NCBI RefSeq assembly: GCF_009912395.1
Contig: NZ_WNDO01000037.1
Span: 1-39,630 of the forward strand
Origin: Luteibacter sp.
GTDB taxonomy: Bacteria; Pseudomonadota; Gammaproteobacteria; Xanthomonadales; Rhodanobacteraceae
Direction of reading: 5' to 3'
Length of the DNA stretch: 39,630 nucleotides
Shown here piece by piece: positions 1 through 39,630 of this stretch (positions are counted from its first letter, which is position 1; every line of letters starts with the position of its first letter). Below the pieces are notes generated by a model. That model was not told the DNA's origin. It ran no database searches and was given only the letters and a program-made list of their open reading frames with translations. Made by a program: the position numbers and the translations under genes.

Positions 1-63
1 TGCCTGCTGCCTGAACTCCAGGCTGAACTCCTGCCCCTTTCTGCCTGCCTTGCTCTTGGTCAT
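1..63 (-). CDS. IS3-family transposase OrfA, N-terminal fragment
   Basis: The ATG is at 61-63 on the minus strand behind a strong GGAGGTGG ribosome binding site. Only 21 codons fit before the window edge, starting MTKSKAGRKGQEF, and they are identical to the start of the right-hand copy at 39379. OrfA of IS3 elements is a small helix-turn-helix protein, usually joined to OrfB by programmed frameshifting to form the active transposase. Nothing beyond the first residues can be judged here; the identification rests on the longer right copy. Confidence 0.8.
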   Translation of the reverse strand, partial: MTKSKAGRKGQEFSLEFRQQA

Positions 64-127
64 CGTCCACCTCCTATTGCGATAGTTAATCGCTTATAGG
101 GGTGTCCGTGAAACGGGGGCAAGATCA
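1..127 (-). mobile_element. IS3-family element, left copy (5' end only)
   Basis: Reverse-complementing the first 127 bases gives exactly the sequence seen at 39315-39441: a terminus starting TGATCTTGCCCCCG, a short leader, GGAGGTGG as ribosome binding site, and the start of an OrfA gene. A TG-starting end followed closely by a small HTH protein is typical of the IS3 family. The homology with the right copy stops at the base next to the TG (128 versus 39314), which fixes the element boundary. Only this end is in the window, so subgroup, length and target duplication cannot be read. Confidence 0.85.
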
Positions 128-278
128 CCCCACCCTGGTCCGATATCGACGCATTGCGCTTCTCTACCGGACGATAGACGCATCAGCTCTCATGGATTAC
201 GCCGATCCCACGCAAAGCTCCGCTTTGGTTTGGATCGATCAACGATTGCCGATGTACAGCCAAGGATATCTACATGGA

Positions 279-1157
279 TTAATTGGCAGGCGCATCCACC
301 GACGACGTGGAATCCCCCGTCTGCGCCTTGAGGATGTTGGTGTAGTACGTAGCGGCGGCCGACCGGCTAAGCCTGCCGTTGGGCGCCCAGATCATCACCC
401 CGGCATAGCCCGCGTTCGACACGCTCTTGGCGACGTCATAGACGCGCGAGGCGGAGGTCGATCCCGGATCGATGCCCAGAAGCAGCTGGTTCTTCGTCAT
501 GCCGGCCGCGGTGTAGTTGGACAGGTTGGTGACATTCTCGTTGTATGTCATCTCATAACCTTCGGTCAGCAGCTTGGCGACATTCGTGGTCGACCTGAAA
601 TAAGCGCTGTCCGACCACAAGGCCTTGCTGAGGATCTTTTTGTCGAAACTAGCGTTGTTCTTGATCGCGCTCAGCAGGTTGTAGAACGCGCTCGTATCGC
701 CGCTGCATGTCGAATACTCGTCGTCGACATCGATGCCATCCAGGCCATACTTCACAACGTCCGCCACCATGCTGTCGGACAGGCTCTTGATAGCGTCCTT
801 GCTCATCGTGCAGGATCAACCCGCTTGCTGATGATTGCCCAGGTAGGCGATCTGGACCTTGACACCTTTCTTCTGCAACGCCCGGATGACATCGATATTC
901 TTGTCGAGAACCGTGCTCATCTCGGTGTTGTAGTACAGCACCGGATTGCCCTTGCTGTCCGCATTGATATTGGCGGCGAACAGGACCAACTCGGAAAAGA
1001 ACGGCTTGCCCGTTCCGTGCACGGTGTAGTTGCCGACATCCTTCACGTCTTGCAGCGATGGATTATTGAGAAAGATGACGTTGTTCGCGGCAGAGGCCGC
1101 GAAGCTGGCAAAGCAGGCGCCCAACGCCAGCGCCAGGGAAACCGATTTACAGGACAT
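279..1157 (-). pseudogene. GH18 endo-beta-N-acetylglucosaminidase (Endo H-like), broken by in-frame TGA
   Basis: Two open segments, 1157-816 and 806-279, are in the same frame and separated by a single TGA at 816-818 (codon 114). The first begins with a signal peptide (about 24 residues ending FAASA) behind GGAG and runs to LGNHQQAG. The second carries KYGLDGIDVDDEY, the DxxDxDxE active-site signature of GH18 (D145 and E147 of the read-through product). The two parts align without gaps to Streptomyces Endo H from memory (LGNHQGAG, then KYGLDGVDFDDEY). Endo H-type enzymes cut the chitobiose core of N-glycans outside the cell. The ATG at 804-806 has no visible ribosome binding site and would lack the signal peptide, so a working restart is unlikely. 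The segment is visibly AT-richer than the neighbouring core genes and lies next to an IS end. TGG to TGA is the simplest cause; a sequencing error is the alternative. Confidence 0.8.
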
Positions 1158-1291
1158 ACCGCAATCTCCAGATCATAAGTTTTTTGAAAACTTCCTCGTT
1201 ATCTCTGCCAAGTACCGGCACAAGATGATGGCGCCCCCGGCCAAGTCGGAGCGACGATCGCAGTACCTCCCGTGTATCGAATCCAATAAAT

Positions 1292-1305
1292 TTAGATCGA
1301 TCTAA
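1292..1305. promoter_or_regulatory. 14-bp palindrome upstream of the GH18 gene
   Basis: TTAGATCGATCTAA is a perfect inverted repeat in an AT-rich stretch about 135 bases upstream of the GH18 start. It could be a regulator site for that gene, but there is no second copy in the window and no regulator nearby. The role is a guess. Confidence 0.25.
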
Positions 1306-1583
1306 TTCCCTGATGCATGATTTCTATCTCAAGTCATTACGTCCCGCACGCGGCGTCGCAACATATAGCGATACGTAGGTGGATGTAACCAACACGCAGC
1401 CGACGGCTATGTAGTCACCCCTGCCTAGGCCCGCCATGTGCTTGCCGCCACCGGCGCCGCCGCGGTGATGATCGGGTGCGGCACACAGGGCCGGCCGCGG
1501 ATCTTCCGCGAGCGGGTACGCCAAGGGTCGCGCCGAGGACGCCGACACCCCGTTGCGCCTTACCCGCGAGTACCTCGACGGTG

Positions 1584-1608
1584 GGCCGCGAGCGTATCGC
1601 TCGCGGCC
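1584..1608 (-). terminator. Hairpin after the beta-hydroxyacid dehydrogenase gene
   Basis: Perfect 11-bp stem (GGCCGCGAGCG / CGCTCGCGGCC) with a 3-base loop, 13 bases past the stop codon of the minus-strand gene ending at 1621. There is no clear T run after it, so it may be a weak or Rho-assisted terminator or an RNA-stabilising 3' end. Confidence 0.5.
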
Positions 1609-1620
1609 TGAGTGCATTGC

Positions 1621-2478
1621 TTACGGGTAGAGCCTCGCGACGCCTGTCATGTTCAGGTCGCCAAGACCCTCTTCCATCGCGCGATCGAACACGTCGCGCG
1701 TCGCCGCGAGCGTCGGAGCCGAGGTCGGCGTTCCACAGGCCGCGACCAGATAGTTGAAATCCTTGTCGATCAGGCGGATCGGAAACTGCGGGGTGAAATC
1801 ACCCGCACGGATCGAACCCACGATGCGACCCGCCACCGTGCTCCAGACCGGCGTCGAGGCCATCGCGTCGAAGATCGGGGCCGCGTCGACGCCAGCCTTC
1901 GACAACATCGCGGACAGCTCGGCCAGCGCGGTGACCTGGATGCCCAGCAGCGCATTGGTCGATAGCTTGGTCAGCGCGCCGCAACCCAGCGGCCCGACAT
2001 GCTTGACCACCGAGCCCATCTGGCAAAGCAAGGGTGCCGCGAGGTCGCAGACCTCCTTGTCACCACCCACGAGGTAGACGAGCTGCCCCGACTCCGCCTG
2101 CGGCAGGCTACCGGAGACCGGCGCCTCGACGAAACGCACATGCTTCGCACGCATCGCCTCGCCCAGCGCACGCACGCCGTCCGGCGAGAGCGTGGAGCTA
2201 TCGATCGCGAGTGCGTCCGGCGCCATGCCATGCAATGCGCCATCGCCCTCTCGCGTCCAGACATCGGCCGACACTGCATCGTCGGTGAGCATCGCGATCA
2301 CGATATCGGCGCCTGTTGCGGCCTCGCGCGGCGAAGCCGCCCACGCCGCACCCTGCACCGTCGCCTCGATGGGCGCCGAGCGCGTGCGATTCCACGCCGT
2401 CACCTCATGACCCGCCGCGATCAGACGGGCGCACATGCGCCGGCCCATTTCGCCGAGTCCCAGGAATGCCACCTTCAT
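1621..2478 (-). CDS. NAD(P)-dependent beta-hydroxyacid dehydrogenase (3-hydroxyisobutyrate dehydrogenase family)
   Basis: A 285-residue protein, the normal family length. It opens with the Rossmann glycine motif GLGEMG (residues 7-12), followed by NRT, the usual NADP-contacting region. VEAPVSGSLPQAESG near residue 120 is the substrate-binding DxPVSGG motif, and GCGALTKLSTNALLG near residue 170 holds the catalytic lysine. Such cytosolic enzymes oxidise 3-hydroxyisobutyrate, tartronate semialdehyde or related hydroxy acids; the exact substrate cannot be read. The start at 2478 is chosen because the Rossmann strand begins there and GGAGC lies just upstream; a longer open frame to 2583 has no homologous content. 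No valine-degradation gene is adjacent, so a housekeeping semialdehyde reductase is as likely as a true MmsB. Confidence 0.85.
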   Translation of the reverse strand: MKVAFLGLGEMGRRMCARLIAAGHEVTAWNRTRSAPIEATVQGAAWAASPREAATGADIVIAMLTDDAVSADVWTREGDGALHGMAPDALAIDSSTLSPDGVRALGEAMRAKHVRFVEAPVSGSLPQAESGQLVYLVGGDKEVCDLAAPLLCQMGSVVKHVGPLGCGALTKLSTNALLGIQVTALAELSAMLSKAGVDAAPIFDAMASTPVWSTVAGRIVGSIRAGDFTPQFPIRLIDKDFNYLVAACGTPTSAPTLAATRDVFDRAMEEGLGDLNMTGVARLYP

Positions 2479-2599
2479 CGTCGTTGCTCCTTCGTATGTC
2501 CTGACAAGCCGCCCATGGTGAGCGGTTTTTGGCAGGACTTCGATAACGTGCAAGGCATGACAGTCTTGCCCTGCGTTCATCAATGAACACGTGAAGCGC

Positions 2600-3586
2600 T
2601 TAGCGTGCCGCGCGCAATGGTTCGTCGTCCGGCAACGTGATCGATACCGGCAGACCGGCGCGACCGTAACGGGCTAGGTATCGACCCAGGGTGTCGAGAT
2701 GGACACCTTCGGACGGTCGGCGCCCAAAGGCATCGCACTGGCTGGCCGCGTCGACCTGCGCCAGCAGCTGCGCGCATTCCATCCGGTAACCCAGGTCAAG
2801 GAACAAGGCGGCGGCCCGCGCGACATCGCTCAGCGGCGCCGGCGCGAACGCCCGCTCGCCCGGTTCTTCCACCAGCATGCCGTGATCGCCACAGGAAAGC
2901 TTGATGGAAAGCGCCTCGCGCAGGCGAGCCTCCGCGTCGTCACCGCGATAGCGGCAGCGATCGCTCCACCAGCTCCAGTAGTGGATCGTGTCGCCCAACC
3001 CGTGCAGCGCGTCGGCCAGCAAGGCCGGGCCGCCCTCCACGGCGTCGTTCGAGATCACCAGTACCAGGCTCTCGCCCTCGGTGAGCGTCACCATGGTCGC
3101 CGCCACGTCGGCACCAACGCCCATGGGGTGAGAGCACGCGACATGCCAGCCCTGCGTCGTCCGCGCGGTGTTGGCCGGCCGGCCGTCGATACCGGCGGCG
3201 CAGACGAGACGGAACGCGACATGGCCTTCCGTGCAGGTCACGATACGCACGAAGCGCCCCTTGGCGATGGCTTGCCCGGAGCGCCCTTCCGCCAGTGGCA
3301 TGAAATCGGCCACCCGCAGCTCCGCGCCATCGAGATGGCCCGTCGTCTCCAGGACATTGGTGCCGGGCACGTAGGCCTGCTGCCAGTCGACATCGCCATC
3401 CAGATGCAGGCTGATCAGGTCGCGCTCGTCGTGCGACGCGCGCAGCGTGCCCGCTTCGCGATCGATGGCGAGGCAGGCCAGCGCGGCATCGGCGCGAACG
3501 CGGCCGAAACCACGGAGGTCGCCGATGGGCAGGCCGCGAAAGGGCAGCTGGCCGTCGGTCACGGCCGCAAGCTTGGACTGGTTCAC
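2600..3586 (-). CDS. GH15/trehalase-like N-terminal domain protein, shortened
   Basis: 328 residues from a GTG at 3586 preceded by AGGAAAG; an ATG at 3685 is possible but would overlap the likely promoter of the divergent oxidoreductase gene. The first 220 or so residues resemble the beta-sandwich domain in front of bacterial GH15 glucoamylase/trehalase-like enzymes, ending in the hinge motif TIHYWSWWSDRCRYRGD. Full-length members then have an (alpha/alpha)6 catalytic barrel of about 350 residues. Here only about 100 residues follow, and I do not see the catalytic Glu motifs. The protein is therefore a domain relic or a stand-alone version with a new role, probably not a working hydrolase. 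No signal peptide is visible. The frame stays open with a normal codon pattern to its TAG/TGA end, so it does not look like fresh decay. Confidence 0.6.
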   Translation of the reverse strand: MNQSKLAAVTDGQLPFRGLPIGDLRGFGRVRADAALACLAIDREAGTLRASHDERDLISLHLDGDVDWQQAYVPGTNVLETTGHLDGAELRVADFMPLAEGRSGQAIAKGRFVRIVTCTEGHVAFRLVCAAGIDGRPANTARTTQGWHVACSHPMGVGADVAATMVTLTEGESLVLVISNDAVEGGPALLADALHGLGDTIHYWSWWSDRCRYRGDDAEARLREALSIKLSCGDHGMLVEEPGERAFAPAPLSDVARAAALFLDLGYRMECAQLLAQVDAASQCDAFGRRPSEGVHLDTLGRYLARYGRAGLPVSITLPDDEPLRAAR

Positions 3587-3631
3587 CGTGGTCTTTCCTG
3601 GCCCCTGGGGAGGGAGCGCGAGCGCGCGGAG

Positions 3632-3652
3632 GTTGGCGGAGCGACCGCCAAC
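3632..3652. repeat. Hairpin in the GH15-like/fdh divergent region
   Basis: GTTGGCGG and CCGCCAAC form a perfect 8-bp stem around AGCGA, between the divergent genes starting at 3586 and 3738. It could be a regulator site or a structured leader; nothing decides between these. Confidence 0.3.
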
Positions 3653-3677
3653 ACCGTGTGAAAGAACGCCCGGTGAC

Positions 3678-3706
3678 GTTTTCATCAGGGGGCGCGGGCG
3701 TAGAAT
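3678..3706 (+). promoter_or_regulatory. Candidate promoter of the FdhF/YdeP gene
   Basis: TAGAAT at 3701-3706 is a good -10 box 31 bases before the ATG at 3738; the -35 (GTTTTC, 3678-3683, 17-base spacer) is poor. The call rests mainly on the -10. Confidence 0.35.
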
Positions 3707-3737
3707 GACGTTTCCGCGGATCGAGCGAGCGCCAGCC

Positions 3738-6060
<2,323 letters not shown>

Positions 6061-6068
<8 letters not shown>

Positions 6069-6867
6069 CGACCGGCCGCCGGCCGGTTGCGCCACTCGCA
6101 CGATGTGGCGTTTTGAGGACGGCCATGGCGAGGAAGCTGTCGACCGCCTCGCCGAGGAGGTTCCCGTCGCCATCCATGTCGACGGGGACGCCTTCGCGGT
6201 GATGATGGCATCACCGATGGATATCGAGGATTTTGCCCGAGGCTTCGCTCTGACCGAAAGCCTCGTCTCGTCAATGGACGATATCGTCGGCATCGCGGTG
6301 GACGAGTTCCTCGAAGGTATCGTCGTCCATCTGACTACGGCGGAAGGCGCCCCCGCGTCGAAGAAAAACGCACGGCAGATCCCGGGGCGCAGTGGCTGCG
6401 GCATCTGCGGCACGCGCGAACTCGAAGATGTCGTCCGCCAGCCTCCCCGTATCGACGGTGGTCCTACGATCACCGCCGTTACGATTCAGCGGGCACTCGA
6501 TGCATTGCGTTCGCGTCAACCGGTCAACGCCTTCACCGGTTCGGTGCATGCTGCCGCCTGGGTACGCGATGACGGAGGGATCGTCCTCGTCCGCGAGGAT
6601 GTCGGTCGACACAATGCGTTGGACAAGCTGATCGGCGCGATGGCTGTCGCAGGGATCGATGCCTCGGGCGGATTCGCCCTGATCACCAGCCGAGCCAGTT
6701 ACGAGATGGTGACCAAGGCCGCCACGGCGGGGATTGCAATGGTGGTGGCGATCTCAGCGCCGACGGCGCTGGCGGTGCAGCTGGCGAACAGTTGCGGCGT
6801 GACGCTGGCTGGGTTCGCGCGGCCGGGGCGGTTTAACGTGTATAGCTGGCCGGAACGTATCCGATAG
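6061..6867 (+). CDS. fdhD: Formate dehydrogenase accessory sulfurtransferase FdhD
   Basis: 268 residues, normal for FdhD. The loop SGCGICGTRE puts the two conserved cysteines at 113 and 116; in E. coli FdhD this CxxC pair takes sulfur from IscS and passes it to the molybdenum cofactor, which is required for formate dehydrogenase activity. Other family blocks are FTGSVHAAAW, REDVGRHNALDKLIG, LITSRASYEMVTKA and FARPGRFNVYS. The start ATGCATGA overlaps the stop of the upstream oxidoreductase by 8 bases, so the two are co-transcribed and probably translationally coupled. The stop at 6867 is followed after 9 bases by a REP palindrome. Confidence 0.95.
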
Positions 6868-6876
6868 CCACGGCCT

Positions 6877-6922
6877 TGTAGGAGCGCGCTTGCGCGCGAT
6901 CGCGCGCAAGCGCGCTCCTACA
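6877..6922. repeat. REP palindrome, perfect (copy 1)
   Basis: A 46-bp perfect inverted repeat made of the unit TGTAGGAGCGCGCTTGCGCG and its complement. It lies in the 57 bases between the convergent fdhD (ends 6867) and the small gene ending at 6925, and can form one long hairpin on either transcript. Copies of the same unit occur at 15815, 24864, 31232 and 33221. It probably works as a shared 3' end or transcript stabiliser. Confidence 0.9.
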
Positions 6923-6924
6923 GA

Positions 6925-7263
6925 TTAACCCTTGCGGCGCTTCAGGCTGTCCTTCACATCGACGTCGAAGAGAACCTTCGTCGCGACGGTGTCCAGGCCC
7001 GGAATGTCGAAGATCAGGCCATCCTTGCTCGGCAGGCGCGCCTTCAAGTCCAGCAGTTGCGTGCGAGGAACTTCCAGCCGCCACTCGTGCGCGTTGCCGT
7101 CGAGCACGCAGGCGTCGCGTTCCGTGGCATCGATCGCATAGCGCATCGTGAAGGCCTTGCCGAACGCGGTAGAGCCCAGCAGGGCCACGTTGTCCAGCAG
7201 TTCGCCCAGTTCGTCCTCGTCGATCCGCACGCGGATCGTGTCGTTTTCCAGCTGTACCCTCAT
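6925..7263 (-). CDS. Conserved hypothetical protein, third gene of the moeA-mobA operon
   Basis: 112 residues, acidic first half (VRIDEDELGELLDNVALLG), no signal peptide or membrane segment, and a Lys/Arg-rich tail (KDSLKRRKG). I do not recognise a characterised family. The start is fixed by ATGA: its ATG at 7263 overlaps the mobA stop (TGA, 7262-7260), implying translational coupling. A longer frame begins at 7281 but would overlap mobA further. The tight linkage to moeA and mobA and the facing FDH-like genes suggest a role in molybdenum cofactor supply or a Mo enzyme. This is guilt by association only. Confidence 0.7.
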   Translation of the reverse strand: MRVQLENDTIRVRIDEDELGELLDNVALLGSTAFGKAFTMRYAIDATERDACVLDGNAHEWRLEVPRTQLLDLKARLPSKDGLIFDIPGLDTVATKVLFDVDVKDSLKRRKG

Positions 7264-7790
7264 GAGGTCGCCTCGCGCCATTCGTCCGGTGTATTGCAGT
7301 TGACCAGCCAGCGTGTGTCCAGACCGTCGAGCGGCAGCGTGACGGCGTCCAGCCGGGACAGCAAGGTGGACGGCGAACGCTCGGACGGCGGCAAGTTCAT
7401 CAGACTCTCGATCAGGTCGCGCGTCGGGTCGTCCAGTTCCAGCGCCATAGGCAAGGGATGCCCGATCCAACGCGCCGCCCTGCCTCCCGCGGAAAGCAAC
7501 GGCGCCAGCACTGCCGTGCACAAACGCGGCATATCCACCGGCACGACCAGCCAGCGCCCGTCAGGCAGGAACGGCGCAGCACTGGCCAGGCCGCCCAGGG
7601 GGCCTGCCGCGTCGAAGCGATCGGGTATGCCGCCCGGCCGGGAGCCGCTCATCACCACCAACTCGGCGCCCACGTCGCGCAGCACGCGTGAGGTCCGCTC
7701 CAACACCGTAACGCCATCGACGATAAGGGACGCTTTGTCGCGGCCCATCCGTGACGACAGCCCTCCAGCCAGGACCAGTCCACCGATCAT
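7260..7790 (-). CDS. mobA: Molybdenum cofactor guanylyltransferase MobA
   Basis: 176 residues from the ATG at 7790. The nucleotide-binding loop LAGGLSSRMGRDKA is at residues 6-19 and the metal-binding VPVDMPRL near residue 88; both are hallmarks of MobA, which adds GMP to Mo-molybdopterin to make the MGD cofactor used by DMSO-reductase-family enzymes such as the oxidoreductase at 3738. The start is supported by an ATGA overlap with the restored moeA frame (stop 7789-7787) and by the glycine loop beginning five residues in; an upstream ATG at 7817 adds unrelated residues. It is slightly shorter than E. coli MobA (194). Confidence 0.9.
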   Translation of the reverse strand: MIGGLVLAGGLSSRMGRDKASLIVDGVTVLERTSRVLRDVGAELVVMSGSRPGGIPDRFDAAGPLGGLASAAPFLPDGRWLVVPVDMPRLCTAVLAPLLSAGGRAARWIGHPLPMALELDDPTRDLIESLMNLPPSERSPSTLLSRLDAVTLPLDGLDTRWLVNCNTPDEWREATS

Positions 7791-8970
7791 GTCGCGTCCA
7801 CGGGATCGAGCGGCCACGCTTCAGCCGTTCCGGCGAACGCATCGTCTGCCGTCAGCCAAATATCTGCCCGGGTGAACGGGGCGATGCGATACGCCGCCTG
7901 CTTCGGCAGCAGCCTCGCGGCGCCCCCTCTGCCCATGTGCCGAACTGGAAGTGACGCAGGCCCATGCGCAAGGCAGGCGCCTCGACGAGCGGTACCTGTC
8001 GCGGCTGCTCGCGCGGCATGCCGGCCATCGCACGCAACACGGGCGCGACGAAGAAGCGATAGCCCACGGCCACCGCGATCGGGTTGCCCGGCAGGGCAAT
8101 CACCAGCGGGCCGTCGTCGAAGCGCGCGGCAAGCAGGAGTTTGCCGGGACGAATGGCCACCTTGTGGAACAACTCGCGTGCGCCAAGCGATACCAGCGCC
8201 TCCGGCACGAAATCGAAGCGCCCCGCCGACACGGCACCGGTGGTGACGATCAGATCCGCTCCCGCCTCGCGAGCCTGGGCGACGGCGCGATGGAACGCGT
8301 CGCCCGTGTCAGGCACACGCGAGCGCGCGATCATGGACACGCCCCAGTGGGACAGCGCCGCAGCGAGGTACGGACCGTTGGAATCGTGGATACCGCCGTC
8401 AGGCAACACACCAGCGTCGTGGAGTTCGCTACCCGTATTGATGATGGCGACCCGAGGCTGCCGCGTGACGTCGCATCGAGCGATACCCAGGGCCGCGAGC
8501 AACATGATGCTGGCGGCGTCGATGCGCCGACCGGATGGAAATATCTCGTCGCCCTGGGCAACATCGCTTCCCGCGCGCCGGATGTTCTGTCCTTGAGCTT
8601 CGTCGGAGGAAAGGCGTACACGCATGCCGATGCGCTCGCATCGCTCCACCGGAACGACCGAGTCGAACCCATCCGGAATACGCGCGCCGGTAGCGATCTC
8701 GCAGGCTTCCGCGCCCGGATAGGACGCCGTGGCGTCGCCCGCCGCATGCATCGCGACCACTTCGAACGTATCGCCGGCTTTCAGGCCCTCGGGAGGCGTG
8801 CGGAGGGCAAAACCGTCCATGACCGAATTGTCGAACCCCGGCAATGACAGCGGGCTGGTGACGGCCCTCGCGAGGACACGTCCCCGCGCGTCGTCGAGCG
8901 ACACGTTCTCGATATCGAGCCGCGCCGTTTCCGCGAGCAACAGGTCGATGGCATCACGGTAGGAGATCAT
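7787..8970 (-). CDS. moeA: Molybdopterin molybdenumtransferase MoeA, with apparent -1 frameshift
   Basis: MoeA inserts molybdate into adenylylated molybdopterin. Family motifs are present: FDNSVMDGFAL, TGAVSAGRFDFV and LPGNPIAVAVGY. As read, the frame ends at 7852 with an Arg/Ser-rich tail (GCCRSRRRIASPRSPG) unlike MoeA. Shifting frame at the G5 run (C at 7923-7927 on the plus strand) gives a sensible C-terminus, RLLPKQAAYRIAPFTRADIW, ending TGA at 7789-7787 in an ATGA overlap with mobA. One extra G restores a protein of about 394 residues, near the family length of about 400. Either a sequencing or assembly slip in a homopolymer, or a real mutation that would remove only the C-terminal domain IV. 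The start at 8970 has GGGGTAGG upstream. First gene of a three-gene operon. Confidence 0.85.
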
Positions 8971-8990
8971 GGGGAAAGCCTACCCCAACA

Positions 8991-9021
8991 GGCCCCTGCC
9001 GGGACGAACCCGGCAGGGGCC
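8991..9021 (-). terminator. Hairpin terminator after the EF-G-like gene
   Basis: Perfect 13-bp GC-rich stem (GGCCCCTGCCGGG / CCCGGCAGGGGCC) around ACGAA, between the stop at 9040 and the moeA start at 8970, both on the minus strand. No T run follows, so termination may be partial. It separates the elongation-factor gene from the Moco operon. Confidence 0.65.
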
Positions 9022-9039
9022 ATATCATCGACGGCGACC

Positions 9040-11109
9040 TTACGCCGTCTTGCGCGCCGGCTCCTGCACGCTGGCCGGACGGTAGGCGTGGAACGCCACC
9101 GTGGCCGAGGCGCGGCCCTGGCTCAGCGAGCGCAACGCCGTGCTATAGCCGTCGAGCTGCGCCAGTGGCACGTCGGCCTCGATCTCCGTACGTTCCTGCC
9201 GATCGGTGAGGTTGACGATCTGGCCGCCACGACGTTGCAGGTCGCCCAGCACGTCGCCCACCGCCGAACCCGGCGCACTCACCGACACCCGCATCACCGG
9301 CTCGAGCAGCACGGTGCCGGTCGCCTCGAGAGCCGCCTTCACCGCCATCTGCGCGGCACGATGGAACGCCGTCTCGTTGGAGTCCACAGCATGCGCCTGG
9401 CCATCGAGCACGAGCACTTCCGCACCCACGACCGGGTAACCGCGAGGTCCTTCGAGCAGGGCCGATTGCGCACCCTTCTCCACCGCCGACTGGAACGCCT
9501 TCGGGATGACGCCGCCCGTCGTGCGGTCCTCGTAGCGATTCGCATCGCCATCGACCGGCGACACGGACAACACGACGCGCGCGTACTGACCGCTACCGCC
9601 GGTCTGCTTGGCCAGCTTGCCCTCGACGGCGCCCGATGCCCGGGCCGGCGTCTCCTGGTAGGCCACGCGCGGCGAACCGGTACGTACCTGCACACCCCAT
9701 TCGCGACGCAGGCGTTCCACCATCACTTCCAGGTGGAGTTCACCCATGCCCCAGACCAGGGTTTCGCCGGTGTCCGGATCGGTGCCCACGCGGAAGGACG
9801 GATCCTCCTGCGCGAGGCGCGCGAGACCGTTGCCGAGCTTGAGCAGGTCGGCCGAGCGTTCGGGCGAGAGACGCCAGGACAACACCGCCGGCTGCGCCTG
9901 GATGGTCTCCAGACGTACCTGATGATGCGTGTCCGACAAGGTCTCGCCCGTGGCGACGTCCTTCCAGCCCGCGATGGCAACGATGTCGCCCGCCTCCGCG
10001 AACTCCACCGCCTCGGTGTCGTCCGCACGCACGACCGCCAGGCGACCGATGCGCTGCACGCGATCCGTACCGCTGCGCCACACCGCATCGCCGACATGCA
10101 GGCGGCCGGCATAGACGCGAACGAAGGCCAGCGGACCATGCGATTGGTTCACCACCTTGAAGACGAGCGCGGCCAGCGGCGCACCGGCGTCCGGCGCGAT
10201 GGTGGTGTCGCCATCGTCGGTATGCGCAAGCACGGCAGGACGATCCGCCGGCGACGGCAGGTAGGCGACGAAGGCGTCGAGTAGCGGCTCAATGCCGACG
10301 TTGCGGAACGCAGAGCCGGGTAACACCGGCTGGCCGAGGCCCGCCAGCGTGCCGCGACGCAGGGCCGCCGTCAGCGCGGCCGCATCGATCGGATGCTCCG
10401 CCAGCCATAGTTCCGCCAACGTCTCGTCGATATCCGCCACCGCCGCGACGAGATCCGCTCGCGCAGTCGCATGTGTCGCCCGTTCGTCGTCGTTCCAGCC
10501 GCGCACGTCGGGATGGCCCGCGTCGTCGAAGCGCCACGTGCGCTCCGCCACGAGGTCCGCCAGACCCACGATGTGTTCGCCCTCCATTACCGGTGTCGCC
10601 ACCACCCACGGATTGGCGCCGAGCTTGTCGCGCATCTGCGCGACTGCCGCGTCGAAGTCCGCGCCAGGGCGATCCATCTTGTTGACGAACGCCATCAACG
10701 GCACGCCATGACGACGCGCCTGATGCCAGACGGTTTCCGATTGCGGCTGCACGCCGGCCACGCCGGAGAACACCACGACCGCACCGTCGAGCACGCGCAG
10801 CGAACGCTCGACTTCGATCGCGAAGTCGATATGCCCGGGCGTGTCGATCAGGGTCAGGCGATGTGGCTGGCCGCCGGTGGGCGTCCAGTTCGCGCGCACG
10901 GCCGCAGCGCCGATCGTGATCCCACGTTCGCGTTCGAGTTCCATGTGGTCGGTGGTGGTCGCGCCATCGTGCACCTCACCGGTGCGATGGATCGTGCCGG
11001 TCTTGTAGAGCAGGCGTTCGGTGAGCGTGGTCTTGCCAGCGTCGACATGGGCGATGATGCCGAGGTTGCGCCAACGGCCGACGGGAATGACAGTGTCGCG
11101 GGTGTTCAT
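9040..11109 (-). CDS. EF-G-like translational GTPase (second elongation factor G)
   Basis: 689 residues. GTPase motifs are clear: G1 AHVDAGKTT, the RGIT switch, G3 DTPGH and G4 NKMD, all in the first 140 residues, followed by the domain II beta-barrel, domain III ([13 protein letters not shown]) and domains IV/V. The sequence diverges from canonical FusA and sits alone, outside a str operon (no rpsL, rpsG or tuf), so it is best seen as a paralogous FusA2-type factor. Such proteins act at the ribosome in translocation or recycling, or in fusidic-acid or stress responses; which one cannot be told. The start at 11109 is supported by AGGAA five bases upstream; the frame is open to 11166 but that part is not EF-G-like. 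Confidence 0.85.
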
Positions 11110-11264
11110 AACGGTTCCTGATGGGGTCAATCGCCAGGGGCTCGAAACAAAGGTCGAGCGAGGCATTCCCCGAGACTTTCCCGTCGCCCCTGGCGTGAGC
11201 GGAACGGGTCAGGATCGGGGGTCGCGGCAGTTCTTCATGGCACGTCGCTCCAGGATTCGAAGAC

Positions 11265-11290
11265 AAAAAAAAGCACCCTTGCGGGTGCTT
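11265..11290 (-). terminator. Rho-independent terminator (minus strand)
   Basis: AAGCACCC and GGGTGCTT form an 8-bp stem around TTGC. Read on the minus strand it is followed by a run of eight T (plus-strand A tract 11265-11272), the classical layout. The nearest minus-strand gene upstream is glucose dehydrogenase, whose stop lies 660 bases away beyond the repeat array, so the terminator may serve a small transcript of its own. Confidence 0.8.
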
Positions 11291-11521
11291 TCGAAGATTC
11301 GGTGGACCGGGGCCGTCTTACGACGAGGCTCCGCCATTCACGGCGCGCGCGCACCCGCGACGCGCCCGTGGGGCGATCGTTATCAGGTGGATCAATGCGT
11401 GCTTGCACGGTGACATGGTGCGGCTCCGGTTTCAGTGTGCGGATGCTACGCCTGCTTTGAGTGGGCGGCAACCGGCTTGTTCGCTAGGTAAGGGCGACAG
11501 CGGGGGTTTCAAGGTCCCACA

Positions 11522-11903
11522 CGTCGTTCCTGCGCAAAAGCCGATTCGGCGCCCTCACCCTACTGGAAAACCGATGCGCTGGGTTCCTGTTTTCACAGGA
11601 ACGACGAGGCTGGCGATCCGTCGTTCCAGCGAACGCTGGAACCCAGCGCGAGGCAATCGGTTATCGCCTCGCGACCTCCTACGCAAAAGCCGATGCGACG
11701 CCCTCGCCCTACTGGCAAACCGATGCGCTGGGTTCCTGTTTTCACAGGAACGACGAGGCTGCGAGACCGTCGTTCCAGCGAACGCTGGAACCCAGCGCGA
11801 GGCAATCGGTTATCGCGTCGAGCCCCCTACGCAAAAGCCGATGCGACGCCCTCGCCATGCGGGCAAACCGAGGCGCTGGGTTCCTGTTTTCACAGGAACG
11901 ACG
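11522..11903. repeat. Tandem array of inverted-pair palindromes, period 148-149 bp
   Basis: Two and a half tandem copies begin GCAAAAGCCGAT at 11534, 11683 and 11831 (periods 149 and 148). Each copy contains a 29-bp palindromic unit in two orientations. Minus-oriented units are at 11578-11606, 11727-11755 and 11875-11903 (inner hairpin TTCCTGTTTTCACAGGAA). Plus-oriented units are at 11619-11647 and 11768-11796 (inner hairpin TTCCAGCGAACGCTGGAA). A truncated plus unit, CGTCGTTCCTGCG, starts at 11522. All share the flanks CGTCGTTCC and GGAACCCAGC. The pattern resembles REP/BIME-type elements multiplied by tandem duplication. It is a different family from the TGTAGGAGCGCG repeats. Confidence 0.9.
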
Positions 11904-11951
11904 TGAGGGTGATCCGGCCCATGCATTGCGGCGAAGGGCCGGATCGGGGTG

Positions 11952-14342
11952 TCACGGCAAGGTGTAAGCCACCACGTAATCGCCCGACTTGGTTCCCAGG
12001 CCGCTATGCCCGCCGGCGGCGATCACGACGTATTGCTTGCCGTTCACCGAGTAGGACATCGGGTTGGCTTGGCCACCGGCCGGCAGGCGGGCCTTCCATA
12101 GTTCGCGACCGGTACGCTCATCGATGGCGCGCAGGTAGTTGTCCGCCGTTGCGCCGATGAATACCAGGCCGCCGCGTGTGGTCATGTTGCCGCCGATGTT
12201 GAAGATGCCCGTCGGCAGTGGTGCATTGACGTGAGTGCCGAACGGACCGGTATCGCGCGTGGTGCCGAGCGGATGCTCCCAGACCAGCTTGTGCGTCACC
12301 AGATCGATCGCGGCGAGCGTGCCCCACGGCGGCGGATTGCACGGTACGCCCAGCGGGTTGAGCCACGGATGCACCTTGCCAACGTACGGTGTGCCGTACT
12401 GCGGCGCGAGGCCGCCGCCCACCTTCGGCTCATTGCCGCTGCCGTCCCACGGCTTCACCAGGCCCTTCGCTTCGGCCGGACCGCGCGGTGCGAGGCTGAT
12501 GATGAAGGGAATGTAGTTCGCATTCGCGATGATCAACTTGTTGTACGGATCGATGGACGCACCATGCCAGTCGATCACGCCGTCGAAGGCGGGATACACG
12601 ATCGTGTCCTTCAGCTGCGGTGGCGTGAACTGGCCCTTGTAGACCGCTTTGCGGAACTGGATACGGCACATGAGCTGGTCGAACAGCGTCGCGCCCCACA
12701 GGTGTTCCTCCTTGAGGTCGACCGGCGTAAGCGATGGCATGCCCGTGGAATACGGCTGCGTCGGCGAGGTCCAATCGCCCGGCACCGCGCCCTGCGGCAC
12801 CGGCTTCTCCTCCACATCGGTCACCGGCTTGCCCGTGCGTCGATCCAGCACGAAGAACTCGCCGCGCTTCGTCGTCTGCACCAGCGCGGGAATACTTTCC
12901 CCGCCGTTCGCTCCCGGCAGGTCCACCAGCGACGGGCCGACCGGCACGTCCATGTCCCACAGGTCGTGATGCGTGTTCTGGAACACCCACTTCGGCTCGC
13001 CCGTGCGGATATCCAGCGCCACCGTGGAACTGGAGTACTTCTCGTCGAACGGACGGCGATGACCACCGAAGTAATCGGGTGTGGCGTTGCCCATCGGCAG
13101 ATAGACCATGCCCAGGTCGGGATCGGCGGTGTACACGCCCCATGCGTTCGGCGTGCCACGCGTCAACTGGTCGTTGGGACCCGGCTGCCAGTTCTGCGGA
13201 TCGTGACCCACATCCCATGCCCAGATGAGCTTGCCGTTCATCGGATCGAAGGCGCGGATCGCACCGGAGGGCTCGTTCTCAGCCTGGTTGTCGAACACCC
13301 AGCCACCGAGGATCACGCGATCCTGCAACACCAGCGGAGGCGACGTGACGAAATGGAACCCGGCCGGCACATGGCCCAGGTACTGGGTGAGCGACACGAA
13401 GCCGTGCTCGCCGAAGTCTTCGCACGGCTTGCCGGTATCGGCATTCAGCGCCAGCAGGCGGGCGTCGAGCACCGGCGCGATGATGCGGCGCGGGCAGTCG
13501 GTGGTCGTGCCGGCCGGGGCTTCGTAGTAAGCCACGCCGCGGCAGGCCAGATAGACGTCGGCGTCCGTGTTCGCCTTGGGATCGAAGCTCCACTTCTTCT
13601 GCCCGGTGGCCGCATCGAAGGCCACGACCCAGCTATGGCCCGTGCAGACATAGAGCGTGTTGTTGACCTTGATCGGGGTGTTTTCGAAATTGAATTCGTG
13701 GCCCGCATCCGTGCCGCCAACATCCTCGCCCGGACGCATCGTGTCGCCCGTGCGGGCGGTCCACGCGACCTTGAGGTTCTTCACGTTACCGGCGTTGATC
13801 TGATCCAGTGGCGAGAAGCGATCGCCCTTCGGCGTGCGGCCATAGAACTGCCAGTCGCCATCCGGCACGGAGGCATCGCCCCCATCGGGCAGGTTGCGCA
13901 CGACAGTCTCGCCCTGCGTGCCGACCGGCGTCATAAAGCCCGCCACACCAGCGCCGATCCCCACCAATACAGCCACCACCACGGCGATCGCACCGGTACG
14001 CGGCGGCACGAGTCCGCCACGCACCCACGGCATCAGCAGGTAGATGCCCAGCACGACGGGAACCAGCAAGCGCGGTTCCAGCGACCAGCCGTCGAGGCCC
14101 ACCTCGTGCACGGCCCATATCGCCGTGGCGAGCAAGGTGACGGCGTAGAGCCACAGCGCACTCGCCGAGCCTCGGGCCAGCAGCACGCCGGTGATGCCCA
14201 CCGCCAGGCCAGCAACGAGGTAGTAGAAGGAACCGCCCAGGGCGACCAGCCACGCGCCACCGGCGGCGAGGAGGAAACCCAGCAGGGCGATCACCACGCC
14301 GCTGATGCGCGGCGGGCGACGTAGGGGAGGATGGGATGGCAT
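11952..14342 (-). CDS. gcd: Membrane-bound PQQ-dependent glucose dehydrogenase
   Basis: 796 residues, the same length as E. coli Gcd. The first 140 residues form about five hydrophobic helices (GVVIALLGFLLAAGGAWLVA, YYLVAGLAVGITGVLLA and others), the membrane anchor and ubiquinone-reacting part. The rest is the periplasmic PQQ beta-propeller, with WQFYGRTPKGDRFSPLDQIN, the blade motifs AFDAATGQKKWSFD and ALDIRTGEPKWVFQNTHHD, and the C-terminal GGHSGLGTKSGDYVVAYTLP. It oxidises glucose and other aldoses, including xylose in many homologues, to the lactone and feeds electrons to the quinone pool. No pqq genes are in the window. The start at 14342 has GGAGA upstream; a frame to 14402 adds no homologous residues. 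The divergent marR gene is 167 bases away with an operator between them. Confidence 0.95.
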   Translation of the reverse strand: MPSHPPLRRPPRISGVVIALLGFLLAAGGAWLVALGGSFYYLVAGLAVGITGVLLARGSASALWLYAVTLLATAIWAVHEVGLDGWSLEPRLLVPVVLGIYLLMPWVRGGLVPPRTGAIAVVVAVLVGIGAGVAGFMTPVGTQGETVVRNLPDGGDASVPDGDWQFYGRTPKGDRFSPLDQINAGNVKNLKVAWTARTGDTMRPGEDVGGTDAGHEFNFENTPIKVNNTLYVCTGHSWVVAFDAATGQKKWSFDPKANTDADVYLACRGVAYYEAPAGTTTDCPRRIIAPVLDARLLALNADTGKPCEDFGEHGFVSLTQYLGHVPAGFHFVTSPPLVLQDRVILGGWVFDNQAENEPSGAIRAFDPMNGKLIWAWDVGHDPQNWQPGPNDQLTRGTPNAWGVYTADPDLGMVYLPMGNATPDYFGGHRRPFDEKYSSSTVALDIRTGEPKWVFQNTHHDLWDMDVPVGPSLVDLPGANGGESIPALVQTTKRGEFFVLDRRTGKPVTDVEEKPVPQGAVPGDWTSPTQPYSTGMPSLTPVDLKEEHLWGATLFDQLMCRIQFRKAVYKGQFTPPQLKDTIVYPAFDGVIDWHGASIDPYNKLIIANANYIPFIISLAPRGPAEAKGLVKPWDGSGNEPKVGGGLAPQYGTPYVGKVHPWLNPLGVPCNPPPWGTLAAIDLVTHKLVWEHPLGTTRDTGPFGTHVNAPLPTGIFNIGGNMTTRGGLVFIGATADNYLRAIDERTGRELWKARLPAGGQANPMSYSVNGKQYVVIAAGGHSGLGTKSGDYVVAYTLP

Positions 14343-14473
14343 ATCGCGTCTCCAGGAGGGATAGCGCGGCTCGCACGTGTCGCGTCGGGTCGCTACGAGC
14401 ACCTAAAGATAGATATGGCAGGTATAAGCGCCGTGTACGCGTTTTCGGTGAGAACTTGCGATCGGCCAAGGGA

Positions 14474-14502
14474 TTGACATCTGTGCATATGCACACCATT
14501 CT
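14474..14502 (+). promoter_or_regulatory. marR promoter with operator in the spacer
   Basis: TTGACA (14474-14479) is a perfect -35; CATTCT (14497-14502) is a weak -10 at 17-base spacing. The perfect palindrome TGTGCATATGCACA (14482-14495) fills the spacer, an ideal place for autorepression. The predicted start of transcription falls at about the ATG (14509), and no Shine-Dalgarno is visible, so the mRNA may be leaderless. Confidence 0.7.
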
Positions 14503-14508
14503 TTCGCC

Positions 14509-14934
14509 ATGACGACCCGTCTCGACCTCTGCAATTGCTTCGCCGTCCGCCAGGCAGCTCGTGCCCTCACCCGGGACTACGAGCGGCATCTGGCGCCGAC
14601 GGGTCTTACGAGCAACCAGTTTTCGATCCTGGTGCTGGTGCAGGAACAGCCGGGCATCGGCATGCGCGAGCTCGCCGAGCGCATGGTGATGGACAGAACA
14701 AGCCTGGTCCGCGCGTTGAAGCCGCTGGAGCGGGACGGTCTGCTCACCGTGGGTGCCTCGCCGACGGATAGCCGCCAGAACGCGTACCGCCTCACCCCGG
14801 CCGGAACAAAGCGCCAGAGCGCGGCGTCCGCCCTCTGGCAGGTGGCGCAGGACGAATTCGTCGCCCGCTTCGGTGGCGAGGCGGAGGCGGAAGCCGCACG
14901 GCAGACGCTTTTGTGCATGAGCCAGGTCGAGTAA
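14509..14934 (+). CDS. MarR-family transcriptional regulator
   Basis: 141 residues with the MarR winged-helix layout: LTSNQFSILVLVQEQPGIGMRELAERMVMDRTSLVRALKPLERDGLL covers helices 2-4 and the recognition helix, and TDSRQNAYRLTPAGTK is the wing. MarR proteins are dimeric repressors that leave DNA on binding small, often phenolic, ligands. A perfect palindrome sits in this gene's own promoter spacer and two further copies sit before the next gene (SDR, 15014), so it very probably represses both. The divergent glucose dehydrogenase gene may also be affected. The start has no clear ribosome binding site and lies at the predicted transcription start. Confidence 0.9.
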   Translation: MTTRLDLCNCFAVRQAARALTRDYERHLAPTGLTSNQFSILVLVQEQPGIGMRELAERMVMDRTSLVRALKPLERDGLLTVGASPTDSRQNAYRLTPAGTKRQSAASALWQVAQDEFVARFGGEAEAEAARQTLLCMSQVE

Positions 14935-14955
14935 GCCCCTTTTTTTAACCGCACG

Positions 14956-14996
14956 TGTGCATATGCACATTGCGCCCATAAATGTGTATATGCACA
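14956..14996 (+). promoter_or_regulatory. Tandem MarR operators upstream of the SDR gene
   Basis: TGTGCATATGCACA at 14956-14969 is identical to the operator in the marR promoter; TGTGTATATGCACA at 14983-14996 differs at one base. Their centres are 27 bases apart, so a pair of dimers could bind nearly in phase. The second ends 17 bases before the SDR start codon and would block initiation or elongation. Confidence 0.8.
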
Positions 14997-15013
14997 CCCA
15001 TGGAGTCATCGAC

Positions 15014-15811
15014 ATGAGCAACCAAACGCAAGGCACCGCCCTCATTACCGGCGCGTCCACCGGTATCGGTGCCATCTATGCCGACCGCCTCGCACGGCGC
15101 GGCTACGACCTCATCCTCGTCGCACGCAGCAAGGACAAGCTGGACGCGCTCGCCAGCCGCGTCGCGGCGGACACCGGCCGCAAGGTCGAGGTGGTCGTCG
15201 CCGACCTGGTCCAAACGGACGATCTCGCGCGGGTCGAACAGGTGATCGCGACGACGAACGATCTCGCGGTTCTCGTGAATAACGCGGGCGTCGGTGCGGG
15301 CCGTACCTTCATGGAGGCCGACCTGGGCGACATGACTCGCATGATTGCGCTCAACGTCACGGCAGCGACGCGCCTCGCTCACAAGGCGGCGGAGCGGATG
15401 GTCCCGCGCGGTAACGGCACGGTGATCAACATCGCCTCCATCGTAGCGATCGCTCCCGAACTGCTCAACGCCGTCTATGGCGGCAGCAAGGCCTACATGC
15501 TCACGCTCAGCCAGGCGATGCACCACGAGCTCGCCGACAAGGGCATCCGCGTGCAGGCCGTGTTGCCGGGTGCGACGGCGACTGAGTTCTGGCCGGCGTC
15601 CGGCATGGCCGTGGAGCAGCTCGACGCGAGCTGGGTGATGAGCGCTGCGGATATGGTCGATGCGTCCCTGGCGGGTCTCGATGCGGGCGAGCTGGTGACG
15701 TTGCCTGCCGTCGAGGACCAGGGGCTGGTGGATGCGCTGGAAAGCGCGCGTCGTGCGTTGTTCGGCGAACTGTCGAAGTCGCGCCCGGCGTCGCGCTATC
15801 ACGTCGCCTGA
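15014..15811 (+). CDS. Short-chain dehydrogenase/reductase (SDR)
   Basis: 265 residues of the classical SDR fold: cofactor loop TGASTGIG (about residues 12-19), NNAGVG near residue 90, catalytic Ser in NIASIVA and the YGGSK Tyr/Lys pair near 155-159, then the PGATATEFW loop. Arg at the end of the second strand (ARSKDK) suggests NADPH. The substrate is unknown; such MarR-SDR pairs often reduce small reactive carbonyls or quinones. The start at 15014 has GGAG eight bases upstream. The frame is open back to 14957 but that part overlaps both operators and is unlikely to be translated. The gene ends four bases before a REP element. Confidence 0.88.
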   Translation: MSNQTQGTALITGASTGIGAIYADRLARRGYDLILVARSKDKLDALASRVAADTGRKVEVVVADLVQTDDLARVEQVIATTNDLAVLVNNAGVGAGRTFMEADLGDMTRMIALNVTAATRLAHKAAERMVPRGNGTVINIASIVAIAPELLNAVYGGSKAYMLTLSQAMHHELADKGIRVQAVLPGATATEFWPASGMAVEQLDASWVMSAADMVDASLAGLDAGELVTLPAVEDQGLVDALESARRALFGELSKSRPASRYHVA

Positions 15812-15814
15812 CCT

Positions 15815-15883
15815 TGTAGGAGCGCGCTTGCGCGCGATGGGGCTCTATCGCGAGCACCCATCGCGCGCAAGCGCGCTGCTACA
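15815..15883. repeat. REP pair (copy 2), supplies the glycosyltransferase stop codon
   Basis: Two inverted REP units (TGTAGGAGCGCGCTTGCGCG and its complement, one mismatch in the right unit, GCTGCTACA) around a 19-base spacer. It lies between the convergent SDR and glycosyltransferase genes. The TAG stop of the latter (15881-15879) is the TAG inside the REP unit read from the minus strand. Confidence 0.88.
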
Positions 15884-17150
15884 AAAACGCGGTTTCGATG
15901 GTGTCGGCCGCAACGGTGGCGCCGTGCTCCGCGCGCAGCGATGCCGACAGCTGAAGCGCGCGGACGCGTACATCAGGATCATCCAGCAAACCACGCAACA
16001 AGCGTGCAGCCCGATCCGCACGGTACCTGTTCGCCGGCAGCACGGCTCCCACACCCAGCCGCATCACGCGCGCCGCGTTGTCCGGCTGGTCGAAGCCATG
16101 CGGTACGACCAGCGCAGGGCATCCTGAGCGCAGCGCTTCGTGTGTGGTACCGACACCGCCGTGATGTACCACCGCTGCGGCGCGTTCGAACAACGCGCCA
16201 TGCGGTGCGTAGTCGACGGCGATCATGCCTTCGGGCAACAAGGACAAACGCGCCTTCAGTTCCGGTGACCCGGTGAGCAGCACGGCGCGACAACCGATCG
16301 CACGCGCGGCGCCGATGCTCTCGCGCAGGAAGGATTCACCCGCATGCACCGCGGCCGATCCCAACGTGAAAACCACGGGCGCCGGGCCAGTATCGAGAAA
16401 TGCGGCCAAACCAGCGTCGAGCGTTCCCTTCCCGGGGGAGTAGCGACACCATCCGGTCTGGATCGTATGCGCTGGGCGGTCCATCGGCAGCGCGCCCAGT
16501 ACAGGCGAGTACATCGCCAGCACGCCGTCCCGCGCGTGCTGCCCACGATGGAACGGATCGCCCCAGGGCGATACGGGTCGCAATCCCAACGAGCGACGAA
16601 AATCACGAACAGGCGCCGTCCATGACGACGTGAGCGCTTCGGCGGCATGGCGCAGCCAGACACCTCGACGCGGCGAACCACGCATATACCGATCCAGCCA
16701 GCCGATGCCCGTCGCCGGCGGATCGTCGGATGCGATGAACACCGATGGCGACAGCACGGCGGACAACCATGCGGCGCCGCTCGTCTCGCCGAGGATCTGT
16801 CCCGCGAACGCGAGCGTGGTGGTGACGATGGCATCCGCATCGGCGCACACGGGCGCCAGTAGCGCGTAGCTGGCAGCGACATCCTTCGCCGCCAGTTCCT
16901 GCACGACGAAGGGCGGCCCCCGCAGCGGATGGAAGGCTCGCGCGGCGAACGCCGCCTTGTCCTCGGGCTCCGCGATGCCACTGGCGATGACGAAGCCCAG
17001 TCCCGCGTCTTCGACGGCGTCACGATGCATGGCGTGCGCACCCACGGTCACACGATGTCCCCGCGCCACCAGTTCGCGCCCGACCGCAAGGAAGGGAAAC
17101 AGGTCGCCCTGTGATCCCACCGTCGCGATCACGACATGTCGTTGCGCCAT
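15879..17150 (-). CDS. UGT-like glycosyltransferase (GT1/MGT family)
   Basis: 423 residues. The N-terminal half starts with the acceptor-domain motif VVIATVGSQGDLFPFLAVGREL. The C-terminal half has the donor-sugar signature VVHHGGVGTTHEALRSGCPALVVPHGFDQPDNA, where HGGxGT and the D/Q pair contact the nucleotide sugar. No signal peptide or membrane helix is seen, so it is cytosolic. Relatives transfer rhamnose, glucose or other sugars to lipids, macrolides or sterols; no partner genes (for example rhlA) are nearby, so acceptor and donor are unknown. The start at 17150 has GGGAGG seven bases upstream. The stop codon is provided by the REP element. Confidence 0.88.
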   Translation of the reverse strand: MAQRHVVIATVGSQGDLFPFLAVGRELVARGHRVTVGAHAMHRDAVEDAGLGFVIASGIAEPEDKAAFAARAFHPLRGPPFVVQELAAKDVAASYALLAPVCADADAIVTTTLAFAGQILGETSGAAWLSAVLSPSVFIASDDPPATGIGWLDRYMRGSPRRGVWLRHAAEALTSSWTAPVRDFRRSLGLRPVSPWGDPFHRGQHARDGVLAMYSPVLGALPMDRPAHTIQTGWCRYSPGKGTLDAGLAAFLDTGPAPVVFTLGSAAVHAGESFLRESIGAARAIGCRAVLLTGSPELKARLSLLPEGMIAVDYAPHGALFERAAAVVHHGGVGTTHEALRSGCPALVVPHGFDQPDNAARVMRLGVGAVLPANRYRADRAARLLRGLLDDPDVRVRALQLSASLRAEHGATVAADTIETAFL

Positions 17151-17185
17151 CGTCCGCCTCCCGTCATGAGCCCATGGTGCCGCAT

Positions 17186-17214
17186 TTGACTTTGGACATC
17201 CGGACGACTAATTT
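17186..17214 (+). promoter_or_regulatory. metE promoter
   Basis: TTGACT (17186-17191), 17-base spacer, TAATTT (17209-17214). The predicted start at about 17221 lies just before the operator and riboswitch. A second possible -10 (TAAATC, 17258) overlaps the operator's right end. Confidence 0.5.
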
Positions 17215-17233
17215 CCGGATCGCCAGCGGCATT

Positions 17234-17259
17234 TATCTCTTTATTCGGATATAGAGATA
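17234..17259 (+). promoter_or_regulatory. Methionine-cycle operator, metE copy
   Basis: A 26-bp palindrome TATCTC-N14-GAGATA with 11 of 13 positions symmetric; including flanks, 10-bp arms ATTTATCTCT and AGAGATAAAT are perfect. The same 26-bp frame occurs before metK (20010) and ahcY (36025), each preceded by TT. The binding protein is not in the window; an ArsR-type SahR-like regulator is one candidate. Confidence 0.75.
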
Positions 17260-17263
17260 AATC

Positions 17264-17415
17264 TAAGAGGGAAGCCGGTGGAAATCCGGCGCTGCCCCGC
17301 AGCGGTATGTGGAGACGAACCCGTCACAGGCACTGGGGCCCAAGGCCTCGGGAAGCGACGAGGGAGGCGGTGCCCCGGCACCACATCCACGAGCCCGAAG
17401 ACCTGCCGCCGGTGG
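17264..17415 (+). ncRNA. Cobalamin (B12) riboswitch
   Basis: The aptamer is recognisable from its conserved blocks in order: GAGGGAAGCCGGTGGAAATCC (17268-17288, the GGTGnAAnTCC core), GCTGCCCCGCAGCGGTA (17291-17307), CAGGCACTGG (17327-17336), GGGAAGCGACGAGGG (17350-17364) and the B12 box GCCCGAAGACCTGCC (17393-17407). It precedes metE, the B12-independent methionine synthase, a known target: adenosylcobalamin binding shuts the gene off when a B12-dependent MetH can work. Ends are approximate. Confidence 0.92.
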
Positions 17416-17590
17416 AAGGGACACGTCTGGTCATGGGCGCGGCCCTTCGTCCGACCTGAATCCGCCTCCCCATGGTGGCGGGGCCGGTTCGCCCGCGGGG
17501 GCGAAGGTCGACGGCACGCCACGCATGACGCCCGATGCCGACGCCATCCGTGGCGTGGTGACGTGCGCCGCGCCGCGGGCCGCCCTTCCC

Positions 17591-17612
17591 TCCTCTTTCA
17601 CGTCGAAGAGGA
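17591..17612 (+). promoter_or_regulatory. Shine-Dalgarno-sequestering hairpin of metE
   Basis: TCCTCTT (17591-17597) pairs perfectly with AAGAGGA (17606-17612), and the latter is the metE ribosome binding site, nine bases before the ATG. This is what a translational off-state for the upstream riboswitch would need. How the aptamer controls this helix is inferred, not shown. Confidence 0.6.
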
Positions 17613-17621
17613 TTGCAGTCC

Positions 17622-19910
17622 ATGCCACACGTTACCTACCCCGGTTTCCCGCGCATCGGTCGTCGCCGCGAACTCAAGCGCGCCCTGGAAAGCCACTGGA
17701 AGGGCGAGACGCCCGCCGCCGAATTGCTCAAGGTCGCCGCCGACCTGCGCCAGCGCCACTGGAAACTCGCCCGCGACGCGGGTGCCGACGGCGTGCCCGT
17801 GAACGACTTCTCGCTATACGACCACGTACTCGACGCCGCGGTCTCGGTGGACGCCATCCCATCGCGCTACCGAGCGCTGTTCGAGCGCGACGCCCTGGCC
17901 GGCTACTTCGCCATGGCGCGCGGTCGCCAGGACAACCAGGTCGATCTGCACGCGCTGGAGATGACCAAGTGGTTCGACACCAACTACCACTACATCGTGC
18001 CGGAGCTGTCCGCCGGCCAGCGCTTCGCCGCCCGTCCGGACAAGGCCGTCGCCGAGTTCCGCGAGGCGACGGAGACCGGCCACGCCGCCCGTCCGGTGGT
18101 GCTGGGCCCGATCACCTTCCTGCGCCTGTCCAAGACGATCGACGGCAGCGATCCGCTCGCGCTGCTGGATGCCCTGCTGCCCGCCTGGCTCGGCGTGATC
18201 GACGCCCTGGCCGAGGCCGGCGCCGAATGGGTACAGGTGGACGAGCCTGCCCTGGTGCTCGACCTCGACGAGGCCACGCGCGACGCCTATCTGCGCGCCT
18301 ACGCCGCGATCGCGAAACACGCGACGGTGCGCATCCTGTTAGCCACCTACTTCGGCGGCCTGGACAGCAACCTCGAACTGGCCGTTTCCCTGCCGGTGGC
18401 CGGCCTGCATGTCGATCTTGCCCGCGCGCCGGAACAGCTCGACGCCGTGCTCGACGCGCTGCCCGCCGACAAGGTGCTTTCCGCCGGCATCCTCGATGGC
18501 CGCAACGTCTGGCTGAGCGATACGACCCACATCCGTCCGCGCGTCGAAACGCTGCACCGTCGCCTGGGCGACCGACTGTGGCTGTCCACCTCGTGCTCAC
18601 TGCTGCATACCCCGATCGACGCCTCGGAAGAGAAGAACCTGCCCGGCCAGCTCGGCCAGTGGCTGTCGTTCGCCCGGCAGAAGATCAGCGAGCTGCGCCG
18701 CTACGCCGACGCCGTCACCGGCGACCTGGCCGCGAAGCAGACGCTGGACCGCCAGCACGAGATCGTCGCCGCTCGCCTTTCCTCGCCCGAGGTGGTCCGC
18801 AACGACGTGCGCGCCCGCGTGCGCGGCCTGACCCCGCAGTTCGGCCAACGTCGTTCGGCCTACGCTCACCGCGTCGCCGTGCAGCGCGAACGTTTCGGTC
18901 TGCCGGACCTGCCGACCACTACCATCGGCTCGTTCCCGCAGACGATCGAACTACGCACGGCGCGCGCCTCGCATCGTTCCGGCAAGCTGGCCGACGATGC
19001 CTATCTCGACATCCTCCGCGAGGAGATCCGCCACGCCGTACGCTTCCAGGAAGAGGCCGGCATCGACGTCTTCGTGCACGGCGAGCCCGAGCGCAACGAC
19101 ATGGTCGAATACTTCGGCGAGCAGCTTGAGGGCTACGGCTTCACGTCACTGGGCTGGGTGCAGAGCTACGGCTCCCGCTGCGTGAAGCCGCCGATCATCT
19201 TCGGCGACGTGGCCCGTCCGCGCGCCATGACGGTGGAGTGGTCCGCCTTCGCCCAGTCGCTCACCGACAAGCCGATGAAGGGCATGCTCACCGGGCCGGT
19301 GACGATGCTGCAGTGGTCCTTCGTCCGCGACGACCTGCCGCGCGCCGAGGTCTGCCGCCAGATCGCCCTCGCCCTGCGCGACGAAGTGCACGACCTGGAG
19401 AAGGCCGGCATCGGCATCGTCCAGATCGACGAGCCCGCCTTGCGCGAAGGCCTGCCGCTGCGCCGCGCCGATTGGGCGGCCTACCTGGAGTGGGCCGTAG
19501 ACGCCTTCCGCATCGCCGCCGGCGGGGTCAGCGACGCCACCCAGGTACACACCCACATGTGCTACTCGGAGTTCAACGACATCATCGAGGCCGTGGCGGC
19601 CATGGACGCCGACGTGATCTCCATCGAGACCAGCCGCTCGCGGATGGAACTGCTGGACGCCTTTACCCGCTTCCAGTACCCCAACGGCATCGGCCCAGGC
19701 GTCTACGATATCCACTCGCCCCGCGTCCCGGCCGAGGGCGAGATGGCCGACCTCGTGGCCCGCGCCCTCCAGGTTTTGCGCCCCGACCAGCTCTGGATCA
19801 ACCCCGACTGCGGCCTGAAGACCCGCGGCTGGCCGGAGGTGTCCGAGGCCTTGAAGGGCATGGTCGCGGTGGCCCGGGCGGCCCGGGCGAGGCTGGTGGC
19901 CGTGACGTGA
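17622..19910 (+). CDS. metE: Cobalamin-independent methionine synthase MetE
   Basis: 762 residues, the usual length. It moves a methyl group from 5-methyltetrahydrofolate (polyglutamate) to homocysteine. The N-terminal barrel starts TYPGFPRIGRRRELK, a MetE hallmark. The C-terminal barrel holds LPTTTIGSFPQT and the zinc ligands in VHTHMCYSEF (His, Cys) and NPDCGLKTRG (Cys). The ATG at 17622 is preceded by AGAGGA; an in-frame ATG three codons earlier would cover that site. Controlled by a B12 riboswitch and by a palindromic operator shared with metK and ahcY. metK follows 135 bases downstream, but with its own operator and probably its own promoter. Confidence 0.97.
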   Translation: MPHVTYPGFPRIGRRRELKRALESHWKGETPAAELLKVAADLRQRHWKLARDAGADGVPVNDFSLYDHVLDAAVSVDAIPSRYRALFERDALAGYFAMARGRQDNQVDLHALEMTKWFDTNYHYIVPELSAGQRFAARPDKAVAEFREATETGHAARPVVLGPITFLRLSKTIDGSDPLALLDALLPAWLGVIDALAEAGAEWVQVDEPALVLDLDEATRDAYLRAYAAIAKHATVRILLATYFGGLDSNLELAVSLPVAGLHVDLARAPEQLDAVLDALPADKVLSAGILDGRNVWLSDTTHIRPRVETLHRRLGDRLWLSTSCSLLHTPIDASEEKNLPGQLGQWLSFARQKISELRRYADAVTGDLAAKQTLDRQHEIVAARLSSPEVVRNDVRARVRGLTPQFGQRRSAYAHRVAVQRERFGLPDLPTTTIGSFPQTIELRTARASHRSGKLADDAYLDILREEIRHAVRFQEEAGIDVFVHGEPERNDMVEYFGEQLEGYGFTSLGWVQSYGSRCVKPPIIFGDVARPRAMTVEWSAFAQSLTDKPMKGMLTGPVTMLQWSFVRDDLPRAEVCRQIALALRDEVHDLEKAGIGIVQIDEPALREGLPLRRADWAAYLEWAVDAFRIAAGGVSDATQVHTHMCYSEFNDIIEAVAAMDADVISIETSRSRMELLDAFTRFQYPNGIGPGVYDIHSPRVPAEGEMADLVARALQVLRPDQLWINPDCGLKTRGWPEVSEALKGMVAVARAARARLVAVT

Positions 19911-20009
19911 GGGGCCCGACCGCCTGAACATCCATGCAATCGTCACCCCCGGGGCGTACCCTTCCCCCTGCAAACGTCCAGAGGGGCGTGTATCATTACG
20001 CGCCCCCTT

Positions 20010-20035
20010 TATCTCTTTATCCGTAAAGAAGGATA
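20010..20035 (+). promoter_or_regulatory. Methionine-cycle operator, metK copy
   Basis: TATCTC-N14-AGGATA, the same 26-bp frame as at 17234 and 36025. The left half (TATCTCTTTATCC) is nearly identical to the others; the right half is weaker. It ends 10 bases before the metK ATG, so a bound protein would block initiation or elongation. TATATC at 20034-20039 could be a -10. Confidence 0.65.
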
Positions 20036-20045
20036 TATCCCCGCG

Positions 20046-21260
20046 ATGAGCAACTACCTCTTCACCTCCGAGTCGGTCTCCGAAGGCCATCCGGACAAGA
20101 TCGCCGACCAGATCTCCGACGCCGTCCTCGACGCCATCCTGGCGCAGGACCCGCGCGCTCGCGTGGCCTGCGAAACGCTGGTGAAGACCGGCGTCGCCAT
20201 CGTCGCGGGCGAAATCACGACCAGCGCCTGGATCGACCTCGAAGCCCTGACCCGCAAGGTCATCCTCGACATCGGCTACGACTCCTCCGACGTCGGCTTC
20301 GACGGCGCCACCTGCGGCGTGCTGAACCTCATCGGCAAGCAGTCGCCCGACATCAACCAGGGCGTCGACCGCAAGAAGCCCGAAGAACAGGGCGCCGGCG
20401 ACCAGGGCCTGATGTTCGGCTACGCCACCAACGAAACCGCCGAATACATGCCGGCCGCGATCCACCTGAGCCACCGCCTCGTGGAGCAGCAGGCCAAGGT
20501 CCGCAAGAAGAAGAACTCGCCGCTGCCGTGGCTGCGTCCGGATGCGAAGAGCCAGGTCACCCTGCGCTACAACGAAGCCGGCGAAGCCGTTGCCATCGAC
20601 GCCGTCGTGCTCTCCACCCAGCACGATCCGGGCGTGAAGCAGAAGGACCTGGTCGAAGGCGTGCGCGAGCTGATCCTCAAGCCCGTGCTGCCGGCCAAGC
20701 TCCTGCACAAGGACACGAAGTTCCACATCAACCCGACCGGCAAGTTCGTCATCGGTGGCCCGGTGGGCGACTGCGGCCTGACCGGCCGCAAGATCATCGT
20801 CGACACCTACGGCGGCTGGGCCCGTCACGGTGGTGGCGCGTTCTCGGGCAAGGATCCGTCGAAGGTCGACCGTTCGGCCGCCTACGCCGCGCGCTACGTC
20901 GCCAAGAACATCGTCGCCGCCGGTCTCGCCGACCGTTGCGAGATCCAGGTCAGCTACGCCATCGGCGTGGCCGATCCGACCTCGATCTCGGTCACCACCT
21001 TCGGCACCGGCAAGATCCCCGACGCCCAGATCGAGAAGCTGATCCGCAAGTACTTCGACCTGCGCCCGTACGGCATCATCAAGATGCTCGACCTGGTGCA
21101 CCCGATCTACCAGCCGACCGCTTCCTACGGTCACTTCGGCCGCAAGCCGTACGAAGTGAAGGGCGCCGATGGCAGCACCTACACCGCGTTCTCGTGGGAA
21201 AAGACCGACAAGGCCGAAATCCTGCGCGACGCCGCCGGCCTCGGTGGCAAGAAGCGTTAA
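20046..21260 (+). CDS. metK: S-adenosylmethionine synthetase MetK
   Basis: 404 residues. The enzyme joins methionine and ATP to give SAM, phosphate and pyrophosphate. Motifs: [20 protein letters not shown] at the N-terminus, [12 protein letters not shown] (the conserved hexapeptide loop), and the glycine-rich phosphate loop [19 protein letters not shown] near residue 265. The length is slightly above the E. coli enzyme (384). The ribosome binding site is weak: AAGGA lies about 12 bases up, inside the operator's right arm. It completes the metE-metK-ahcY cycle in this window. It ends with a hairpin repeat and an intrinsic terminator. Confidence 0.97.
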
Positions 21261-21270
21261 TCGCACCCGT

Positions 21271-21292
21271 GGGATCGCGCTCGCGCGATCCC
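21271..21292. repeat. Short REP-like hairpin after metK
   Basis: GGGATCGCGC and GCGCGATCCC are exact inverse complements around a two-base centre, within GTGGGATCGCG...CCCTACGG. It looks like a variant REP unit and directly precedes the metK terminator. Confidence 0.6.
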
Positions 21293-21300
21293 TACGGTTA

Positions 21301-21333
21301 TGAAAACGGGCGCCCCATGGGCGCCCGTTTTCA
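21301..21333 (+). terminator. metK terminator
   Basis: Perfect 13-bp stem TGAAAACGGGCGC / GCGCCCGTTTTCA with a 7-base loop, followed by TTTGTGT. The A/T-rich base of the stem makes it usable in both directions. Confidence 0.85.
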
Positions 21334-21397
21334 TTTGTGTCACGGCTCTTTCATGCCCGCGATGAGACACCTCGGCTTCGTCACAGGAGAAGCCACC

Positions 21398-21922
21398 ATG
21401 TCCCTCGCCCTTCCCCGCCTCATCGCCACCGCCCTGCTCGCCACGGCGCTGCCGCTGGCCGTCCACGCCCAGGAGAAGGACACGCAAGGCGGCACACCGA
21501 CGGATGCGGGGTTCTTCAAGAATGCGAGCGCCTCGGGCATTTCCGAAGTGGAAATGAGCCAGCTCGCGCTGAAACAGTCATCGTCGCCGTCCGTGCAGAA
21601 ATTCGCGCAACGCATGATCGAAGACCACGGCAAGGCCAACGACGAACTCAAGACACTGAAATCCGGTGACCGGGGCTACTCGATGGTGACCGAACCGGAT
21701 CCGGATTCGCAGAAAGCCATCGACGCACTCACCCGCCTGAAAGGTGCCGAGTTCGACAAGGCCTATGCGAAGCAGATGGTCGCCGACCACGAGACCGCCG
21801 TGGCGGCGTTCGAGGTGGAGATCGAGAAAGGCTCGAATCCGAAACTGAAGGACTTCGCGAAGAAGACGCTGCCGACATTGAAGCATCACCTGGACATGGC
21901 CAAGTCACTGCCGACACGGTAA
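21398..21922 (+). CDS. DUF4142 exported protein
   Basis: 174 residues with a signal peptide (SLALPRLIATALLATALPLAVHAQ, cleavage after VHA). The mature part is mostly helical and matches the DUF4142 pattern: DAGFFKNASASGISEVEMSQLAL, then VQKFAQRMIEDHGKANDELKTL and a second long helix with DKAYAKQMVADHETAVAAFE. These His/Glu helices resemble a ferritin-like four-helix bundle, but metal binding is unproven. Members are common in periplasms of soil bacteria and often stress-induced. The start has AGGAGA upstream. It sits alone after the metK terminator and ends before a large inverted repeat. Confidence 0.85.
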   Translation: MSLALPRLIATALLATALPLAVHAQEKDTQGGTPTDAGFFKNASASGISEVEMSQLALKQSSSPSVQKFAQRMIEDHGKANDELKTLKSGDRGYSMVTEPDPDSQKAIDALTRLKGAEFDKAYAKQMVADHETAVAAFEVEIEKGSNPKLKDFAKKTLPTLKHHLDMAKSLPTR

Positions 21923-21962
21923 TGACGCGCGGCGGTCATATCACGATGCCGGCTGACGCCGG

Positions 21963-22042
21963 ATCGCCGATGCGATCGGCTCCCACCCCTTCGGTAGCAA
22001 GGTCTGGCTACCGAAGGGGTGGGAGCCGATCGCATCGGCGAT
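21963..22042. repeat. 36-bp perfect inverted repeat between convergent genes
   Basis: Arms 21963-21998 and 22007-22042 are exact inverse complements over 36 bases with an 8-base loop (AAGGTCTG). The unit contains GATGCGATCGGCTCCCACCCC, a sequence type known from REP elements in gammaproteobacteria but different from the TGTAGGAGCGCG family here. It lies between the DUF4142 gene (ends 21922) and xylH (ends 22107), which converge, so it can end both transcripts. Confidence 0.9.
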
Positions 22043-22106
22043 ACCTGACAATGTCGCCAACCATGATCATCGACGAAACGGTCCCGACGAAAGCGAGCGC
22101 GAGGTA

Positions 22107-23252
22107 TCAAGCGTTGCGGTTGGAGCCGGAGAGCACGTCCACCCACACGGCGAGCACCAGGATCACGCCCTTGATGATCATCTGCCAGGAGTTGTCGACG
22201 TCCATCAGCTGCATGCCGCTGTCGAGGCTGGCCATGACCAGCGCGCCGATCAGCGCACCGTAAACCGTGCCGGAACCGCCGCGCATCGAGGTGCCGCCGA
22301 TGAAGCAGGCGGAGATCGCGTCCAGCTCGCCACCCGTACCCGCCGATGGGGAACCCGAGCCGGTGCGCGCCACGGTGATGATGCCCGCGAAGGCGCACAT
22401 CAGGCCCATCAGCGCGAACACCACCAGCTTCACGCGTGCCACGTTCACGCCAGAAAGCCGCGTCGCCTCCATGTTGCCGCCTACGGCATAGATATGGCGG
22501 CCGAACACCGTCTGCGTCGACACGTAGGTAAACACCGCCAGCAGCGCCAGCAGGATCATTACCGGAATGGGAATGCCGTTGGCGTCGTTGAGCATGCGGA
22601 TGAAACCGAAGATCACCGCGCCGATCAATACCAGGCGACCCACATCCATCCACAGCGCCACCTGGTGCAGGCCCAGCTTCGACCGGCGCACGCGACGACG
22701 CACGGTGAGGCCGATCATCGCCAGGAAGATCAGCGCACCGATCCAGCGCGACAGCATCGGCGGCACGAAGCCCTGCCCCAGCTGCACGAGGTCATCCGGC
22801 GCGGGCGCGATGGTGGAGCTGCCCGTCACGTAGAGCACGATGCCGCGGAAGGCCAGCATGCCGCCCAGACCGACGATAAACGACGGCACTCGCATCTTTG
22901 TCACCACGAAACCGTTGAAGGCGCCGATCACCAGGCCGAGCAGCAGCACCGCGCCGATCGACGGCCACGTGCCCCAGCCCAGGTTCACCGTGAGGATCGC
23001 CACCACGCCGCCGAGCAGGCCGAGCTGCGAACCCACGGACAGATCGATCTCACCGGCGATGATGATGAACACCATGCCGCAGGCGAGCATGCCGGTGATG
23101 GCCATCTGCCGGAACAGGTTCGACAGGTTGCCCGGCGTGATGAAGGCCGACTCGGTCTTCACGTGGAAGAAGACCCAGATGAGGGCCACCGCGATCAGCA
23201 GGGCGAGGATCTTGTAGCGGACGAACAGTTGCTGGATTTTCTGGGCCTGCAT
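22107..23252 (-). CDS. xylH: Xylose ABC transporter permease XylH
   Basis: 381 residues, strongly hydrophobic with about ten membrane helices. Sugar-permease features include ITGMLACGMVFIIIAGEIDLSVGSQLGL near residue 55, FIVGLGGMLAFRG, and the cytoplasmic loop GRHIYAVGGNMEATRLSGVNV that contacts the ATPase. It forms the inner-membrane channel of the XylFGH importer. The start at 23252 has GGAAG upstream and follows xylG by 40 bases. Last gene of the xylABFGH operon. Confidence 0.93.
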   Translation of the reverse strand: MQAQKIQQLFVRYKILALLIAVALIWVFFHVKTESAFITPGNLSNLFRQMAITGMLACGMVFIIIAGEIDLSVGSQLGLLGGVVAILTVNLGWGTWPSIGAVLLLGLVIGAFNGFVVTKMRVPSFIVGLGGMLAFRGIVLYVTGSSTIAPAPDDLVQLGQGFVPPMLSRWIGALIFLAMIGLTVRRRVRRSKLGLHQVALWMDVGRLVLIGAVIFGFIRMLNDANGIPIPVMILLALLAVFTYVSTQTVFGRHIYAVGGNMEATRLSGVNVARVKLVVFALMGLMCAFAGIITVARTGSGSPSAGTGGELDAISACFIGGTSMRGGSGTVYGALIGALVMASLDSGMQLMDVDNSWQMIIKGVILVLAVWVDVLSGSNRNA

Positions 23253-23292
23253 GGAGGAACTTCCCTGGTATGACGCTGGATGGGTGTAAAGA

Positions 23293-24840
23293 TCAGGCCG
23301 CGTGTGCGGGGCCTTCGGCGGCGTGCGAAATCGCGGCGGCGAGCACCTGCTCCTGGGTAAGACCGACGTTCTGGAAGTTGCCGCGCAGGCGCCCCTCGCC
23401 CACGACGAGCACCCGGTCGCTGACGCCCAGCACCTCGGGCATCTCGGACGACACCATGATGATGGCGACGCCCTTGGTGGCCAGTTCGAACATCAACTTG
23501 TAGATGTCGTACTTGGAACCGACGTCCACGCCGCGCGTGGGCTCGTCGAGGATCAGCACCTTGGGATTGGGCAGCAGCATCTTGGTCAGCACGGCTTTCT
23601 GTTGGTTGCCGCCGGACAGACCCATGATGGCCAGCTCGGGGCTCGCCGTCTTCACGCGCAGGCGCTTGATCTCGGCGTCAACGGTCTGCAACTCGGCCTG
23701 ACGATCGATCGTGCCGGCATGGGCATAGTGCGACAGCGTGGCCAGGGTGATGTTGTCACCCACGCCGAGCAAGGGCACGATGCCCTGGCGCTTGCGGTCT
23801 TCCGGCACCAGCGACAGCCCCGCCTTGATCGCCTGCTCGGGGGTTTTCACCTTCAGCGGCTTGCCTTCGAGCACCAGTTCGGCCTCGTAGCGCCCCGGGT
23901 ACGCACCGAAGATGGCGGAGACCAGTTCGGTACGGCCCGCGCCGACCAGGCCAGCGATGCCGAGGATCTCGCCCCGTCGCACCTCGAAGGAAATGTCGTC
24001 GACGCGCTTGCGGTTCGGGTTGGTGACATCCCAGCAGGTGACGTGGCGAGCCTCGAAGATCACCTCGCCGATCTCGTGCTCCACCTTGGGGAACAGGTTC
24101 TCGATGTCGCGACCGACCATCGCGGTGATGATGGAGTGCGTGGTCATTTCGCTCATCGGCTTGGTCACGATGTGCTTGCCGTCGCGGATCACCGTCACGG
24201 TGTCGCAGACCCGGGCCACTTCCTCAAGCTTATGCGAGATGTAGACACAGGCCACGCCATCGCGCTTCAAGTCTTCGATGATCGACAGCAGTGTATCGGT
24301 CTCGGAGGAGGTCAGCGATGACGAGGGCTCGTCGAGGATAAGCAGGCGCGCGTTCTTCGCCAGCGCCTTCGCGATCTCGAACAACTGCTGGTAGCCGCCA
24401 CCGTAGTTCATTACCGGCGCGGCCACGTTGACGTCTTTCAGTTTCAGGCGGGCGAGCAGCGCATCCGCCTTCGCATACATGGCGTCGTAGTCCATCACGC
24501 CACCGAACTTGCGAATCTCGTTGCCGAGGAAGATGTTCTCGGCCACGGACAGCTGCGGCACGAGCATCAGCTCCTGGTGGATGATGACGATGCCCGCCGC
24601 TTCGCTGTCGCGCACCGAGTGCGCCTTGAGCGGCTTGCCATCGAAGAGGATTTCTCCGCTCCATGTCCCGTACGGGTACACACCGGAAAGCACCTTCATC
24701 AACGTGGACTTGCCGGCACCGTTCTCGCCGCAGAGGCCGACGCACTCGCCGGGCCGCACGGCCAGGTTGATGCCGTTGAGCGCGCGCACGCCGGAAAATT
24801 CCTTGACGATGTCGCGCATCTCGAAGAGGTATTCACTCAC
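23293..24840 (-). CDS. xylG: Xylose ABC transporter ATP-binding protein XylG
   Basis: 515 residues with two fused ABC domains, standard for sugar importers of this class. The first has Walker [10 protein letters not shown], an atypical signature region ([15 protein letters not shown]) and Walker [12 protein letters not shown]. The second has the degenerate Walker [10 protein letters not shown], signature [11 protein letters not shown] and Walker [13 protein letters not shown]. It drives import with XylF and XylH. The start has GGAAG upstream. A REP palindrome separates it from xylF. Confidence 0.94.
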
Positions 24841-24863
24841 GTGGAGCTTCCTTCGTTGAAACC

Positions 24864-24907
24864 GTAGGAGCGCGCTTGCGCGCGATCGCGCGCAAGCGCG
24901 CTCCTAC
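24864..24907. repeat. REP palindrome inside the xyl operon (copy 3)
   Basis: A 44-bp perfect inverted repeat of the GTAGGAGCGCGC unit, between the xylF stop (24956) and the xylG start (24840). In other bacteria a REP hairpin directly after a binding-protein gene protects the upstream mRNA from 3' decay, giving more binding protein than ATPase or permease. The same is inferred here. Confidence 0.9.
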
Positions 24908-24955
24908 ATGGGGCAGCCGGCATACGCGATTACCCGCGCAGCCGGACCGCCAGGC

Positions 24956-25972
24956 TCAGTTACCGACCTGGGCCTGGGTATAGAAGCCGTCCTTCACCAC
25001 CAGGTCGACGTTCTGCTTGGTGAGCAGGGTCGGGGTGAGCAGCACGGTGTCCACGTCCTTCTTGCCGTTGTTCATCTTCGAGGTGAACTGCGGCGTCTCG
25101 CCCTTGGCGAACTGCACGGCAAGATTGGCCGCGTCGGTGGCGATGGTCTTGATCGGCTTGTAGACCGTCATCGCCTGCGTGCCGGCCTTGATGCGCTTGA
25201 CGGCGGCGAGGTCGGCGTCCTGGCCGGACACCGCGACCTTACCGGCGAGCTTCTGGCCCGACAGCGCGGCGATGGCGCCGCCGGCGGTCCCGTCGTTGGA
25301 GGCGACGATGCCCTGGATATTGTTCTTGTTGGCGGTGAGCGCGTTCTCGATGATCGACTGCGCGTTGGATGCCAGCCACTCGTTGGTCCACTGCTGGCCA
25401 ACGATCTTGATATCGCCCTTCTTCACCAGCGGATCGAGAATCTTCATCTGGCCTTCACGCAAGACCTTCGCGTTGTTGTCGGTGGGCGCGCCGCCCAGCA
25501 GGAAATAGTTGCCCTTGCCGTTGGTGGCATTGACCACGCCCTGCGCCTGCATCTCGCCCACCTTCTCGTTGTCGAACGAGATGTAGGCATCGACGTCGGC
25601 GTTGAGGATCAGGCGGTCGTACGAGATCACCTTGATGTTCGCCTTCTTCGCCTCGGCCACCACGGTGGTGAGCGTCTTGGCGTTGAACGGCACGATGACA
25701 ATGACGTCGACCTTCTGCGAGATCAGATTCTCGATCTGCTGGAGCTGCTTCTGTTCGTTGGCATCGGCCGACTGCACCTTGACCGTAGCGCCCTTGGCCT
25801 CGGCGGCCGCCTTGAAGTAGTCGCGGTCGCGGGTCCAGCGCTCGACGCGCAGGTCGTCGATGGAGAAGCCGATCACCGGTTTCTCCTTGCTCGCGTGCGC
25901 CTGCGGGGTCGCGAAGACACCGGCGGCGACCATCGATACGGCCAACAGCGTGTGTAGGGCCTTCTGCTTCAT
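24956..25972 (-). CDS. xylF: D-xylose-binding periplasmic protein XylF
   Basis: 338 residues. A signal peptide (KQKALHTLLAVSMVAAGVFATPQAHA) is followed by a type I periplasmic binding protein with KPVIGFSIDDLRVERWTRDRDYF (sugar-contacting Arg/Asp/Trp), IVIVPFNAKT, SYDRLILNADVDAYISFDN, TNEWLASNAQ and AVSGQDADLAAVKRI, all close to E. coli XylF. It binds xylose and hands it to XylGH. The start at 25972 is chosen because GGAG lies six bases before it; an ATG four codons up (25984) would overlap that site. Confidence 0.94.
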   Translation of the reverse strand: MKQKALHTLLAVSMVAAGVFATPQAHASKEKPVIGFSIDDLRVERWTRDRDYFKAAAEAKGATVKVQSADANEQKQLQQIENLISQKVDVIVIVPFNAKTLTTVVAEAKKANIKVISYDRLILNADVDAYISFDNEKVGEMQAQGVVNATNGKGNYFLLGGAPTDNNAKVLREGQMKILDPLVKKGDIKIVGQQWTNEWLASNAQSIIENALTANKNNIQGIVASNDGTAGGAIAALSGQKLAGKVAVSGQDADLAAVKRIKAGTQAMTVYKPIKTIATDAANLAVQFAKGETPQFTSKMNNGKKDVDTVLLTPTLLTKQNVDLVVKDGFYTQAQVGN

Positions 25973-26000
25973 GCTCTTCTCCATGCGTGGGTTCGCCCGG

Positions 26001-27506
26001 TCACGCCGGGCGTATGTCGTCGCTCTGGGCGGCGTGGGAATACAGCGGTTTCAACTGCTCGTAGGAGCGGCGGAACAGAGGGTGGCGCGTTTGCAGGAAA
26101 TAAGCATGACGCGCTGCATCGGGCTCGCGTACGGCCGTGATGTCGGGCATCGGGCAGACCTCGTCCAGCGACGCGCCCGGCTCCACCGCCAGACGCGCCA
26201 GCCGCGCGGCGCCCAGCGCAGGGCCCACTTCGCCACCACTGCGCAGCACGAGGCGCTTGCCCAGGATGTCGGCGAGCATCTGCGTCCAGTACGCGCTGCG
26301 CGAGCCGCCGCCGATCACCGTGATCTCGTCGCTGGCGAGCCCCGTACCCTCCACCGCCAGCAGCCCGTCGAGCAGGCCCAGGCCCACGCCTTCCAGCGTG
26401 GCATTGGCGAGGTCCGCGCGGTCCGTGTCCGGCCCGAGGAAGGTGAACGAACCGCGGGCATGGGGATCGTTGTGCGGCGTTCGCTCACCGGTGAGGTACG
26501 GCAGGAAAAGCGGGCCGTTTTCGTGCAATCCGCGTGCCTGCGCCTCTGCCAGTAAGGAAGGCACATCCTTCTGGCCCGTGAGACGGGCGGTGAAGTCGAG
26601 GCAATTGGCCGCGTTGAGCATCACCGACATCAGATGCCAGGTGTCCGGCAGCGCATGGCAGAAGCTGTGCACGGCCGTTTCCGGACTGGCACGGAAGCCG
26701 TCGGACACCGCGAAATACACACCGGACGTGCCCAGCGACAGCATCGCTTGCCCGTGGCGCACGATGCCCACGCCGACGGCACCGGCGGCGTTGTCTCCGC
26801 CGCCGGCCGCCACGGGCACAGTGTCCATGCCCCAGCGATCGGCCAGCTCCTTGCGCAAGCGGCCGGCTGGCTGGCTGCCTTCGAACACCTGCGGCATGTG
26901 CGAGGTATCGAGGCCCGTGGCGGCTAGCATCGCGTCGCTCCACCGGCGCTTGCGCACATCCAGCCATAAGGTGCCCGCCGCGTCCGACGCGTCGGTCATG
27001 TAGTCGCCGGTAAGCCGCAGCCGCAGATAGTCCTTGGGCAACAGCACCTTCGCCACGCGATCGAACACCTGCGGTTCATGCCGACGCACCCAGGCAAGCT
27101 TGGGCGCCGTGAAGCCGGGCATGGCGAGGTTGCCGGTGACGTCACGAAAGCCGGGTACCTTTTCCAGCTCCGCGCATTCGACATCCGAACGACCGTCGTT
27201 CCACAGGATGGCCGGTCGCAGGATCTTGTCAGACTTATCGAGCAACGTGGCGCCGTGCATCTGTCCCGAAAGACCGATGGCCTTGACGCGCCGGGCATCG
27301 CCTTGCTTGAGGACATCCGCAACCGCCGCCTCGGTGGCGGACCACCAGGCCTCGGGATCCTGTTCGGACCAGCGCGGCTTGGGATGGGATACGTCGAGCG
27401 GGCTGGAAGCGCTGGCGCGCACGCCCCCGGCGTCATCGACGAGCACCGCCTTCACCGAGGAGGTACCCAGGTCGATGCCGAGGTAAAGGGGTGCCGAAGC
27501 GTCCAT
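26001..27506 (-). CDS. xylB: Xylulokinase XylB
   Basis: FGGY-family sugar kinase of about 501 residues. YLGIDLGTSSVKAVLVDD is the phosphate-1 motif, LSGQMHGATLLD holds the substrate Met-His pair, AAGGGDNAAGAVGVGIV the catalytic Asp, and TVIGGGSRSAYWTQMLADI the ATP-adenosine motif. It phosphorylates D-xylulose to xylulose-5-phosphate in the cytosol. Three in-frame ATGs exist: 27527 (overlapping xylA by 8 bases), 27518 (just after the xylA stop) and 27506. The last is nearest the conserved start and is used here, but ribosome binding sites are weak for all three, so coupling to xylA translation is likely. Confidence 0.93.
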   Translation of the reverse strand: MDASAPLYLGIDLGTSSVKAVLVDDAGGVRASASSPLDVSHPKPRWSEQDPEAWWSATEAAVADVLKQGDARRVKAIGLSGQMHGATLLDKSDKILRPAILWNDGRSDVECAELEKVPGFRDVTGNLAMPGFTAPKLAWVRRHEPQVFDRVAKVLLPKDYLRLRLTGDYMTDASDAAGTLWLDVRKRRWSDAMLAATGLDTSHMPQVFEGSQPAGRLRKELADRWGMDTVPVAAGGGDNAAGAVGVGIVRHGQAMLSLGTSGVYFAVSDGFRASPETAVHSFCHALPDTWHLMSVMLNAANCLDFTARLTGQKDVPSLLAEAQARGLHENGPLFLPYLTGERTPHNDPHARGSFTFLGPDTDRADLANATLEGVGLGLLDGLLAVEGTGLASDEITVIGGGSRSAYWTQMLADILGKRLVLRSGGEVGPALGAARLARLAVEPGASLDEVCPMPDITAVREPDAARHAYFLQTRHPLFRRSYEQLKPLYSHAAQSDDIRPA

Positions 27507-27519
27507 GTCGGGTCTCATA

Positions 27520-28836
27520 TCACCCATAGATATAGCGGTTCACAATGTTCTCTAGCAACTCCTGGTTGCCCGAAACGTGCTTCGGATGCAGGTCGCGCGC
27601 GATCGCTTCGTCGGCAAGTGAAGCCAGCGTGAAACCACCACCGAGAATCTTACCGCCGAACTCGCCGTCCCAACCCGCGTAACGCTTCGCCTTCATCTGC
27701 GCCAGCGTATCGCGCTCGATCATCTTCGCCGCGCGCTCCAGGCCCAGCGCCAGCGTGTCGATGGCCCCGATGTGGCCGTGGAACAGATCCTCCGGTGCGT
27801 TGCTCTGGCGACGCACCTTGGTATCGAAATTGAAGCCGCCCGTGGTGAAGCCGCCCGCTTTCAGAATTTCATACGTGACCAGGGTCATTTCCTCAACGCT
27901 GTTCGGAAACTGGTCGGTGTCCCAGCCGTTCTGCGGGTCGCCGCGGTTGGCGTCGATCGAACCGAACAAACCCAGCGCGATGGACGTGGCGACCTCGTGC
28001 TGGAACGAGTGACCCGCTAGGGTGGCGTGGTTGGCCTCGAGGTTGGTCTTCACCTCATTTTCCAGGCCGAAGTTCTTGAGGAAGCCATACACGGTGGCCG
28101 AGTCGTAGTCGTACTGGTGCTTGGTGGGCTCTTGCGGCTTGGGCTCAATGAGGATCGTGCCTTTGAAGCCCAGCTTGTGCTTGTGCTCCACCACCATGCG
28201 GAAGAACCGCCCGAGCTGTTCGCGCTCGCGCTTCAGGTCGGTGTTGAGCAGGGTGTCGTAGCCCTCGCGGCCGCCCCACAGCACGTAGTTGGCGCCACCG
28301 AGGCGATGCGTCGCCTCCATCGCGTGACGCACCTGCGTGGCGGCGTAGGCGAACACTTCCGGCTGCGGATTGGTCGCCGCGCCGGCCGCGTAGCGCGGGT
28401 GGCTGAACACGTTCGCGGTACCCCACAACAGCTTCATGCCGGTCTCGGCCTGCTTCTTCTCCAGCACATCCGTCATGGCGGCGAAGTGGTTGCGGTAATC
28501 CTTCAGGCTGTCGCCTTCCGGCGCCACGTCGGTGTCGTGGAAGGTGTAGAACGGCACGCCCAGGCGCGAGAAGAAGTCGAACGCCGCATCGGCCTTCTCG
28601 CGCGCCCGCGTCATCGGATCGCCCGGCTGCTGCCACGGCCGCTCGAAGGTGCCGGCACCGAACACGTCCGAACCCGGCCAGACGAAGGTGTGCCAATAGC
28701 ACGCCGCCAGGCGCAGGTGCTCGGCCATGGTCTTGCCGAGGATGCGGCGATCGGCTTCGTAGTGATGGAACGCCAGCGGGTTGTCCGAACCCGGGCCTTC
28801 GAAGCGGATGGGAGCGATGCTGGAAAAGTACGACAT
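27520..28836 (-). CDS. xylA: Xylose isomerase XylA
   Basis: 438 residues, matching the long (class II) xylose isomerases such as E. coli XylA (440). It converts D-xylose to D-xylulose. Metal and active-site motifs are present: [27 protein letters not shown] (catalytic His and Asp), [31 protein letters not shown] (metal Glu, Lys), [16 protein letters not shown] and [13 protein letters not shown]. The start at 28836 has AGGAT upstream. First gene of the xylABFGH operon and divergent from the regulator xylR. Confidence 0.97.
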
Positions 28837-28909
28837 AACGCAATCCTTTCACGGAGCGGGGACGAATTCCCACGATGCTGACGAGACGGCGCGCCGGGGG
28901 CAATTGCGA

Positions 28910-28935
28910 TTTCCCACAGGGCCGAAGGCTTTTTC
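28910..28935 (-). promoter_or_regulatory. Candidate XylR binding region
   Basis: On the minus strand two GAAA half-sites (28935-28932 and 28913-28910) stand 22 bases apart, about two helical turns, in the 153-base gap between xylA and xylR. E. coli XylR binds GAAA-type direct repeats in the same xylA-upstream position. A resemblance only. Confidence 0.35.
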
Positions 28936-28989
28936 GTTGCCGCGCTGCGTCATGGCCGGAGGCGGCGAATCCTGCTAGCTTTCCGCTCC

Positions 28990-30168
28990 ATGGCACCGCA
29001 TCGCATCGCCCTGCTGTTCAACGCCAACAAGGTCTATGACCGCCAGGTCATCGCCGGCATTGGCCAGTACCTCAACAGCACGCGCGTCGAGTGGGACCTC
29101 TTCATGGAAGAGGATTTCCGTAGCCGCATGCGCGATATCCACCAGTTTCGCGGCGACGGCATCATCGCGGACTTCGACGACCCGGACGCTCCCGACACGC
29201 TGCGCGACCTGCACATCCCGGTGGTGGCCGTGGGCGGCTCGTATCACGATCCGGCCGGCTATCCCGATGGCGTGCCGTATATCGCGACCGACAATGCCCG
29301 TCTCGTGCGCCTCGCCTACGATCACCTCATCGAGCAGGGTCTCGGTCGGTTCGCGTTCTACGGAATCCCCCCGAATCCTGGCAGCCGCTGGGCGCAGGAA
29401 CGCGAACACGCGTTCCGCGCGATCGTGCAGGAAGAAGCGGTGGAAGGCCTCGTCTACCAGGGCCTGCCGACCAGTGCCGGTGGCTGGGGCACGGCCGTGG
29501 AACACCTGGTGGCGTGGCTCGGCGGCCTGCCCAAGCCCATCGGCATCGTCGCCGCCACCGACGCGCGCGCCCGCCAGTTGCTCCAGGCCTGCGTGATCGG
29601 CGGTGTCGCCGTGCCCGAACAAGTGGCCATCGTTGGTATCGACAACGATCCCATGGCCCAGTTGCTCACCCGCATTCCGCTCACCTCGGTGATCCAGGGC
29701 GCGGAAGAAATGGGCCGCACGGCCGCGCACCTGCTGCACCAGATGCTGCGCGGTGCGGACTGCACTGGCACGCGCGTGCTGGTGCCACCGGTGGGCATCA
29801 ACGTGCAGGCGTCCAGCAAGTACCAGCCGCTGCGCAGCCCGCACGTGATGCGCGCCAGCCACTATATCCGCCAGTACGGCTGCCTCGGCATCAAGACCGA
29901 GCAGGTGGCCGACTACGTGGGCGTCTCGCGTACCGTGCTCGAGGAACATTTCAAGCGCGAACTGAAGCAGACCGTCCACCAGGCGATCCTCCAGCACAAG
30001 CTCGACGCGGCCTGCCAGCTGATCGCGCAATCGGATGCGTCGCTTGCCGACATCGCCGTGCGCTGCGGCTTCACATCGCTGCAATACATGTATGCGGTAT
30101 TCCGGCGCGAGTACGACTGCACGCCGCGCCAATACCTCGACCTCCACCGCAAGACGACGGCCAGCTGA
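28990..30168 (+). CDS. xylR: XylR, AraC-type xylose operon activator
   Basis: 392 residues, the same length as E. coli XylR. The N-terminal two-thirds is a LacI/periplasmic-type sugar-sensing domain (IALLFNANKVYDRQVIAGIGQYL, GIIADFDD, IPVVAVGGSY, VAIVGIDNDPMAQLLTRIPLTSV). The C-terminal 100 residues are an AraC DNA-binding domain with two helix-turn-helix parts, ending IAVRCGFTSLQYMYAVFRREYDCTPRQYLDLHR. On xylose binding it activates the xyl genes. It is divergent from xylA and probably co-transcribed with galM, 27 bases downstream. Confidence 0.95.
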   Translation: MAPHRIALLFNANKVYDRQVIAGIGQYLNSTRVEWDLFMEEDFRSRMRDIHQFRGDGIIADFDDPDAPDTLRDLHIPVVAVGGSYHDPAGYPDGVPYIATDNARLVRLAYDHLIEQGLGRFAFYGIPPNPGSRWAQEREHAFRAIVQEEAVEGLVYQGLPTSAGGWGTAVEHLVAWLGGLPKPIGIVAATDARARQLLQACVIGGVAVPEQVAIVGIDNDPMAQLLTRIPLTSVIQGAEEMGRTAAHLLHQMLRGADCTGTRVLVPPVGINVQASSKYQPLRSPHVMRASHYIRQYGCLGIKTEQVADYVGVSRTVLEEHFKRELKQTVHQAILQHKLDAACQLIAQSDASLADIAVRCGFTSLQYMYAVFRREYDCTPRQYLDLHRKTTAS

Positions 30169-30195
30169 TTCCCGTCGCCCAGGATCGCTCCATCC

Positions 30196-31236
30196 ATGCC
30201 CGTTTCCGCCGCCACCGCCTGGGGCCACCTGCCCGACGGCCGCCCGCTGCATCGCTGGACCCTGCGTAACGCCACCGGCGCCCAGGTCGACATCACCGAT
30301 CTCGGTGGCACCCTGCTGTCCTGGCTGGCGCCCGACCGCCAGGGGCGCCTCGGCGAGGTGCTGCTCGGCCATGCCGACGCGGCCCAGTACATCGTCTCCG
30401 ACGCCTACATGGGCGCGATCGTGGGGCGCTGGGCGAATCGCATCCGCGCGGGACGCTTCACCCTGGACGGCATCGATTACCGGGTGGATCGCAACGACCA
30501 CGGCAACCACCTCCACGGTGGGGTGCACGGTTTTCACATCCAGCGCTGGGACGTCGAGACCGAGGGCGACGCACTCCTGCTGAGGCTCGTCTCACCGGAG
30601 GGTGACGGCGGCTTCCCGGGCGAGGTCCGTGTTCAATTGCGCATCCGGCTCGATGACGAGGGCAGCCTCGACCTGCGCTACGACGCCACCACCGACGCGC
30701 CCACGCCGCTCAGCCTCACCGCCCATCCCTATTTCAATCTGAACGACCGTCGCCCGGACATCCGCGACCACCTGATCCGGATCGACGCCGACGCCTTCCT
30801 CGCCATCGACGCCGGGGCGATTCCCGTCGGACGCGAGAACGTGGCCGGCACGGCCTTCGATTTCCGCGAGGCGGCGCCCATCGGCTCGCGCCTGCACTGG
30901 CCCGACCCACAGCTGCGCGTGGCCGGGGGATTCGACCATTGCTATATCCCGCACGGAGCACCGGGCGCGGTGCGCACCGTGGCCGTGGTCACGGAACCCT
31001 CCAGCGGCCGCCGGCTCACGGTGGACACCGACCGCCCCGGGCTCCAGTTCTACAGCGGGCAGAAGCTCACCGGCCAGCCGGGGCGCCGCGGGGACACCTA
31101 CGGCCCCTTCGCCGGCTTCGCCCTGGAGACCCAGGCCTTCCCCGACCAGATGAACGGCCCCGAGGCCGAGGGCGCGATCCTGCGCCCCGGCCAGATCTGG
31201 CGCCAACACACCCGCTACCGCCTCGACACCGTGTAG
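30196..31236 (+). CDS. galM: Aldose 1-epimerase (mutarotase)
   Basis: 346 residues with the GalM motifs: ITDLGGTLLSWLAPDRQG near the N-terminus, GRWANRIRAGRF, NHLHGGVHGF (first catalytic His), SLTAHPYFNLND (second His), FDHCYIPHG and FALETQAFPDQMN (catalytic Glu). It interconverts alpha and beta anomers of aldoses; next to xylR it most likely speeds supply of the xylose anomer used by XylA. No signal peptide, so cytosolic. Its TAG stop (31234-31236) is contributed by the REP element that starts at 31232. Confidence 0.93.
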   Translation: MPVSAATAWGHLPDGRPLHRWTLRNATGAQVDITDLGGTLLSWLAPDRQGRLGEVLLGHADAAQYIVSDAYMGAIVGRWANRIRAGRFTLDGIDYRVDRNDHGNHLHGGVHGFHIQRWDVETEGDALLLRLVSPEGDGGFPGEVRVQLRIRLDDEGSLDLRYDATTDAPTPLSLTAHPYFNLNDRRPDIRDHLIRIDADAFLAIDAGAIPVGRENVAGTAFDFREAAPIGSRLHWPDPQLRVAGGFDHCYIPHGAPGAVRTVAVVTEPSSGRRLTVDTDRPGLQFYSGQKLTGQPGRRGDTYGPFAGFALETQAFPDQMNGPEAEGAILRPGQIWRQHTRYRLDTV

Positions 31237-31319
31237 GAGCGCGCTTGCGCGCGACCGGACGGAGCGGTGACCCGGCCGACTCACCCGCCCACCCGGTCGC
31301 GCGCAAGCGCGCTCCTACA
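31232..31319. repeat. REP pair (copy 4), overlapping the galM stop
   Basis: Two inverted units, TGTAGGAGCGCGCTTGCGCG at 31232 and its complement ending at 31319, around a spacer of about 42 bases containing GACCGGACGG and CCACCCGGTC. The first unit holds the galM stop codon; the second lies immediately before the uup -10 box. Confidence 0.88.
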
Positions 31320-31334
31320 GAAGGCTGAGGGCAT

Positions 31335-31340
31335 TACAAT
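31335..31340 (+). promoter_or_regulatory. uup -10 box
   Basis: TACAAT ends nine bases before the uup ATG at 31349, placing the transcription start at or next to the start codon. No Shine-Dalgarno is visible in the gap, so the message may be leaderless. A -35 at normal spacing would fall inside the REP element (CTCCTA) and is poor. Confidence 0.45.
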
Positions 31341-31348
31341 GTCCAGCT

Positions 31349-33211
31349 ATGTCTCTTATCCAGCTGCTCAACGTCGACTACAGCGTCGGCGGTCCCCTCC
31401 TGCTCGAACAGGTCGACCTCTCCCTGGACGCCGGCGAACGCGTCTGCGTGGTCGGCCGTAACGGCGCGGGCAAATCCACCCTTCTGAAGCTCATCGCCGG
31501 GGAACTCCACCCCGACGACGGCGAGGTCCGCCTCCAGGGCGGTACGCGCATCGCCCGCCTCACCCAGGAAGTGCCCCAGGACACCACCGGCTCCGTCTTC
31601 GACGTGGTCGCCGACGGCCTGGGCGAACTGGGTCACCTGCTGGCCCAGTACCACCACCTGCTCGCCGAAGGCGACATGGACGCCCTGGGCGATGTGCAGT
31701 CGAAGATCGAGGCCCAGAACGCCTGGGACCTCGACTCCCGCGTGCAGCAGGTGATCGAGCGCCTGGAGCTGCCGGCCGAGACCGACTTCTCCGAGCTGTC
31801 CGGCGGCATGAAGCGCCGCGTGCTACTCGGCCAGGCCCTGGTCCGCGACCCGAACCTGCTCCTGCTCGACGAGCCGACCAACCACCTCGACATCGAGGCC
31901 ATCGCCTGGCTCGAAGGCTTCCTCAAGAGCTTCACCGGCGCCATCGTCTTCATTACCCACGATCGCAGCTTCCTCCGCTCGCTCGCCACGCGCATCGTCG
32001 AGATTGACCGCGGTCAGCTCACCAGCTGGCCGGGCGACTACGACAACTACCTGCGTCGCCGCGAGGAGCGCCTGCACGCCGAAGCGCAGGCCAACGCGCA
32101 TTTCGACCGCAAGCTGGCACAGGAAGAAGTCTGGATCCGCCAGGGCATCAAGGCCCGCCGCACCCGTAACGAAGGCCGTGTTCGCGCGCTCAAGGCCATG
32201 CGCCGCGAGCGTTCGGATCGCCGCGAGACCACCGGCAACGCGAAGATGAACCTCGCCAACGCGCAGGCGTCCGGTCGCAAGGTCATCGATGTCGAGAACG
32301 TCACCCAGGCCTACGGCGGCCGCACGCTGATCCGCGATTTCAGCACCACGATCATGCGCGGCGACCGCGTGGGCATCATGGGGCCGAACGGCGCGGGCAA
32401 GTCGACGCTACTGAAGATCATGCTAGGCCAGCTGATGCCGCAGGAAGGCCAGTCCACCCAGGGGACGGGCCTGCAGATCGCCTACTTCGACCAGCACCGC
32501 ATCGCGCTCGACGACCGCATGAACGCGCTGGACAACGTGGCCGAAGGCCGCGAGTACATCGAGCTGAACGGCCAGCGCAAGCACATCATCGGCTACCTGC
32601 AGGACTTCCTGTTCTCGCCCGAGCGTGCCCGCGCGCCGATCACCCGCCTGTCCGGCGGCGAGCGCAACCGCCTGCTGCTGGCCAAGCTGTTCGCCCAGCC
32701 CTCCAACCTACTGGTGATGGACGAACCGACCAACGACCTCGACGTCGAGACGCTGGAACTGCTGGAAGAACTGCTCGGCGAATACACCGGCACGCTGCTG
32801 CTGGTCTCGCACGACCGTGACTTCATCGACAACGTCGTCACCAGCACCCTCGTGCTGGAAGGCGACGGCGCCATCGGCGAATACGTGGGTGGCTACAGCG
32901 ACTGGCTTCGTCAGAAGCCGGTCGCTTCCGTGAAGTCGGCCGCCACACCGGCCAAGGCGGCTCCGGCACCGGCGCCCGCACCGGCCGCACCGAAGAAGAA
33001 GCTGTCGTTCAAGGAACAGCGCGAACTCGAGCTGCTGCCGGCCAAGCTCGAACAGCTCGAAACCGAGATCGCGAAGCGCACCGACGCGATGAATGATCCG
33101 AAGTTCTTCCAGCAGGACGCCGCCGCGATCACGAAGGTCAACGACGAGATCGCCAAGCTGCAGGCCGAGCTGGAAACGGCGTTTGCCCGGTGGGAAGAAC
33201 TCGAAGGCTGA
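31349..33211 (+). CDS. uup: ABC-F ATPase, Uup type
   Basis: 620 residues, two ABC domains and no membrane part, as in ABC-F proteins. Domain 1: Walker A GRNGAGKST, signature LSGGMKRR, Walker B LLLLDEPTNHLD. The inter-domain linker has the basic helical stretch GIKARRTRNEGRVRALKAMRRER. Domain 2: [29 protein letters not shown]. After an Ala/Pro-rich hinge (TPAKAAPAPAPAPAAPKKK) comes a C-terminal coiled coil (QRELELLPAKLEQLETEIAKR), the DNA-binding/coiled-coil part that distinguishes Uup from other ABC-F members. Uup acts at ribosomes or branched DNA intermediates and limits transposon precise excision in E. coli. Confidence 0.93.
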   Translation: MSLIQLLNVDYSVGGPLLLEQVDLSLDAGERVCVVGRNGAGKSTLLKLIAGELHPDDGEVRLQGGTRIARLTQEVPQDTTGSVFDVVADGLGELGHLLAQYHHLLAEGDMDALGDVQSKIEAQNAWDLDSRVQQVIERLELPAETDFSELSGGMKRRVLLGQALVRDPNLLLLDEPTNHLDIEAIAWLEGFLKSFTGAIVFITHDRSFLRSLATRIVEIDRGQLTSWPGDYDNYLRRREERLHAEAQANAHFDRKLAQEEVWIRQGIKARRTRNEGRVRALKAMRRERSDRRETTGNAKMNLANAQASGRKVIDVENVTQAYGGRTLIRDFSTTIMRGDRVGIMGPNGAGKSTLLKIMLGQLMPQEGQSTQGTGLQIAYFDQHRIALDDRMNALDNVAEGREYIELNGQRKHIIGYLQDFLFSPERARAPITRLSGGERNRLLLAKLFAQPSNLLVMDEPTNDLDVETLELLEELLGEYTGTLLLVSHDRDFIDNVVTSTLVLEGDGAIGEYVGGYSDWLRQKPVASVKSAATPAKAAPAPAPAPAAPKKKLSFKEQRELELLPAKLEQLETEIAKRTDAMNDPKFFQQDAAAITKVNDEIAKLQAELETAFARWEELEG

Positions 33212-33220
33212 TCGAACCCC

Positions 33221-33266
33221 TGTAGGAGCGCGCTTGCGCGCGATCGCGCGCAAGCGCGCTCCTACA
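33221..33266. repeat. REP palindrome, perfect (copy 5)
   Basis: A 46-bp perfect inverted repeat, identical to copy 1 at 6877, placed between the convergent uup (ends 33211) and ppc (ends 33269) with only 9 and 2 bases to spare. It can act as a shared transcript end. Confidence 0.92.
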
Positions 33267-33268
33267 GA

Positions 33269-35974
33269 TCAGCCGGTGTTCTGGAGGCCTTGCGACACGC
33301 CGTTGACACAGGCCACCAGCGCGTTCAGCAACGCATCGTCCTTGCCACCGGTGGCGCGCCAACGGCGCAACAGGTCCACCTGCAACAGGCTCATCGGGTC
33401 CACATACGGATTGCGCAGGCGAATCGAATTGGCCAACCGCGTGTCGCCGCTGAGCAGTTCGTCACTGCCCTTCAGCTTGAGCACCCAGCGCACCGTCCTT
33501 TCGAACTCCTCGCGCACCAGCGGGAAGAAGCGATCGTGCAACGGACCGGCCAGCTCCGAGAACGCTTCGGCGATATGGATGTCGGCCTTCGCCAGCACCA
33601 TCTCGACATCGTCGAGCATGGTCGAGAAGAACGGCCATTCATGCGCCATGCGCTCCAGCGTCGCCTCATGCCCGTCCTTCGCCAGCGCCTCCAATGCCGA
33701 ACCCAGGCCGTACCAGCCGGTAAGCACCGCACGGCACTGCGTCCACGAGAACACCCACGGAATCGCGCGCAGGTCTTCCACGCCCTTCATGCTGCGACGA
33801 CGCGCGGGACGCGAACCCAGCGTCATCCGCTCGATTACGTCGATCGGCGTGGCGCCACGGAAGTAATCGACGAAGCCCTCGCGATCGACGAAGGCACGAT
33901 AGGCCTTGCGGCTCTCATCAGAGAGCTTCGCCATCACGTCCTTCCAGCCCGATTCACGCACCTCGGCCACGCGCGGGCGCAACGAGGCGCGCATCACCGC
34001 GCCCAGCGTCTGTTCGAGATTGCGCACCGCCAGCGCGCGGATGCCGTACTTGCGATGGATCACCTCGCCCTGTTCGGTCACGCGTAGCACGCCGGCCACG
34101 GAACCGCGTGGCGAGGCCATCAACGCGGGCGTGATGCGCGAACCGCCACGACTGGCCGAACCGCCACGACCGTGGAAGAAAGCGATGCGGATACCTGCCT
34201 TAGCTGCCACCTCAAGCAATTCCACCTGCGCCCGTTGCAGGCTCCACTTCGAGGCGACGGTGCCACCGTCCTTGCCGCTGTCGGAATAACCCAGCATGAC
34301 CCACTGGCGATCGCCGCGCGCTTTCAGGTGCGCGCGGTAGATGGGATCGTCGAGCAGGGCCTGCAACGTGGCCGGGCCGCCCTTGAGGTCGTCCACCGTC
34401 TCGAATAGCGGTGCCACGTCCAGCGGCACGCGCCCATCTTCCAGCAGGCCGCCACGACGCGCGAGCGCCAGCACGGCGAGCACGTCGGCGGCCGTCTCAG
34501 CCATGCTGATGATGTAAAGGCCGGTCGCCTCCTGACCATAGCGCTTGCGCGAATCGGCCAGTGTCGCGAAGACCTCTCGCAACATGCCTGCCGCCTCGTG
34601 ATCCTCGCCGGAGACGAAGCTGCGCTCGCCGGCCGCATACGGGCGCAGCGTCTTCACGCGCGCCGCTGCATCGCGATCGGCCCACTCCGCATCGCCGAGC
34701 AAGGCCGACAAGGCCTCGTCGTGCACGCGGGCATCCTGACGGACATCCAGGCGAGCCAAGTGGAAACCGAAGGTGCGCGCCCGCCACAGAAGGCGCCCCA
34801 CCGCATAGGCACCCGCATGCTTGCCGCTGTGATGAAGCAGGCTGTGCTCCACCTGCGCGATGTCATCGATGAATTCCTGCGCCGACGCGTAACGATCCGC
34901 ACCATCGTCCAGCGTCGACGCCAGCCGCGCCGCGACGAAGGTCAGGAAAGCGCGATACGGCATGTCCGCGTGACGCGGACGGATGCCGGCCGCGGCGTCC
35001 GCCAACCGCTCGCGATAGGCATCCAGGCGACGCTGGAGCTTGTCGTCGAGCTTCACACGATCGTCCGTCTGGCTCAGCAGGCGACCCAGCGCGTGCACGT
35101 CCTCGATGTAGCGTTCCAGCACCAGCGTGCGCTGTGCCGCGAGCGTGGCCGCAATGGTCTCCGCGTTGACGTTGGGATTGCCGTCCATGTCGCCACCGAC
35201 CCAGGTCGCGAAACGCAGCACGCGCGGCACGACCACGTCTTCGCCGTAAGTCTCCACGATGGCCTGGTGCAGCGCTTCATACAACGCAGGCAGCACGCGA
35301 TAGATCGGACGCGACATGTAGAAACCCACATGATCGAACTCGTCCGACACGCTCGGCCGCACCGGCGACGCCTCGGCGGTCTGCCAGCCGGCGGACAGCG
35401 CCATGAGGATACGCGCATCGTCGTCGCGCACTTCCTGCGGCGTACGCGTGGGATCGAACTCGTCGACCAGCGCGCGCACGATCTCCTGCTCTTTCTCCAG
35501 CAACGACCGACGCACCGCCTCGGTGGGATGCGCCGTGAACACCGGTTCGACATCGAGGCGACGCAACAGCGTCTCCAGTTCCTCGCGAGTGACGCCTTCG
35601 GCCTTGAGCAAGGCCAGCACGGCGGCCAGGGATTCGGGCTGGGCCGAGCCGCCCTCGCGCTGATAATCGCGACGACGGCGGATGCGATGCACGCGCTCGG
35701 CCACGTTCACCGCCTGGAAGTAGGCCGCGAAGGCCCGGGCGAGGGCCTCGGCATCGGCGGCGTCCAGTCCGTTCAGGCTCTCGGCCAGCGCCTCGACGCC
35801 GGCACCACTGCGGCGGCGCTGGATCGCCGCGGTACGCACATGTTCGACCCGGTCGAAAAAGGGTTTGCCCCCCTGCTCCGCCAGCATCTGGCCGACCAGG
35901 GCCCCCAGCCGGCGCACATCTTCGCGCAGGGGAGCGTCATGAGGCAGGAATTCAGGATCGCGTGCGGCTTCCAT
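33269..35974 (-). CDS. ppc: Phosphoenolpyruvate carboxylase
   Basis: 901 residues, normal for bacterial PEPC (about 880-930). It fixes bicarbonate onto PEP to make oxaloacetate, refilling the TCA cycle. Diagnostic motifs: [13 protein letters not shown] (active-site His), [38 protein letters not shown] (glycine loop closing the active site), and the invariant C-terminal QNTG. The start at 35974 is chosen because AGAGAG lies upstream and the protein begins there at the expected length; the open frame to 36013 adds 13 unrelated residues. Divergent from ahcY. Confidence 0.96.
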
Positions 35975-36024
35975 CGGGCTCTCTGCTTGGGGCGGAACCC
36001 CGAGAGTAACCAAAAAAGTGTGTT

Positions 36025-36050
36025 TATCTCCTCATCCGGAATCCGGGATA
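36025..36050 (+). promoter_or_regulatory. Methionine-cycle operator, ahcY copy
   Basis: TATCTC-N14-GGGATA, the same 26-bp frame as before metE and metK, also preceded by TT. TACAAT at 36049-36054 is a good -10 box that overlaps its right end, so a bound protein would cover the promoter. The expected transcript start (about 36061) leads straight into the SAH riboswitch. Confidence 0.72.
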
Positions 36051-36071
36051 CAATAATCGACCGTTTTCGCC

Positions 36072-36150
36072 CGCCGAGGGGCGCTGCGACCGGAGGGGCA
36101 CGCCCCCGATGGCCAGGCTCGGCGCGGCTTCCAGCACAACGGCGCCCCCG
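36072..36150 (+). ncRNA. S-adenosylhomocysteine (SAH) riboswitch
   Basis: The consensus blocks are in order: GCCGAGGGGCGCTGCGACC (36073-36091), a variable hairpin GGGGCACGCCCC (36095-36106), GGCCAGGCTCGGC (36111-36123) and AACGGCGCCCCC (36138-36149). CCGAG pairs with CTCGG (P1), and GGGGCGC can pair with the downstream GCGCCCC to form the pseudoknot that SAH closes. It ends just before the ahcY Shine-Dalgarno (CGGAGA). This RNA class turns on ahcY when SAH builds up, so it acts as a positive switch. Confidence 0.92.
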
Positions 36151-36170
36151 TGACCATCCGGAGATACGCC

Positions 36171-37604
<1,434 letters not shown>

Positions 37605-37627
37605 TCAGCGGTTCGTCCGAGAGAAAC

Positions 37628-37661
37628 AAGAAAGGCGCCCGTTGGGCGCCTTTCTTTTTGC
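37628..37661 (+). terminator. ahcY terminator
   Basis: Stem AAGAAAGGCGCCC / GGGCGCCTTTCTT with a GTT loop, followed by TTTG. A strong Rho-independent terminator 23 bases after the stop codon; it isolates the next locus from ahcY. Confidence 0.92.
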
Positions 37662-37732
37662 TTGTAACCCATGGCCGGGGACTGCCAATATGGACTTATC
37701 GTTTTTTCTTGCGATCCACAGGGGACAAGGGA

Positions 37733-38683
37733 ATGCACTACCGAATCGCCGCGGTCTCGCTACTATGCGCGACGGCTTCCGTCGCCACGCACGCCGCTAC
37801 GAAGCAGGTCACGTACTACTACACCGACCCGCAGGGTACGGTGCTGGCTACGGCTGACGAGAACGGTAACATCATCGAACGTTCCGACTACCGGCCTTTC
37901 GGCGAGCAGGCACTAGGGAGCAAGCAGGATGGCCCGGGATATACCGGGCATGTGAATGATTCAGATAGCAATCTCGTATATATGCAACAGCGATATTACG
38001 ACCCTTCTATCGGCAGATTCATGTCCATAGACCCGGCCCCGCTCGATACAAGTCGTCTTCACAATTTCGCCAGATATACGTACGCAAATGACAATCCTCT
38101 CAGCTTCATTGACCCCGATGGACGGGAAGCTGAACTTTCCTGGAGCACCCCCTATCGGGTGACATCAACCATCCGTTACACAATGAGTGGTCCTAGCCTT
38201 CCATTCAATACAAATGACACAAATCTACAGGCATCTAGAAGTCTGAGCGGCTTGGTCAACATCAATGGAAAAATTGTCTTTCTCACAACCAATGCCATCT
38301 TCGTTCCCGGATCAAGCAACCAGTCCGGGACAAATCATGTAACGGTCGTTCCTGATACAAACGGTGTCACCAAGAGCGGGCGCGCGGAAACGAACAAGAT
38401 CGGCGGAAATCAGGTAACTGTTGGAGTTAATGGTCCAGATAGGGCAAACGTTTATACGATATCCCATGAATTTGGCCACGTTGCAGGAGCTGGCGATCAG
38501 TACCAAGGAGGACTGGGCGTCAATGGAAAAACTCTTTCGGCCGACGTTCCCGGTGACCCAAATATCATGAAGATGCTCAGCAAAGATGGTGCAAATGAGC
38601 AAACACTGCGTGAAATGATCGAATCCAAGTCAAACAAAAACACATGCTCACCAGGCGTTCATGCAGCGAATGGAGCCTGCTAA
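37733..38683 (+). CDS. Exported mini-RHS protein with metzincin-like C-terminal domain (candidate toxin)
   Basis: 316 residues from an ATG preceded by AAGGG. Residues 1-21 form a Sec signal peptide (VSLLCATASVATHA). Residues 25-131 are one RHS-repeat-associated core: YYYTDPQGTVLATADENGNI, YRPFGEQ, YMQQRYYDPSIGRFMSIDP, NPLSFIDPDGRE. In RHS toxins the region after this DPDG block is the variable effector. Here it is about 185 residues with HEFGHVAGAGD (245-255), which fits HExxHxxGxxD, the zinc site of metzincins with Asp as third ligand, and a likely Met-turn PNIMKM (277-281). It is therefore a probable zinc protease. The signal peptide implies Sec export rather than loading on a type VI spike. 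From about 37960 on, base use is AT-richer than in the core genes. The stop overlaps the next gene (TAATG). The domain fold is inferred from motifs only. Confidence 0.8.
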   Translation: MHYRIAAVSLLCATASVATHAATKQVTYYYTDPQGTVLATADENGNIIERSDYRPFGEQALGSKQDGPGYTGHVNDSDSNLVYMQQRYYDPSIGRFMSIDPAPLDTSRLHNFARYTYANDNPLSFIDPDGREAELSWSTPYRVTSTIRYTMSGPSLPFNTNDTNLQASRSLSGLVNINGKIVFLTTNAIFVPGSSNQSGTNHVTVVPDTNGVTKSGRAETNKIGGNQVTVGVNGPDRANVYTISHEFGHVAGAGDQYQGGLGVNGKTLSADVPGDPNIMKMLSKDGANEQTLREMIESKSNKNTCSPGVHAANGAC

Positions 38684-39195
38684 TGTATCGAGCTATTCTT
38701 ATCTCAATAATCATTGCATTTTCGTCGACCAAAGCATCCGCGGCACCTCCGTCTTCTGCCCCGCCAAATGTCTGCACGGCTCATTTTCGCATGTGGTGCG
38801 CCATCCAATTAGCTAAGGCCACCACTATTCGAGACGACGGTGATGAAGTAGTTGCCCTGACCTCGGATACACCTCAGAAAGACGAAGATCCCCTCATCGT
38901 CATCGCGCCGCCATCATGTGCTACCGGCAATGCGAGTGAAATGACTTTCAAAGGATTGACCCTCGACCAAGTCTATGACGGAAGATTGAAGGATGAGCTC
39001 AGAGTAGCTCTTAGTTCCACATGCGAAATCAAGATCCTTCTTCCGAAGTGGCGTGCTGATTCGTTCAATTGGCCCTATCAAATTGGCCTTGAGGCCATCC
39101 GTCCGTGCCCCAATCGCGAATGCGTTGGCCCACAAGTCGGGGAACTCAAACCGAGGTTCGCCATCAAGTATCGTCGCCAGCTACTTCGCCCCTGA
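38683..39195 (+). CDS. Small exported Cys-rich protein, candidate immunity partner
   Basis: 170 residues; no family recognised. The ATG at 38683 overlaps the stop of the RHS gene (TAATG), with GGAG seven bases upstream inside that gene, so the two are translated together. An earlier ATG at 38644 would lie inside the RHS gene and spoil the signal peptide. Residues 1-20 (YRAILISIIIAFSSTKASA) are a signal peptide. The mature part has six cysteines (31, 39, 79, 114, 142, 147), enough for three disulfides, and no lipobox. A small gene directly after an RHS effector is usually its immunity gene; periplasmic location fits a toxin that is itself exported. An inhibitor or chaperone of the protease is the alternative. 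AT-rich like its partner. Confidence 0.65.
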   Translation: MYRAILISIIIAFSSTKASAAPPSSAPPNVCTAHFRMWCAIQLAKATTIRDDGDEVVALTSDTPQKDEDPLIVIAPPSCATGNASEMTFKGLTLDQVYDGRLKDELRVALSSTCEIKILLPKWRADSFNWPYQIGLEAIRPCPNRECVGPQVGELKPRFAIKYRRQLLRP

Positions 39196-39314
39196 CGTGG
39201 GCAAAGCTTCGCCTACATGCATACAGAAGCGCTCGATTTTTCGGAATTCGACATCTAAGCCCTGGCGATACGGGCGGGCATCGGAACAGATTTTTTGGTC
39301 AAGCGCTTAGTCCG

Positions 39315-39630
39315 TGATCTTGCCCCCGTTTCACGGACACCCCTATAAGCGATTAACTATCGCAATAGGAGGTGGACGATGACCAAGAGCAAGGCAGGCA
39401 GAAAGGGGCAGGAGTTCAGCCTGGAGTTCAGGCAGCAGGCACTGTTGCGAGCGGCCACAGAAGGGGTAACCACGGTGGCTCGTGATCTGGGGGTGCAGCC
39501 TGTCCAGCTGTACAGTTGGCGCGCCCAGGCGCGGCGGCACGACCAGGACGATCAGGCACAACGCTTGGAGTTGGCCGAACATGCACGGCTCAAACGTGAA
39601 GTGGCGCGGCTGGAGGAGGAGAACGCTTTC
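39315..39630 (+). mobile_element. IS3-family element, right copy (5' part)
   Basis: Begins TGATCTTGCCCCCGTTTCAC at 39315, 119 bases after the previous gene ends, and runs off the window. The first 127 bases equal the reverse complement of 127-1, so the two copies face outward with their OrfA ends pointing away from the window centre. The far ends and target duplications are not visible. Confidence 0.85.
39379..39630 (+). CDS. IS3-family transposase OrfA (partial)
   Basis: 84 codons to the window edge, ATG behind GGAGGTGG. Residues 9-50 (QEFSLEFRQQALLRA...VARDLGVQPVQLYSWRAQARR) form the helix-turn-helix of IS3 OrfA proteins, which recognises the IS ends. The following HARLKREVARLEEENAF is the start of the leucine-zipper helix used for OrfA/OrfAB contacts. 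OrfB, with the DDE catalytic core, would follow outside the window. No inactivating change is seen in the visible part. Confidence 0.9.
   Translation, partial: MTKSKAGRKGQEFSLEFRQQALLRAATEGVTTVARDLGVQPVQLYSWRAQARRHDQDDQAQRLELAEHARLKREVARLEEENAF

What the first reader, a model, noticed from the sequence alone, without database searches (positions are those of the whole stretch)
37733..39195. Sec-exported mini-RHS metzincin with an overlapped exported partner: possible undescribed toxin-immunity pair
Seen: a 316-residue protein with a signal peptide, a single RHS core ending DPDGRE, and a C-terminal domain with HEFGHVAGAGD plus a Met-turn-like PNIMKM. It is overlapped by TAATG with a second exported protein carrying six Cys. 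Known: RHS cores precede variable toxin domains, and the gene downstream is often immunity. Unusual: the normal large RHS cage is absent, so this would be a small, Sec-routed protease with a partner in the same compartment. The AT-richer bases and the adjacent IS suggest recent acquisition.
Basis: partly seen in the sequence, partly recalled or inferred. Interest (0 to 1): 0.8.

Follow-up and report, generated by a model that had tools for sequence, protein, structure and literature searches.

The report
Exported protease warhead with its antidote
A soil-type bacterium carries a small exported protein that looks like the detachable, protease-armed end piece of a two-part antibacterial weapon, next to the gene for its own antidote, and the same genome encodes other end pieces and several matching shells.

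Summary
In detail: gene 1 (37733-38683, 316 aa) has a signal peptide, one RHS core ending DPDG and a C-terminal HExxHxxGxxD + Met-turn domain; TAATG overlaps it with gene 2 (38683-39195, 170 aa, signal peptide, six Cys). The C-terminal domain is predicted metzincin-like. Its closest full-length relatives carry a gene-2 homologue directly downstream in 5 of 5 contexts, on small and on full-size Rhs proteins. Gene 1 belongs to a large class: 59 'mini-RHS' proteins share one core family but fall into 44 C-terminal clusters, some of them known toxin domains. The missing cage is not lost but separate: genomes with mini-RHS usually encode exported YD-shell 'carriers' that stop where the core should begin, often in the same operon. 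In Xanthomonas Leaf148 the layout (1398/123/101/304/143 aa) matches the published, type II secretion-dependent Bcn-A bacteriocin locus, whose 290-aa ORF4 is needed for killing and whose ORF5 gives immunity. I read gene 1 as an interchangeable protease warhead of a split Rhs weapon and gene 2 as its periplasmic immunity protein. Pairing, fold and co-occurrence are computed; toxicity, carrier-warhead assembly and exit route are inferred. New variant of a known kind.

The parts
37628..37656 (+). Terminator-like hairpin between ahcY (ends 37604) and gene 1, suggesting that gene 1 is not read from the ahcY transcript
   Evidence: two such sites found against a mean of 2.1 in shuffles, so weak on its own
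37733..38683 (+). Gene 1: mini-RHS protein, 316 aa (stop included in the range)
37733..37798 (+). Predicted Sec signal peptide of gene 1 (about residues 1-22)
   Evidence: home-made score
37799..38125 (+). RHS core (residues 23-131), matching the last ~108 residues of solved Rhs/TcC shells
38030..38032 (+). Asp100 of DP, first Asp of the bipartite Rhs self-cleavage motif
   Evidence: both Asp motifs present in 56 of 59 mini-RHS; motif described in PMC13018210 (passage)
38111..38113 (+). Asp127 of PxxxxDPxG, second Asp of the self-cleavage motif
38126..38680 (+). Metzincin-like C-terminal domain (residues 132-316), the predicted toxin
38465..38497 (+). HEFGHVAGAGD zinc-binding motif (residues 245-255)
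38564..38569 (+). IM of the Met-turn-like NIM (residues 278-279)
38683..39195 (+). Gene 2: exported six-cysteine protein, predicted cognate immunity protein, 170 aa
38683..38742 (+). Predicted Sec signal peptide of gene 2 (residues 1-20)
39379..39630 (+). 5' part of an IS transposase gene at the contig end; neighbour, not part of the system

Best explanation
Gene 1 encodes the warhead piece of a split Rhs antibacterial weapon. It is exported by Sec. Its RHS core is the missing last segment of a YD-repeat shell that is encoded elsewhere as a separate exported carrier; the two pieces are proposed to assemble in the periplasm, leave the cell by type II secretion, self-cleave after the DPxG motif and release the C-terminal metzincin protease in the envelope of a rival cell. 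Gene 2 encodes the matching immunity protein, exported to the periplasm because the protease works there, so that the producer and its kin are protected. Shown by computation: gene structure, core identity, conserved zinc motif, metzincin-like predicted fold, conserved gene 1-gene 2 pairing, variable C-termini on a common core, existence and co-occurrence of core-less exported carriers. Inferred: toxicity, immunity, assembly of carrier and warhead, self-cleavage, exit by type II secretion, target.
For: (1) Pairing: a gene-2 homologue follows the related C-terminal domain directly in 5 of 5 full-length contexts (window, L011, L012, L036, L104; gaps -1 to +1 or -4 bp; tblastn E 5e-12, 0.008, 7e-9, 1e-7 for the four others). 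In a search of 398 genomes of the order, gene-1 domain matches occur in 7, gene-2 matches in 5, both in 3. (2) Module exchange: the same domain sits on a 1627-aa full Rhs ORF in L011, on a fragment in L036, on mini-RHS elsewhere. (3) Polymorphism: 59 mini-RHS cores form one BLAST cluster, their C-termini 44; Pfam finds Peptidase_M91, M23, M15_3, Tox-GHH, GH-E, Ntox50, Ntox10, NucA/NucB and DUF4329 among them. (4) Compartment logic: with HExxH in the C-terminus the next ORF is exported in 20 of 20 cases where one was called (one further case, L014, has none), without it in 31 of 81 (Fisher p 1.9e-7, not corrected for relatedness). (5) Split: with a 1423-aa Rhs of the own genome as query, large ORFs match about 30-1300 and stop, mini-RHS match about 1296-1404. 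By my reading, 31 of 33 genomes chosen for mini-RHS have such a core-less shell hit of 600 or more residues. 24 of 24 distinct core-less carriers have a signal peptide by the same greedy score that of 345 control ORFs. In 13 of 29 core-less shell ORFs in the loci the next core begins 54-177 bp after the stop. In 101 sampled genomes carriers occur in 14, mini-RHS in 16, both in 11 (p 8.5e-9, sets read). (6) A signal peptide lies just before the core in 51 of 66 short ORFs and 0 of 31 large ones. (7) The core alone is predicted poorly (pLDDT under 50 for mature residues 30-108) while most of the protease domain is at 70-93. (8) Xanthomonas Leaf148 (L034) has ORFs of 1398, 123, 101, 304 (mini-RHS) and 143 aa; the X. 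perforans Bcn-A locus has 1398, 124, 100, 290 (signal peptide, some identity to WapA/RhsA) and 145 aa; loss of ORFA, ORF2 or ORF4 abolishes killing, ORF5 gives immunity, xpsD is needed (PMC7259588, passages).
Confidence: 0.66

Rival explanations
1. Gene 1 and gene 2 are a toxin-immunity pair, but mini-RHS proteins act on their own, secreted by type II secretion or in vesicles, with the core as a simple adhesion or processing module, like MafB toxins. The nearby carriers are a separate weapon.
For: Mini-RHS have their own signal peptide, often lie far from any carrier (5 of the 7 in this genome are not next to one in the stretches fetched), and MafB shows that Sec-routed polymorphic toxins with a small N-terminal domain and downstream immunity exist (PMC4287609, passages).
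Against: Carriers lack exactly the piece that mini-RHS have, sit in the same operon in 13 of 29 cases and co-occur across genomes. In Bcn-A both the shell gene and ORF4 were needed for killing.
Confidence: 0.2
2. Mini-RHS genes are mostly silent orphan cassettes, kept as a store of C-termini to be recombined onto full-length Rhs proteins.
For: C-terminal domains are shared between mini and large Rhs, and signal-less fragments follow single-chain Rhs genes in L036, L049 and L050.
Against: 51 of 66 short ORFs have a signal peptide directly before the core, against 0 of 31 large Rhs; 24 distinct large partners have no core onto which a C-terminus could be swapped.
Confidence: 0.08
3. Gene 1 is an ordinary secreted protease for nutrition or host contact, and gene 2 an unrelated exported protein or a folding helper rather than an immunity protein.
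For: Exported zinc proteases with helper or inhibitor proteins exist; the first structural hit is a chaperone-substrate complex (6o38). Gene 2 has no family assignment.
Against: The domain is one of many on the same core, several being nucleases that make no sense as nutrition enzymes; gene-2 homologues also occur without the protease in L108 and L109 among other small exported ORFs, as orphan immunity genes would.
Confidence: 0.06

Closest known systems
Bcn-A bacteriocin locus of Xanthomonas perforans (PMC7259588)
   Same: Gene order and sizes of L034 match it; signal peptides; small Rhs-like ORF4 and downstream immunity ORF5; killing needs type II secretion.
   Different: The paper names the 1398-aa shell protein as the toxin and ORF4 as accessory; here the small Rhs piece is read as the toxin carrier. 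No sequence of that locus was compared. Its ORF4 end has two predicted membrane helices, not a protease.
TcB/TcC (ABC toxin) cocoon, e.g. YenB with YenC1/YenC3
   Same: Two chains complete one YD-repeat shell; toxin pieces from separate loci can be packaged by one shell partner (PMC11067744: title, abstract and outline seen).
   Different: The split lies just before the RHS core instead of mid-shell; pieces carry their own signal peptides; immunity genes follow; no TcA injector was looked for.
Single-chain Rhs polymorphic toxins and bacterial teneurin-like proteins
   Same: RHS core, DPxG cleavage motif, variable C-terminal toxin, downstream immunity gene.
   Different: Shell and core-toxin are separate exported proteins; marker for type VI secretion is missing in 16 of the 34 genomes examined.
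MafB toxins of Neisseria (PMC4287609)
   Same: Signal peptide, short constant N-terminal part, variable C-terminus, immunity gene directly downstream.
   Different: Constant part is DUF1020, not an RHS core; no shell partner of the kind seen here.
Metzincin proteases (snapalysin, ADAM/TACE, MMP, karilysin, astacin)
   Same: HExxHxxGxxD/H motif, Met-turn, predicted fold.
   Different: No significant family hit by sequence (Pfam Reprolysin_5 E 0.07, TIGR03296 M6 domain E 1.6e-4 but far below its cut-off).
PAAR2-Tse2 karilysin-like effector of Stenotrophomonas rhizophila (PMC13340143)
   Same: Metalloprotease toxin with a signal-peptide-bearing immunity protein.
   Different: PAAR-fused type VI effector; immunity compared to Potempin A (passage).

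Membership tests
Polymorphic toxin system | Constant N-terminal trafficking part with variable C-terminal toxin domains | tested here: met
   59 cores in one cluster, C-termini in 44
Polymorphic toxin system | Immunity gene directly downstream, kept with its C-terminus | tested here: met
   Gene-2 homologue in 5 of 5 full-length contexts; not for the sister subfamily
Polymorphic toxin system | Toxicity neutralised by the cognate immunity protein | not testable with these tools
   No experiment
Canonical single-chain Rhs toxin | YD-repeat cage, core and toxin in one chain | tested here: not met
   Gene 1 has only the core and C-terminus
Rhs core domain | TIGR03696 over its curated cut-off | tested here: met
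   71 bits against 32.5
Split Rhs (TcB/TcC-like) shell | A partner protein that supplies the rest of the shell and lacks the core | tested here: met
   Core-less shells in the own genome at C49, C53 and C56 (two)
Split Rhs (TcB/TcC-like) shell | Physical complex of the two chains | not testable with these tools
   No complex prediction offered
TcA/TcB/TcC (ABC) toxin | TcA injector component | not tested
   Not searched
Metzincin | HExxHxxGxx(H/D) and Met-turn | tested here: met
   Invariant in A1 apart from one-residue insertions in 2 of 13
Metzincin | Metzincin fold | tested here: inconclusive
Metzincin | Zinc-dependent peptidase activity | not testable with these tools
   No assay
Tox-MPTase1-5 | Match to the Pfam toxin metallopeptidase models | tested here: not met
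   Not among the families found up to E 1; HMMER filters drop most matches above 0.1
MafB | DUF1020 constant domain | tested here: not met
   Not among the Pfam hits of gene 1
Type VI secretion Rhs effector | Type VI apparatus in the genome | tested here: inconclusive
   TssB in the own genome but in only 18 of 34 genomes
Type II secretion substrate | Signal peptide and a type II apparatus | tested here: met
   GspD match in 34 of 34 genomes, 33 over cut-off; base rate in the order not measured
Type II secretion substrate | Loss of export in a gspD mutant | not testable with these tools
   Only the published xpsD result for Bcn-A

The most novel reading that the evidence does not exclude
Lysobacterales use a two-piece Rhs weapon in which one exported, core-less YD-shell carrier accepts any of several separately encoded mini-RHS warheads in trans, each with its own immunity gene whose compartment matches the toxin's target. 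The window's pair is a protease warhead and its periplasmic antidote. The published Bcn-A bacteriocin is an example whose toxin was assigned to the wrong gene.
Probability: 0.5. Interest if true: 0.9.

Novelty: new variant of a known kind. Interest (0 to 1): 0.78.

Why it matters
It would explain how one genome can field at least seven different Rhs toxins without seven full-size cages, and it would tie an experimentally known but mechanistically unexplained type II-dependent Rhs bacteriocin to a general architecture. It makes a long-open question testable: how Sec-routed Rhs proteins are assembled and protected inside the producer. It also adds a metzincin-like toxin family and a six-cysteine immunity family without a Pfam or NCBIfam match.

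Tried and rejected

A common ancestor of gene 2 and the exported cysteine-containing partners of the sister protease subfamily: hhalign probability 1.4%, although the protease domains themselves are related (98.1%, E 7.1e-14).

Type VI delivery of mini-RHS: not favoured, because 16 of 34 genomes have no TssB match, and signal peptides argue against it.

Full Teneurin shell model as a carrier finder: PF25023 gave no match in the own genome at E 0.001, so the own-genome protein was used as query instead.

The X. perforans ORF4 by its printed helix peptides: no hit in 20-kb-or-shorter loci held then or in 35 genomes of the genus; the tool warns that such an empty answer shows nothing.

My first co-occurrence count (13 carrier genomes, 12 shared; p 1.9e-11) broke its own rule: it counted G013, whose match is only 334 residues, and left out G030 and G031. 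The recount with the rule applied (600 or more residues, query end 1279-1335) is 14, 16 and 11, p 8.5e-9. The sets were read by eye.

Rows dropped: 67 candidate mini-RHS were cut to 59 by hand, removing 8 from L032 (two), L036, L049, L050, L053 (two) and L088 that looked like fragments without a signal peptide. Two duplicate rows were dropped before the counts; L107 and L112 were left out as repeats of L012 and L032. HExxH counts do not include the HELGGH variants of L011 and L104.

Automatic partner calls that I overrule by eye: L022 (Ntox50) was called exported on a lipobox-like string alone, and L046 (Peptidase_M91) was called not exported although its partner starts with a lipobox-like MISALLVACAAP that the pattern's window missed. 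With the automatic calls as they stand, the stricter HExxH count including HELGGH is 9 of 10.

Full report
Observation. Gene 1 runs from 37733 to 38683 on the + strand (316 aa) and gene 2 from 38683 to 39195 (170 aa); they overlap by one base in TAATG. Gene 1 has a signal peptide, a single RHS core (TIGR03696, E 8.7e-20, residues 53-130) and a C-terminal domain with HEFGHVAGAGD at 245-255 and Met279. Gene 2 has a signal peptide and six cysteines. Upstream lies ahcY followed by a terminator-like hairpin, downstream a truncated IS gene at the contig end. GC falls from 0.645 in ahcY to 0.555 in the signal peptide plus core, 0.486 in the C-terminal domain and 0.519 in gene 2, and GC3 from 0.915 to 0.641, 0.465 and 0.518, which fits acquisition of the C-terminal cassette and its partner from elsewhere. 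The window lies on contig C31 of a 5.39-Mb genome in 56 contigs. A genome searched as 'same genus' (G120) has a contig of the same length, 103457, as the named Luteibacter rhizovicinus contig that gave L012, so the genus is most likely Luteibacter (inference).

A class, not a singleton. The own genome has 10 RHS cores: 7 in ORFs of 316-340 aa by the start choice and 3 in large ORFs. Each of the 7 short ones is followed by an overlapping small ORF (-25 bp once, -4 five times, -1 in the window). Five of the 7 pass the stricter signal-peptide score; L113 and L117 fall short (2.89 and 3.43 against 3.6). A next ORF within -30 to +60 bp was called for 73 of the 82 short ones, 34 of them with a -4 or -1 overlap. 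A signal peptide lies within 50 codons before the core in 51 of 66 ORFs with at most 130 codons before it (the window counted here), 8 of 21 intermediate and 0 of 31 large ones. For 59 mini-RHS kept after removing 8 by hand, cores form one cluster and C-termini 44. Pfam recognises ten memberships in nine families among the 59. Seven of 29 large Rhs have a C-terminus related to a mini-RHS C-terminus with a clear alignment (L011, L019, L040, L076, L080, L082, L110; L048 is weaker).

Compartment match. When the C-terminus contains HExxH, the next ORF is called exported in 20 of 20 cases with a called ORF (15 mini, 5 large), against 31 of 81 without HExxH (23 of 58 mini, 8 of 23 large) (Fisher p 1.9e-7). 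One HExxH case, L014, has no called ORF. With stricter scoring on the 59-member set the figures are 9 of 10 against 15 of 45. Among Pfam-recognised C-termini the automatic split puts M23, M15_3, M91, DUF4329 and Ntox50 with exported partners and Tox-GHH, GH-E, NucA/NucB, Ntox10 and M91 with non-exported ones; the two misfits, Ntox50 in L022 and M91 in L046, are explained by the crude lipobox pattern. This is the pattern expected if nucleases must be met in the cytoplasm and envelope proteases in the periplasm.

The cage is separate. The own genome holds a 1423-aa exported Rhs on C56 with a core but no toxin end. With it as query, 33 of 33 genomes chosen for mini-RHS (or for this protease) gave matches at E 1e-20, of two complementary kinds: large ORFs, mostly 1700-2050 aa, matching about 30 to 1300, and short ORFs matching about 1296 to 1404. 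Counting shell hits of 600 or more residues that end at 1279-1335, I read 31 of 33 genomes with a core-less shell, one partial (G419) and one without (G415); in G361 and G409 the shell is itself in two pieces. The own genome has four core-less carriers (C49, C53, two on C56). Across the loci, 24 distinct core-less carriers all have a signal peptide by a greedy start choice that finds one in 75 of 345 control ORFs; they carry 103 (Xanthomonas) or about 300-590 further residues after the break. In 13 of 29 core-less shell ORFs the next core starts 54-177 bp after the stop, which leaves room for little more than a signal peptide. The carrier 2-6 kb upstream of the related protease mini-RHS in G195 is another case. 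In a sample of 101 genomes of the order, carriers are found in 14, mini-RHS in 16, both in 11 (p 8.5e-9; without the own genome 13, 15, 10, p 4.2e-8). At most five candidates per genome were scored there, so misses are likely on both sides. Other members of the family are unbroken single chains (for example L011, L019, L036, L083, L086, L087) or are broken at about residue 590 or 910. The core in gene 1 corresponds to the last ~108 residues of solved Rhs and TcC shells, and the bipartite Asp motif for self-cleavage is kept in 56 of 59 mini-RHS; the motif itself is described in PMC13018210 (passage).

Secretion. TssB of type VI secretion is found in 18 of 34 genomes with these genes, GspD of type II secretion in 34 of 34, 33 over the cut-off. 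How common GspD is in the order at large was not measured. The strongest hint comes from the literature. In Xanthomonas Leaf148 (L034) the genes are 1398 aa (exported shell, no core), 123 aa, 101 aa, 304 aa (mini-RHS) and 143 aa. The Bcn-A locus of X. perforans has 1398, 124, 100, 290 and 145 aa; [quoted passage not shown] deletion of ORFA, ORF2 or ORF4 abolishes killing; ORF5 alone gives immunity; an xpsD mutant has no activity (PMC7259588, passages). The authors take ORFA as the toxin. The split-Rhs reading makes ORF4 the toxin carrier and ORF5 its cognate immunity gene. I compared sizes, order and features, not sequences.

Literature. Nine... the searches made were eight; their listings show no paper that describes a separately encoded RHS core with toxin completing a core-less exported shell. 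Zhang et al. 2012 (PMC3482391, passages) list Sec/type II-routed toxins with RHS repeats, MafB, Tox-MPTase1-5 and a lipobox-bearing immunity family, so the general kind is known. YenB packaging of several YenC partners from different loci (PMC11067744, abstract and outline) is the closest known mechanism.

Verdict. The pair is very probably a metzincin-type toxin and its periplasmic immunity protein (about 0.85 for that part, inference). That gene 1 works as the removable end of a shell made elsewhere is the better of the mechanisms that I can see (about 0.6 given the pair). Nothing here was tested at the bench.

Noticed in passing
L119:1802-11689 and G000:C56:52636-66688: Three tandem Bcn-A-like shell genes in the own genome; the first (1423 aa) keeps a core but lacks the second DPxG motif and any toxin end, like a natural fusion of carrier and core.
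   Followed up: partly
L061, L073, L082, L058, L080, L089 and others: The same shell family is broken into two ORFs at about residue 590 or 910 in other genomes, giving several split points for one cage.
   Followed up: no
L108:4300-6700, L109:5000-7000: Strings of small ORFs, several with exported-type starts, around an orphan gene-2 homologue; one (L108:5689-6102) reminded me of the NTR/TIMP fold, from memory only.
   Followed up: no
L105 and L106 (G361): Array with three and two mini-RHS plus remnants of the protease tail in front of gene-2 homologues; two near-identical copies of the remnant at distant places.
   Followed up: partly
P0011, P0012, L011, L104: HELGGH instead of HExxH: one extra residue in the zinc motif of otherwise conserved proteases.
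   Followed up: no
L114:5551-6108, L116:6415-7002, L115:5520-6140: Other own-genome mini-RHS with HELYH, HESLH and a GEIHTHPDN (JAB-like by memory) C-terminus, each with an exported-type partner; the first matches Peptidase_M91 weakly (E 0.014).
   Followed up: partly
L113:375-812: The partner of one own-genome mini-RHS is DUF7878 (E 3.1e-14), a family of unknown function that may be an immunity family.
   Followed up: no
L034:7178-7856: Two small exported-type ORFs between carrier and mini-RHS in Xanthomonas, matching ORF2 and ORF3 of Bcn-A in size; ORF2 is needed for killing and its role is unknown.
   Followed up: no
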